Positions 1 through 64,000 of a stretch of DNA of 64,000 nucleotides are shown piece by piece. Below the pieces are notes generated by a model that worked only from the letters and a program-made list of their open reading frames with translations, searched no databases and was not told where the DNA came from. The first letter of the stretch is position 1. Each line of letters starts with the position of its first letter. Made by a program: the position numbers and the translations under genes. Source of the DNA: Earliella scabrosa (Eukaryota > Basidiomycota > Agaricomycetes > Polyporales > Polyporaceae); the NCBI GenBank assembly GCA_022605405.1, contig JABYQQ010000011.1, positions 372,001-436,000 on the forward strand, written 5' to 3'.

Positions 1-3000
1 CAAGCTATTGCCGGTCTCAATCTCGGGCGAGACGCCTGCCAGCAAACCCCGAGCGTCGCGCCGGCTTCATGCTTTCTTATCTCTGGTGTTGCTCCTCACG
101 ACCTTCCAATGCTCTCGTTTGGTCCTCAGTATCGTCAAGGGAGTCTCAGACACGACCACTACAGTTCCGCTCCATGCGACGGAGATTCTGGAGAAATGTC
201 GCCTTCTACAAGTCCCTCCGGGTCCTCCACCTGACTTCCACGCTCGCACGCAATCCGACAGGTTCGTTCAGGGGACAAAACCAACCCTTATCACGGTACG
301 TGCAAGGTGTCAATTAGCATCATCCATGCGGCTGATGTGATCTCTGTAGAACGCAACCATATGGACAGGTGGCCAGGATGGCCTCGAAGTCGTATCTGGC
401 GACATCCTCCTAGACGGTGGGATCATTCAGCGAGTCGACTCCGTCGACGGCGGTTCCCGCAACCGATACGAGGACTACTTCTCCACTGAAAGTGTCACAC
501 GGATCGACGCCCAAGGAAAATGGGTCTCTCCTGGGTGATCAGTACCCTATCTACAGGTTCTCGGCATGTACTGACCTCTCGACACAGGATAGTCGATCTG
601 CACAGCCATCTGTACGTGGGGCGAGAGCGTGTTTGCCCCTTTGCTGACTCTTTCGCAGAGGCGTCTACTCTGTTCCCATGCTCCGCGGTACATCCGATAC
701 CAACTCAAGGAAGGGCCCTGTCTTGCCGGTAGGTCTCAGCATGAATCATGAACAGCAGGATGCTCAAGTCGATGGATCACAGTGGCTCCGCGCACTCGAC
801 GGCCTGAACACTCACGACGCCGCGTTTCAGCTCAGCGCATCCGGCGGCGTGACTGTACGTGCATCATGTACTGCCAATGCGAACGCTCCCCTCTCATTAA
901 GAATACCCAGACGGCGCTGGTCCTTCCGGGATCCGCCAACGCAATTGGTGGTCAAGGCGCAGTAATCAAGCTACGTCACACGGAGGAACGGTCGCCCACG
1001 AGCATGCTGCTTGAGAATCCTTGGGAGACGAACACTACTGTGTACGATCCGAAGACATACTTCCGCTTCCGGCAGATGAAGTACGTCTCCATGCCCATTT
1101 GTCTGAGTTGATCTGACTGGTATCATAGACATGCTTGCGGCGAGAACCCCGGTATGTGGCAAATTACACAGGCGGCAGCAGTGCCGCTCGCTGAACATTG
1201 GTCTACAGATCGGGTCTACTCTAACACCCGCATGGACACCGCGTGGGCCTTCCGTGAAGGGTTCGTCCTATCAGGTTCTCGTGAGACATCGATCTTCACC
1301 TTGTTTGGTTCAGATACGAGAAGGCTCGTCAGATCAAGGAAGCACAAGACGACTACTGCGCGAAGGCGACAAGAGGAGACTGGTCAGGTCTGGGTGACTA
1401 TCCGGACGAGCTCCAATGGGAGGCGTTGGTGGACGTTCTTCGAGGTCGTGTCAAGGTGACCCACGATCACGCTCGCACCACTTTTCAATGCTTACCGGTC
1501 TGCCGCACAGGTCCACACCCACTGCTACGAGACTGTCGATCTTGACGATCTTGTTCGGGTGAGCAGCGCGATGCAGGTAGCTCGGAAGCGGCGTGGTATG
1601 ACTGACTGCGCTAACTAGATCACGAACGAGTTCAAATTCTCGATCGCTGCCTTTCATCATGCGCATGAGACTTATCTCGTACCGGATACTCTCAAGTCCG
1701 CCTACGGTGCGCTTATCGTCGAGTTTCATGCAATCGATGTTGTGCTTGACGCACCTGCCCTGCGGTCTGCTAGGTCGTGCGCCAGCAGCGGCTCTATTCG
1801 CCACCCACAGCCGCTACAAGCGAGAGTCCTTCCGTGGCTCAGAATTCGCCCCCCGGATACTCGCTGACAACGGACTACGGGTTGTCCTGAAGGTACGATG
1901 ATTCCACATCCTCAAACGTCCTGCTAATGACTTTGTGCTCTCCCTCAGTCTGACCATCCCGTGTTGGACTCGCGTTTCCTCCTCTGGGAGGCGCAGCAAG
2001 CCTACTATTACGGTCTTCCGCACAATCTTGCCCTAGCTTCTGTGACGTCTACCCCAGCTAGCGTAATCGGACAAGACCACCGTATCGGATACGTCAAAGA
2101 AGGTGCGAGAACTCGTCGCATGTGCCGCGCCAGCCACATTCTGAACCTTCTGTACAGGCTATGATGCAGGTATGCGCTCGGAGAGTACGTGTCTGCTTTG
2201 TAAGTAGTCCCTGACCCCTCGGCAGACCTCGTGCTGTGGGACAGTCACCCGCTCGCGTTAGGCGCAACTCCGCAGCAAGTCTGGATCGACGGGATCCCAC
2301 AGCTCGCCACTCCTCACACGCTCCTCAAGCCTGACACCTTCCAGAGCCTTCCCAAGGTTCCGAACTTTGATGCGGAGGCGAAGGAGGCGCTCGAGTACGA
2401 TGGGCTTCCACCCCTGGAACCACAGTCTTCAGCCAAGCACACGGTCATTTTCGCGAACGTCAGCAGCGTGCTCGTGCGAACCGATTCCGCAAAAAGTGTC
2501 GGTATCAAGGAGCTCTCTCCGTCCGATGGACCACCGACGGGGAAGATGTGGGCCGTGGTGCAGGGCGGGAGGCTGGTCTGCGCTGATGCTCCGTCCAGCG
2601 AATGCGTGCAATCTGCCCTCCGCCAGAACAGTGCAGATGTCGAGGTCATTGACCTCGAAGGCGGCTCCATCGCACCCGGTCTAACGACATTCGGGTCGCC
2701 GCTTGGCCTTGAGGAGATTTCGGGCGAGATATCCACGCGGGACGGTACGGCTCCGGACGGGCTGACGTCCAGCGTTCCGGGTCTCGCGGGTGGGAGTAGT
2801 GCTCTCATCCGAGCGAGCGACGGGCTCCAGTTCGGCACTCGTCATGCCTTGTGAGTAATTCTTCCCTTCCTTCGCCGCGCAGCATGATTGATCGAATTTG
2901 GGGCCCAGGCTGGCGTATCGCTCAGGACTCACGGCTGCTGTGGTCGCACCCACCAGCGACGGGCTCCTCTCCGGACTGAGCACCGCGTTCGCGACGGGAG

Positions 3001-3900
3001 CTCTGCACAAGCTGCAGGACGGCGCGGTCATACAGGAAGCGGGGACGGTGCACGTCTCCGTCCATCCCGGAGGTGCGCAGAGTGTGAGCACCCAGATCGC
3101 TGCGCTTCGCCGCCTGCTCCTCAGCCAGACGGATGGCGAACTGGGTCTCGCCTTCGAGAAGATCAGAAAGGTCGGTACATCCGCCCTGGGCCTCAAATGA
3201 TTTGATATTGACATCCGGATACACAGGGCGCTGCACCACTCGTCGTCGATGTAGACAGTGCGGATATCATGGCCACCCTCATTGCACTCAAGTCGGAGGC
3301 GGAGCGCGTCCTTGCGCTCTCCGCGCCGCTTAAGTTCACCTTCTCCGGAGCTCGGGAAGCACATCTCCTCGCGAAGGAGATTGGAGATGCAGGGATAGGC
3401 GTGATCCTCACCCAGCCCCGCCCCTTCCCGCAGACGTGGGATGCGCACAGGATGTGAGCGTTCCTGAATCGTAGCGCCGAGATGCCACATTGACCCTCTC
3501 CCCCCGCACTGCAAGCCTCCCTGGGCCGCCGTTGTCCGCCAAGAGCCAAATCGTGGCCCTGCTCGAGCACAACGTTACCGTCGGAGTGGGCACCGACCTT
3601 GCAGACAAGGCGCGGAACACGCGTTTCGATGCTGCATGGGTGGGTTGTCCCACCGCCTCAGCCATCATCATTCGGAGGCTGACTGAACTCTCACTCTCCC
3701 AGGCTGCGCTTGAGGCCGACGGGCGCATCTCAAAGGAAGAAGCTGCCGCCCTTGCGTCGACGAACGTGGAGAAGCTGCTCGGCATCGAGAGGAAGGCGGA
3801 CGAGGTTGAGCTTGTCGCCACGCGCGGTGGGGACTTGCTCGGGTTCGGAAAGGTCGCGGGCGTGATCTCCCCTGTTCGGGGAGTGGTGGACCTGTTGTGA
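1..3900 (+). CDS. Membrane-anchored two-domain amidohydrolase (CE9-like), copy 1, 5' end outside the window
   Basis: This is a metallo-dependent hydrolase of the amidohydrolase superfamily. Basidiomycete proteins of this build are often labelled carbohydrate esterase family 9, but the substrate is unknown. The frame is already open at base 2, and the second copy shows that the start lies upstream. A hydrophobic segment (FLSLVLLLTTF, near base 90) suggests a signal anchor. The first domain carries the HxH metal motif (VDLHSHLG, split by an intron near 612), a later VHTHCYE segment, HHAHE, and the metal-aspartate segment SDHPVLDSR near 1950. It ends with GYDADLVLWDSHPL, the usual C-terminal sheet of the superfamily. 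A second amidohydrolase-like half follows (about 2300-3900), in which the HxH position reads PGLTTFGSPLGL, so it is probably non-catalytic. Introns have clean GT/AG ends, for example 296-349, 535-587, 612-658, 729-782 and 855-910. No break was found in the joined frame. The stop codon is at 3898-3900. Confidence 0.85.
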
Positions 3901-4735
3901 CGGCGCGCTGGTAGCTGAGAGCGAGGGAGTCAATCATTGGCTCAGGTCCCCACGTATGTCTCCGGAGTTGGACCAGTACCGAAGGCAATGGACGCAACTA
4001 ATACGTACAGAGCTTGGGACTCGGATAACGCGGCATGCTCTATGTCTACCAACCTGCCGCTGCACGCCGACCGGGTCGGAGCCGTCACCGTAATACACTG
4101 CCATTACATCCCTGCCGACTTTTGCCCCAAATGAGCTTGCGATGTAACAAGAAGATCGTTCGCGTGCACATGGACCAGGCTTCTGCTCAGCTTCCCCCGT
4201 GTTCCCAGTCCGTGCGGGGGCGCTATTCGCGTCTCCTGGTCACCGACAGGGTCGCAGCCTCAGCCCAACGGACACAAGCTCGAACGTCCACGCACCACTG
4301 CCAGGCCGACACCTCAAGGCCTTGAGATGTATTGGATCACGATGATGGATATAGTGCTATACTGATCACTGCATCCAAGCCCACCTTGCGTCTGTACCTG
4401 CAGAGGAGTCAGCGAGAGGCCCGTCCTGTTCATCGATAGTCACGAACGAAGTAATTGCAGATGCCCGCAGGCACTGGATTTCCATCGCTCCAGACTCCCT
4501 GGGTCAGATCTGACCACACTCGACGTGCACCGCGCGTTCCATTCTCCGCCACCCATCAGTCTAAGTCAGTGCGAGAGCGCTTTCCGTCCCCGTCCTCGTG
4601 TGCCCCGTACCCAAACTCTGTGTGGGGGGGGCTATAAGTGACTGTTGGGAAACAATAATCCAGCAACCGCTCCTGCCCCATCTCTTCGAGCTCCTGTATC
4701 CATCTTTCCTGCTCGTCGTCTTCGCCCGAACAACA
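3901..4735. other. Intergenic region between amidohydrolase copy 1 and the next gene
   Basis: No gene is supported here. The first 25-40 bases after the amidohydrolase stop are shared with the sequence after copy 2 at 18025, so the duplicated block extends slightly past the stop codon. The distal part holds the probable core promoter of the gene starting at 4736. Confidence 0.6.
4633..4638 (+). promoter_or_regulatory. Candidate TATA box of the gene at 4736
   Basis: A TATAAG hexamer follows a run of G residues and lies 98 bp upstream of the chosen ATG. That is a plausible distance for a fungal TATA box. There is no experimental support. Confidence 0.4.
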
Positions 4736-6220
4736 ATGTCCCAAGGTAGCACCCAATCGTATTCGGCCGACGTGGCGCATGCCCAATCTATCCCCCGCGA
4801 GCTCTTCACCCAAGTCCCGCCTGCTACCATCATGGTGAGAAATACGCAAGCGAAACCGACCATTGACATCACTCACCGTGTTCCGATCCTAGAACCACCT
4901 CCAAAGGCTCTTGTGGGACGAGGTCTTCATGCAACTCGTATACCAGGAGCTCCTTCGCGAGATCGTAAGCCCGATGAGTTGCTTTGCTCGCGCGACACGA
5001 ACGCTCACATACCTGAGCCTAGGTGCGCCAACCGCTACCTCCATTCGCTCCCCAGGCTGCCATGTGGGACCCATCCACGCAAAACGAAACCGAGACTATC
5101 GCTCGCGCGCTAGTCACCACGGTATTGTGCGCGGCCAATTACGCCGCGTTGGCTGCTCCGCCACAGGCCGCGCACCCGGTCGATTTCCTGGTCGCGCACA
5201 TGCAGAACTTCTCCCTTACCGACGCGCGCGACGCGAACCATCTTGCGCCTGCGCGCGCCAGCGAAATGTGGTCCTCGCACCCGGTTGACGCGCTGGTCGC
5301 GGGCATGGGGAACGTCTCGATCAACGGGACGCAGGCCGCTGGTCATCCTGGCTACGTGGCCGACGACTTTCAAAACGCGTACGATTACAACATGGGCGCG
5401 CCGGAAGGGTTTGCGCCTGCGCAGCCGACGTTTAACGTTCCCAACTTGGATCCGACTTTGGACCCCGAGGCCTGGCAGATGCCAGGGGCTGAGAACACCG
5501 GCACGTTGTCGACCGTCGTAGCTCCTGAGGATGCGGTGAGTACTCTCGTGTAGTAATGATGAGACTACGGGACTAACGTTGCAAACAAGCCGATGCAAGG
5601 CCGTGCCGTGGAACCGTTGGCGGATGAGCTCGTCCCTCGCGGGCCTCGCCGCCCCGTGGAGCTCCTCGAGCAGCGCCCATGGGTTGGGACGCAAAAGGTG
5701 AAGGGGATGTCGGCTGGGCCGATCATCTTCAACGGGGAGCATGGGGTGACCTCAACCGAGCTCGACAACCTCGCGAAAGTCGATGAGCCTGCTTTTGACC
5801 GCAACGCCTCGGTGGGGGTGAAGGCGTCGATGAGGTTTGGGGTATGTCTCCAGCTTCTTTCTCAGACGGCTCGTACCTATTGCTGACCACTTCCACGGCA
5901 GTTCGCCCCGATCATGGAACATACTACGCAGGTTCGAGTCCGCAAGGGTGCCGTGAAGGGCAAGGAGGGAGAGCCCATCAGCCTACGCGGGATGGGAGAG
6001 CTCGTCTTTGCAGAGCTCCACAAGCTCATGGTAAGTTCCTCCTCTCGATCGACGTTACGCGCAGATACTCACTTCGCAGCAGGCGCATGCAGAAGGCGCG
6101 GGCACTCCTCTCCGGCACAACAACGACATCCTCCGACTCGATCAAGTGGTCTTGCTGCGCATCGAGCACGTCTCGAAAGGGAGCTTCCAGCCGATCCTTG
6201 CCATCCGCTGCGCAGGCTGA
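4736..6220 (+). CDS. Six-exon gene of unknown function
   Basis: I do not recognise the family. The start MSQGSTQSYS was chosen because it lies 98 bp after a TATA box and opens a frame that splices cleanly through five short introns. Exons are 4736-4834, 4893-4964, 5023-5535, 5590-5841, 5902-6030 and 6080-6220, and every junction has GT/AG ends and keeps frame. The predicted protein is about 400 residues. The middle (exon 3) is rich in Ala, Pro and Asn and contains an imperfect internal repeat (HPVDFLVAHMQNFS and HPVDALVAGMGNVS). The C-terminal part looks more globular (VGTQKVKGMSAGP, then LRLDQVVLLRIEHV). No signal peptide or membrane segment is apparent. It could be a lineage-specific regulator, but that is a guess. 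Confidence 0.6.
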
Positions 6221-6904
6221 TAGGTACTCGTGAACGTCGGCGTGGAGGGAAGGGAGTTAGCTATCCACAAGTATAACATAGAGGACCCTAGTCAGTACTG
6301 TATCGTGTAACCCCATAGACGGCGATAGAGGTAGAATACGGACCGATGCTTGCGATATGGACACTTGTTGGTCATTGTGGACCCAGGAGTCGCCATGCGT
6401 ATACCATGAGGCCAGAGGCAAAACTGATCTTCATTACAACGCGAACGTCGTGGAGTCCCGATCATCGATGTCGCCTATAGCTCCGAAATGAAATGAGCGC
6501 TTGCATGCGGTCCCTCAAGCAGCTCGTGAGGCGGCCAATAGTCATAGTGGAGGTTGTTAAGTGGACCTGGATAAGCCATAGTGTCCGCAGTCAGCGTAGA
6601 GGGCGAAATTGTGCGGGCAAGAGTGTGTTGTACGTTCGGAGCGTACGTGTACTCGGGTTCTGAACAGATCGACGGAGATAGCACGGCTGAGAGTAAGACG
6701 GAGACGCTCTGAAGGGGTCATTACGTCAGCCGATGGACTTTGTGCGGCAATTCTCGTACGTACCGTTGACGCTTGGTAGAAGCCGCTGCAAGCGTATCCC
6801 ATGAGCTTCAGGTCAAGACTCAACACTACAAACACAGCCTGAGCACTGAACCTGAGGTACTTAACGTCTAAGCCATAAGTGCAATTGATGTAGCTACTTG
6901 GCAG
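6221..6904. other. Intergenic region without recognised gene
   Basis: Only short open frames on both strands with no recognisable motif or splice pattern. I see no repeat. The tRNA gene follows directly. Confidence 0.5.
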
Positions 6905-6976
6905 TCCGATATGGTGTAGTGGCTAACATTATCGCCTCTCACGCGATAGCCCGGGGTTCGATTCCCCGTGTCGGAA
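6905..6976 (+). tRNA. tRNA-Glu (anticodon CTC)
   Basis: The sequence folds as a complete, intron-free tRNA. The acceptor arm tccgata pairs with tgtcgga (one G-T pair). The anticodon stem atcgc/gcgat closes a 7-nt loop ctctcac with anticodon CTC. The T arm is cgggg-ttcgatt-ccccg, and base 6976 (A) is the discriminator. The A box (tggtgtagtggc) and B box (ggttcgattcc) are both present. CTC reads GAG, so the amino acid is Glu, and the body matches the eukaryotic tRNA-Glu consensus. Confidence 0.95.
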
Positions 6977-6979
6977 AGA

Positions 6980-6984
6980 TTTTT
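6980..6984 (+). terminator. Pol III T-run terminator of the tRNA-Glu gene
   Basis: Five T residues start four bases after the tRNA 3' end, the usual RNA polymerase III stop signal. Confidence 0.8.
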
Positions 6985-8160
6985 CGTTCTGTCCTTGATT
7001 TAGCGCTGGATGGCGTCCAGGTCACTCTTCGAGTTGTCTATCAGGTTTCGTTTCTGACGATGTCGCGCTGTTTATCAACTGTTTGTACCTCCTGTTGTCG
7101 TCCATCATTGTCAGGTTCCTTCAACGAGCGGCTCCGAGCAGTTGTGGCAACATGGTCACTGGAAGACAGTGAACGTGGTCCTCGCCGTTGAAGATTCATT
7201 CGTGTCTCACTCGCTGTCCCTATCGTTCTGATCATACCGTTTTCAAGGTTCATTATGACGAGTCTGGTGCCTAGGGTCAGGGTGCGCAAAGCTCAGAAGG
7301 GGAGCGTCGTACTAGGCTATATGATGTGGAATCTATCGAAACCTCGTCTCTTGATCGCGACTTTGCTCTTCCCTCCCATGAAGTTGGAACCGGGTGAGTC
7401 GGCACTCTTGTTGTAGTTGCTGTTATTCATGCTCTATCAGTATCTAAAGAAGACCATACCCCTGCTACTACACCATCCGCACAACCTCACCATGAAACTG
7501 CCGCTGCAGGGATTCCATATTCGCTCACACAATCAGGTACTACTTACTCGTGATGCTCGATGGTTCCATGTCAACGTATAGGCGGATTGCCTGACATTTT
7601 TCTGACCGCAACCCGCCGATTTTGAGGCCGATGCTCTCCCCTGGGGATAGTCTGGCCACTGGGGTGAGAAATGCAGTCACAGCGTGATAGCCCTTGAGGC
7701 TCATCGGCTGACATTCTGACAGGAGTTGCGCCGCAGCTTCAAGTTTGTTGCTGCTGGAGGATCGTCTTCCCGCGACAGTTCCGAGTGGGACCGACAGCGT
7801 TGCTATGGACGATCTGCGCGAACTGGTACTTGAGCTCTCAAACTGGCGTGCCGACAGGCATAATCACCAAGGTCCTATCCCCCTGTAGGCTACAAAAGTA
7901 AACCAGACAGGTCCATGGGATAGTGATCTATTGTGTTGATGGATGAATAAACGTACGTAACGGTCGGCGTTGCTATCAGCTCAGCACTAACCTCCCAACG
8001 GGTATGAGTATAAAAATATGTTGCAGGGTACCTATCTATGTGAACAACACCAGTTCCACAAAGCACCCCAGCGACCGGAGGGTTCATTAACTGTGCGTCT
8101 CACCAGGTACAGCTCTCCTCAGCGCATGTCGATGACCCCTCGCAAGCACGACCAACTACT
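6985..8160. other. Intergenic region with upstream part of the wax-synthase-like gene
   Basis: No coding region with recognisable motifs or coherent introns was found. The distal end carries the promoter of the gene at 8161, with a TATAAAAA element at 8009-8016. Confidence 0.5.
8009..8016 (+). promoter_or_regulatory. Candidate TATA box of the wax-synthase-like gene
   Basis: TATAAAAA stands about 150 bp upstream of the ATG at 8161, in a locally AT-rich stretch. It is a prediction from sequence and position only. Confidence 0.4.
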
Positions 8161-9573
8161 ATGGAAGAGTCACCTCTCGCAAGGTCTCTCATGGACGTCA
8201 AGCATCTCGTCATGCCCGAGATTGCGCTCGTACTTCTTATCGGCATCTATCCCACCGTTGCGCGGCCACTTCAAATTGCAGGATTAATCACACTCCTCGC
8301 GATATGCGTCCACACCATGCTCACACGGACGACCGGAGACAATGCCCTGGACTACTGGATCGGCTGCTCCGTGTTGGGCATCACCGCACTGAACACCATT
8401 CTTCTGACGGGTCTCGTAGATCCCATGAACGACTTCCGCTACCTCCGGGACGCGGACCCTTCTCATCTTGCCTCGCGGTCCTGGTTGGTTCGCATATGGA
8501 ACTCCGTGTGTCTGATCCGCAACTACCGCTTTGTGGGGTGGAACGTCCAGGTGCGTATATTTTCTAACACACATGGGTCAGGTTTGTGATCGGACACCTG
8601 TCCATGGGACTAGGTCGCGAACGTCCCTGCACCGCACCGAGGATCGCGCAAGCAGTATCTCCGTCGGCGCTCTTTTCAGTTACTCTGGAGCTACATGCTC
8701 CTGGACCTTACCGAGTCTTTCATGCTGACGTATCGGCATGTGTATCCTCCAATCTCATCCCACCCCGCATCGCTTTGCCAGTGGGACAGCACAGCTCCCG
8801 TTCATACAACCCCATTCGGGATGCGCACGCTCTCCATGCTCGTTTTTGGCGTCAATGCATACGCAGTCCTCAACCTTCCCTTCGTCTTTGCCTCACTCGT
8901 CGCGTTGCTGCTGGGAGTCGGTCAACCCGAAGACTGGCCGGATATGTTCGGGGATTGGTCGGATGCATATACTGTGCGTCGCTTCTGGGGGTATGTCCGT
9001 CGAGCTTCCTCGCGTTCCGAGTCGTCTATCTTGATTGCCGCTGCTAACCCCATACCTCTCACTGACAGGCGAACATGGCATCAGACCCTGCGACGAGTAA
9101 GTATCCCTGTCCACTGTCTATTTCTCGTCGACGCTGTCTTTGTCTTTTGTGTCCCTAACCGCGTTTGACAGCACTTCTCCGCATGGGGCAAGCTCGTTGT
9201 CCAAGTCCTCCGAGTCCCGCTACGCACATCGCTCTCTTCCCAACTCCAGCTTTACACCGGCTTTTTGGTCTCCGGCATATACCACTCGTTCGGAGACCTG
9301 ATGATCTCTCCCAAGGTCGTCGGCCGCTCTCTCCCCTTTTTTGTTGCCAACGCGCTCGCGATCAGCCTCGAGGACGCCGTAGTCGCGATCGGGAAGCCAA
9401 TGGGTATCGGCCGTCCAACACGCGCGACACGCCTGCTTGGCTATGTGTGGGTCGCGGTCTGGTTCCGGTGTACGCTTGGAATGTTTATGGACTGGACGTT
9501 CGAAGCGGGAGTGGTGGGAAGACCGTTTCTGCCGTTCTCGCTCGTTCGAGACGTTATCTGGGCACCGATGTGA
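8161..9573 (+). CDS. Wax-synthase-like integral membrane protein (MBOAT-related domain)
   Basis: This is a polytopic membrane protein with the wax-synthase-type domain. Fungal members include membrane O-acyltransferases and proteins in terpenoid clusters, so the acceptor cannot be assigned. Exons are 8161-8550, 8614-8990, 9069-9096 and 9172-9573, all joining in frame with GT/AG introns. The hallmark is the segment FWGRTWHQTLRR, assembled across the introns near 8990-9096, with the conserved Trp-His pair. Hydrophobic segments include ALVLLIGIYPTVARPLQIAG near the N terminus, LVFGVNAYAVLNLPFVFASL in the middle and LLGYVWVAVWFRCTLGMF near the end. The length of about 398 residues fits the family. 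The ATG at 8161 follows a TATA element. A GTGAGT at the stop region could extend the 3' end by splicing, but the resulting intron would be very short. No other pathway gene is adjacent. Confidence 0.8.
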
Positions 9574-9813
9574 GTGCTGTGCTTAACCGATATTTTAGAC
9601 TCTACCTACATCGGGCGTAGTTCGTCGTCATACCTCTACAGTTTCCTTGACTCGACGATGTCCTGATGGGACATCATGGGACCGTACATGTATCTGAACG
9701 CTATGGGGAACATGCCTTGTATCATTGAGGTACGCGCCCTGATGCTGGCTCTTTTGCTATAAGTTGGGCAGCGGAATCTACCTGTTCACTGCCTTCGTCC
9801 TCTATCCTTTCTA
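9574..9813. other. Convergent intergenic spacer
   Basis: The 3' ends of the wax-synthase-like gene and of the inverted F-box copy face each other here, 240 bp apart. No additional feature was recognised. Confidence 0.5.
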
Positions 9814-11389
9814 CTATCCAATCCTCGACTGCTCTTCGAGACCTGTGTCTTCCTCTCCCGAATCTAACGACTCGACCAGTAAATCAGCTACTCCGGACGT
9901 CTCGAATTGATCGGATCCTCGCTCATTGAGGCCCGCTGATCCTTCCAACATCCGGGCCACGTCAGCCAAGAGCAATTCGTCTTCGTAGAGCGCACGTCGG
10001 ATGGATAGCTCTCTTGCCTCCTCGGCTGCTTTCTCGGCCTGCTGTGCTGCCTTGACTTCCTCCGCCGTATGCCATAGTTGGGTCTCTATCAATAGTGCGT
10101 GACGCCCATTGACAGTCAGCTACATCGCTAGGCAGACAGTACGGTCGGACAATAACGCACCGTACGTTCTGAGCAAAACTCGAACAGAGACTTGAACGTT
10201 GTGACAGCTGTCCGGGAGGCGGCGGACTATCTCCGCTGTCCACCACCGCCCATCGTACTCCGCGTCGTTTTCCCAGAGGAACAAGTGGAGCTGACGCAGC
10301 ATAGTGAACCGAGACAGGATGTCCAGCATCTCCTCCCCGAGGAGGAGGTCCAAAAGGCCCGCGCGATCCACCCAGTATATATATATGTCCATTCTGGTCG
10401 GGCGGGATATAAGTTAATCTTGAGACTTCGCAAAGCCGAACCCGAATGGACACTGCTTAGGATAGATCGCACGGTGCGAATGGGGTCTGAAGGTGCATTG
10501 TCCAATATGGCGTATGGTATATCAAGCTGTTCAAGCCCATGGAAGGTCTGGATGCATTGCAAGGTGCTCTCTTGGTTCTGATCAGAGATGATATGACATA
10601 TTTATGGCAGAAACAATCATACCTGAGATTCCGTCACCAACGTTCAGGCACAGGTTCTTGACAGAGCTGCCAAATGCGTGCGCTGGCCAGGGCCCCAGGG
10701 CGCATCTATCGCCCTACAAGACGAGGTAGGTCAATTCAAGCAACGTGCGCAGGTTGGGGGGAATATCGTACCCTGAACACGAGAGTGCATAGGCTCTCAC
10801 ATCTACCAGGCTTGGTGTCTAGCCATGACATAGGTGCGAGCGCCACTGGCGAATGATTGCTCGGGCCTAGATCTCCACTCCAGTTGAGGTTTAGATAGCG
10901 TAGTTGACGCGATGATGAGACAAAACGGAGGATGGGTCGGAGGACAATGAATCGAACATCCAACCATAGCTCTACTATGTTGGACCAATGATACAAGCCC
11001 GTGTCAGCGTATCGGGGTGGGTACACCGTCCAATCGACGTATCGAAGGTCCAGTCCTTTACAATTCTTCAGTAGGAGAGGAAGCGGCATACGACCGAATG
11101 GGACGTAGCGGTTCCGGAAGTGACTATAAACAGTCAATCGAACGACCAAGTCTGCGAAACGCGGTGTTTCCTGGAGCGTTCGGACAAGGAGATTGATGTC
11201 GGAAGCCTTCCGAAGTTCAACTTCGTAGAGGAGGTTGTATCGGCTGCGAGGGAGCCACGCCGAGCAGACCAGGGCGGTCTGGCGCCAGATGGGATACGAA
11301 TGTTTCTTGAGCACTCTGTCATCTGCGTCAACACGGCAGGAGTCGAGGATTTGCTCGCAGACCTCATGGGGCAGGCGACTCTTGTTCAT
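9814..11389 (-). pseudogene. F-box protein gene, copy A, frameshifted in a TA run
   Basis: This is the inverted member of the F-box family seen at 26191, 44476 and 56334. The start MNKSRLPHEVCEQILDSC is an F-box core with LP near the N terminus, followed by WRQTALVCSAWLPRSR. Exon 1 runs 11389-10772 and is followed by a 30-codon exon and a third exon beginning near 10580. Between about 10376 and 10386 a TATATATATAT run shifts the frame by one. Upstream the frame reads ...KINLYPARPEW, and downstream the family sequence resumes as YWVDRAGLLDLLLGEEM. The last exon (about 10085-9814) encodes a helical, acidic tail (ALYEDELLLADVARML) like that of the copy at 56334. F-box proteins recruit substrates to SCF ubiquitin ligases, and the partner here is unknown. 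The shift could be a sequencing slip in the dinucleotide run. Confidence 0.7.
10376..10386. repeat. TA dinucleotide run at the frameshift of F-box copy A
   Basis: An 11-base alternating TA tract lies inside exon 3 of F-box copy A, exactly where the reading frame changes. Slippage in this tract explains the frame loss. Confidence 0.6.
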
Positions 11390-11490
11390 GTTGGTGAGTG
11401 CGGAGATGGCACAGGAGGTGGGGGAGCTGAGGAAGGGAGTCGGATGGCTGCGGATGCCCGGGCACCACCACTTATGACCGGTGACCAACA

Positions 11491-11508
11491 GATCATAGGA
11501 CGCCGAGC
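11491..11508 (-). promoter_or_regulatory. Conserved F-box promoter box, copy A
   Basis: Read on the minus strand this contains GGCGTCCTATGATC, matching the GGCGTCCTAGGGTC box found 90-127 bp upstream of the other F-box genes. It lies about 120 bp upstream of the ATG at 11389. Confidence 0.45.
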
Positions 11509-11855
11509 ATCGTTCCCGCCCCTGTCAACCGCTCGGAGCGAAGCCACGGCCACCCTAGAACACACCAACAGCCTCGTAATCGCCGAACTTGCCGGTTTTC
11601 CGTCGCTTCTGTCTGTAACCCACACCAAAACTGCAGAGTCAAAACAAACATATAACAGAAAAGGTTTGGGGAATGCGCCATTGCGCGTGAGCTACCACCA
11701 TACTCTATAGCCATCGCCAGCTAAGGATCGCATCGGAACCTGTGCCCTCCGCATATCACGCCGCCTATCGACCGCTTCCAAGCGTCTGCGGCAGGGAGCG
11801 TGTCCATCTACTTATGCCTAAAGAACACAGCTTCAGTACTTGTTGAATGACAACC

Positions 11856-11873
11856 TGTGATATAGTTCTCACA
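11856..11873 (-). promoter_or_regulatory. Palindrome-like upstream element, F-box copy A
   Basis: On the minus strand the 18-mer is TGTGAGAACTATATCACA followed by GGTTGTCAT. The same element precedes the other F-box units at 25711, 41682, 43917, 55803 and 63258. It is about 465 bp upstream of the start codon. Its function is unknown. Confidence 0.4.
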
Positions 11874-12159
11874 GGAATGCATTATCGCGGGGCGCGGCGC
11901 TCTTACCGACCGGACTTCCAGACCGCGCTAACACACGAAGCTTGAAGGCTAGGCATGTCATGAGTCGCGCAGCAGAGAGCATTGTAGGGCATCGGTCGAC
12001 CACGTAGACGGTGCGCGCCACTGATTGAAACGCGGGATCCAACTTCGAGTCGACTGCAGTGCGCGACGTGCGCGACGTGTCGTACCGCGGCCAAGATGGA
12101 AAGGTCTTGCCCGGTGACTGCGGTGATTCCTCCTCAGCCGCCTCCAGAGTAACACGCGC

Positions 12160-12912
12160 CGCCTGCAGTCCACAAGGTCGATATCGGCCCTCGGTGTGTT
12201 GGAAACAAAGCTGGGGAGGGCAGAGGCACGAGCTTGAAGCCTTGAACTTGTTACCAATGGGGTTCTGCGCCGCGCGCAGGTGCACAGGCAGAGCGCAGGA
12301 CCGGTTCCCTCGCAGGACTCGCTGCATCTGTTCTCGGCGCGCGGCGAGCTTGCGCTGCTGCAAGAGGTGATGCGCAGTACCCCCGCGGACGCGGAGCGCA
12401 TGACTATCGTGTACAGCGTTGAGTAGAAGATGAGCTTCGCGGCGGAAGAGAGGCAGTTAGAGGCGGAGACCCGGCTGCGGTAGGCGTCGGTGCGAGATAC
12501 CACGCACGAGGCGCAACAGGCCTTGGGGATCAAGATCGAGAGAGGCCCGGGAACAGAGGTAACGCGAAAGCGGAAGGGGCGAACCCATGCGGCTTGCTGG
12601 GAGCGTAAGGAGAGCAAGCCTGCAATATGTGCCGCGCAACATAGGCAGGAACTGGCATGATGCGGGCGCGAGGGCGGTGCTGGAGTGGATCCTGATGTAG
12701 CGATTTTGGAGGCCAGCGAAGCGATTGCAACCACGACCAGAGACGGACAGGGGCATGAGCTTGTGCTTGAGGAAGACGGCAACACGACCAGACGAGTTCA
12801 AGGACATGCCATCTGACTAGGCTAGGGCGAGGAGAGGGAGCGCATCGAAGACAGCATGACTACAGGGAGGGAGGCCCTGAGGCTAAGGAACATGCAACTG
12901 AGGAGGCAGTAA
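12160..12912 (+). pseudogene. Decayed coiled-coil-like reading frame
   Basis: One plus-strand frame keeps a strongly protein-like, Glu/Arg/Gln/Leu-rich composition across this stretch (for example RGELALLQEVM, FAAEERQLEAETRLR, GREALRLRNMQLRRQ). It is interrupted in the same frame by stops at 12424, 12481, 12658, 12812 and 12910. The composition suggests a former coiled-coil protein. I could not assign a family. It lies behind the upstream region of F-box copy A and could be a remnant of the F-box repeat unit. Confidence 0.3.
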
Positions 12913-14095
12913 CATTGACGGCGAGGTGTACGATGATTCGTATCATTGTCCACCGTCAAACGATCCTGATACCTCATCCTCAGTCGGAACGCTCTCCAAG
13001 TCGTCGAAACAGTGCTCACCAAGTCCCCGTCAGCTCTTGACACAAGGATTGTGGACATGGGACGTCCTAGAGCTTCGTCGGAGGCTTCGAGTGCACTCTG
13101 CGCAAAGACTTGGATGAGTCGTTTATTCTCGACGTGGCACGTACAGGCGCTGATCAGATGCATAGGATGAGTTTGGATAGTGGGGGATGCATGCACCGAG
13201 AGCAAAAGGTTCGAGGGAGTGACGTACTAGATAGCTGACTCACTTGAGCCAGTCCCGGGCTATCCCGACGTCTTCCTCGCTGTTCTCGTCAATGGAGCCC
13301 TGGACACGCAAATGAATTGGACGTATACTTGTAGCGTTCCCAGCAAACGTACCGGTCAGCAGGTTCCGCGATCCCCATTCACTGGCAGCTTCAGGCAGGT
13401 CTCCAACAGTGGCACGTGGCACCGGGTTGCAAATTGACATGGGGGTTGACCTCGGTGGTGATGGCTTCGTACAGTCGTCTTCAAAGGATGTCGGACGGCC
13501 GCCGGGACCAGGGCAATCAGGACTCAGGAGGGAGGCGGATTCCGTTAAGCCTAGTCCCAGACAATCGTCAGTGGCGGAGCAATCACTGACGCCTGCGACA
13601 TGCGCAGTAGGCAGTCCGATGGTGTGGCCGTTCATTGCTTCAACAGTTGTAGGCCGCCCGGAGGCGTGTTGTCTTCGGGAGTTGCGAGCAAGGACGCCCA
13701 AGCAAGGACGCCCAAGCGCTTAGCATGCCGTGACTCGGATCACTCCGGTCACACAGAGCGTCACGCACCCCCGAGCGTCTCCTTCCTTGTACTGCCCCAG
13801 TGCGAAGCCGAGTCGCAGGTCGCAAGGACGGCGCGTCTAGCTCCTTACATGCAACGGTACTGTCTCAGGCTCTTCCTCGGGTCCTTGCTCTCAAGCTAAA
13901 GGCCCTTGTTCTTATCCCCCTTCAGTGAGCCTTGATGTGAAGCTTCCAATGTTCCATCAACGATCTCCGCCGCGCTCGTCTCTGCCACGTGGCCCTCGAC
14001 TCGGTTAAATAGTTGTGTTGTTGCCACGGAATCAACAGGGTATCAGACAATATCATGACGCTATTGACCTGCTTTCGCTGCACGAATGAACACGC
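12913..14095. other. Intergenic region, possibly further decayed coding sequence
   Basis: Short protein-like stretches continue in several frames up to about 13900 but with stops and no recognisable motif. The last 150 bp are the upstream region of amidohydrolase copy 2. Confidence 0.4.
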
Positions 14096-17000
14096 ATGCT
14101 AGCATGCTTGGCCATGAACTACGACAAGCGGTTGCCGGTGTCAACATTCCCGGGCGAGACCCCTACCGCCCGACCCCAAGGGTCCCGTCGGCTTCGGGCT
14201 TTCTTATCTCTCGTGTTGCTTCTCACGACCTTTCAGTTTTCTCGTTTGGTCCTCAGTGTTTTGAAGGGAGTCTCAGAAGCGGCAACCTCAGTTCCGATAC
14301 ATGCGACGGAAATCCTAGAGAAATGTCGACTTCTACAAGTCCCCCCAGGTCCTCCACCTGACTTCCACGCTCGCACAAAGTCCGACAGGTTCGTTCCGGG
14401 TACGAAACCTACGCTGATTACGGTGCGTGCAACATGTCTATCAACGCCGTCCATGCAGCTGACGTGATCTATGTAGAACGCAACTATATGGACAGGCGGT
14501 CAGGATGGCCTCGAAGTTGTGCATGGCGACATCCTCCTCGACCGAGGGATCATCCAGCAAATTTACTCCCTCGACGGCAGTTCCCGCGACCGATATGATA
14601 ACTATTACACTGAAAGTGTGACACGGATCGACGCTCAAGGGAAATGGGTCTCTCCTGGGTGATTAGCCCATAATCTGCAAGTTCTGCTCGAGTACTGACC
14701 TCTCGATACAGGATCGTCGACCTGCACAGCCATCTGTACGTGGAAATAGAGTGTGCAATCCCATTTACTAACTCCCTCATAGAGGCCTTTACCCTGTACC
14801 CATTCTCCGCGGCACATTGGAAGCCAACTCAATGAAGGGTCCTGTCTTGCCAGTAGGTCTCAGCATGAATCATGACCAGCAGTTCTGAGCTCAATTGATC
14901 GGTCGCAGTGGCTCCGCGCGCTCGACGGTCTGAATACACACGACGCAGCATTCCAGCTGAGCGCATCTGGCGGCGTGACTGTACGTTCTTCATGGGCTGT
15001 AGCAGCCGCACCGTCATTGCTTACGGAGGATCCTCACAGACCGCGCTGGTCCTTCCAGGATCTTCTAACGCCATGGGTGGTCAAGGGGTAGTGATCAAGC
15101 TCCGTCACACGGATGAACGGTCGCCCACGAGCATGCTGCTTGAGAACCCTTGGGAGACGAACACCACCGTTTACGATCCGAAGACGCATTTCCGCTACCG
15201 GCAGATGAAGTACGTTTCCCTGTGCATCCGTCTGAGTCGACCTGACTCGTATTGCAGACACGCTTGCGGCGAGAACCCGGGTATGTCATGAGCTCCACAG
15301 TCCGCAGCGTCGCGCGCTGAGTATCGGCGCTGCAGGTCAGTTCTACGCCAATACCCGCATGGACACCGTATGGGCCTTCCGCGAAGGGTGCGTCTTTAGA
15401 TCTCCGTGAGGAGTAGACCTTTACTTCGATTGGCGCAGATACGAGAAGGCTCGTCAGATTAAAGAGGCGCAGGACGACTATTGTGCCAAGGCAACAAGAG
15501 GTGACTGGTCAGGTCTAGGTGACTACCCGGAAGATCTTCATTGGGAAGCATTGGTGGACGTCCTTCGAGGTCGTGTAAAGGTGACGCACGCTCACGTTCG
15601 CTGCAGCGGTAGGTGCTGACTGGTCTGCCGCACAGGTCCACACGCACTGCTACGAGACTGTCGATCTTGACGATCTCGTTCGGGTGAGCACAGGTAGCTC
15701 AGAAGCGACGTGGTACGACTGACTGCGCTGACCAGATTACGAACGAGTTCAAGTTCTCCATCGCGGCAATTCATCATGCTCATGAGGCCTATCTCGTGCC
15801 GGATACTCTGAAGGCCGCGTACGGTGCGCGTCTCGTGACGTTCTCTGCCATTCATGTCGTATCTGATGCAGCTACTCCGTACTTCCTCAGGTCGTCCGCC
15901 AGCAGCGGCTCTATTTGCCACTGTCGGCGGATACAAGCGCGAGGCCTTCCGCGGCTCGGAGTTCGCCCCGCGCATACTCGCTGAGAACGGTCTGCGAGTC
16001 ATCATGAAGGTTCGTTCATGCATCTGCCGCATTCTTCGTGTGCTGCCACTGACTTTGGTCTTCCCTCAGTCCGACCATCCCGTGTTGGACTCGCGTTTCC
16101 TCCTCTGGGAGGCGCAGCAAGCATACTATTACGGCCTTCCGTATAATCTTGCTCTCGCTTCAGTCACGTCTACCCCAGCTAGCGTGCTCGGACAGGACCA
16201 CCGCATTGGCTATGTCAAAGAAGGTACGAGACTGCACGCCCCGTATACGTTATGGCACATCCTAACATCGCTTCTGTCTAGGCTACGATGCAGGTAAGCC
16301 CTCGTGGAATATGTGTCTGCGTTGTAGTCCCTAACACCTCTACAGATCTCGTGCTGTGGGACAGTCACCCGCTCGCGCTAGGCGCGACTCCGCAGCAAGT
16401 CTGGATCGACGCGATTCCGCAGCTCGCTACCCCTCACACGCTCTCCAAGTCCGACTCCTTCCAGAGCCTTCCTAAGGTTCCGAACTTCGATGCTGAGGCG
16501 AAGGAAGCGCTCGAATACGATGGGCTTCCGCCCCTGGAACCGCAGCCCTCAGTAACGCACACGGTCATTTTCGCGAACGTCAGCAGCGCGCTCGTGCGAA
16601 CGGACTCCGCGGGGAGTGTCGGCGTTGAGGAGCTCGCTCCGTCCGACGGATCACGGACGGGGAAGATGTGGGCCGTGGTGGAAGGCGGAAGGCTGGTCTG
16701 CGCTGATGCTCCATCCAGCGAATGCGTCCACTCTGCCCTCCGCCAGCACAGCGCGGATGTCGAGGTCATTGACCTTCAAGGCGGCTCCATCACACCCGGT
16801 CTAACGACATTCGGGTCGCCGCTTGGCCTTGAGGAGATTTCGGGCGAGATATCAACGAGGGACGGTACGGCTCCGGACGGGCTGACGTCCAGTGTTCCGA
16901 GTCTCGCGGGTGGGGGTAGTGCTCTCATCCGAGCGAGCGACGGGCTCCAGTTCGGCACCCGTCATGCCTTGTGAGTCGTGCTTCCCTTCCTTCCCCCCCG

Positions 17001-18024
17001 CAGCATGATTGATTGGACATGGTTCTAGGCTGGCATACCGCTCAGGAATCACGGCTGCTGTGGTTGCACCCACCAGCGACGGGCTCCTCGCCGGACTGAG
17101 TACCGCATTCGCGACGGGAGCTCTGCACAAGCTGCAGGACGGCGCGATCATACAGGAAGCGGGGACGGTGCACGTCTCCGTCCATCCCGGAGGTACGCAG
17201 AGTGTGAGCACCCAAATTGCCGCGCTTCGCCGCCTGCTACTCAGCCAGACGGATGGCGAACTGGGCCGCGCCTTTGAGCAGATCAGAAAGGTTTGTGGCT
17301 TCGCTCGTCGACCCCGAATAATTCAACACTGACGTCTGGATATGCAGGGCGCTGCCCCACTCGTCATCGACGTGGACAGCGCAGACATCATGGCCACCCT
17401 CATTGCACTCAAGTCGGAGGCGGAGCGCGTCCTCGGAGTCTCAGTGCCGCTCAACTTGACCTTCTCCGGAGGCGGCGAAGCCCATCTTCTCGCCAAGGAG
17501 ATCGGACAGGCAGGGATAGGCGTGATTCTTACCCAGCCCCGCCCATTCCCGAAGATGTGGGATGCGCACAAGATGTGAGCGTTCCTGAATGCTATTGCGC
17601 CGAGATGCCACACTGACGCTCTCTTCCCGTACTGCTAGCCTTCCTGGCCCGCCGTTGTCCGCCAAGAGTCAGATCGTGGCCCTGCTCCGGCATAACGTCA
17701 CGGTCGGCGTGGGCACCCAAAACGCGGTCATGGCGCGGAACACGCGTTTCGACACAGCATGGGTGGGTCCTTCCCCCGCCCCCCGCCATGAACGCTCGGA
17801 AACTGATTGAGCTCTCACTCTCATAGGCTGCGCTCGATGCCGACGGGCTCATCTCGAAGGAACAGGCTGTCGCTCTCGCGTCGACGAATGTGGAGAAGCT
17901 GCTCGGCATCGAGAGGAAGGCGGACGAGGTCGAGCTTGTTGCGACGCGCGGCGGGGACTTGCTCGGGTACGGGAAGGTTGCGGCCGTGATCTCGCCTGTT
18001 CGGGGAGTGGTCGACCTGTTGTGA
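14096..18024 (+). CDS. Membrane-anchored two-domain amidohydrolase (CE9-like), copy 2, complete
   Basis: This is a complete paralogue of the gene at 1-3900, with the same exon layout. About 19 exons join in frame to roughly 970 residues. The start is either the ATG at 14096 or the one at 14114 (MNYDKRLPVS); the second begins where similarity to copy 1 is visible. An N-terminal hydrophobic anchor (FLSLVLLLTTF) precedes the catalytic half. Metal-binding landmarks are the HSH of VDLHSHLG (split by an intron near 14740), VHTHCYE, HHAHEAY, SDHPVLDSR and GYDADLVLWDSHPL. The C-terminal half, largely on the long exon at 16346-16972, has PGLTTFGSPLGL where an HxH would be expected, so it probably has a structural role. 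The membrane anchor suggests the secretory route or cell surface, which is inference. No disabling change was seen. The stop codon is at 18022-18024. Confidence 0.85.
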
Positions 18025-18259
18025 CGGTGCGCTGGTAGCTGAGAGCGTCGGAGTCGATGCGCAGGTACAAACCATCTCCGCTGTCCCCCACCGGACGTCG
18101 TAATCCGAGTCGTTATCGATGAGAGTGAAGGAGAAAGTGCGACATACGTCGCATTAAATAGTAAACACCGGTACCATCGTCACTCGACAAGGATGGGTGA
18201 CATTTGTATGGATATGGTCTCCTGGGACCATGACAGTCATATATATAGTCGACACAGCA
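18025..18259. other. Convergent spacer between amidohydrolase copy 2 and the P450 gene
   Basis: The spacer is 235 bp. The first 40 bases resemble the sequence after amidohydrolase copy 1. No gene was recognised. Confidence 0.5.
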
Positions 18260-20404
18260 TCAGACGGCCAGAACCTGATCTTCCTCCCGGCAACTCGCGC
18301 GAATCAAAGCCTCCGCCGCTTCCGAGCGCGGTAGGATGATGCATTTGAACGGCTCAGGATACCTGTACGTCATAGGAAGGTATTGAGCGTGAACTCAGAA
18401 GCAGGGTCGGACACATACGAGCAGTCGTCAACTCACGATATCACACCATGGGACATTTTCACCGTGTTAACCAAGTCAATCGGCTTTCCCTCCTCGTCCA
18501 GGGGTGGCGAAATGGAGAACGTGTGCAAGACCGAGGAGATGGTGATGAAGATTGCCGCTTCAGCAAAATAGCGACCCGGACAAATGCTAGCCGTAGATAG
18601 TCGATTCAGTCATCATCCATACTAGTCTGCGTGAGGTCTTATTACTTACCGTCGTCCGTATCCGAACACAATAGTACTCGGGTCCCTGACGTTGTGATCG
18701 AGCTTTCCATCCTTGAGGAAGCGCTCGGGGTTAAACCTCTCTGGATCAGGGTATATCTTCGGATCGCGCGCATAGGCCCTGTGTACCTCGATATGAGCAT
18801 ACCATAACGTCGGACGTAAGGACTCCTTGTTTGTACCATGGGCTGTTGACTATCGCAGTGCGGGCCGGAATGCGATATCCGCGGTACTCGTCTTCCTGGA
18901 CCGAAAGGTGCGTGAGGCTTAGGGGCCCGACTGGCCGCCATCGTAGACATTCTTTCAGGATCGCGGTCACGTATGGCAGATAGGGCCAGTCGTCGTATGT
19001 CGGAAGTCTGTGGGGCCCTATCACGGTCTCGAGCTCTGCTTGCGCACGCGCCTGTACTTCCGGATGGGATGCCATGGCAAGATAGAACGTTTGCAGCGTT
19101 GAGAGTGTCTGAGGTCGTCGTTAGTGTCTGTAACAGTGATGATGGTATTCTCCGAGCTTACTGTGTCTGCCCCACCTGGTCGCATTCGCGGACGTTAACG
19201 ACTGTGGACCCGGGTAATCGTTCCGGGGAGATACTGACCTGCGTATGCCGAGGCTATTGCGTTCTTCGAATATTCCTCTTCATTAGCATTGGGCTCGTCC
19301 GCTCGCGCCAGACGTTCAAGTAGCCCAGTAGCCATAGATGGCATGCACTTGCCTTCACGCTTGACCGTGATACTCAGCTTCGCTTAACCAAATCAGTGTG
19401 TTTGGTACGCACCCAGGCGGCCTTAGCAGCATTCCATGGGACATCGCACATCCGGCGTACTATGGGGTACCACTCCACCGCCTGCCTCTTGAACGTCGCT
19501 CCAGGAGCCCACGATGGCAGGAAGCGCAGAACCGGGAATGTCTCGACGAGGAACTTTCCCGGGACGAACGTCAGCGAGAACTTGTGCATCGCTTCTTCCG
19601 CGATACTGAGGTAGTCGACGCCTGAGGTGTCCGTGTCCACGTCAATGCCGTACCCGACGCGGATGATCGAGGCGCCAAAGAGACTACGAGAGGCATGGTG
19701 GGAGAGGTATTCAGCATGCTGATCGCGCTGGACGGAACAACACGCTCACTGTCTGCCATGGTGCAGGAATTCCTCGGGGGTCTCGAGCATCCGCAGCAAA
19801 TACCGTCTCGAATGGAGCTGCTGGATCGGGCGGTACTTGACGGTAGCATTCGAGTTCAGGTATTCATGGAACAGCTTCCTCGTGCGTCGCCACTGTGAGC
19901 CGTACGGCAGGACCGAGAACAGCCAGGTCCATCCTGTCCTTCAACAATCGTATGAGGCTTGCGAGATCGCTGCGATAAAGGACCATTGCTGACGTGACTC
20001 ACATCGGGCCCATAACGGAAAACAGCCTGTCCGAGTAGTTCCCAGAGCGCTTGTCAAGCAGGTCGAGTGCGGCCTCGTGCGATCCTAGCACGATCATTGG
20101 CTGGCCAAATGTGTTCAAGTATACGATCTCTCCTGTTCGACGATGAGTGGGGTACTGTGACGACTGATGATTCCTCCGTACCGTATTTTTGGTTCAAATC
20201 GTAGAAGGCTTGAGCCATGTTCTTAGTAGGCACGTCGAGCATGTTACCTATGATAGGAAGGGGCCGAGGACCGGGTGGCAGTGGCAGGTCGTGGGACGAG
20301 GCTTTAGATTGATAACGCTTGTAGGTCAATAAGGCCACAACACCAAGGGTGGTGCAGACCCATAACCATAGGGGAAGAGGGGGTAAAAGGTCGATGATCG
20401 ACAT
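18260..20404 (-). CDS. Cytochrome P450 monooxygenase
   Basis: This is a microsomal-type class II P450, a heme monooxygenase using a P450 reductase. The start MSIIDLLPPLPLWLWVCTTL at 20404 gives an N-terminal membrane anchor, followed by the proline-rich hinge LPLPPGPRPLPIIGN. A longer frame from 20425 would need a GTG start. Family landmarks appear in order: WRRTRK (C helix, near 19880), AGGADTT (I helix, assembled over two introns near 19110-19260), ECLR (K helix ExxR, near 18940), and FGYGRR joined across an intron to ICPGR (heme-Cys loop, near 18590-18660). The C terminus reads YPEPFKCIILPRSEAAEALI, typical of basidiomycete P450s related to the sterigmatocystin-oxidoreductase group. All introns I traced have GT/AG ends and keep frame, and no premature stop was found. 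Length is about 500 residues. The substrate cannot be predicted. Confidence 0.85.
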
Positions 20405-21870
20405 GAAGGGGACCTGAACAGCCACGGGCAGTATTGCGAGTCATTCGCTAGTCCGACAGGTCTCTTCTTATGCTGGTCCGGAGATGTGAAGATGCTCACG
20501 AGGAACATCTCCTGCGCCCGGCGATCGGATAGGCTACGAACGGTTGCCTCGTTAGAAGGACATCGAAGCCTTCCGAGGGGGATAGACCGAACACGACGGC
20601 CGATACCGATGTCCCACGTCCCAGAAACAGGGCGCTATCCAAACGGACCCCTCCGTGTCGAATAGGGTAGCTGCTAGAATTGCGCTGCCGGATAATTCAG
20701 TGCCTAGAGTGTCCCTGTATGAACGAACACGGCGATGCATGCATACCACGTACCTGACATCAGCTGCTGAGCGTGGTGGAGCCCGATGCGAGTTGCGAGG
20801 ATCGGCATCCTGTGACCGCCTGCGCGGAAGCTACAACACCTGAACCATTGCTTAGCGTCAAACTATGGAGAGAGCCACGCTGTTCCTCCGTTCAAGAAGC
20901 TTGCCAAGGATGCAAATAGAGCCACAGGCTGCTATCGCCAACGTCCGCTGACATGAGGCGCAACATCAAAATAGCATGGTTTCGAGACAACGGCTCTTAG
21001 CGTACGCTTACCTCAGTTTCTGTGAGGGCTTTGCTGACAGGGATAAAGCACTCACCCAGTCGTGCAGCTTGCCGGTGGAAAGTACGAAGCCACCTTCACT
21101 GGCGACGAAGACCATCAACAGGAGCACCGTTGAAGAACGAACGGGCGGCGCACCTCGGGTTATGTCGTGTGATCATTTGTTCGCAGGTGCTCAAGGGTCA
21201 CTCGGGACGGTCGAGGGTCAGCCGGTCGAACATCTCCGACGGCCGACGTTGCGAAGAACCGCGTCTCGGCAGTGAATGTTCCTTGCCGCCTGTGGGCACA
21301 ATGTTAATGGAGTAATAGACATAATGAGCTTCGGAATACCGCACAAATTGCATCACGCTGACAAGCTTGAGGAGTCCTCCAACCTCCTACAAAGTTCAGA
21401 ACATGTATGTGGAAGATCTTACGTTGCCTCCTGAGGGGTGGCAGGTGAACAAGCCGCCCGTAATTCGCAAATGCGTCACATCGCAGGCGGTCATCGGACT
21501 TGGATAGGGTTAGTCTGGAATAGTATGCCGTAACACACGAATAGGCTTCGTCGTATGAGTGACTGTCATATGACATATGACAGGATTGACTTGCCTTATG
21601 CAAAATCGCTGCTGGCAAGGCCGTTCGTCGCGTGTTGCAGACCTCAATGAGCGTCATTGATGAAACCCTCACCACGACCCGGCGGGATCATACGAGCGCA
21701 ACTTGATCCCGTGTGCCTGTATCTGCCGACTCCAGAGCAACGACTCTGGTTCTCCCAAGCCGTAAATACTATTGTGAGGGCAAAATAGCCAGGTTGCACA
21801 TGAAAGCACGAAATCAAAGACGGACATACTATGTTCGGATTCCTCTTCACACGCTCGAAATTCTCGCCAC
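20405..21870. other. Intergenic region upstream of the P450 gene
   Basis: No gene is supported. Small protein-like patches occur around 21000-21250 on both strands but without motif or coherent splicing. The P450 promoter must lie at the left end. Confidence 0.45.
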
Positions 21871-22545
21871 CTACAAAAAGACGATAAACGCCTCCGACAC
21901 GACCGCCGACACAGTCAGGCTAATCGCCACTGACTCCGTGCTCTGCGTGCCCAGCGCGACACATGTCGACGAGAACATGCCGTTCCCGCCGATCACCGCC
22001 GCGCCCTGGTCCATGCGCGAAGTCGCATTGGGCGCCGTCAGCTGCTTCGCCTGCTTCGTTCCGCTCGCGGTCCTCAATCCCGTGAACTGCACCGCTGTGC
22101 TCGTGCACGCGCCGGACCTGTTGAAGAAGTTGGCGTGGACGACGAGGAGCCGGATCGGCATGTTCGCGGACGAATACAGGGCGTACGTCGCTATCGGGGC
22201 GGACGAGCCGTTGTCGAGCGCCGCAACCTTCGCACCGTCCGTGCCGAGGAAATTGGAGACAAAGTAGGCGCCGTATTATGGAGAGAAGACGTTGTTCTGA
22301 GCTCACCAGCAGCACGCCTGGTAAGAGAGCAATGAAAAATGAGCGACTTTCCGGCGTAGGAGAAGGAGGGGAATCGACGTACGCAATTGCCGATAATCCC
22401 ATAGTAGAAGTAAAGACGTTCGGCCCCGATGAGCGTGCTCTGGAGGACGTCGTCCATAATTCAGAGGACCGCGCCAAACGTTGGACCGGAACCTCCACCG
22501 AGGGAGTGGTTGACGTCAAAGACAAGAGTGAGTACTCACTGATCC
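21871..22545 (-). pseudogene. GH79 glycoside hydrolase (beta-glucuronidase-like) C-terminal remnant
   Basis: Minus-strand sequence matches the C-terminal part of fungal GH79 proteins. Recognisable segments are VNHSLGGGSGPTFGA, DDVLQSTLIGAERLYF, GIIGNC, YGAYFVSNFLGTDG, and NMPIRLLVVHANFFN followed by LTAPNATSRMDQGAA. Three in-frame stops interrupt it: TGA at 22461-22463 and TGA at 22303-22305, both at expected Trp positions, and TAA at 22276-22278 at an expected Tyr. A further frame change lies near 22520. An intron of about 65 nt between GNC and the following exon still has GT/AG ends. The N-terminal catalytic barrel was not found upstream, so the copy is also truncated. Intact relatives are secreted enzymes acting on glucuronides of plant cell wall glycans. 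Confidence 0.7.
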
Positions 22546-25540
22546 GAGAAGAGCAGCCGTAGCAACCAAAAGGACTTGTACTCACTGGTAATGAGATGCG
22601 AACAGACTTATACCGCGATCATACAAGGACGACTAGGAGCCGTAAGTTTATGCGGACCTTCCGTGCAGTATGACATGGATGTCCTGACTTTTCGAACCAC
22701 CGCAAGGCTACGATGTGAGTCAGAACGGTTTGTGACGTCAATCGTCAGGTCCATGCAGGTGAGCGAATTGAACAACAAGTTGTCGGTCGATGTATCCAGA
22801 GTATCAAGTTGTTAGCCAATGCACGCTGCGTGGCACCGTAGCTTTACCGTCTTCAGCCCTTCGGTCTCCATTACCGAGGTCGCGGAGAGCTTGAAAGCGT
22901 GGACGGGTGAGCAGATGAGAGGGAGAGAAGAGGACGCATGCGCGTTTCAACACGTTCAAGAGCGCCCAAGACGTCACCGTCTTGCGTGACCGGAGCTATC
23001 CGAGTCACAGCTTCCTGGGCGCCAGCAGCTGGAGCTCATGGCAACCTCGACCGGACTCCGAGTCGTCGACGCCGGACGGTGACCCTGCCTCGCGACCACG
23101 ACACGATCATGGCCAGACCACCACGGCCGATGGACGACAACGTCTAGCACAGCACGCTCCTACACAAGATCTAGGACAGTACTGGGACTTATCTTTCGCC
23201 GCCCTCGATCGAAACCGGGCTGCCTGCGAACGCTCGATATTGGGCTTCGCTCATCCAATGACCTGTCTTCAACAGCCCTAACGTGCTCCGCCGGTCCCAG
23301 ATGTCAGCCTGGACAGTATTGACATAGGATGAGAGTCGACTGAAGACCTGGTCCGGGCGCGCATCGACAGGCATCGACCACGACCGTCGACTGTGCCTGC
23401 ACACCTGTAGCTCCTTGCCCTCTCCTCTCACCGCGATTGCTCTCCGCTTCCGGGTCAAGAAGTGGGTAGAGGGTTTCTCTTCTTCTTCAAGTATCTTCCA
23501 CATTGCTTACGTTTCAGCACGGCCACTCCACCGTCTCTCACCAGCTCCCAGTCATCGCATCCGTCACCCTTTTCTTCAGCATCTTGGACCTCGTTCCTTT
23601 CACCTCCAGCACTCTCGCATAGACCGGAGGACGTGCAGGGACGTGTACTAGGCCGGAGTGGTCGGGACAGAAGAAGTGGTCTATCGTGCTGGCGGAGAAG
23701 GCGCTGCAGTCGGCAAGGGTACGTGCCCCCAGTTGGCTTGTTCTTGAGCTCGCCTCCTTATTTCTTTCGCACATACCGCGCACGTCACATCCCGCATCAG
23801 CTCAGTGCTCGCTGTGCGTACGACGGACAGTCTAGCCGGTCCGCTTCGCCCGTCCCTCGCTGTCGTCAATCCTTTCCTTCCACTTCGGCATCTCCAACGC
23901 TTGTTGCAACCAGAAAAGTCCCTTCAAATACATCGGTTGAGTCGCTCGCCAATCCCTTTCAATCAACGTCCCCGGGTCCCGTCAACTACCCTGCGAGCAC
24001 CTCCCAGGTCATCCCCATCGTCCCTCGTCCCTCGACTGATGCAACACGGGGTTCCGCGGTGGGCTTAGATCTCCCTCCGCCGGCCTCCATCCCCCCATGC
24101 GACCTCGCGTCTCAACCGATGCGCAACCAGTCGTATCTCAGGACGTTCGTTTCGCTGCAGATTGCTCAAATGCCCGTCTTCCCAGGTGTCTAGGTTGCGT
24201 CTCTCACCGCCAATCCGTGTGAGCGTCGAACTCCTGAGGTCTTCCAGGGCCACCTCATCCCTTCTCCGTGTCGCTCTACTGCGCAACATCTGGCTTGTCC
24301 AAGACCCACCCGGATTCCAGTTTCCTCGCTCGCCATCACGAACGGGTCATGTGTCCCTCCTCACGCGACGGATGAGCTTCCTACGGTACCCATCCCCCTC
24401 GACATCCATTCTGCACAACTTTCGGACGCGTGCTGCTCGACGGGGAGACTGGCCTTACACTGCATCCACCGACAAACGCATAGAAGACTCGCACGCTGAC
24501 ATGAAGTTGCCATTCCCATACCTGACGCATCATTCGCTGAGGCCGTACCCGACCTCTTCCATCTCCTCGAGCTGCTTTCTTCGCTGTTCGCATAGGATGC
24601 ACCGCGTCAGCAATGTTGTGCGTATTTGCGCCCTCTGTCCGGAATGCGCCTCCTGTAGCCGCCCATGCCGTGCGCTCAACACAAGGTCCTGGACAATCCT
24701 GAATCCTGGTAGCTTCGGTGGAGCGGCATCCCCTGCCCCCAGCAAGCACCCGCTCGCTATGGGAACGTTGTGTTGTTCCTGCAGAGGCTAGGCCTCGAGA
24801 CCCCATATCAACGTCAACGCTCGATATGGGCCCAGTTGATGCCTGCGGAGGCGGCCAGGCGGCAGCTCGCGCGATCGCGAGCGCAGGCGGCCTAGTCCAG
24901 CCATTCCTTGGCCATCCGATGTCTCCGCCGGTAGATACGCTCCCCGGCGTCATACATGGGCGAGTCGAACGAGGCTTGGTTGCTCGCCATTCAGTGATAG
25001 CCCATGCTTCCTGCCCGGTGTCATTTGGTCTCGCTCTCCGCACGATTCGAGCCACGTCTCATGTGCAGGATACCGTTCGCCCATCGCTCTGCGTCTCCAA
25101 CATCATTTGCCCAGACGAATGAGCACGCGATTACGAGCCATCGTATGGAGTACGTGGTCGATATGCGGCATGTACGGATCGTGAACGCGTGAACTCCGAG
25201 CCCTCGGGTCACTCAGGGCGTCGTGGTTGCATGTCCACATTCCAGTTCGGATTGCCAATAGAGCGCTCAATCACTACCGTCGGCCGCAAGTGGTTGGCGG
25301 GCGAGATGGCCGTTGGGACCTCAGCCCGGTCATTATGACATATGCAGAGCGTTCCGCGTACTCGCCGATGAGGTAGTCGGCAGATGCTCGAGGACGCGGC
25401 GGAAGCGCTATCGCGAGCGAGGTGAGCCAACCGCACCGCCAGAGGGCACTTGCGAGAGATCGCAATGTAAGTTCGGCGATGGTCAAATAATGACTGTAAA
25501 GGACGCACCGAAGCGAGCTTGGAGGACCCCTCGGCGATCA
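22546..25540. other. Decayed, unassigned region
   Basis: No intact gene was recognised. Between about 23460 and 24190 one plus-strand frame is open for 243 codons and ends in a Ser/Pro-rich stretch (ANPFQSTSPGPVNYPASTS). Around 24360-24770 protein-like fragments appear in changing frames. The picture is of an eroded coding region of unknown family. Confidence 0.35.
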
Positions 25541-25710
25541 AGGCGTTGACATCCTTGCCCTCGAGGTTCGGGCCGTGTTCTACGCAAGATGGCTCAGGCT
25601 CGTGGTCTGAGAGCTGCTATGTTGCGGCTGAGCCGGCGGTGTCATATCGCTGGCATCGTCGACTTCGGTGCTCTTGTGAGTCACGGAGTGCTGCTGCGAG
25701 AGGGTCTTTC

Positions 25711-25728
25711 TGTGAGAATTATCTCACA
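25711..25728 (+). promoter_or_regulatory. Palindrome upstream of F-box copy B
   Basis: TGTGAGAATTATCTCACA is a perfect inverted repeat with 7-bp arms around ATTA, 480 bp upstream of the ATG at 26191. It is shared with the other F-box units. Confidence 0.45.
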
Positions 25729-26100
25729 GGTTGTCATACTACGAGTACTGCCGCTAGGCTTCTCAGACAGATGATTTTAGACATCAGACCACAGAAGCTT
25801 GATCATAGACCACACATTATGTGGAAGCCGACCGTGTAGCTAGTTCTCGCTATGATCTGTCTCGCAATAGCTCATGATGACCAACAGTAGTGCATCATTT
25901 TGAAGTCTCGGGTCTTGCTGCAACTTCGCAGACAAATATACCAACATGGGGTGGGTGTAATTTTCCAGTAGCAAGATGCCGCTGCGTACTTCAAGTCGCC
26001 GCATGTCAGAGGTGTGGTGAAACAGGGGCAGCGCACTTGGCATATCTTCCATTCAGGTTGAGGCTTCTGCCGAAGGAAGGTTCGCCATAGTGCAATAAAT

Positions 26101-26118
26101 GACCGGCGTCCTAGGGTC
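26101..26118 (+). promoter_or_regulatory. Conserved promoter box of F-box copy B
   Basis: GACCGGCGTCCTAGGGTC, 90 bp upstream of the ATG at 26191. The same 18-mer occurs upstream of the copy at 44476, and one-mismatch or looser forms occur upstream of the others. Confidence 0.5.
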
Positions 26119-26736
26119 CGGCAGTCATACACCCAACGGTGCCCTCGCATACTCAGCTCTTCCTCCCTCATCTCCCCCAGACTCGCCGACATGGACAACA
26201 ATCTCCTCCCCATCGAGGTTTGCGAGCATATCATCGACTCCTGCCGTGCCGAAGTTGGCTGGTGGCTCAGACACCACTCGTATCCCACCTGGCGCCAAAC
26301 CGCCCTCGTCTGCTTGGCCTGGCTCCCTCGCAGTCGACTTAACCTCCTCTACGAAGTTGCTCTCCAGAGTGCGTCCAACGTCGACCTTCTTCTGCGGGCG
26401 CTTCAGGAGACACCGCACTTTGCGGACCTGGTAGTCCGATTGACTATTCATGGACAAACTTATGTTCCCTTTTCCCGAATGCCGCTTCCATTGCTACTAA
26501 GGAAATGTGTAGCATTGAACCTCGGATTGGTTGATTGGAATCGGTATCCACCTCGATATGTGGACACGTGCCTCCATCCGTGGTCCAGAATAGTACATCT
26601 CGATCTGAAGGTCCAATTGAGTGTCCTCCGAAGCAGCTGCCGGTTTGTTTGGTCGTTGCATCAACTCCAAGATCTGTATCTTCGGTCGAGTGAACGTGTG
26701 GGCCGAGGCGTGCGATCAAATCGCTCAGTCATGGTA

Positions 26737-26741
26737 TCACC
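26737..26741 (+). repeat. Target-site duplication, left
   Basis: tcacc directly precedes the 5' LTR and recurs directly after the 3' LTR. Confidence 0.9.
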
Positions 26742-27087
26742 TGTTGAACTTAGGGTTATCCGGCACTGTCCGGACCAATATGTCCCCATATGGACTTGTG
26801 GCTATGCGTTCACATGACGCACAGCATGGGCTATGCTTCTTCGTTACTATATATAGATAACTCTGCATCTGTACGATAGTTCTTTCTTTCCGGACTTTAC
26901 CTCTACGTACCAGTGCGTTCTACGATGTTCTGGATAGTTCCAGACCTTATGTCTGACTCAGACTTGGTGCTCATCCTCGCGTCATACTGACTCATCCTCG
27001 CACCATAGCCTCGTATGCCTCTTACTCATCGTCTTGTGGCTAACATGTGACTGCTTTCTACGCTTACTCAGCTACCTTCCCTACGTC

Positions 27088-27095
27088 TATATAAG
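27088..27095 (+). promoter_or_regulatory. TATA box in the 5' LTR
   Basis: TATATAAG. Transcription would be expected to start about 25-35 bp downstream, which is where the repeated leader (27122) begins. The 3' LTR has the same box at 33043-33050. Confidence 0.55.
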
Positions 27096-27145
27096 CAGCT
27101 CACATTTCGCCTCTGCTCTTCAGTCGTTCGCTCACTGACTGAAGA

Positions 27146-27200
27146 GTAAGTCTCATACATACATATGCTCTCTACTTACTTACTGACTAAGTACTTGTAG
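27146..27200 (+). other. Intron-like segment in the LTR leader
   Basis: A 55-nt stretch starts GTAAGT, ends TTGTAG and has an internal CTGAC branch-like motif. Its flanks (27122-27145 and 27201-27222) are found joined without it at 27242-27287, as if spliced. Confidence 0.6.
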
Positions 27201-27241
27201 TCTCTCTCTGTTCGACTTACAGGTACTTATCTATGCAATAT

Positions 27242-27287
27242 AGTCGTTCGCTCACTGACTGAAGATCTCTCTCTGTTCGACTTACAG
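27242..27287 (+). repeat. Spliced-looking duplicate of the LTR leader
   Basis: 46 bp equal to bases 27122-27145 joined directly to 27201-27222, lacking exactly the GT...AG segment between them. The same arrangement exists in the 3' LTR. Confidence 0.7.
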
Positions 27288-27321
27288 TCGGCTCCCAGCC
27301 TTCCAGGTCTGAAGTTCATCA

Positions 27322-27338
27322 GGTTATGAGCCCTGCGC
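27322..27338 (+). other. Primer binding site matching the initiator tRNA-Met anticodon arm
   Basis: GGTTATGAGCCCTGCGC directly follows the LTR. It is complementary to the anticodon arm of eukaryotic initiator tRNA-Met (GCGCAGGGCUCAUAACC), not to a tRNA 3' end. Drosophila copia and yeast Ty5 use this half-tRNA priming. Confidence 0.75.
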
Positions 27339-27834
27339 TCTGACCGGTTGCTACTTCGTCGACATCTTTGTGCGCACACCTCTCTCTTCGTCGACTCTCT
27401 GCCCGTGCTCCCTCCATCTTTCCTCACCTCTTGACTGTGCCCGCCGACACTGCTGCCAGGGGGACATTCCTGCGCTCGTGACGCAGCCCTGAGCGCTTTT
27501 GTTTAGTTGTTGCGTAGCTAAGTACTGTTGTACAGCCTGTTGTGCTCTCGAGGCATTTGGGCTTTCAGGTATCCCTCTGCCAGGCCACGCACTTGCGCCC
27601 GCCAGCAGTTGTATCCGGGGTGCTTATCACCTTTGGAGACGGAGGACAACCGTGTGGACCCTCCTTACCGTACCCTTTGCTCTCGTATAGCTACTATAGT
27701 CTTTCTGGGCACAGTTGGCAACTTCTATCCAGATTGTCGGGATCTCCAGCTTCCTGACTCTCTTGGCTCGCCTCAATAGGTGTTCCCCATCTACCGTTTT
27801 GCACGTGGCATCGTCAATCATCGCACCCTTCTAG

Positions 27835-28380
27835 ACCACAGTTTTGGAGCCGACACCAGCATCTCCTCCCTCTGAGGCGGAAGTCGAGGATCTGATTGAC
27901 TCCCAGTCGTCGTCTGACTCCTCTGACTACAAACCCACCGTCGACTCTTGTCAGGAACTTCCACACGTTCTCGACGAGGAATACCCTGCCGATTCTCATC
28001 TCCATCCGGAGGACGGCTTCTGGTACAACTGTCACCGGAGTCCTTGTCCTCATCGGTACAACGGGGTTCCCGTTCAACCTGAAGATTATCCTGACACATT
28101 CAAGTGGGCTTTCCCCTCTCCTGACCAAGAGGATTTCCTTGCTGGAGTCAACACTGCCCTTCCAGTCGCATCAGACACACCCTATACCACTCCTCTTCCT
28201 TTCATCGTCCTAATCCCTCCTACTCCGGAGGTTATCCCTGAGCCAATCGAGACTCTCCCTCCTCCTCTCATCGAGTTACCTCCTCCTATTGCAACACCGC
28301 TTCCACCGGTCGCACCGGTAACAACATCCGTAGACTTCTCGGAGGACTATCTCGACTCATCGCACTTTCTCTTATCAATC
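27835..28380 (+). other. Open gag-frame extension without an ATG
   Basis: The gag-pol frame is open for 182 codons before its first ATG. The sequence is protein-like: acidic and Ser-rich (DSQSSSDSSDYKPT), then HPEDGFWYNCHRSPCPHRYN, then a Pro-rich part. No ATG in any frame was found between about 27330 and 28380. It may be translated from a non-AUG codon or through splicing, or be a remnant. Confidence 0.45.
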
Positions 28381-31300
28381 ATGGGAGACGTCAAGCTCGA
28401 CTCTATCCCTTCCCTTTCGTCGGCAAACCAGTACACCGACTGGTCTGCCAAGATGAAGGGCTACTTCATCTTCATGGGCTGTTGGGACGTCGTCAACGGC
28501 AAGACCAAACGTCCAACTGCTGCCGACAAGCAGGAGTCCTGGGACAAGCTCGACGGGCAGGCTCGCGGCATGATGTACATGCGGGTCGCTCAGAGCTTCC
28601 ATTACATCCTCGATGCGGAAATTCTCGACACCGTTACAACCAGTGGGTCCTCTACCACTACATCTCGGGAACAGACCGCAGCGGACATGTGGAAGTCCCT
28701 GAAGGACAAGTTTGGCACGCCGAACAGCGCTCACGTCTGGGGACAGTTCGAGACCCTTGTGGCTGAACCTCGGATGAATGAGCAGAAGCCCCTCCAGGAT
28801 CAGATGATGCGTATCGTCAACCGCATGGATGACATCACCAAGAACAAGGTGACGCTCTCTGCCCAGATGAAGGCCCTCCTCCTTCTGTCGAAGATTCCGG
28901 AGTCTTATCGGTCTATGATCTCTGCGCTCATGGCGACCATCGACGTCGACAAGGTCACTGTCGAGGACATCATGTCCAAGACCTTGGCCGAGGAGTCGCT
29001 GCGCAAGGCCGGACAATCCGCGAACCGGGTCTCGCAGACCAAGCCTAAGCCTAAGGGTCCTTGCTCTCACTGCGGTGGCTCTAATCATCATGAGTCTAAC
29101 TGCTGGGACAAGCATCCCGAGAAGAAGCCCAAGGGCAAAGGCAAGGGAAAGGGAAAGGCGAAGGACAAGGATAAGGACAAGGACAAAGGGAATAACAAGG
29201 ACAATCAGCCCCATGCGCATACCGTCGTCGAGTCTCAGTCTGTAAATGTAGTCGCGTCGTCTAACATTGTTGGTTCTTTCTACCCCGAGGCCCTCGTCGC
29301 CTCTAGTGAGAACTGGACTGCATGGCTGATGGACTCAGGTGCTTCTCAGCATATCACGGGCGACCTAAGTGACTTCTCCGAGTATCAACCGTTTGATACG
29401 CCCATCAGCTTCAATACTGCTGATGCGAGCAACATGATCCTTGCTCTCGGGAAGGGCACAGTCCGTGGTAACACTTGGGTTGATGGTGACAAAGTTCCGA
29501 TCGCGCTCACCCATGTGTACTACATCCCGAAGTTGAGAGGTCGTATCTTCTCGACAGGCACCATTGAACGCAACGGGTACTCCCTTGTTCAAGGAGATGG
29601 GAAGATGTGCATCTTTGACAAGCTGCCGGAAGGCGCTGTCAAATTTGGTTCGACGATTCGGATCAAGGGTCGCAAGATCCTTGAAGCGGAGTACAACGTC
29701 CTGAGCAATATCTACTGGGCTAAGCTCGAACTTCACAATGGCCAGCGTGTTCATCTTAACGTCAGCCGCTTTCGTACCTTGCACCGTCGCTTTGGTCATC
29801 TCGGCAAGGATGCGCTGCGCCATCTCCCGAAGAACGTCCGAGGGGTTGATTCTGTTGATTCCCCTGAAGACGAAGATGAACCGTGTGAGGGATGTGCCTG
29901 GGGCAAATCCACTCGTCTCCCCTTCCCACCTTCTGATAAGCGTGCTACGGAACCACTCGAGCTCGTTCACACCGATCTTGATGGCCCGATGCGCACCCAA
30001 GCTATCGGAGGTTACAAGTATTTCGCCGGTTTCATTGATGACTACTCCGGACTCGCCCGTGCTTACTACCTTAAGTCGAAGTCGGATGCGTTCCAAGCGT
30101 TCCTCGACTACAAGGCGTGGGCTGAGACCCAGACCGGTCGAAAGATCAAGAAGGTCCGCTCGGACCGAGGGGGAGAATACACTTCTACCGAGTTCTCTGA
30201 GCTTCTTCGTTCGCACGGGATCGAGCACCAGAAGACTATGCCTGGCTCTCCGCAGCAGAATGGACGCGCTGAGCGCTGGAACCGTACTATCGTCGAAAAA
30301 GCCATGGCCATGCTCCATCAGGCAGGTCTTAGTCACGGTTTTTGGCAACTCGCCGTTGATGCAGCCGTTCATATCTACAATCGTCAACCGATGCGTCGAC
30401 ACAAATGGCAATGCCCCATCACCAAGTGGGACGGAACCGTTCCGGACGTCTCCTACTTCCGAGTGTTCGGGTGCAAAGCCTTTGTACACGTGCAGAAGGC
30501 AAAGCGCGAAGGGAAACTCGATAAGAAGGCTGTCGAGATGATCTTCGTGGGGTATGAGTCTGGTTCCAAGGGGTATAAGTTTTGGAATCCAGCCAACCGC
30601 TCTATCGTAGTGTCTCGCGATGTGACATTCGATGAAGAGTCTTTCCCTGCTCGTAAACTCCCCGGCAATCATCCTGTTACCCCGGATGACCATCCGTTCC
30701 CAGATGATCAGTCTGATAAGGCTTCTGAAGCCGATGTCGACGGTCATGAGGACGACCTCCATCCCGAGATTGTTCCTGAACTCCCAGATCTACCACCTGA
30801 CCCTCCAGTGGATGCTCAGCCACCTCCAGCTGAAGCGCCTCCTCCAGCCGACGCCCCTGCTCCTCCGCCGCTGCAACCGCCTCAACCGCCTGCTGTACCA
30901 CCGCCTAAGCCTGCTCACAAGCGAGGACGTCACCCTCCAGTGGGAGAACAGCCTCCCAGCCTTGCGCGTGACAGACCACGGCGTGAGAACGCGGGTAAAC
31001 GGTCCGAGTCGAAGACTCGTGATAACGTGTACGGCGACGAGCCACCGGCTAAAGTCGATGCCCGGACTGATCCAGATGGCACGCAGCGAGAGGACCAAGC
31101 GCTTCTCATGTTTCTCATGGCGTCTCAGTACAAAACTGGCATTCCGAACTCCCACAAGGAAGCCATGAAGTCGCCTGAAGCTGAGAAATGGCGTGATGCG
31201 GAGAAAGCGGAGTATGACTCGTTGCTCGAGAATAAGACTTGGGTCCTTGTCCCTCGTCCGAAAGATCGGCACGTGGTCTCCAACCGCTGGGTCTATGACA

Positions 31301-32685
31301 TCAAGCACGATGGGCGGTACAAAGCTCGTCTAGTCGCTAAGGGTTTCACTCAGGTGTGGGGCGAGGACTATCACGAGACCTTCTCCCCTGTGGCGCGGTT
31401 CGAGTCTATCCGGTACCTTCTCGCGCATGCAGCGCTTGAGGACTGGGACATCGAGTCAATGGATGTCAAGACCGCGTTCCTCAATGGCGATCTGGATGAG
31501 GAGATCTACATGGAACAGCCGGAAGGTTGGATCGTTCCTGGCAAGGAGGATCACGTGTGTCTGCTGAAAAAGGCAATCTATGGTCTTAAGCAGGCATCCC
31601 GTCAGTGGAATGTGAAAATCCACCAGTCGCTTATTAGCCTGGGATTCAAACGGACCTATTCCGATGCCGGGATCTATGTATATCGGCGACAAGGGGGGGA
31701 TCACGTCACCATCGTCGTTCTTTATGTCGACGATCTACTTCTCCTCGGCGATCAGCCTGGCCACATACAGCACGTGAAGCGTTCGCTTTCTAAGCAGTAC
31801 AAAATGACGGACTTGGGACCAGTTCAGCGGTTCCTTGGTCTTCGCATCACTCGTGACCGTGCTACGCGGATCATCGAGATCGACCAGGAAGAGTACATCC
31901 AGTCCGTTCTCGAGCGCTTTCACATGGCCGACTGTAAGCCGTCGCGTACCCCTCTCCCTGCTGGTGCTGTTCTAGAGTCATCTGAGCACACCGCCACCGA
32001 TGCGTCGCGTCAGCGCTATCAGAGCTTGATTGGCAGTCTTCTGTACGCCATGCTCGGTACGCGGCCCGACATAGCCTTTGCTGTCACGCGGCTTTCGAAG
32101 TTCAATGCCAATCCCTCAGACGCGCATCTTCACTATGCCAAGTATGTCCTCCGGTATCTTCAGGGTACTAAGGCGTACCGGCTGCGCTACCAGGGAGCGT
32201 CTAATGACGGTCTGATTTCGTACTCCGATTCGGACTGGGCTGAAGACCGTGATGATCGGCATTCTACCTCTGGCTTCATCTTTCTGATGGCAGGTGCTGC
32301 TATATCGTGGGCATCGAGGCGTCAGCCTACCATTTCGCTTTCCTCGACCGAAGCGGAGTATAAAGCGGCCTCTGACACTTGTCGTCAATTGGTGTGGCTG
32401 AGGACGTTCGGTGAAGAACTCGGCGATGACATGTCTCGACCAACTCCCATGTGTCTTGACAATCAGGGGTCTATCTTCCTGTCCGTCAATCCCGTGATCG
32501 ACCGCCGGACCAAGCACATCGAGGTTAGATACCACTTCATCCGAGAGCAGGTGGAGTTGGGATCGACCGAGATCTTCTATGTAGCGACTGCGGATCAACT
32601 CGCCGACGCTCTGACTAAGAATGTGCCTTTGGCAATTCAGTCGAAGTTTGTCCAAGAGATTGGTCTTGCTTATGTCACATCTTGA
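28381..32685 (+). CDS. Copia gag-pol polyprotein
   Basis: The polyprotein makes the particle protein and the protease, integrase, reverse transcriptase and RNase H that copy and insert the element. From the ATG at 28381 (MGDVKLDSIPSL) it runs 1434 codons without a stop. Landmarks are a Gag core (NQYTDWSAKMKGYFIFMG); a CCHC zinc knuckle (CSHCGGSNHHESNC, 29062) with a Lys-rich tail; protease DSGAS (29332); GAG-pre-integrase with H..H and CEGC; and integrase D, D and E at codons 29974, 30163 and 30271, giving D-X35-E. Reverse transcriptase contains DVKTAFLNGDL and YVDD (31723), and RNase H contains DSDWAED and STEAEY. A Pro-rich linker (about 30780-30960) separates integrase and reverse transcriptase. 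Nothing is missing. The open frame extends upstream to 27835, so the true N terminus is uncertain. Confidence 0.93.
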   Translation: MGDVKLDSIPSLSSANQYTDWSAKMKGYFIFMGCWDVVNGKTKRPTAADKQESWDKLDGQARGMMYMRVAQSFHYILDAEILDTVTTSGSSTTTSREQTAADMWKSLKDKFGTPNSAHVWGQFETLVAEPRMNEQKPLQDQMMRIVNRMDDITKNKVTLSAQMKALLLLSKIPESYRSMISALMATIDVDKVTVEDIMSKTLAEESLRKAGQSANRVSQTKPKPKGPCSHCGGSNHHESNCWDKHPEKKPKGKGKGKGKAKDKDKDKDKGNNKDNQPHAHTVVESQSVNVVASSNIVGSFYPEALVASSENWTAWLMDSGASQHITGDLSDFSEYQPFDTPISFNTADASNMILALGKGTVRGNTWVDGDKVPIALTHVYYIPKLRGRIFSTGTIERNGYSLVQGDGKMCIFDKLPEGAVKFGSTIRIKGRKILEAEYNVLSNIYWAKLELHNGQRVHLNVSRFRTLHRRFGHLGKDALRHLPKNVRGVDSVDSPEDEDEPCEGCAWGKSTRLPFPPSDKRATEPLELVHTDLDGPMRTQAIGGYKYFAGFIDDYSGLARAYYLKSKSDAFQAFLDYKAWAETQTGRKIKKVRSDRGGEYTSTEFSELLRSHGIEHQKTMPGSPQQNGRAERWNRTIVEKAMAMLHQAGLSHGFWQLAVDAAVHIYNRQPMRRHKWQCPITKWDGTVPDVSYFRVFGCKAFVHVQKAKREGKLDKKAVEMIFVGYESGSKGYKFWNPANRSIVVSRDVTFDEESFPARKLPGNHPVTPDDHPFPDDQSDKASEADVDGHEDDLHPEIVPELPDLPPDPPVDAQPPPAEAPPPADAPAPPPLQPPQPPAVPPPKPAHKRGRHPPVGEQPPSLARDRPRRENAGKRSESKTRDNVYGDEPPAKVDARTDPDGTQREDQALLMFLMASQYKTGIPNSHKEAMKSPEAEKWRDAEKAEYDSLLENKTWVLVPRPKDRHVVSNRWVYDIKHDGRYKARLVAKGFTQVWGEDYHETFSPVARFESIRYLLAHAALEDWDIESMDVKTAFLNGDLDEEIYMEQPEGWIVPGKEDHVCLLKKAIYGLKQASRQWNVKIHQSLISLGFKRTYSDAGIYVYRRQGGDHVTIVVLYVDDLLLLGDQPGHIQHVKRSLSKQYKMTDLGPVQRFLGLRITRDRATRIIEIDQEEYIQSVLERFHMADCKPSRTPLPAGAVLESSEHTATDASRQRYQSLIGSLLYAMLGTRPDIAFAVTRLSKFNANPSDAHLHYAKYVLRYLQGTKAYRLRYQGASNDGLISYSDSDWAEDRDDRHSTSGFIFLMAGAAISWASRRQPTISLSSTEAEYKAASDTCRQLVWLRTFGEELGDDMSRPTPMCLDNQGSIFLSVNPVIDRRTKHIEVRYHFIREQVELGSTEIFYVATADQLADALTKNVPLAIQSKFVQEIGLAYVTS

Positions 32686-32687
32686 AC

Positions 32688-32696
32688 GAGTGGGAG
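32688..32696 (+). other. Polypurine tract
   Basis: GAGTGGGAG abuts the 3' LTR, in the place where plus-strand synthesis is primed in LTR retrotransposons (one T interrupts it, as is common in Copia elements). Confidence 0.7.
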
Positions 32697-33276
32697 TGTT
32701 GAACTTAGGGTTATCCGGCACTGTCCGGACCAATATGTCCCCATATGGACTTGTGGCTATGCGTTCACATGACGCACAGCATGGGCTATGCTTCTTCGTT
32801 ACTATATATAGATAACTCTGCATCTGTACGATAGTTCTTTCTTTCTGGACTTTACCTCTACGTACCAGTGCGTTCTACGATGTTCTGGATAGTTCCAGAC
32901 CTTATGTCTGACTCAGACTTGGTGCTCATCCTCGCGTCATACTGACTCATCCTCGCACCATAGCCTCGTATGCCTCTTACTCATCGTCTTGTGGCTAACA
33001 TGTGACTGCTTTCTACGCTTACTCAGCTACCTTCCCTACGTCTATATAAGCAGCTCACATTTCGCCTCTGCTCTTCAGTCGTTCGCTCACTGACTGAAGA
33101 GTAAGTCTCATACATACATATGCTCTCTACTTACTTACTGACTAAGTACTTGTAGTCTCTCTCTGTTCGACTTACAGGTACTTATCTATGCAATATAGTC
33201 GTTCGCTCACTGACTGAAGATCTCTCTCTGTTCGACTTACAGTCGGCTCCCAGCCTTCCAGGTCTGAAGTTCATCA
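32697..33276 (+). repeat. 3' LTR
   Basis: 580 bp, matching the 5' LTR with one observed substitution. It ends at ATCA, followed by the tcacc duplication. Confidence 0.95.
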
Positions 33277-33281
33277 TCACC
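33277..33281 (+). repeat. Target-site duplication, right
   Basis: tcacc, identical to 26737-26741. Confidence 0.9.
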
Positions 33282-34379
33282 ATGCCCCAAGACTGATATA
33301 TGCCAGAACTTACGATCACTCGTATTCTTGGTACGGTATATCTTATCTTGTCCATCCGTTGCATGCACATACTAATATTCAAGCTCTCATAGAACAAGAC
33401 TTGTGCCCTGGGTCTCTGGCCAGTATCCGCATTTGGTTGTTCTGTCAGGAGTTTCCAACTGGACATAAGAAACAGGGTCTCAGGTATTATCCCCTCCGCT
33501 ATATACGTTACTTCATTTCTGATAGACACGGCATCCAGAAAACACTTTACAGTGCATCGAAACCTTCCAGGCACTCGAACGTCTAACGATTTACTGCAAG
33601 TTGGACGATCCACGGTCCAACCGTAGCATCAACGCCAGATCTACATCTAGCGCAAGAATTCGTACACTGCAATCCGTCCTGGGCAGCGTGCACTCTGGTG
33701 AGGCCCTGCAATACGTCATGGTCGACCTGGGTTGTTCTTCCGTGAAAGGCTCCCGGTCAAGTTACGGGGTCGACCGCATGGGCCTTATGGACCTCCTCCT
33801 CGGGAACAAAATGCTTGCCATTCTGTCTCAATTTACGGAGCTGAACCAGCTTCATTTCAATCTCTGGGAGAACGACGGGGAGTACGACGCTGGGTGGTGG
33901 ATGGCGGAGATGGCCCGTCGGCTCCCTGACGGTTGTCATGCGGCTGTCTCTGTCAAAGTGCATCTTCATACAGATGGTGCGTCACGCGGTACTTGTCTCT
34001 GTTGCGACGGTTTTTAAAACACGTCATGCTATCATTAGATTGGCATCGACACCTGTGGCGTTCGCTGGAGGAGATCGATGCAGCCTGGGACGCGGAGATA
34101 GCAGCGGAAGTGGAGGAAGCGGCCAGACAAGCGGAGAAAGAAGCAGCACAGAGAAAAGCTGCTGCGGTCTGTATGCTGGGATCTCTCAGAGAGCACCCAG
34201 CCTTCCCTCCAGTAGACGTCGATGCAATCCTAGCAGAGAACGTCTATGACAGTGCCCCGTCAACACCTATTGCAGCTACCATGGAGCCCGGGCCTCTGCC
34301 TCTGCGCCGACGGTCGAGCACCGGTAATGTGCAGCTACAGGACGAATATTGGGAGCGACGTCATGTTCTGGGTCTTTAG

Positions 34380-34529
34380 TGCAAGTGGTTCCATCTTCTC
34401 CAGCGCCCATCTGCCACTTCGTCAACAAGCCGCATATACCTAACCGATCCAGCGTTGCCCAACCGCCCTTTCCCTTCAGGATCGTGTTGTGCTCATAGGT
34501 CCCGGGCGTCTTTGTTCTCCGCGCAATTA
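34380..34529. other. Downstream flank of F-box copy B
   Basis: The sequence is recognisably related to that after F-box copy C (46079-46320) but clearly diverged and shorter. There is no gene. It contrasts with the identical island that follows. Confidence 0.5.
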
Positions 34530-35324
34530 CGATTGATGAGTGCAACGAAGAAATCGTTCTTTAAGTACGACGTTCTCCGCCAAAATGTGTTACGGGAAGT
34601 TGTGCCCGTGAGAAAATAGTTCATACTCCGATTACACAGAGTAAGAGCAGAGTAAGCGCTGACATAAGCACTAGTAACAAAGTTTCTTACATAGCCAACC
34701 CTAAACTGAGGTTAGCTGAGTCGCGCGGGAACCTGTTAGCCGCCCACAGCACTGCCACTATGTCTAGCTTTGCTTTTATCCTATACATTGCACATTGATA
34801 CTAGTTACATAGTAATGGAAGATATAGGTGGGCTTGCATATCTTAAAACGCAAAATAAGCGCCCAAATGGCCGAAAATCCGAAGCTTTCTGTGCCTCGCT
34901 TTCGACTGGGACACAGAAAGCTTCGGATTTTCGGCCGATGGTGCTCAGCAGTTCCTGGTCACATGACTTCTGACAATCTCAGATTGTAGCCATAAATGGT
35001 GGTAACAAAACGGTATATATCACTATATGTTTTTAATCAAAACTGTATGTGCTAGAGTCAAAATACAATTGCCCAAATCGGGAAGGATGGGCTGTTTTTC
35101 GCATCTCATCGGCGATCAACGGGCGCCTATGTTGCCAAATTCGGTAGGCATAGTCATAAATATTGACTTGAGTGTGTATCTCTGTCAGTTTCTAATCAAT
35201 CAATGAAGTATTATATATCATTGAAACCGGAAAAATCAGCTCTGTTCAATGGAACTGCTTTGAAGACATTCTAAATACAACTAAGGCAGATATTCACTGT
35301 TAACTAATCCCCACTCATCAATCG
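34530..35324 (+). mobile_element. Non-autonomous TIR element (MITE-like), copy 1
   Basis: Ends are CGATTGATGAGTG and its exact reverse complement CACTCATCAATCG, flanked by TA on both sides, as for Tc1/mariner-type insertions. The element is about 795 bp, AT-richer than its surroundings and has no convincing coding region. An internal perfect hairpin lies at 34869-34936. An identical copy is at 46325-47119. Confidence 0.65.
34869..34936 (+). repeat. Perfect hairpin, 25-bp arms
   Basis: Arms 34869-34893 and 34912-34936 are exact reverse complements (from GGCCGAAAATCC to its mirror), with an 18-nt loop. It lies inside the TIR element. Confidence 0.9.
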
Positions 35325-35359
35325 TACCCTGCCAGACATGGCTCACTCCTCAACAAGTG

Positions 35360-38300
35360 AAACACAGCCTACAACTCTTCACAACTCAACCTCCCACACT
35401 TTACCGCGACCACTGGCATCTAGAGCGGTCCCACATACTACTGCCACCGTCACGGTACAGACCCTTCCCCTTGCATTACATTCCTCGTCTCCCTCGTTCT
35501 CTTCCACATCCGTCCCCGTGGTCTTGCTAAACGGACTACCAGCTCTGCCTCTGACCCCCATATTTCCTACCTTGCCGTCTCAACGCTTGGCGGACCGTTG
35601 TCGGAAGATGTCCCCTGCGGACCCACCGGCAGAATCTCTCCATCATCTTGTCCTTCAGTATGTCGTACTACCGCACCGCCCATGTTGCTATCTTCTTAGC
35701 CCCTGGCTGATCCGCGTGGTGCGCCGAACTACCCAAGCCCTCGACGATGCTACAAAAATTGTAGGTATAAGTGTTTGTGCGGTACTCTGTCGCTGACATA
35801 TCGTATGCTCCGTTGCTTAGGTCCCGTTGACACGTATGAACGCGTCGAATACGCGAGGTGAAGACGCTCGAGGTCAACCTTGGCGAGAAGGCGTTGACAC
35901 GCGTGAAGAGACTCATTCCTCGGAGAGCGAGTTCGGTGGGCCAGAATCAACATGATACTGCATGGCAAGAGGCTGGAGATAGCATGAGCTCGGGGCGAAT
36001 GGATGGCGAAGGGCTGCACTCGCGGCAACGTGTCGCATTCGCGCGACGCCGCTCGGACCGTCCTGTACTCACTAGAACGTGCCTCTACCTCCATTGTTCT
36101 CATGAGCTTCCTATTCCTGCTTTCCATACACAATCCTTGCTCATATGTCTTCGTCTATCCAATATGGCGAGCGAAACGAGGACGCTTCGCGTTGTGATAT
36201 GAGACGGCGCCAGAGCTCCTCTGGACGTGTCGGGTGGTGATGGAGTATTGAACGTTGACCTTCGGTGACGAGCTCAGCACGGCCTCCTCAGCCGCTCGCG
36301 TCTTCCGCGGCTGGCATGTCGGAGGGGCAAACGCTTGCCGCACTTCCGCCTTAGCTCGAATGGTGGGTCCTCCAGTTGAATATCGAGCACCACCCGCGTC
36401 GTGCATCCCGCGCCCGTTCAATATGCGAGCTGCGGTCCAGAGTCTACTTCGGCTTCTTGAGAGCAACCGTCAAGGAGCCGGCACAAGATTTGGAAGTCTG
36501 GACGGGGACTGCACGAATCGGGGCAGCAGGACAGGCTTGCTTGAACCGGGTAGCGCGACGGGACGTGTTCGAGACCGGGAGGGTACGGAACGGACGTTGT
36601 ATGTGCTGAGATACGGTGGAGGAGAGCATCGTGCGGATCCAGACGTTATATGGAGAGCCGAATCCCCGGTGAGAGCGGTGCGAGTACCAGAGATAGAGGT
36701 CGCGTACGATGTGAACTCGAAGCGGAGCCCCAAACTCACCCGGGGACCGTTCTAGGCAACCGCGTACCGGGGCGAGCCCGGCGAGGAAGGACTTGTGCTT
36801 CAGAGTCGGGAGCTGAGCGAGGGCGCAGGCCGTCCCGGAACCTTTATAGGTGGAGAGGGGACCGCGTGTCCGCTTGCGCATGAATTGCTCGAAGTCGCAC
36901 ATGTCTCAGAGCTGGAATGCAGCTGAAACAACAGAGCGGATCAGAACACGCGGATTACAAACACAAAAGATAGACCCGTTACCCTCGTCGAGGGACAGGC
37001 GGACTCACGGGCAGAAAACGGGAGCAACGAAGATCCGTCAGCACCGCAAGCGTGCACGTCGTAGGTTTCCGACTCAGCACGTCGATCCGTACAGGCCGCG
37101 CGCGTATGGTTTTTGTTATGATGAACGACAGGGAGGCGTTAGTCTACGTGGAGGGATGGCATCAGAAGTTGAACAAGACGGCTTATGACGATCGATGGCT
37201 GTGGGGTGTGAGAGCGGAGTCATACCCGCATCATGAGTGACCGTATCTAGAGGATGAGGATGTTAGCCCACTCGATCCCAGCGTTTAACCGTAACGCACC
37301 GTCTCCATCATTGCTGTCACCGAAAACTTGCCAGTGCGGCCGTAAGAGCATCGGTACGGACATCGACCGGGAGGCAAAAGGTTGACAGAGCGTCGTAGGA
37401 ATGCTAGTACCCTTTTCGAGCGGCTCTTCATCCGTGCAAGCATCGTGTCCGTGTCTCCTGGACTCTGAGAAGCGGATGGTCCCCGGGCGAGGTATGCAAC
37501 GAGAACAAAGCCGACGCATCGCACATCTGGGCCTCAGGAGTGATCTCCGGTACGTGATCCTGGCTCGCAGATATAGCGACTCGCGAGGACGAGCGCGGAG
37601 ATCGGCTGCCGGGATACGGAAGAATTAATATCAGAAATGGCGGGTGGATGCACCGATGGACGTCTTGATAGACTTCATTTGAGCGTGGACGACCTTGTGC
37701 ACTGTTCATGAGTTCTGCGGAGGGCGGAGTCTACTGAGAGAGGGGGTTCCTAGTTCGGATGCGTACAGCAGAGTAGAGACCGTTTGAAGAGGAGAAGGTG
37801 TGTCGGCGGCTGCCAATGTGACGGTCGAGGGACTTTTCGCCGTTGGTTCGAACACTGCTGGTACACAGGAGATATGCTTTCACGTGTGAAGCCTGGCCGA
37901 CTTGCTAGCTGGGTGAGCGTCCTCAGGGAAGAAGACGAGACGAGCCGAGGCCGAGTCCGGCGCGTGACGTCACCGTCACGATGACGCACTACGCTGTGAC
38001 CGGCATTGGCCGAGTCACAACATCCAAGGCGCTAGCAACGCTCTCGACCAGCTGTCGACCATGACTGCACGGACCCACGCACGAGAAGAGTGCCCGCTGA
38101 AGACCACGACAGACGCGTACGAACAACGTGATACGATGGTCCAGCAACAGATCATTCGCCGCCTGCGTCGAACTTCCTGCCCACCAGCTTTGATCCACTC
38201 CTGGCGTGAAGTTTGGCCATGATGCCTCGACACCTCGACCTCCTGTATTGGGACCAGGCCCTACTCTATCGCCTTCTCTCTCCCCCTTCGTCCTCTCTTC

Positions 38301-41199
38301 GTCAGTCGTGCGTCCGTTCTCTCTCTCGTGCGCTCTCATGGCTCTCTCCTGCTGGAGCTTGCATAGCCCCATCTTTGCCGAGTTCAGCGCCGACTCCAAC
38401 CTGTAAGTCCAGCGGCGGACCAACACGCGATTTTCGAAGACCTTGAGCTCCAAGTACTGGTTCTACGGATATAGCAGGAGCTGGCTGACCGGTACGTATG
38501 TGGTATACACTGCGAGGAATATCTCCATCTCATTTACTGGTGCGCGTTCAGCACTTTATGAGGGGAAAGACGGCGAGGAAGGAGTTCGCATGGTCCCGTC
38601 CCGGTCAATGTGAGTACCTCAGCATTCTCGGTTTGTGTGTCGCTCGTCTCCCCGTCCAACCCTGCATGTATAGCACGCTGCTTCCTATCACGCTCAGTCT
38701 TTGTCGATGCCACATGAAACCCAGGCAACTCATCCGAGTTTCTCTGTAGACACTCGAAACCCGGACCGCCTCGAACGAAGCGGTAGGACTTCTCTACCCC
38801 AGGAACCTCACGTTCTGCCTCATCATTGATGAGCATTCAGGTTCGATAAATTGAGAGAATGCCCTGACCGCAAAGATGAGGTCACAAGATCTATATATAT
38901 ATCCTAGTACCGCGATGCTCATTCACAAACGGTACCGCTGTCATCCCTATGGCTCCTCAACTGCGTATCCTCGCGTCCTCAGCTCCTCCGTTTGCGTCCT
39001 CTTCGACGTTTCCTTTGTGCGTCCTCGCCCCGGCCGCTGGCAAGCTCTGACTGTCAAATGAGGGTCTCAGCCTCGCTCGCTTGTATCCTCAAGCACGGCG
39101 TCCTTCAGCGTTATCTATCATATCGCCTCCAGCCTCCCCCACCTCTTCAGTCACGAGCCACTGCTCGAGGCTCTGCTTCGGAATCGTCGCCCTCTTGTCC
39201 TCCTCTGCACGTCGTGCGCGACGCCGACGCCACTTTTCACGTCCGTGTCAAGCGGCGCATATGCGGTCTTGCGCTCTCCAGACGTTCCGCACAAGCATCC
39301 AGCGCCTCGCACCTGCTGCTCCTGCCTCTCCGCCTCTTCCAAGTACCGCCGCCGGCTCCTCCCGCTCTCGAATACGGTCTCGACGAGAGGCGAGGCCTAT
39401 TGCACTCAGTACGTGGTAGATCCTCCGTTCAACGCACAACTCCTCTGACACAACCGGTAGCGTGGTCTTCGTCTCCCCCTCCACTCTTACACAGTCAGGT
39501 TCGGCTGGCTTCAACTCTCCCTCCCGCCCCAAGCCCTGCGTAATGCTTGTCGTCTGCGCGTCCGCGCGCGTGTCGCACATGGATTCCTACAGGAGCGCGA
39601 GTCCGCGGCTCGCCGCGCGCCGAAAGCGAGTGCAACGCGTCCAGCGGGCGCAACTGGACCACGATCGACTTCCGTACCTGCGCACGATCCAAGTCTCTTA
39701 GGTTCATACCAGAGTACTCTGCCCCCCCCCTCCCGGTGGACTGGCGTCGATACCAGAGAGGATCTCCCTGGACGAGCGCGGGGCCGATGGCTGTGGGCGC
39801 GAAGTTGTTTGTGGAATCTGGCCGCCGGCATGCACGAGCGAGCTGTCGTTCTAGGTTGTGTGGCGAGGTCGCGCTCGGGCGAGCGGGAGCATGGAGTAGT
39901 GCGGAGCGCGAGGCTGCCAACAGCGAGGATGATCCTGATCGAATAAGAGATGTTGCGCACGTCGCGCGATGAGTTGGGATCGGTGACAGTCCCATGGCCG
40001 TCGCGGTGCTTTATGGGCGGAGTGGATGGGAGTCGATGTTGAGCATCCGCACAGTTGGGATAACAAGTGAAGAACGATACTCCGGGAGCAAGATCTGCTC
40101 CGGACTGCTATCCCATTATCCTCGTCCTCACGACGCTGGGATGTCTTCTTATTGACGGTCTGAAGACCATTCTACTTCCACCGCCCCACCTCAATGGTCC
40201 CTCGCCGGTCCTCATCCTGCGATGGAACTACCTAGCCCCGTTTCGGTCGAGGTCACGTCGTGTTCAGACCCGCTTATCCGGTGGCCTCCCTCCCTCTTCA
40301 CGGCTTCAAGCTCAAGCTGTCCCCCAGAATCTACGCTCCCTCGATCTCACCCTCGGTCTCTGTACTCATGTACGGCACACTCCTTGGTCATGATCCGCTT
40401 GCTGCTCGTCCCCGATCTATTTTTGTCGAGAAGGCCGGAGCGGTTATGCGATGCTCGTCCACGCTGTCCGAGCGGGTCGAGGTGCGTTTGCTTCGTGCGC
40501 CCCGTCACGTTTGGTTCCTGAAATTTGCCCTGCTTCTAGAATTGCCGTTCTCACGAGAAATGAACATGCGCTCTTTGCGTGCGATGGCCGCTGCCTTGCA
40601 TGTCATGCATACTGCGGCGGCAGAATCCCTGTCTCAAGCTATCGTCCCGGCGAGCCGAAGGAAGTCGCCCACCCTGTTGCACAGCTTTGAGCTAGCGCAG
40701 AATCTTCTATCTTCATCGTCTGCTCGGCAGCTTCTCGTTCGCGTCCCCAGCTGCGCCTGTACTGACTGCGTTTGACACGTTGAACGTCGAGAGGGGTTCG
40801 ACTAGACGTCCGCGTCAATAGTCATCGATCATCCTTAACCTTGTTCTTTCACCTCCTCATCGGATCCACCGTCCGGTACGCAGAGGGAACTTGCCCGGAC
40901 CTTCAACCGGGCTTCGCATTCGCTCCGCGGGCAGGTCGAGCACCGCGTTCGATTCGAGTCTACAATGGCACATCGAATCACTCCGCGCGACGCCTGTGCG
41001 ATGCCATGCGGTCAAACCGTTGCCGTTACGCGGCTTCCCTTCGCGGTCGGGCGGTCAATGTCTTGCTCTGCACCCCTGGAACTGCCATTCGCATCTTAGG
41101 TATAAGTGCTCCTTCTCGAACGGTCTTTGCGTCCTGAAACTGCTCTACATCTCCATATAGAGACGGCGGCTGTGTTCCGAGTCGAGCCGTCGTCCATAC
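35360..41199. other. Downstream modules of unit B, no confident gene
   Basis: This stretch is paralogous in patches to 47155-55290 and 57872-63180. The first patch (about 35580-36200) pairs with 47280-48130: an open frame beginning MAHSSTS inside the shared island, and a helical segment EVNLGEKALTRVKRL that pairs with EVNLDETAQRIRDS near 47818. The second patch (about 36240-36900) pairs with 48640-49080 and 58740-59130. A third, near 39560-39850, pairs with 62935-63010. Frames are broken differently in each copy. Either strand could have been the coding strand, and I cannot support a current gene. A short TA run lies near 38890. Confidence 0.35.
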
Positions 41200-41850
41200 A
41201 ACTCTTCTAGTCCGAGGACCGCAATACGAGGAGAGGCAGTGCATCTACTCCCGGCAATGTCGAGCATCGCAAGGCTCGATGCGGAAGCCTGAATGACCCA
41301 TTGAGCGGCTGCGCACGGCGCCGGTGCGGTCCATCCATGCCATGCCGTGCACTTCTGCTGAACCTTACTGAACTCACAGCCGCGACGCGCCTAACCTTCG
41401 ACGCTTCGTATGCCAGTGCGGGACATAGGAGATAGAAGTCGGGGCTGGCCATGTGCAGGGTTCACCCGAGGCCTTGATCTTGAAGTTTGTCGCAGACGAC
41501 TGGTGTCCGGATCCCATGTCTGTTCGATGCGTCTGTCTATCTGGAGTGACGTTCGATTGTTCCAGGGGCATCGCAATAGAAGGAAACGGCACGGGCAGTG
41601 TGGCACTCAAGCGCGGATTATCGGACATGAAGGTTGAGCTCGGAAGAAGCACACCTGCTGTGAGCCGCAAGGTAGACGGCCTGCGAGAACTATCTCACGG
41701 ATTGTCATTGCAAGCCAAGTACTGTAGCTGGGTTCTTTAGATGCTGGTGGAGCCGTTCCAAGCCGCAGCTGCTGCCGAGTGGTCGACAGCGGGGCGGTAT
41801 GCGGATGTGCATAGGCTCGCACTCCCCATCCGGTGTCCTCGTGCCTGACT
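41200..41850 (+). repeat. Partial F-box upstream module without an F-box gene
   Basis: Bases 41200-41800 match the upstream region of F-box copy D (about 55400-55900), including the segment SRKVDGLRELSHGLS, which pairs with RREVDDLRELSHGLS at 55790. No F-box sequence follows; unrelated sequence takes over after about 41850. Confidence 0.5.
41682..41699 (+). promoter_or_regulatory. Palindrome-like element in the orphan upstream module
   Basis: TGCGAGAACTATCTCACG, a degenerate form of the palindrome at 25711 and 43917. Confidence 0.35.
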
Positions 41851-43560
41851 CCGAAGCGCTGTAGGTGAATGAAAACGGACGGAACGACGCATCCATGTCA
41901 AGACACTCCTCCGTTCGTTTCTGTCTGTGAGTACTCGCACTTGCCTCTGGCCCAAACTTTGTGCTGAGGTATGGTCCAGATAATGAATGCCAGTTCGCCG
42001 ACGAAGGAAACAGCGTCAGACGCCCCTTCAGAGAGCACCGTACAGGGGGGAAATTCCCACACTCATACCACAGGTCTTGCTGTTCCCTATCGCTGTACAT
42101 GCACATTGCTGTCAAAGTCACTGGCAGTCTAGGCCAACGACATATATCCAGCCCTCGCATCTCCACCGATGAGCGTAGACTTCAAGGCCATCTCCAACGG
42201 TTAGTCACCACGCGTCTCGTCACGGAACCTCGAAATGACGGCTCAGTGGACATAGGTCACCCACAGGACGACGACGGGTCAGTCGGCGGACATGCACTCT
42301 CACTCGTTGCCAGATCGTATGCGCCGCCCCTGTGTGGCTTGAATTCTACAGAGGAAATAGACAACACCTCAGGTTCCTTGAAAGAGTGCTGTGGATTAGC
42401 TTTCATGGCACGTTGCACTGCTCCAACCGGCGCTGTCTCAGATTTTGCCACACGCTGTCTGGTATGACACCTCGTTAGGGTGAATACAATTCCTGACGGC
42501 TTCCCGCAGATTTCATCTATCTTTGTGAGCCTGGAGGGCAGGATGTCCTGGCCCTGACAGCAGCGCTACAGTGTAGTGCTGTCGAGTGGCGCGCGGGTGA
42601 GTTCCGTTTGTCGACTTTTTGTTGCTCGAAGTGGATAACTTACTCTGCCTTCAGTGTTAGCTGCACTTCGAAGTGTCGATTCCCACAGTGATCAATAGAG
42701 AGCGGCCTCGTTCACGGCGACTGGCAGAACTGTTGGACTGTGTATCAGTGGACGTCTCCCGTGTGTGCACTCACAATATATTGCTTGAACGATCGCACTG
42801 TCACGTTGTTCGTCGCGAGGGGATTGTCGTGCTTGTTCGGATTCCGCGCCATTTGTGAGGGTATGTTGACTCATCGACCTGGCCGCTATCAAATCGCCAG
42901 CAACTCAACCCCGCGTTCAGAACCTCGTGCACCATCCGGATTTCCAGGTCGATGATGATTGAGAACCCCTTTAGATCGGCCACACCAATATCTGGCTTTC
43001 TTGAGCCACGGTGTGGGCACTGGAAGCACATCCAGCCGCCCGACTCAGCACTATGGCGTCTCGCGATTCTCACGAAGCGGCGATGGCAGCAACCCGGGAC
43101 GCGTGGCTTCGTCCGCGGCGCCGTCTCTCTATCATCCTCCATGACATCGCAGCAAAACACGCCCCTCCGATACTGCAGCAAGCTCCCTGGGCACTCATTC
43201 TCTAGATTGATCAGTGACGTCAGGATTCTCGTCCAACACGAGATGGTGGCCAGATATCCTTGAGAGGCGTCATGCCTTCTCGACAATGTCGTCCCCTGAT
43301 GCCACACCCCGGCAGCACATTTTCCGCTCGACCTGTATCTATCCCGATGTTTGGTCCCACACAAAAGCAATACCTTCATAAGGCCAAGGGCATCAGCGTA
43401 CAAGTGTCTCCCCGGGAAACTAGGACTCTGTAGCCCAGCGTAGATTCTCCACATCGAGGCCAGGTCTGCGTCTCTGACCCGAGGTCACAGATGAGCGCTG
43501 TACTTTCATACGGCTTCCCGACTTCATACTCTGAGTACGTCGGACATGGTGCAATGCCTC
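41851..43560. other. Unassigned region between the orphan module and unit C
   Basis: No gene is supported. Short open frames on both strands have no recognisable motif, and I did not see clear similarity to the other units here. Confidence 0.4.
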
Positions 43561-43916
43561 GAGGCAGCCTGAGCAACCCTATCGAGCCGACGCTCAACGC
43601 CCGTGTGGTCCATCGATATCCTGCCGTACTTCTCTGTTGAACTCATGACCGCCACACATGTTCTTCTCCCGGAACCGCCCCTCCAGTCGTGCCACGGGGG
43701 TCCTCGTTTCTACTATCAGCGTGTATGTCTGTCCTGCATTTTGAGCGGACGTTCAGAGACTAGTGTACGTACGTACCTGTCTGTGGGTGCGTTGATGATA
43801 CTAATCTTTTCAGGAGCATCGCAATACGAGGACGTCCAGGGCCCGGGCATCCGAACTCTCGTCTGTCAGAAAAATTGAGCGGAGGAAGCTCGTCGTGAGC
43901 CGCAAGAAGGTCTTCC

Positions 43917-43934
43917 TGTGAGAATTATCTCACA
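43917..43934 (+). promoter_or_regulatory. Palindrome upstream of F-box copy C
   Basis: TGTGAGAATTATCTCACA, identical to the element at 25711, 559 bp upstream of the ATG at 44476. Confidence 0.45.
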
Positions 43935-44348
43935 AAGTGTCGTTGTACAACCACATCTGTGTTCCGAAGACACGAGTAGAGAAGCTGTATACCACAGAAG
44001 CTTGCGAGCGGGTTGATAGCGGCGCGGAATGCGGCAGTGTACTGGTCCTGGTCCCGACGTACTAGGATTTCGAGTTTGTCTACATTCTGCCTCATAAATT
44101 CACAAACTTGATACACTCTCTGAGATACGGTACATTCTGCAAGCGGTGGTTGGCTGCCAGTGGGTACTTGGTGTGATCCCACAGACGGACGACGATGAGG
44201 GACATACCGGAGGTGATGAAGATGCAAGGCTATTACTGTGTACCTGCCGCATGTCAAGTGCGGTGGAATAGCGGCAGTGCGCACCGCTTATCGTTTGTCT
44301 TCCACGCTTCGGGCTCCTGCTGGGAAGATTGATCAGAGCGCGAACACT

Positions 44349-44379
44349 GACCGGCGTCCTAGGGTCTATTGATTATATA
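44349..44379 (+). promoter_or_regulatory. Core promoter of F-box copy C: conserved box plus TATA
   Basis: GACCGGCGTCCTAGGGTC at 44349-44366, followed by TATATA at 44374-44379, about 100 bp before the ATG. The pair is conserved in copy D. Confidence 0.55.
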
Positions 44380-44475
44380 CATATCCCCCATGAGCCTCAG
44401 GCCATCCGCAGCATTCGTCTCTTCGCCCCTCCCCTCCGCTCTCTCACCTCTCGTATCCTCGATCTACTCGCAGAC

Positions 44476-46078
44476 ATGAACAACAGTCGCCTCCCCATCG
44501 AGATTTGGGAGCACATCATCGACTCCTGCCGCAAACCTCAGGACTGGTATGAACGAATGTGGTATCACACCTGGCGCCAGACCGCCCTCGTCTGTTCGGC
44601 CTGGCTCCCCCGCAGCCGACTCAACCTCCTCTACGAAGTCGAACTCTCTGATGCGTCGGACGTCGACCTCCTTCTGCGTACGCTCCAGGAGGCACCGCAC
44701 TTTGCGGACATGGTACATAGATTGAGCGTTAATACTTATATTAAGAGCTATCAGCCACTTGCTCGGATGCCGCTTGTGCTGCTGTTGAAGAACTGTGTAG
44801 CACTCCGTCTGTACGACACCGACTGGGCTGAGATCTATCCGTCTCGACATGCTGATAGGTTCCTCCATCCCTGGTCAGGCAGGATAGTAGAACTACGATT
44901 GGCAATTTGTAGCGGAGCCCTCCGAACCATTATCCGCTTTATCTGGTCGTTGCATCACCTGCAAGATCTGTGGCTTCGGTGGAATAAACATGAGGAATCA
45001 AGTCGCTTCATTACTAAGTGGGGGCCAGATGTCCAGGCTGGCAAATGCCATAGCTTACGATCTCTCAAGTTTGAGGTGCGAAATATCCTATTCCACGCAT
45101 CTGTGGCGCGTATATACTGAAGTTCTGTCCTAGAGTGCGGACTGTGCCCTGGTTCTCTGGCCAGTGTCCGCGTTCGGCTGCTCTGTCAGGAGTTTAGAAC
45201 TGAACGTTACGGATGGGGTCTTAGGTATGATTTCTTCTGCCCTGAACATCACTACACCTCTGATCGGCACCAAGGGAACACTTTGCAGTGCCTCAAAACC
45301 TTCCGCGGACTCGAACGTCTAACAGTTTGCTGCTTGTTGGACGATCCACCGTCCGACCCTGGCATTCGCGCGAGATCTGCCTCAAGCGCACGCACGCGTA
45401 CATTGCGATCTGTTCTGGGGAGCGTGCACTCGGGTGGGGCCCTGCTATCGCTCAAAGTTGACGTGTGGCCCTACGGCTGGTGGCACGGCGGTTCATCTTA
45501 TCATGTCGACCGCACAGGCCTTGCGGACCTCCTCCTCGCAGACGAGATGCTGGCCAGCCTGTCTCGGTTCACGGAGCTGCGCCAGCTGCACTTCGCCCTC
45601 ACGGAGAACGACAGGGAGCACGACGCCCAGTGGTGGACGGCGGAGATGGTGCGCCGCCTCCCTGACAGCTGTCACGCCACTGTCTCCGTCGAGCTGGATC
45701 TAGACACAGATAGTGCGTCATGCAGCCCTGTCCGATCTGTGGAGACGATTGCTCACGCATGTCATCTTATTTGTAGGGCGACACCTGTGGCATACGCGGG
45801 AGGAGATCCAGGCAGCCGCTGAACAAGCGAAGACAGAAGCGCGTAGGAGGGCTGCTGCGGTCCGTATGCTGCGATCTCTCAGAGAGCACCCCGCCCTTCC
45901 TCCAGTAGACGTCAAGGCATTGCTTGCAGCAGACGTCTATTACAGTGTGCCGTCAACACCTATCAAAGCTACCATGCAGCCCCCGCCGACTTGGAAGCCT
46001 CTGCGCCGACGGTGGAGCACCGGCTCTGCATGGCCACAGGGCGAATGTTGGGAGCGACGTCACTTTCTGGGTCTCTAA
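44476..46078 (+). CDS. F-box protein, copy C, the intact family member
   Basis: This is a predicted SCF ubiquitin-ligase adaptor; its substrate is unknown. The start MNNSRLPIEIWEHIIDSC follows the conserved promoter box and a TATA element, which rules out longer upstream frames. Exons are 44476-45075, 45134-45224, 45275-45712 and 45777-46078, all with GT/AG introns of 50-64 nt, summing to 477 codons with the stop. The F-box is at residues 1-50 (LPIEIWEHII, then WRQTALVCSAWLPRSR). Leucine-rich segments follow: LVLLLKNCVALRL, CHSLRSLKF, CSVRSLELNV, LERLTVC and LRQLHFAL. The last exon gives a charged helix (EEIQAAAEQAKTEARRRAAA) and SLREHPALPPVDVKA. Exon 1 is nearly identical to that of the copy at 56334, while the tail resembles copy B. 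It is the only member here with no disruption. Confidence 0.8.
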
Positions 46079-46324
46079 GGTGTCCTTCTCAGAATTACCG
46101 ACTTCTCCGGTATTCAGCGCTCAGCTGCTGCTTGGTCAACGCACCGCATATAGACGAGCCAGCATAGCCCAATCACGCCTTCTCTGTCTCCATGGCGCTA
46201 TGCACGTAGGCCCCACTGCACCTCGCGATCCGCGCGGTAGAAGACAGCCCACCAGTTCCCCTCCCCACACTTGACTCCCGCGCCAATTTCACGCCAGAAC
46301 TCCGGTCTGACGTCGATTGCATTA

Positions 46325-47119
46325 CGATTGATGAGTGCAACGAAGAAATCGTTCTTTAAGTACGACGTTCTCCGCCAAAATGTGTTACGGGAAGTTGTGC
46401 CCGTGAGAAAATAGTTCATACTCCGATTACACAGAGTAAGAGCAGAGTAAGCGCTGACATAAGCACTAGTAACAAAGTTTCTTACATAGCCAACCCTAAA
46501 CTGAGGTTAGCTGAGTCGCGCGGGAACCTGTTAGCCGCCCACAGCACTGCCACTATGTCTAGCTTTGCTTTTATCCTATACATTGCACATTGATACTAGT
46601 TACATAGTAATGGAAGATATAGGTGGGCTTGCATATCTTAAAACGCAAAATAAGCGCCCAAATGGCCGAAAATCCGAAGCTTTCTGTGCCTCGCTTTCGA
46701 CTGGGACACAGAAAGCTTCGGATTTTCGGCCGATGGTGCTCAGCAGTTCCTGGTCACATGACTTCTGACAATCTCAGATTGTAGCCATAAATGGTGGTAA
46801 CAAAACGGTATATATCACTATATGTTTTTAATCAAAACTGTATGTGCTAGAGTCAAAATACAATTGCCCAAATCGGGAAGGATGGGCTGTTTTTCGCATC
46901 TCATCGGCGATCAACGGGCGCCTATGTTGCCAAATTCGGTAGGCATAGTCATAAATATTGACTTGAGTGTGTATCTCTGTCAGTTTCTAATCAATCAATG
47001 AAGTATTATATATCATTGAAACCGGAAAAATCAGCTCTGTTCAATGGAACTGCTTTGAAGACATTCTAAATACAACTAAGGCAGATATTCACTGTTAACT
47101 AATCCCCACTCATCAATCG
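46325..47119 (+). mobile_element. Non-autonomous TIR element (MITE-like), copy 2
   Basis: Same 13-bp terminal inverted repeats and TA flanks as at 34530, in the same position relative to the F-box gene (about 250 bp after its stop). Confidence 0.65.
46664..46731 (+). repeat. Perfect hairpin, 25-bp arms, second copy
   Basis: Identical to 34869-34936. Confidence 0.9.
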
Positions 47120-47154
47120 TACCCTGCCAGACATGGCTCACTCCTCAACAAGTG

Positions 47155-50100
47155 TACTATGGCCACGCTTCTTTCCCTACTACGCTCCTCGTCTCTTGTT
47201 CTCTTGCATTCATATAATCGATCTCTACCCCGTGTTTAGCAGACTGCAAGTTCTGCATCACTCAAACCAGCACACGCGTACGCCTCCCATCCTCATCCCT
47301 TTCCATCTCACCGATTGGCGGTTCGTTGTCCGAAGTCGTCCCCCACGGACCCACTGGAGCTCCTCGTCGTTTTGTCTTCACCTATCGCACTACCGCACAG
47401 GCTATGTCTACGGTTATCTACATATCCGATATCCTTCTCAGCTCCCGGCCGGTCCGGTGAGTTCCGTCTTGAAGCTATCTCCAACACGTATAGATGAACA
47501 AATCACGCATTCGATAGACAGCGCAACAAACGCCCCGTATCGATATCGATGTTCGTATGAAGAGCGGACCCGCACGTTGTGAGAACATTGCTGCTGCCGC
47601 CACCACCGGTCTGGCTCGTTGACATCAGCTTCATCCGACGGTCCAGGCAGCGCCTATGGCTCGTATTGTAGGTATGTGCGATTGTTGGAAATTCTATGCA
47701 GATGTGTCGCTGATCAGTATATTCCCTGCCGTTCAGGATCCTTCGACACATGTGCGAGCATCCGAGTTGTAGGCCCACGAATCGGAGAAGCACAAAAAAG
47801 CTCAATGATGCCCACTGAGGTTAACCTCGACGAGACGGCGCAGAGGATCCGGGATTCGGCCGCCCGGGTGCGTGCAAGACGGTGGACATTCCTCGAGGGC
47901 GAGGCCGGCATCATCGTGAGGCTACACGAGAGCCTGGAGTGGAGGTACCTGGTAGCGTGAGCTTGGCGGGAAACCGAGTCTGCGACATCTCGATCACGGA
48001 TGGCCGCGCTCGCAACACCGCTGAGCATCTCATGAATATGTGTCGCACGCGCGACGCAGCTCAGACTCTGAACTAGAGAGTGGACATGCCTGTACATACA
48101 CACCGGTCGCGCGGAGCTCTTATTCCTTTCTTCTCCCTTACTTTCTATTGATACTTCTACACCCAGTGCTCGCTCATACTTACGTCTTCGTCTACTCGTC
48201 GTCTATATCAGTCCGTACTCTTGCGAAGTTTCTCCATGTCTTGCTCGACGTGCATTGACGTCGTGTCTCCAACGGTCGTGAAGCGAGGACGTGCTCCTCC
48301 TGGGTGGGGCATCATGATAGGGTGCCCAAGGGCGCTGATCCCGGGCGTGTGACGGTCAAAGAAATAGCTCGATACGCGCCGCCGTCTCGAGCTCTGAGCT
48401 GCTCGATAATTCGCGGTATCGTCTAGGGATGCGGAACGGCTTGAGACGAGTCATTGGTCGGATATATGTCGACGTCGAAGGCGGAAGGAGCCTCGAGGGG
48501 TCCCATCCCCCTGTCAGCTCCTTGCGGCTCGGGGAGGGTGATTTCCGGAGCCTCTTCCAGGCGAAGATTTCGCACGGAACGAGGGCGTTGTGCGATACGG
48601 TATGAGGTGGCGCTACAGATGCGCTAGCCGTGTCTGAGGATGGAGTATTGGACCTTGAGGTGGACGTCGGGCCCAGTAGCGCGACTCAGCTCGAGAATGG
48701 GATCGGCGCCGGCGGGATCAAGCGCAGCCGCTGGCATTCCTGCATATCTGGTCCATGGAATGTGTGGGGACGCGCGTCTCGTAAGTCCGCCTTTCCTCGC
48801 ATGGTCGGGTCTTCTAGTTGAGCAGCGCGCGCAAGCCATGTCGTCCGCGGACCGTGCTGACGTTGACGTTCGTTGGGTGCTCGAGCTACCAGCCCAACGC
48901 CCTTGCAGAAGCTGTCGAGGGGCGGGGACGAGGCAGAGACGTCGACAAAGCTGCGCGGGGACTGCACGAGGCGGAGCGGAGGACATGCTCGGAGGAAGTG
49001 TGTAGTGCAGGTTGCGCGTGCTCCAGGCACCTAGAGCTGGGGTCAGAACATATCAGAGACAAAGCAAGAAATGGGCCCGTTACGAACCTCGAGGTCACGG
49101 TTGCGATGACCAATACAGAGCGCGGGCGACATGAACCCGCTTTCAACGCGCTCGTGCACTCCCTCCATGTCCAACTTGGAGCGTGTCGATCGAGGGTGAC
49201 CGGTGATTGCGTGCACTGGTGTTCGATGTGCAAGGACGACCACGGTTCGGGTCGACGCACGCGGAGGCTACTGCCGTTTAGCTCTTGATTGTCTGGACCT
49301 GCTGTAAGACTACAATGTTGGACCGGTCCATGGCGAGGTCCATGCGGTTGGTAAGCGAAGCCAACTTGTCGGTTGCGGCCGCGCCAACGGCGAGCGCATC
49401 TGGAGATAAGTTCAAGATGTCAGCACATGCAGACATGACGTACGACTACACAACATACTGGCAGCACCAAACATCTGTTCGGGCAGAAGACGACGACGCC
49501 GTGCACGCTTGATAGTGCGTCGTACCCCGTTCGAGCTTTTTCTCAGCGGAAACACGACGCGTCCATCTGTCGCTGTCGCTTCGACTCGGGTGAGTGGACG
49601 GACCGCGACCAATGCAGGCAACGAGGGCGAGATGACCGTAACGCGCGACAATTGCACCTGGGTTGCAGGGAATAGATGAGCATCCGCCAGCGAGAGTTCA
49701 ATGAATCGAGCTGTGTCGTCCTACCCTCATCATGCGCCTTGTTCCGTCCCGTGCGCCGCTGCAGGCCCTGCGTCTCTTCGCTCATGTCATGCTCTCGACG
49801 GATAAAGCTCAAAGAACTTGAAGACGAACGCGAGGAGTGGTCGCCGGCGCACGTTGAGATGTTGGACACAGTGGGCGGATTTGGCAGCCGCGAAGATCGA
49901 GGATGGGCGACCCTGGTCCCTGCGCGTCGAGAAGCGTTAACGCGCCAAAAGTGCGGGCTTGAGGTACACTAGTGCATGTACCGGCAGGGGAGCCCGAGAG
50001 CTCCCGGACAGTCAGCAGGTGGATGGTGGATGGGAAGACGACGCCGAGCACAGGGTGCTTCTTGCGAGCGAGCCGTTGTCAATCTGACGAGAGCGGGGCT

Positions 50101-53100
50101 ACTTATTTTGTGTCTCAAATGGCGCATCTCGCCGTCTCTGTCTCCGCCTCGTGTGCTCAGCCAGCTTCTGATGAGTCTTAAAGCGCCATATATTGGTCTC
50201 CGTAGGCTGCCTAGCACGAGTTTGCGACGACATGAGCGGGAGTTGAAAACGGAGCAGATCGCACCAACCTGAGGGGAGCAGAATGTGGATGGTGAGAAGG
50301 TCTGTCGTTTAGATACCGTTAACGGGCACAATGATAAGGTTTGGACACGCGCCGTCCTCATACAAGGGACCTCGCACTATCACCTGCAGATCTTCTCGTA
50401 GATGGTCTGGAGGCCGCGACCGTTGTCTTGACCGGTGCAGAGAGAGCTGTAGGAAGCGTAAGGGGTAGAGAGCTGTAGATCTTTGTGGGTACCAGTGGTA
50501 ACTAGTAAAGCGAGAATGCGTCAGGTCTGCGCAGTGGGGGCGTGCAAGTGAAGTTGCAGCGAAGGTCGATCCGTCACGCTCCAGTCGGGGACGCGTTATG
50601 TCACGCGTCGGTGAAGTGTGACACCATGGTCACGGCTCTGATCTTCCGGAGCGCTACTCCGCCGTCAACACGTTACACGACGCCTTCTCGCAGGATGTGG
50701 ACCACACGACGCGGTGCGAGGCTGCTACGATTGCTCGCGACTACGCGTTGTGCGGCTTCTTCTGGACACCCATCTACGTCTGCTCGACCCCGTCCTGCGG
50801 CCCCTTCCCGCTCTGTGCGCTGTCGCTCCTCCGGTGCCGTGCTGAGTCTCGAGTCACCTTACTCCCCTTGGCGATCTCTACTCCAGCCCTGCTCGTGACC
50901 TCTTTCTGGGGACTCGCTTCCAACGTACACCCCGCCTACACGCACTGCAGGAGAATCCAAGCGGCTGCCAGCCTGCGACGGTGGATCTGCTCGACCAAAA
51001 GCGTCCCTGCCATGGATGCGCATGCTCACGCCCTCTGCGGAGCATCGTGCTCCTGTCACTGCGCCTCGAACACTCACTCAGCAGTCTTTCATCAAGCAGT
51101 CACTCTCAAGCGTCCTCCACGTCAGTCGCACTTCTGCATTGTCCACCCGCCATATCACTTTGACTGACATGCCTACAGTAGCTCCAACGTGCATAACCTG
51201 GCAAGCACAGTGTCGACGAAGCAGTCGGGACATGACGACTTGGCGTCCGCCTCCGGCAGCGATCCGGCTCGTGCACGTACCTTTGCCAGCACGACTTCTA
51301 CTCCCTCTCGCCCATTTCCAGCGCCCTCTCGCCATCATCTCCGCACTCGCACGCATGAGTCACTACGCCTAGCTGTCTCGCCCCGCTGATGCGTGAACGA
51401 TGGAGTAGGGCGGAGGGTAGTTACGCGACATCGGTCTGGAGAGGCTGGGGGAAGGGAGGGTCGTGTGAGAGAGCACAGGTTGCGGAAGGTATGTTCCATC
51501 TCTCGTGGATGATCTCGTCGTCATTGAGCTGGCATCCTCAGCTCTATCGCGCACATCGTGCATCACCTACGGACCACCGTCCGAGGCTCTAGTCGTTCAT
51601 CAAGTCGTGCGTTACTCAGGCTTTGCGCTGGCCCGCTCGGTACAAACCGGTACTCTGGCCTAACCCCACGGTATCCGTCCTCAGAGTCACCGAGCTTTGT
51701 CACGCCATACACCGGCGACTCAACGTAGTGTTCAAGACCTGCACGTAACTGTTTCAGCAGGTCCGTCTTGCTCGAGACCTGGTTCAACACTTGCACGAAT
51801 CGGACCTTCATACATCCCCCTCCCCGCCGTTCATGCACCACAACATTTCCTGTAACATGCAAAGCTCGATTTCATTCTGCCTTCGAGATGCGCTGTGCCT
51901 CTCGATGCTGCCACTCCGTCCGATACACCGCGAGCTTTCGTGCGTGTGACGCTTCTCCATCGACTGGCGCAGGAGGCGCAGAAGGCACAGGCACATCGAC
52001 GCGGAGAACAAGCACGTTCTAACTGCTTGCCAATCGTATCCATCTCGCTGCGCACACGGTCGAGATACTCTCTCGTCGTTCCGACCACGTTCCCGCAGCA
52101 CTTCGCCCATCGACATTCCCAGGTTCCGGATGCGCGGTTCGCGTGCAATGCGGTCCTCCCAGGCCACAGCACGTCGCCTGCTTCCCGCGAAGCGGCGAGA
52201 CGTCCTCTCGCGCGTGGCGTGGCTAGCTGTCTCGGAGACGCGCCATCCTCTGTTCGGATCCAGGGCTTCATCGTTACGGACACCTCGCCTGTCGTCCGCT
52301 CGGCGCTCGCTGTTCCCTCCCACCTACGTCCGCGAAGAGCACACGCAGCCATCCCGCTGTCCACTTTTTGCGTGCGTCACCCTCGATCGCCCGCATCTCG
52401 CTCACAGTTCCCGCCTGGGCATGCAGATCTGCTCGACTCTCCGAATTGATGGGTGTCAGCGAGGCGTCTCCTCTTCAAGCAGTCTCAACTTCAGCAGCTC
52501 CGCACGCAACACTTCGCATCCCAAGGTTGTTGGCTCGCGACATGTCTCATCCGCGAGGCCCCCATCCCGCACATGCAGAGACGCGGTGCGCGAACCATCA
52601 GCGACCATACGTTCTGCCAGTCAAGCAACCCGCTCACGCTCTTCTCTGTCGGCTGGACGGACAGCGCTCGACAATGCCCGTGAATCAGACGGACGGTGGA
52701 GACTCACAGCGCGCATGCCGGCCATCCCGCCAGTCGCGGCGAGCGTATCTCATGCGGGTGAGCACCGCTGAGTCTCCGTCCTCAGCACTGCACCGGCCGT
52801 GGACGGGCTCGCGGGTGACCCGTGAAGTGGAGGCACGTTGATGTCGGTGGGCGGAAGCAGTCTCGCTCATGGCACCGGAAAACGGACTCAGAGGTGTCTG
52901 CTGTCGCGTGGACCTTCTGTCCCTCGGGCCGGGCTCGCGTTCGTTCTCGCCCGCTGTACGGACCGCATGCGTTTGAGAGAGGGTCAAACAGAATGGAAAG
53001 TGCAACAGGCCTAGGCCGAACTTGCTGCATGCGATAATCTGCCACGACGAGATCCGTGACATGCAGGACGCGTGGCGCGTTACGTCACGCGCTTGTCATA

Positions 53101-54521
53101 CGCGACCGAGTCACAGCAGGGGCTCGAACACGACCCTACCAACGCCAGAAGACCACCACGGACCCACCGAAATACCTCTTCGCGTGCGGTACAAGCCCGA
53201 CAGTAGTGTGGGGCTTGCTGCCTCGTCCATGCTCTGCCATGATCGGCTGAAATCTGTCCCATCCCTTCCGAGTCGCTCCCCTTCCATGCTCCAGTCAAAG
53301 CCTTCGACTCTTCCCCCTTAATATTATATGGGCACCCTGTTTCGTGCGCCTCTGCTAGCGTTTTCTCCACTTGCGCCTTCCCGCCTCCCAAATCTGTATA
53401 TGCAATATCGCACTCGGGCGAAACACGGATCGCCATGTCTGAGATCGAGTCGAGCGTCCTACCGGTGCGTCTCGTGGAGCCATATCCATCGCCGATTAGG
53501 ACTTATCCTGCGCTTACCCACGCTCAGTACTTGGGTGGTTCCCGGTCTTTTCAGTCGTACCCATCGGCGCAATCTATACAAGTACGGGCACGGTCAGAAT
53601 GAGTACTCGAAGTTCCTCCCCGTCCATTCTATCGCTGTGTCCGTCCTTCCAAACATATCACTCTTGGGTCCCTTTGAGATGTGCCGTTCCGGCTTTAGAC
53701 GATTTGTTCAACATCTTATGGCCAGAATATAGTGGAGCGCAACCTTTGAATGAGGTGACGAAGAAGCACACAGCAACGAATTGCTGCAATCGGTGAGTCA
53801 ACTGCCGCAGAGACTGCGTCCGAAGCTGCGCATCGACCTTCGGAGTCTTCGCGCACATCTTCGTAGTGCACGACAGATCCGGATGTCTCGCTCCGTTCCT
53901 CGGCACCTCAACCGCCTACACTCTTCTTCTCCCCGTCCCGTCTCACAGAATCCCACCTATCCGTCACAACCACCATCACCAATGCTGCAATGTCCATTCG
54001 CGATAGACCGCGATGCTAGACCGCGATGCGAGATCACGGCACCGGCCGCATCCTCGCCGTCCAACCGATATCGCGCTAGCAGATCCCACTGCTTGGCCTC
54101 AGGGAGAGCCCAGGTGGCTAGCGGTCGCATTACGCCTGGTATGCTCAGAGGGAGAGTCACATATAACCAGGAATGAGGTACGCTCCTCCCTCTCTGGCAA
54201 TCGTCCCGACTTGAACAGTCCTTCCTAGCTCTCTTCCGCAAGCTCCGTGCATCCTGCATGGCGGGTCCGTGCCCTGTACGCCTATCTGGTCACACTTCAG
54301 TCCTCGCCATCAAGGAGGATCATTAGGAAGCGCACCTCGTCCTCCTCAACTGGCGACTCTTTCGCCACTCTCACCCATCATGGCACATCCGGTCACTCGT
54401 AGCTGTTCCGTTCGCGTTCAGTAATCATGACGGCGGGTCTCATAGGGAAGATTTCTTCGCGCGGCCCCATCCGCCCAGCCTCGTCTTTGAGACCTGCACG
54501 ACGTTAAGTGCATGGTGCCAG
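47155..54521. other. Downstream modules of unit C, no confident gene
   Basis: Patchwise related to 35360-41199 and, in part, to 57872-63180. One small open frame ends at 47960 and encodes a helical segment (EVNLDETAQRIRDSAARVRA, then FLEGEAGIIVRLHESLEWR). Its counterpart at about 35860 is frame-disturbed. Around 51563-51862 a minus-strand frame looks protein-like (TDLLKQLRAGLEHYVESPVY). Nothing could be assigned to a family or joined by convincing introns. Confidence 0.35.
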
Positions 54522-55559
54522 ATGCTCGCTCCGACGGTGCAAGGTATCTCCCCATCGTACCCATTCCTTGACGGTGATAAAGCGTCATGCAGTCCGGCAG
54601 TTGTGACCGTAAACCAGCTTTCTCCGCGCAGCTTGCGATTCCACGTCAATCCTACCGAGGCGGCTAGCGCTGTGGATCAGGATAGTCGCCGCCATGTCGT
54701 CTCCCCATGCGGCTCCAAGTTTGCGATACACACTGCGTCTCACGTCAACGCAAGTGCTATACGCTCGTCGACGGACGCGAGATGGGTACGTGATAGCTCT
54801 CATCTCTCGGGATTCGCGCACGATCATTTACTGATAACAAATACCCTTCCAGCTGCAGCATACCGAGCTGTGGTGTCATACATACGTCGTGCGCTCATCG
54901 CAAGACATGAAGAATCGCATAGGCGGGTTGGCTCAGTCCCTCTACACATGTCGAATGTCGATGTACGTGCCGTGCGTATGCTACGCACACTGCGCACACT
55001 CCCTCATGGCTCACGCTCGTTGCAGCTACACTTGTATTCGCAAACAACCTCGACAGGATCATTGCGATATGCGCGCGGGGTCTGCGAACCTGTCTCTACC
55101 GGGGAGGAGGCGACAGCTTTGTCCGAAGCATCTCGTCTGCAACCTGCAATCGTCCTGTCTCTCAACAAGGAATCACAGTCAGTCTGCCGGCACGTCCTCC
55201 TCCTCCTGCGGCGAGTGTGGTCCATCGATGTCAGGAGGTCAACTCGTCGCTGTCATGCGTCTTCTCGTCGTCCGCATCGCTTCATCTGTGATTTCTATGT
55301 TGGGCTGTGCCTAGTCTCGGGCGGCCGTCGCGGGCTGTTCCACCTATTCCCATCAGAATATCTGTTAGGTTTGGGTCGAGTCGTTGTCGGTACTCGAGGA
55401 GCGCAATACGGAGTCGGAGGAGAGGCAGCGCAGCTCCTCCGGGGTGCGTCGAGCATCGGAAGGCACGATGCGGAGGATGCAATGATGCATTGTGCGACTG
55501 CGCACAACGCCCATGTGGTCCATCGATACCGTGCCGTGCCTTACTTACTGACCTCATGA
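54522..55559 (+). CDS. 345-codon open frame of doubtful status
   Basis: An ATG-started frame runs 1038 bp without a stop. The product is rich in Arg, Ser, His and Leu, has no recognisable domain, signal or membrane segment, and its composition resembles out-of-frame translation. Its 3' half overlaps the repeated module shared with 41200-41400, whose counterpart frame is not preserved. It could be a chance frame or a remnant; I would not count it as a gene without transcript support. Confidence 0.15.
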   Translation: MLAPTVQGISPSYPFLDGDKASCSPAVVTVNQLSPRSLRFHVNPTEAASAVDQDSRRHVVSPCGSKFAIHTASHVNASAIRSSTDARWVRDSSHLSGFAHDHLLITNTLPAAAYRAVVSYIRRALIARHEESHRRVGSVPLHMSNVDVRAVRMLRTLRTLPHGSRSLQLHLYSQTTSTGSLRYARGVCEPVSTGEEATALSEASRLQPAIVLSLNKESQSVCRHVLLLLRRVWSIDVRRSTRRCHASSRRPHRFICDFYVGLCLVSGGRRGLFHLFPSEYLLGLGRVVVGTRGAQYGVGGEAAQLLRGASSIGRHDAEDAMMHCATAHNAHVVHRYRAVPYLLTS

Positions 55560-55708
55560 CCGTAAGCCATGTGCATGCTTCACCCGAGGGATTAAAATAG
55601 ATGTCAGATGTCCCGGTCTACTAGTATCCCATATACGTATACCGTTCGGCGCATCTCCCTGTTGGAATCAATGATGACGTTGCTTCAGGAGCATCGCAAT
55701 AGAAGAAC

Positions 55709-56230
55709 ATGACATACCTGGCGGCTTTCAATCGCGAGTTATCGGCCATGAAGTTTATGCTCGGAAGAAGCACGTCTGCTGTGCGCCGCGAGGTGGACGA
55801 CCTGCGAGAACTATCTCACGGGTTGTCAATCTATGAGTACTATAGCTGGGTTCTTTGGATGCTGGTGGACACGCTTCAAGCCGCAGAAGCTTCTCAGCGG
55901 TCGACAGCGGCGCGCTACCGGTTCCAAAGTACTCCGAGTCCGAGTTCAACTACATCCCACAAATTTGATCCACTCTCAGAGAAACGGTGCAATCTCAGCA
56001 AGCGGTGTGTGGACGCACTTGATGTAGTGTCACGGAGAGACGACGGCCAGAAGAATACGGAAAGAAATGAAGATGCACGGTCATTGCGGTGTACCTGCCG
56101 CATGTCAGAGGCGTGGTGGAATAGCGGCAGTGCGCACCGCACCGCTTATCGTTTGTCTTCCACGCTTGAGGCTCCTGCTGGGAAGCTCAATCAGGGCGCG
56201 AACACTGACCGGAGTCCTAGGGTCTATTGA
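55709..56230 (+). CDS. Possible small coiled-coil ORF in the upstream module of F-box copy D
   Basis: The frame is open for 173 codons. Its first 60 residues (LAAFNRELSAMKFMLGRST, then RREVDDLRELSHGLS, YYSWVLWMLVDTLQAAEA) look like a helical protein, and the orphan module at 41.6 kb preserves a related frame up to a stop. In units B and C the same position reads TGA instead of CGA, so the frame is closed there. The distal half is probably non-coding. This may be a decaying small gene next to each F-box gene, or only conserved upstream DNA. Confidence 0.25.
   Translation: MTYLAAFNRELSAMKFMLGRSTSAVRREVDDLRELSHGLSIYEYYSWVLWMLVDTLQAAEASQRSTAARYRFQSTPSPSSTTSHKFDPLSEKRCNLSKRCVDALDVVSRRDDGQKNTERNEDARSLRCTCRMSEAWWNSGSAHRTAYRLSSTLEAPAGKLNQGANTDRSPRVY
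55803..55820 (+). promoter_or_regulatory. Palindrome-like element upstream of F-box copy D
   Basis: TGCGAGAACTATCTCACG, the same variant as at 41682, about 530 bp upstream of the ATG at 56334. Confidence 0.35.
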
Positions 56231-56237
56231 TTATATA
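56207..56237 (+). promoter_or_regulatory. Core promoter of F-box copy D: conserved box plus TATA
   Basis: GACCGGAGTCCTAGGGTC at 56207-56224 and TATATA at 56232-56237, the same spacing to the ATG (127 bp from box start) as in copy C. Confidence 0.5.
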
Positions 56238-56333
56238 CATATCCCCCATGAGCCTCAGGCCATCCGCAGCATTCGTCTCTTCGCCCCTCCCCTCCGCTCT
56301 CTCACCTCTCGTATCCTCGATCTACTCGCAGAC

Positions 56334-57871
56334 ATGAACAACAGTCGCCTCCCCATCGAGATTTGGGAGCACATCATTGACTCCTGCCGCAAACCTCAGG
56401 ACTGGTATGAACGAATGTGGTATCACACCTGGCGCCAGACCGCCCTCGTCTGTTCGGCCTGGCTCCCCCGCAGCCGACTCAACCTCCTCTACGAAGTCGA
56501 ACTCTCTGCTGCGTCGGACGTCGACCTCCTTCTGCGTACGCTCCAGGAGGCACCGCACTTTGCGGACATGGTACATAGATTGAGCGTTTACACTTATATT
56601 AAGAGCTATCAGCCACTTGCTCGGATGCCGCTTGTGCTGCTGTTGAAGAACTGTGTAGCACTCCGTCTGTACGACACCTACTGGGCTGAGATGTATCCGT
56701 CTCGACATGCTGACAGGTTCCTCCATCCCTGGTCAGGCAGGATAGTAGAGCTACAATTGGCAATTTGTAGCAGAGCCCTCCGAACCATTATCCGCTTTAT
56801 CTGGTCGTTGCATCACCTGCAAAATCTGTGGCTTCGGTGGGATGAAGTTCGGGAATTATTCATTAATAAGTGGCGGCCAGACGTCCAAGCTGGCAAATGC
56901 CATAGCTTACGATCTCTCAAGTTTAAGGTGCGATCTATCCTATTTCACGCATCTGTGGCGCGCATATACTGAAGTTCTATCCTAGGGTGGGGAATGTGCC
57001 CTGGTTCTCTGGCCAGTGTCTGCGTTCGGCTGCTCTGTCAGGAGTTTGGAACTGGACGTTACGAAAGGGGTCTCAGGTATGATTTCCTCTGCCCTGAACA
57101 TGACTACACCTCTGATCGGCACCAAGGAGACACTTTGCAGTGCATCGAAGCCTTCAGCGGACTCGAACGTCTAACAGTTTGCTGCTGGTTGGACGATCCA
57201 CCGTCCGACCCTGGCATTCGCGCCAGATCTGCCACCTCAAGCGCACGCACGCGTACATTGCGATCCGTTCTGGGGAGCGTGCACTCGGGTGAAGCCCTGC
57301 TATCGCTCAAAGTTGACGTGCGGCCCTCCGACTGGATGCACGGTTCCTCTTATGGTGTCGACCCCACGGGCCTTCTAGACCTCCTTCTCGGGGACGAGAT
57401 GCTGGCCATCCTGTCTCGGTTCCCGGAGCCGTGTCAGCCTCGACGAGAGCGACGGGGAGCACGACGCCCAGTGGTGGACGGCGGAGATGGTGCGCCGGCT
57501 CCCTGACAGCTGTCACGCCGCTGTCTCTGTCGAAGTGCATCTCAGGACGAGTGGTGCGTCATGCGGCCCCCTCCGATTTGTGGCGACAATTGTTCATGCA
57601 TGTCATGCTATTCTTAGACTACTGGCGACACCTGTGGCATACGCGGGAGGAGATCGAGACAGCCTGGCAAGTAGAGAGGGTAGCCGAGGAACTAGCCGAG
57701 GAACTAGCCGAGGAAGAAGTTCGTCAGCGAGCACTGTATGAAGACGAGTCGCTCCTGGCGGATGTCGTCCGCATGCTCGATGGAGACGGCACAATCTATG
57801 GACCGGAGCAGGAGCAGGGTGTAGCCGGCGCCGAGCAACTCGTTCGGGACGGGGATGAAGCGGATGTGTAG
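56334..57871 (+). pseudogene. F-box protein gene, copy D, truncated by an 11-bp deletion
   Basis: Exon 1 (56334-56927) is nearly identical to that of copy C and begins MNNSRLPIEIWEHIIDSC. Exon 2 (56986-57076) and the start of exon 3 (57127 onward) are also intact. Near 57425-57460, relative to copy C, 11 bases are missing within the segment corresponding to FTELRQLHFALTEND. The frame shifts there and stops at 57504-57506, so the product would lack the last leucine-rich part and the tail. The old last exon (57618-57871) is still readable and encodes RHLWHTREEIETAW, a repeated ELAEELAEE stretch and ALYEDESLLADVVRMLDG, like copy A rather than copy C. A shortened protein of roughly 390 residues with an intact F-box could still be made. 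Confidence 0.7.
57681..57714 (+). repeat. 12-bp tandem repeat in the last exon of F-box copy D
   Basis: Nearly three copies of tagccgaggaac, giving ELAE units in the old tail frame. It lies downstream of the frameshift. Confidence 0.8.
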
Positions 57872-60800
57872 GGAGAGCGGTCGAGGATGGAGCGAGCACG
57901 ATTGAGGCCACGGTGGCGGCGCATCCTGGTCTCCCCCGCAAGCATCTGCCCGCGCGAATCCCCCGGGCCTCAAGCTCAAGTACCGTCTCACACAGAAGCT
58001 GGACCAATGGCAAAGCTTCCCAATATCCTGGAGGTTGCGTGGCTGGAGATCGGCGAGGCGAACGAGAGCGCGAGAAGAGGCCAGCGGCCGGCGCACTGCT
58101 GGTGTTTGACCATAAACCTCTGGTGCAACTAGGTGCGCGCTTCGCCGGTCGATGAAGGTGCCGTAGGAAGGGGTCGCGATCATCACACCACCGCCGAGCT
58201 GGACGAGCCGCGGTCACGATGTTGAAGGACGCTCCTCGGATGCCGGCCGCGTACTCGGTCAAACTCGAGAGTACGCGCGTGTATCTGCTGGCACTGCCCG
58301 GTTCCCCATCCTCACTCCGCCTCCGACCCGCCGAAGGCTCTCATTACCTGCATCCGAGCACGCACGCGCACCAGCGCTCGCTCGCACATCTCGTCGTCTC
58401 GACAAGCTGCAACCCCCATACACCCCATGATCCCATCGGCTGACACGGCGGGGAACCCGCCGCTACGCACCGCACCATCGCGCAGCTCGTCGTGCCGCAG
58501 CGATGAGGACCAACGACATCACGGAGGAGGCATAGGGACCATTCAGGAGACAGAGATTCATCGCACTCACGCAGACATTGGTATACAGGATATGTCATGT
58601 ATGCGGAACCTCAGCAGTAGGATAGCTACATACGGACGCGAATCTGACCACTGTACATACCCACGGAACCTTTCGAGGATCAGCACAGTCTGCATGCGTT
58701 GCCGATACACTGCAAGGTGCTCGAGACCAACGGGATAAAAGGCGACGAAGTCAAGAGCACCAGAGGCGGCCACCTCAGCCGCACTCTCTATTCATTTGTG
58801 CTATCGCGATCGTCGTGTCGAGGGGACATACGCTTCCCGCACTTGCGCATGTACACGGTACACCAGTAGTCGCACGACGAGGTAGTCTGATTGCACAGCG
58901 AGCACCTCGTCCGTACCAACGTCGACGGGGCGTTCGACTCGAAGCTGCCGTCCAGAGTCGTATTCGACTTTTTCGCAGTGAGCGACGAGGGTCAAGGGGC
59001 CGAGACGAGACGTCGACGTCGACGTCAAGACAGGTTTGGGAGAGAACGCTGGGCGTGGACTGCAGCGTTCGGTGTCGTCTGCGCGCTTGCAAACGTGACG
59101 GTCTAGGGCGACCTGTGCGAGAGTTCGGTACCGGAACCTGCAAGCATATTGATGGCGGCGGGACTCCAGTAATGACAGCCGCATGCGATGCCAGTCACAC
59201 CCCGGATTGGACGACGGAACCCCAACCTCTGAGCGAGGCAGGAGTCGCTTTCAGAAACCGTGCGAGGTGGCGGGGAAGGACATATGCTCCACTGGAACGT
59301 AAGGGGAGACGAGGCTCTGATGGCGCATGCGTAGCTCGAAGTCGCGCCTTTCCAAGGCTGTAATGCAGCTGCAGCAACCGTTAGGGTCAGAACGCAGAGC
59401 ACGGATGCGAAGAATCAGCCACTCACTTGCACCAAGGCCAAAGTCGCCGAGACAGGCACAGATCAGCACCGTTGCGAATCCTCCTCTCGGATCGTGCACA
59501 TTCTCGATGTCCGACTTGCAGCGCGTTGAATCTTGACGTGGTACAGGCCGCACGCGCAGGATGTCGGATGGGCATGGATGACTCCGGGAGATGCGGGCGT
59601 GCACGGAGGGAGGCTACTGCCGTCGAGCTGCAGCCTAGCAGGAGTGTCTTGAGTTTCCTAAAGCGCTGCAAGGCTATGAAGTTGGATAGGTCGGCGTGCA
59701 GTGACGGTCGATCGTCAAGCCCATTCGGAGGGTGAGCGAAGCCAACCCAATCCGGTTGACTCTGCATTAGTAAGAGTGAGTGCCGAGTGCGTCTGGAAGA
59801 TCAAGTCATCAGTCCACGCAAACATCGCGTACCGCCGTACTACCTACCATCGACATCACTGTCGTTGATGATTGCTTGCGGCCGTAGCCATCCGACCGTC
59901 TGTTTGGATATCGGACGAGGACGAACGCGCATATGTGGGGTCTCGCTCCGTGCCGGTGCCCTGTTCGACGAGGTTCGAGGTTCCAGCCGGTGGTGACGGC
60001 GCTGCGTCGGTCTGACGTTGTCTCGTCGACCGGTCGTAGATGGTGATAGCTGTTGGGCAATACGGCGACAAGTAGCGAGCACTCAGCATCGTGCTGCGCC
60101 TCCTTCGGAGCCCCGGGTCGAAGCTCCAACCCGTGTGCGGATGCCTGCGCTATTCAAATGACTCGGGCTTCGTCTTCCTCTAGCGGCTGTGTTCCTCGCT
60201 TCTCTGTCCAAGGTCCGCCGTGGGCGTAGCGGACAGAGACGATGGAGCTCGAGGACGAGCGCGTGGAGCGGCCACCAAAGTGCGTACAGATGCCGTACGC
60301 GGTGGGTAGCGCAGTGACATATGACTGGACAGAATAGATATTGATGAGTCGGCGCGTAGATAATTCGTAGTGCGGAGCTCACCGAGGGGTGTCGGTGAGG
60401 TTCTTGCCACTCCATCGCACGAGCCAGCAGAGGAGCTCATAGTCTTGAGGATGGTCGACGGACGCATAACGGAGGGGAGGAGGAAGTCGAGGATGCTCCA
60501 CTTACTGCGGGTGAGCGTGCATAGGCGGATGGTCTTCTGCCGCTCCTCACATCCCTCTCGTTCGCGCTGTCCCGACGAGTCTTCTTCGCAACCTCCAAGT
60601 TCGTCTTCTGTCTCCGTCCCACAGGCCGCCGTCGGCACGAGACCCGGCTACTGGAGTTGCGCGCAGTTATGCAATGGATGGCGATGAAAGGGAAAAGGGA
60701 TAGTAGGCGGACCGTCAGCGGCAGAGTCGCCGCTAGCAAGTAGAACACTCACCGACGAGCATGGCCGTGATCGAAGGAGCAGCGCCTTCATGAAGAGGCC

Positions 60801-63180
60801 GCGCTATCACGGCTGTGGTGGTGGGCTGTTGGAACACGTCCCGCAGTGAGCGACGTTGAGTCGCGAGCGCCTGTTAAGAGGTTCGAGGGCTGCACGGTGG
60901 TCGCGTCAGTGCAGTGCGTAAAGGACCTGAGCATATTGCCGGAGCGGGCAGAATCCCCATGCTTACTGACAATTTCAAGTTACAGCGTCCATCGTCATTG
61001 GCTGTTAGAGGGTTCTTGACGAATCTCGTCTCGGAATGCTTGTAGAGCGATGCGGAGAGGCCAGGGTGTCCGAGTGGCACCACCTCGCGCGCCGCCATAG
61101 TGCTGAGATGACACGAAAAACCGCCTCTGCGACGTGCGTCGCGTGTGCTGCGCGCCTCAGCTTGAGCTCCTTCGCAGCCAAGCGCCATCAAGGTCCCCAA
61201 GTCCTACGGTCAGGTCAAATGGTGGACGATCCTCCGACGTGGAGGCGGAAGAGTACTTCGGACATGGGACGAGTGGCGGGTGACATATGTCACGCTTGCA
61301 TCATTGCGTTACATACCCAAGTTGGCCGAGTCACACATCTGACGTGACTCGCGCTAGCTCTCGCGCTCCTGAGTCCTTGCGCTTGAAGTTGAACGTTGAA
61401 CGTTGAACGCTGGTTGAACGTTCATGAGCGTCGAACGTCGAACACTCGCTCGCGGAGGACCCAGCAGAACATCTGCGCAGACAAGACATGATGCATCTGG
61501 GATCTTCCGCACCTCTGCGTCCTTCTGCCTGTGCTCAGCCGCTCACTCCAACTTGAACCTCGTCGACTCTCGTCGTCGGCTGTCTACCAGACTCTACCGC
61601 ATGCTGCTCTATTACACTTCCCCTTATCTAGTCTCTCTGTGTCCTCATGCTCGCAGCACTCCTCTCACTGTAATCTGTTCTTGTCGGAGCCCAATCTCTA
61701 CTGAGATCAACCTCTACGTCGACTGGCATCGCAATCCAACGTATTACGATCGAAGGCCTTGAGCTACGAACATGGATGCTAAGGGAGTTTTAGGAGCTGC
61801 TCGAACAGTACGTATGTCAAGTGCGATTCGATGATGATGTGTATCTCATCTGCAGGTCTGCGCACAGAACCATATGAAGAGGGAAGCCGTAGGGAAGACA
61901 GCGAGGAAGGAGATGGGGCCTTATTATTGATACCAGTGAGTACCTCAACGTTCTAATTATGCTTTCCCCTGTTCCCAAATCTTCACGTACGGTACTCTGC
62001 CTCTTACCCAGCTCCACCATGTGTCGTATGCCAAAGCTCAGACGACTCATTTGCACACTCTCAAAGCCTCGAACACCGTCGTACAAGGCTTCAAGATTCA
62101 TTATCGCACGACGGTGTGCCTCCAATGGTACAGGTCATCGTACGTCGTCTTGTCATTCCTCCTGGCTCTCAGCTCGTCCTCATACCCTGCCTTTGCACCG
62201 TGCAGTCTCTTCCGCTGTCCATCCTCGAACAGACCCACACTGACCGCGAGACAGTGACTGGCGTTCAAGCCGTCTGCTCGTGTCGCGACGCTCCGGCAGG
62301 AGCCCCTTCACCTCGCCGTCCCCGGGTATGTAGCGCCACGATCGCCTCCGTCAGTCTCTCCCCCCTTCCTGTCCACCTATCCTCGCTGAATCGAGACACC
62401 GGTTTGTAGTCGCTACCCTCTGGCCCTCTGCTACACGTCCCTCCCCCATTGTGCTCGACGCATCCTGACATCCAGCGCCCGGTGACGCCGGTTTGGCATC
62501 CGTATCGCTCGGCACACATGGGGTCGTACTCGCTCTGCCTGTTCCACACAAGTATCCGGGGCTTTGCGCTTACTTCTCCCTGTTCTCTGCCCCCCGTTCC
62601 CGCGCCAGAGGGACGAAGCCAGACCGCTCGGACCAACGCTCGGCTTCCCTTCTACAGCAGGCAGCAGAGCTTTGGTCTCCGCCTCCTTCTTCCAAGTCCA
62701 GAAGTCACGCTTGCACATTCACGACCTTCCGCTTCCACACGACAAGCTCCGCACCATCCTCGGCGACACGGGCATGACGCCCATCGCCTCCACAGCAGCG
62801 CGAGCTCTCCGCGCGCCCAGGACGAGTGCAACGTTGACGTCCAGGCGATGGGACTGACCCGCGCTCGTTCTCTGCGCCTGCGTTCTGCCAGCTCGACCTG
62901 GCTTCCTCCGCACACACATTGACTGGTACTGGCATCCGTTAGGATCACGATAGCCGCGGGCGCGAAATTGTCCTTGGAATCGAGCGCATCGGCATGCAAC
63001 CAATCGGTCGTACTCGGTCGCGTGCGCGGGGCCGTGCTAGTCGAGCTCGTGCGCTAGTGGGAGGCTGTCGTCTGTGGACGCGGATTGAGACACCTATGGC
63101 AGCGCAGACGGAGCCGAATGAATAGGAGATTCTATACATGTCGCATAGGATGGCGATGAGCAAAACAGATTTGAGGTCAT
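57872..63180. other. Downstream modules of unit D, no confident gene
   Basis: No TIR element is present here, unlike units B and C. The stretch at about 58740-59130 is related to 36270-36650 and 48650-48960. On its minus strand one frame reads protein-like (KVEYDSGRQLRVERPVDVG), but the frame is not kept in the other copies. The stretch 59580-59750 resembles 49300-49400, and 62935-63010 resembles 39780-39840. No family could be recognised. A GTTGAAC triplet repeat is at 61388-61408. Confidence 0.35.
61388..61408 (+). repeat. Three tandem copies of GTTGAAC
   Basis: A short perfect 7-bp tandem repeat, with further GAACG motifs in the next 50 bp. Significance unknown. Confidence 0.7.
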
Positions 63181-63257
63181 ACAGCGGCTTTCGAACTATC
63201 ATCGGACAGCAAGATTTAGGCGTAAGGCGGTCCTCGTGCGTTGCGAGAAAGTCCCCT

Positions 63258-63275
63258 TGTGAAAAATATCTCACA
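63258..63275 (+). promoter_or_regulatory. Palindrome-like element of the fourth array unit
   Basis: TGTGAAAAATATCTCACA, a variant of the element upstream of the other F-box genes. Confidence 0.35.
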
Positions 63276-63607
63276 CATTGTCATGACACGGCTTCTGCAG
63301 CCATGTTGCTAGAACACAGGGTGGACAGGCTTCAGACTGCAGAGGCTCAAGAGTGGATGAGCGCGGGTGATATGCGTAGTGATACACATGCTATGTTCTC
63401 GTTTCCCAGACCGAGCAATTGGGTGTCCTTGTTGGTGTAACACCGTCAGCATGGGTCGGAGATAGGCCGTTGGTTCATTCAGAAAAGAGTCTGAGGCGGT
63501 AACTGACGTGTCGGAGGGTGTGGTGGAACGGCGGCCGTGCGCCCCGCTCATTTGCCATCCTTCGTTGTGCTTCTGTGAGGAATGTTCATAGGAGCATAAG
63601 CACTGCG

Positions 63608-63625
63608 GACCAGCATCCTAGGTCC
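63608..63625 (+). promoter_or_regulatory. F-box promoter box of the fourth array unit, gene missing
   Basis: GACCAGCATCCTAGGTCC matches the conserved box, and TATA-like sequence follows near 63640. The F-box start that should follow within about 100 bp is absent; unrelated GC-rich sequence begins at about 63654. Confidence 0.4.
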
Positions 63626-63653
63626 TATCGAGGCTTATTAGTATTATACCAAC

Positions 63654-64000
63654 GCAGACGGCCGCGGGCGGGCGGGCGGCCAGGCCCGGATCAGGAAACA
63701 CCCCCCGTGCTGATAAGGGCCTACAGAAATTGACGCGACCCGGCGCGACGTGCCGCGACCGCGTCAATTCCGCGTCACTTTCGCGTCACTCACACCTCAG
63801 TCACATCAGGTCAGAGTACCAACCTTCTGGCGCACTCGCGCGTTGAGATCCCTGGTATATACGAGCTGAAACCTTTAAAACAAGGCTTGAAAGCTGTATT
63901 AGAGCGACTCAAACCAGGTAGCCGGGCAGAGAATACTCGTCCCGTCACAAGTAGAACCTTTGACGCGCGTTGCTCGCGTCACTGCCGCGTCAGTTCCGCG
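63654..64000. other. GC-rich sequence with a CGCGTC cluster, possible transposon edge
   Basis: The hexamer CGCGTC or its complement occurs seven times (63732, 63760, 63771, 63782, 63962, 63975, 63986). The sequence replaces the expected F-box gene of the fourth unit. Clustered short subterminal repeats are typical of DNA transposon ends, but the window stops before anything diagnostic. Confidence 0.3.

Follow-up and report, generated by a model that had tools for sequence, protein, structure and literature searches.

The window, by which we mean the whole 64,000-nucleotide (64-kb) stretch of Earliella scabrosa DNA analyzed here, carries a long terminal repeat (LTR) retrotransposon on its forward strand. 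Its 5′ LTR (TGTTGAAC..GTTCATCA; 26742..27321, 580 bp) pairs with a 3′ LTR at 32697..33276, from which it differs by one mismatch, at position 26891, and the pair is flanked by the target-site duplication TCACC (26737..26741 on the 5′ side and 33277-33281 on the 3′ side). Between the LTRs lie a conserved 14-nt primer-binding site (PBS; GGTTATGAGCCCTG, 27322..27335), which we take to be the complement of the anticodon arm of the initiator-Met tRNA, and a 1613-aa gag-pol frame (27844..32685) with the domains Retrotran_gag_2, Pol_BBD, rve, SH3_retrovirus and RVT_2. The order gag, integrase and then RVT_2 reverse transcriptase in a single frame, together with LTRs that run from TG to CA and a short target-site duplication, identifies the element as Ty1/copia (Pseudoviridae-type). 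Judged from its sequence, it is a young Ty1/copia element with a new LTR organization. Among the matches listed (120 of 3740), its protein relatives included sequences from Trametes sanguinea (75-77% identity) and T. cinnabarina (78% identity, 77% of the query); no DNA relative was matched among viral contigs. Rfam returned only tRNA in the 64-kb window and no match at E 0.5 in eight other LTR stretches. The insertion at 26742 interrupts an open frame (26191-26817, forward strand) similar to three others in the window (10736-11488, reverse strand; 44329-45120 and 56067-56972, forward strand); on inspection all four look like F-box-type proteins, and none had a Pfam match at E 0.01.

The leader part of the LTR contains the same sequence twice, once interrupted and once continuous. 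The first copy consists of E1 (27122..27145), a 55-nt putative intron, I1 (27146..27200; GTAAGT..CTGAC..TTGTAG), and E2 (27201..27222), whose last bases are AG. A 19-nt spacer, S (27223..27241), begins with GT and separates this copy from the second, E1′+E2′ (27242..27287), which is followed by the rest of U5 (27288..27321). E1 and E2 joined equal the second copy exactly (46/46 nt), in agreement with the earlier note. The TATA box TATATAAG (27088..27095), also reported there, ends upstream of E1, which starts 34 nt downstream of position 27088; we placed the presumed transcription start at 27122, going by where the second copy begins and by the distance to this box. The 3′ LTR, 5955 bp downstream, was likewise correctly described as having the same build (E1 33077-33100, I1 33101-33155, E2 33156-33177, S 33178-33196, E1′E2′ 33197-33242), and the single difference between the two LTRs lies outside the leader part. 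The AG/GT boundaries point to a second putative intron of 65 nt, I2 (27223..27287; GTACTT..TTACAG), composed of S, E1′ and E2′, with the first bases of S as its donor. This intron, the complementarity between the donor and the bases upstream of E1, and the possible preservation of introns, both taken up below, go beyond the earlier note. The motif ATGCAATAT in S is a candidate poly(A) signal, and the second copy a candidate 3′ R, that is, the acceptor of strong-stop cDNA. Scanning the window for exact direct repeats with a joined length of at least 22, a spacing below 300 and a 41-70 nt insert in the first copy recovered two places, both LTRs of this element, and the same scan recovered none from ten versions of the window in which single bases had been shuffled within blocks of 500 nt.

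We surveyed the host assembly (51.7 Mb, 48 contigs) for the family of this element and fetched 96 LTR leaders, including the two of the window; both LTR ends were located in 94 of these 96 loci, with 1-2 mismatches allowed. An equal 5-bp flank was present on the fetched 3′ LTR for 43 of the 46 5′ LTRs, and on both sides in five of the six LTRs that were neither 5′ nor 3′ partners. Leaving out L029, we classified 95 leaders. The full order E1-I1-E2-S-E1-E2 was found in 86 of them, and within these 86 the two copies of E1 were identical in 81 and the two copies of E2 in 85. The minority classes comprised four LTRs with E1-E2-U5, four with an extra A+E2 and one with E1-I1-E2-U5. Across the 81 LTRs of 580 bp, diversity was highest in I1 (0.0367), followed by U3 (0.0153), and was low in E1 (0.0050), U5 (0.0021) and E2 (0.0011). 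Several individual loci showed further rearrangements. In the element L013/L014, the 5′ LTR contains a 32-bp tandem duplication ahead of E1 that is missing from the 3′ LTR. In another family LTR, the start of U3 and the leader lie about 7 kb apart (G000:C4:378302 and 385212), and a further insertion has probably separated the two parts. L080 and L081 (G000:C23:421671 and 424409) are solo LTRs with E1-E2 only; they have the same flanks in inverted orientation and probably represent one insertion within an inverted segmental duplication.

The same plan recurs in other copia LTRs of this genome. The host assembly holds 101 RVT_2 matches and 108 exact occurrences of the PBS, which is common to the family and to all seven 5′ LTRs read from other groups. 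Besides those seven 5′ LTRs, we read 26 3′ regions of other copia copies and 33 further stretches preceding the shared PBS. The two-copy structure was present in 17 of the 26 3′ regions, some of which may stop short of an LTR (L130, for example); eight of the others had no copy and one, L143, had the spliced copy only. It was also present in 7/7 of the 5′ LTRs, which had been chosen from groups whose 3′ LTR had the structure. Among the 33 further PBS sites, an exact scan found five two-copy leaders and inspection by eye one degenerate example; two were truncated, keeping E2-S-E1′-E2′ or part of S-E1′-E2′, four had a one-intron form, its putative intron being S+E1′ (52 nt), L173 had E1-I1-E2 only, and 20 showed no second copy. 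The one-intron group probably also includes L142 and L146. In total, ten LTR sequence groups (the window family and nine others) have two putative introns and one group has one. At E 1e-3 the leaders of different groups matched each other only among the window family, L129 and L132 (72-82%), between L147 and L149 (44 nt) and between L139 and L170 (33 nt). The plan is lacking in the copia LTRs L172, L186 and L187, and in L162, and is thus not required for copia replication.

Reading these copies yielded three further observations. The spliced-only L143 and the full L194 flank one and the same RVT_2 match and may be the LTRs of a single element. In L172, L186 and L187, LTRs of a copia lineage whose frame measures 1836-1839 aa, and in the similar L188 and L189, which have no assigned frame, a donor-like AG/GTGAGT stands in U5 before the PBS with no second copy; judging from these letters, an intron could run across the PBS. 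Finally, 13 of the 33 sampled PBS sites (L163, L164, L168, L169, L171, L176-L178, L180 and L182-L185) belong to a short LTR, roughly 230 bp long (TGTCGGAAGTTGA..GCGACA), that shares this PBS and shows no second copy. It may be a small non-autonomous element, and its member L163 had no Rfam match.

The boundaries of the interrupting segments look like those of introns. In all 30 members that we read from DNA, E2 ends in AG and is followed by GT in the first copy; the first and second copies part immediately after E2 in 23 of the 30, and after 1-2 shared bases in the other seven. Within a set of 14 members, I1 runs from GT to AG over 52-61 nt and I2 (S+E1′+E2′) over 60-70 nt. Overall, both segments have the form of spliceosomal introns, with GT..AG ends, fungal length and a branch-like motif, although I1 of L132, L135, L147 and L148 showed no such motif. 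In the L147 and L149 groups, U5 is absent, the LTR ends at E2′ and, in the 5′ LTR, the AG takes in the first PBS base; in the 3′ LTR of L147, the end of I2 reads AA, and AG occurs only in its 5′ LTR. Removing I1 and I2 leaves E1-E2-U5, which is letter for letter the second copy plus the sequence downstream of it, and we therefore read the second copy as a record of the mature leader. The earlier proposal finds indirect support, in that the 55-nt segment has the look of a genuine intron and the pre-spliced copies point indirectly to its removal from RNA.

An alternative order of events is that a tandem E1E2-S-E1E2 arose first and that a 55-nt introner was later inserted into its first copy, a case that the earlier note had itself set against its proposal. 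Such an origin would fit the canonical form of I1 and its presence in one copy only, yet the ten groups differ in the sequence and length of the intron that they carry there, and the uninterrupted arrangement E1-E2-S-E1-E2 occurs in 0 of the 95 family LTRs. Nor does I1 behave as an introner would, with near-identical introns at unrelated places. Its last 30 nt (at most three mismatches) matched 91 places in the host assembly, all of them at leaders of this family's LTRs by comparison of positions by eye; I1 was not found outside these LTRs, and it differs between groups. We therefore give this order of events almost no credence.

The two copies evolve together. Outside the window family, the second copy is identical to its own first copy in 23 of 29 members, and the remaining six (L129, L131, L139, L147, L150 and L194) differ by 1-2 nt, the differing base of L147 lying outside the LTR. 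Where groups differ from each other, the same differences appear in both copies: 5 of 48 columns between the window and L193, 11 of 49 between the window and L132, 11 of 43 between L155 and L156, and 5 of 51 between L140 and L141. Mirroring was incomplete in L129 (6 versus 5 differences) and L131 (7 versus 5), each compared with the window, and between L149 and L150 (0 versus 1). The close relatives L140/L141, L147/L148, L149/L150 and L135/L137 differ in the final 1-2 bases that precede the second copy, and this variation at the left junction can be due to other start sites or to point changes. In each of the ten groups the second copy tracks the group's own exons, and it therefore seems to undergo renewal.

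These patterns bear on how the second copy came to be there. The earlier note proposed that a spliced leader was reverse transcribed and placed in the LTR by template switching, and this much stands, on indirect evidence, as the best reading. It further took the copy to have been fixed because LTRs are copied to both ends. In a version without renewal, a single accident would have recombined one spliced leader into one LTR long ago, to be inherited from then on. One ancestral event would account for the plan common to the window family, L129 and L132, but the tracking of each first copy by its second, with 23/29 identical pairs outside the family, and the between-group differences shared by both copies largely contradict it; we found no support for a single fixed accident and consider it very improbable. 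Renewal might instead have proceeded without splicing, if slippage, gene conversion or recombination homogenized the copies after one ancestral spliced copy had formed, and the 460-, 515- and 603-bp LTR classes are possible products of such recombination. Conversion, however, should often move or erase I1 or alter the number of repeats, whereas no family LTR among the 95 lacks just I1 or has gained a third full copy. Homogenization also leaves unexplained both the AG/GT at the E2/S junction in 30/30 members and the stem at the start site described below. We judge it unlikely, if less so than the single ancient event.

We consider it probable, from the sequence comparisons above, that the second copy serves as a 3′ R for strong-stop cDNA of the spliced leader and is written anew from the first copy at replication, with the introns being kept by way of the 3′ LTR. 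RNA from the 5′ LTR would begin at E1 and lose I1 and I2, giving the leader E1-E2-U5-PBS, and the strong-stop cDNA primed at the PBS would copy U5, E2 and E1. This spliced cDNA could not pair collinearly with the E1-I1-E2 of the 3′ LTR and would pair with E1′E2′, the 3′ R, with a poly(A) site presumably near S/E1′. The new LTR would then combine U3-E1-I1-E2-S from the 3′ end of the RNA with the E1-E2-U5 of its spliced 5′ end. In this way each replication would rewrite the second copy from the first, while the introns would be retained.

Errors in such a cycle could produce the minority LTR classes: pairing with the first E1 would give E1-E2-U5, keeping I1 and losing I2 would give E1-I1-E2-U5, and use of the acceptor CTGAAG inside E1′ would place an extra A before the second E2. 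Indeed, the extra A of the 603-bp class is the outcome expected of the acceptor CTGAAG/A inside E1′. The E1-E2-only and extra-A classes look derived, because a sequence tree of 28 copies places them among full copies. The E1-E2-only element L053/L054, whose LTRs are identical, sits among full copies, as do two extra-A elements, which are not nearest neighbors and differ at 21 positions over about 1.85 kb (median 22). Each rare class can also be explained by plain recombination between repeats: the 460- and 515-bp classes also fit simple deletion between direct repeats, and the 603-bp class also fits slippage. Two insertions, L040 and L041/L042, have in common a change in the first-copy E1 that is absent from their second copies, and they fit rewriting only on the condition that the two LTRs of their common parent differed. 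Two ideas were abandoned. One, that the final base of S, a T in 75 and a G in 11 of the 86 full LTRs, reflects copying of the cap, was dropped, as four-gamete incompatibility is common throughout the LTR and the T/G site is incompatible with other sites no more than the rest. The other, a simple precursor with E1 joined to S by a short shared word, gave 0 matches at up to one mismatch.

If both LTRs carry the same introns, splicing would have to act at one end of the RNA and not at the other. A computed fold offers a possible basis for this distinction. A left arm, CTCTTCAGTC (27116..27125), which straddles the presumed start, pairs with a right arm, GACTGAAGAG (27137..27146), which contains the first base of the I1 donor. 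The predicted energy of the window stem is -18.2 kcal/mol with the upstream 12 nt and -2.8 without them, and 1/1000 shuffles were as low. All ten members folded in this way (9 groups) gave similar results, from -15.8 to -25.1 kcal/mol with the 12 upstream nt and from -2.8 to -8.6 without; shuffled upstream bases were as low in 0-16/1000 cases for nine members and in 74/1000 for L145. L170, L173, L181 and two one-intron members also fold, with 0-5/500 shuffles as low, or 33/500 in the case of L173. The donor GT itself falls within the right arm of several groups, and pairing persists although the sequences differ. By these calculations, a stem across the start site is probable.

The upstream bases would be absent from RNA that starts at E1, so the whole stem would form only in RNA of the 3′ LTR, where it would mask the I1 donor and hide the first E1 from the cDNA. 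The predicted cost of opening the donor is higher in the 3′-LTR context in 10/10 members (from 5.1 to 9.7 in the window and from 5.9 to 16.2 in L149), and the cost of opening E1 is lower in the second copy in 10/10. The donor cost shifts little in the one-intron group (8.5 to 9.3 and 8.6 to 9.7). As a control, we calculated pairing probabilities: that of the donor GU is lower in the 3′-LTR context in 4/12 members (L132, L139, L144 and L145), and the mean donor pairing exceeds that with shuffled upstream bases at 0.05 in only 5/12. This control weakens the functional reading of the stem and raises the chance that rewriting by a spliced leader is right while the stem is a promoter palindrome or a packaging signal and has no part in splice control. 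The left arm lies upstream of the presumed start and hence is also core-promoter DNA, which suits that alternative, as do the reversed effect in the four members just named and the small effect in the one-intron group. It accounts less well for the donor GT within the right arm of several groups, for pairing that persists despite sequence change and for the rise in donor opening cost in every one of the ten members. We regard a promoter or packaging role as quite possible, though clearly short of an even chance, and donor masking remains a guess drawn from the folds. Masking of the donor, if true, would explain why none of the 95 family LTRs has lost I1 alone.

Taken as a whole, the proposal describes a distinct LTR-retrotransposon strategy, in which the spliceosome would make the 5′ R, a pre-spliced and intron-borne 3′ R would be rewritten in every cycle, and a stem cut by the transcription start would distinguish the two LTRs, with the result that one end of the RNA would lose by splicing the very introns that the other end retains. 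We advance this complete scheme tentatively, at slightly below an even chance.

Several known systems resemble parts of this scheme. Drosophila copia and yeast Ty5 are primed by part of the initiator-Met tRNA, and they have in common with the window element the order gag-INT-RT, a TG..CA LTR, a 5-bp target duplication and a PBS of the anticodon-arm type. We know of no split or spliced R in elements of the copia/Ty5 type. In foamy viruses and the HTLV/BLV group, a splice donor lies inside R, and splicing starts within R as it would in the window element. In those retroviruses, however, the intron runs into the body and subgenomic RNAs result, whereas the LTR groups described here would have two short introns within the LTR or reaching the LTR/PBS edge, and their LTRs, as a further difference, contain a pre-spliced copy. 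The reference list of PMC10886601 names Ty1/copia elements that are primed by part of the initiator-Met tRNA. Ogre, EVADE and BARE1 have introns in the body, whose splicing makes subgenomic RNAs, according to passages of PMC12786077. Their RNA is spliced, as that of the window element would be, but the splicing described in those passages is not that of the R used in strand transfer, which is what we propose here. In minus-strand transfer of the U3-R-U5 type, cDNA of the RNA 5′ end moves to the R at the 3′ end, as outlined in part of PMC10085805. The standard arrangement has one collinear R at both RNA ends, whereas the DNA of the window LTR has an intron-bearing and a pre-spliced copy; splicing would assemble its 5′ R, and a separate copy free of introns would serve as its 3′ R. 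Among the titles and opening lines of abstracts listed from an open-access full-text library, none described a pre-spliced copy of R within an LTR.

An intron in R-U5 is expected to be lost at the first cycle through spliced RNA, yet such intron-like segments persist in ten LTR groups of one genome, next to the processed product. If the proposed cycle is true, it would be a way for a retroelement to coexist with the spliceosome, and it would leave a natural record of splicing in DNA through forced concerted evolution. It would also provide a possible answer to how identical LTRs act differently at the two ends of one RNA.
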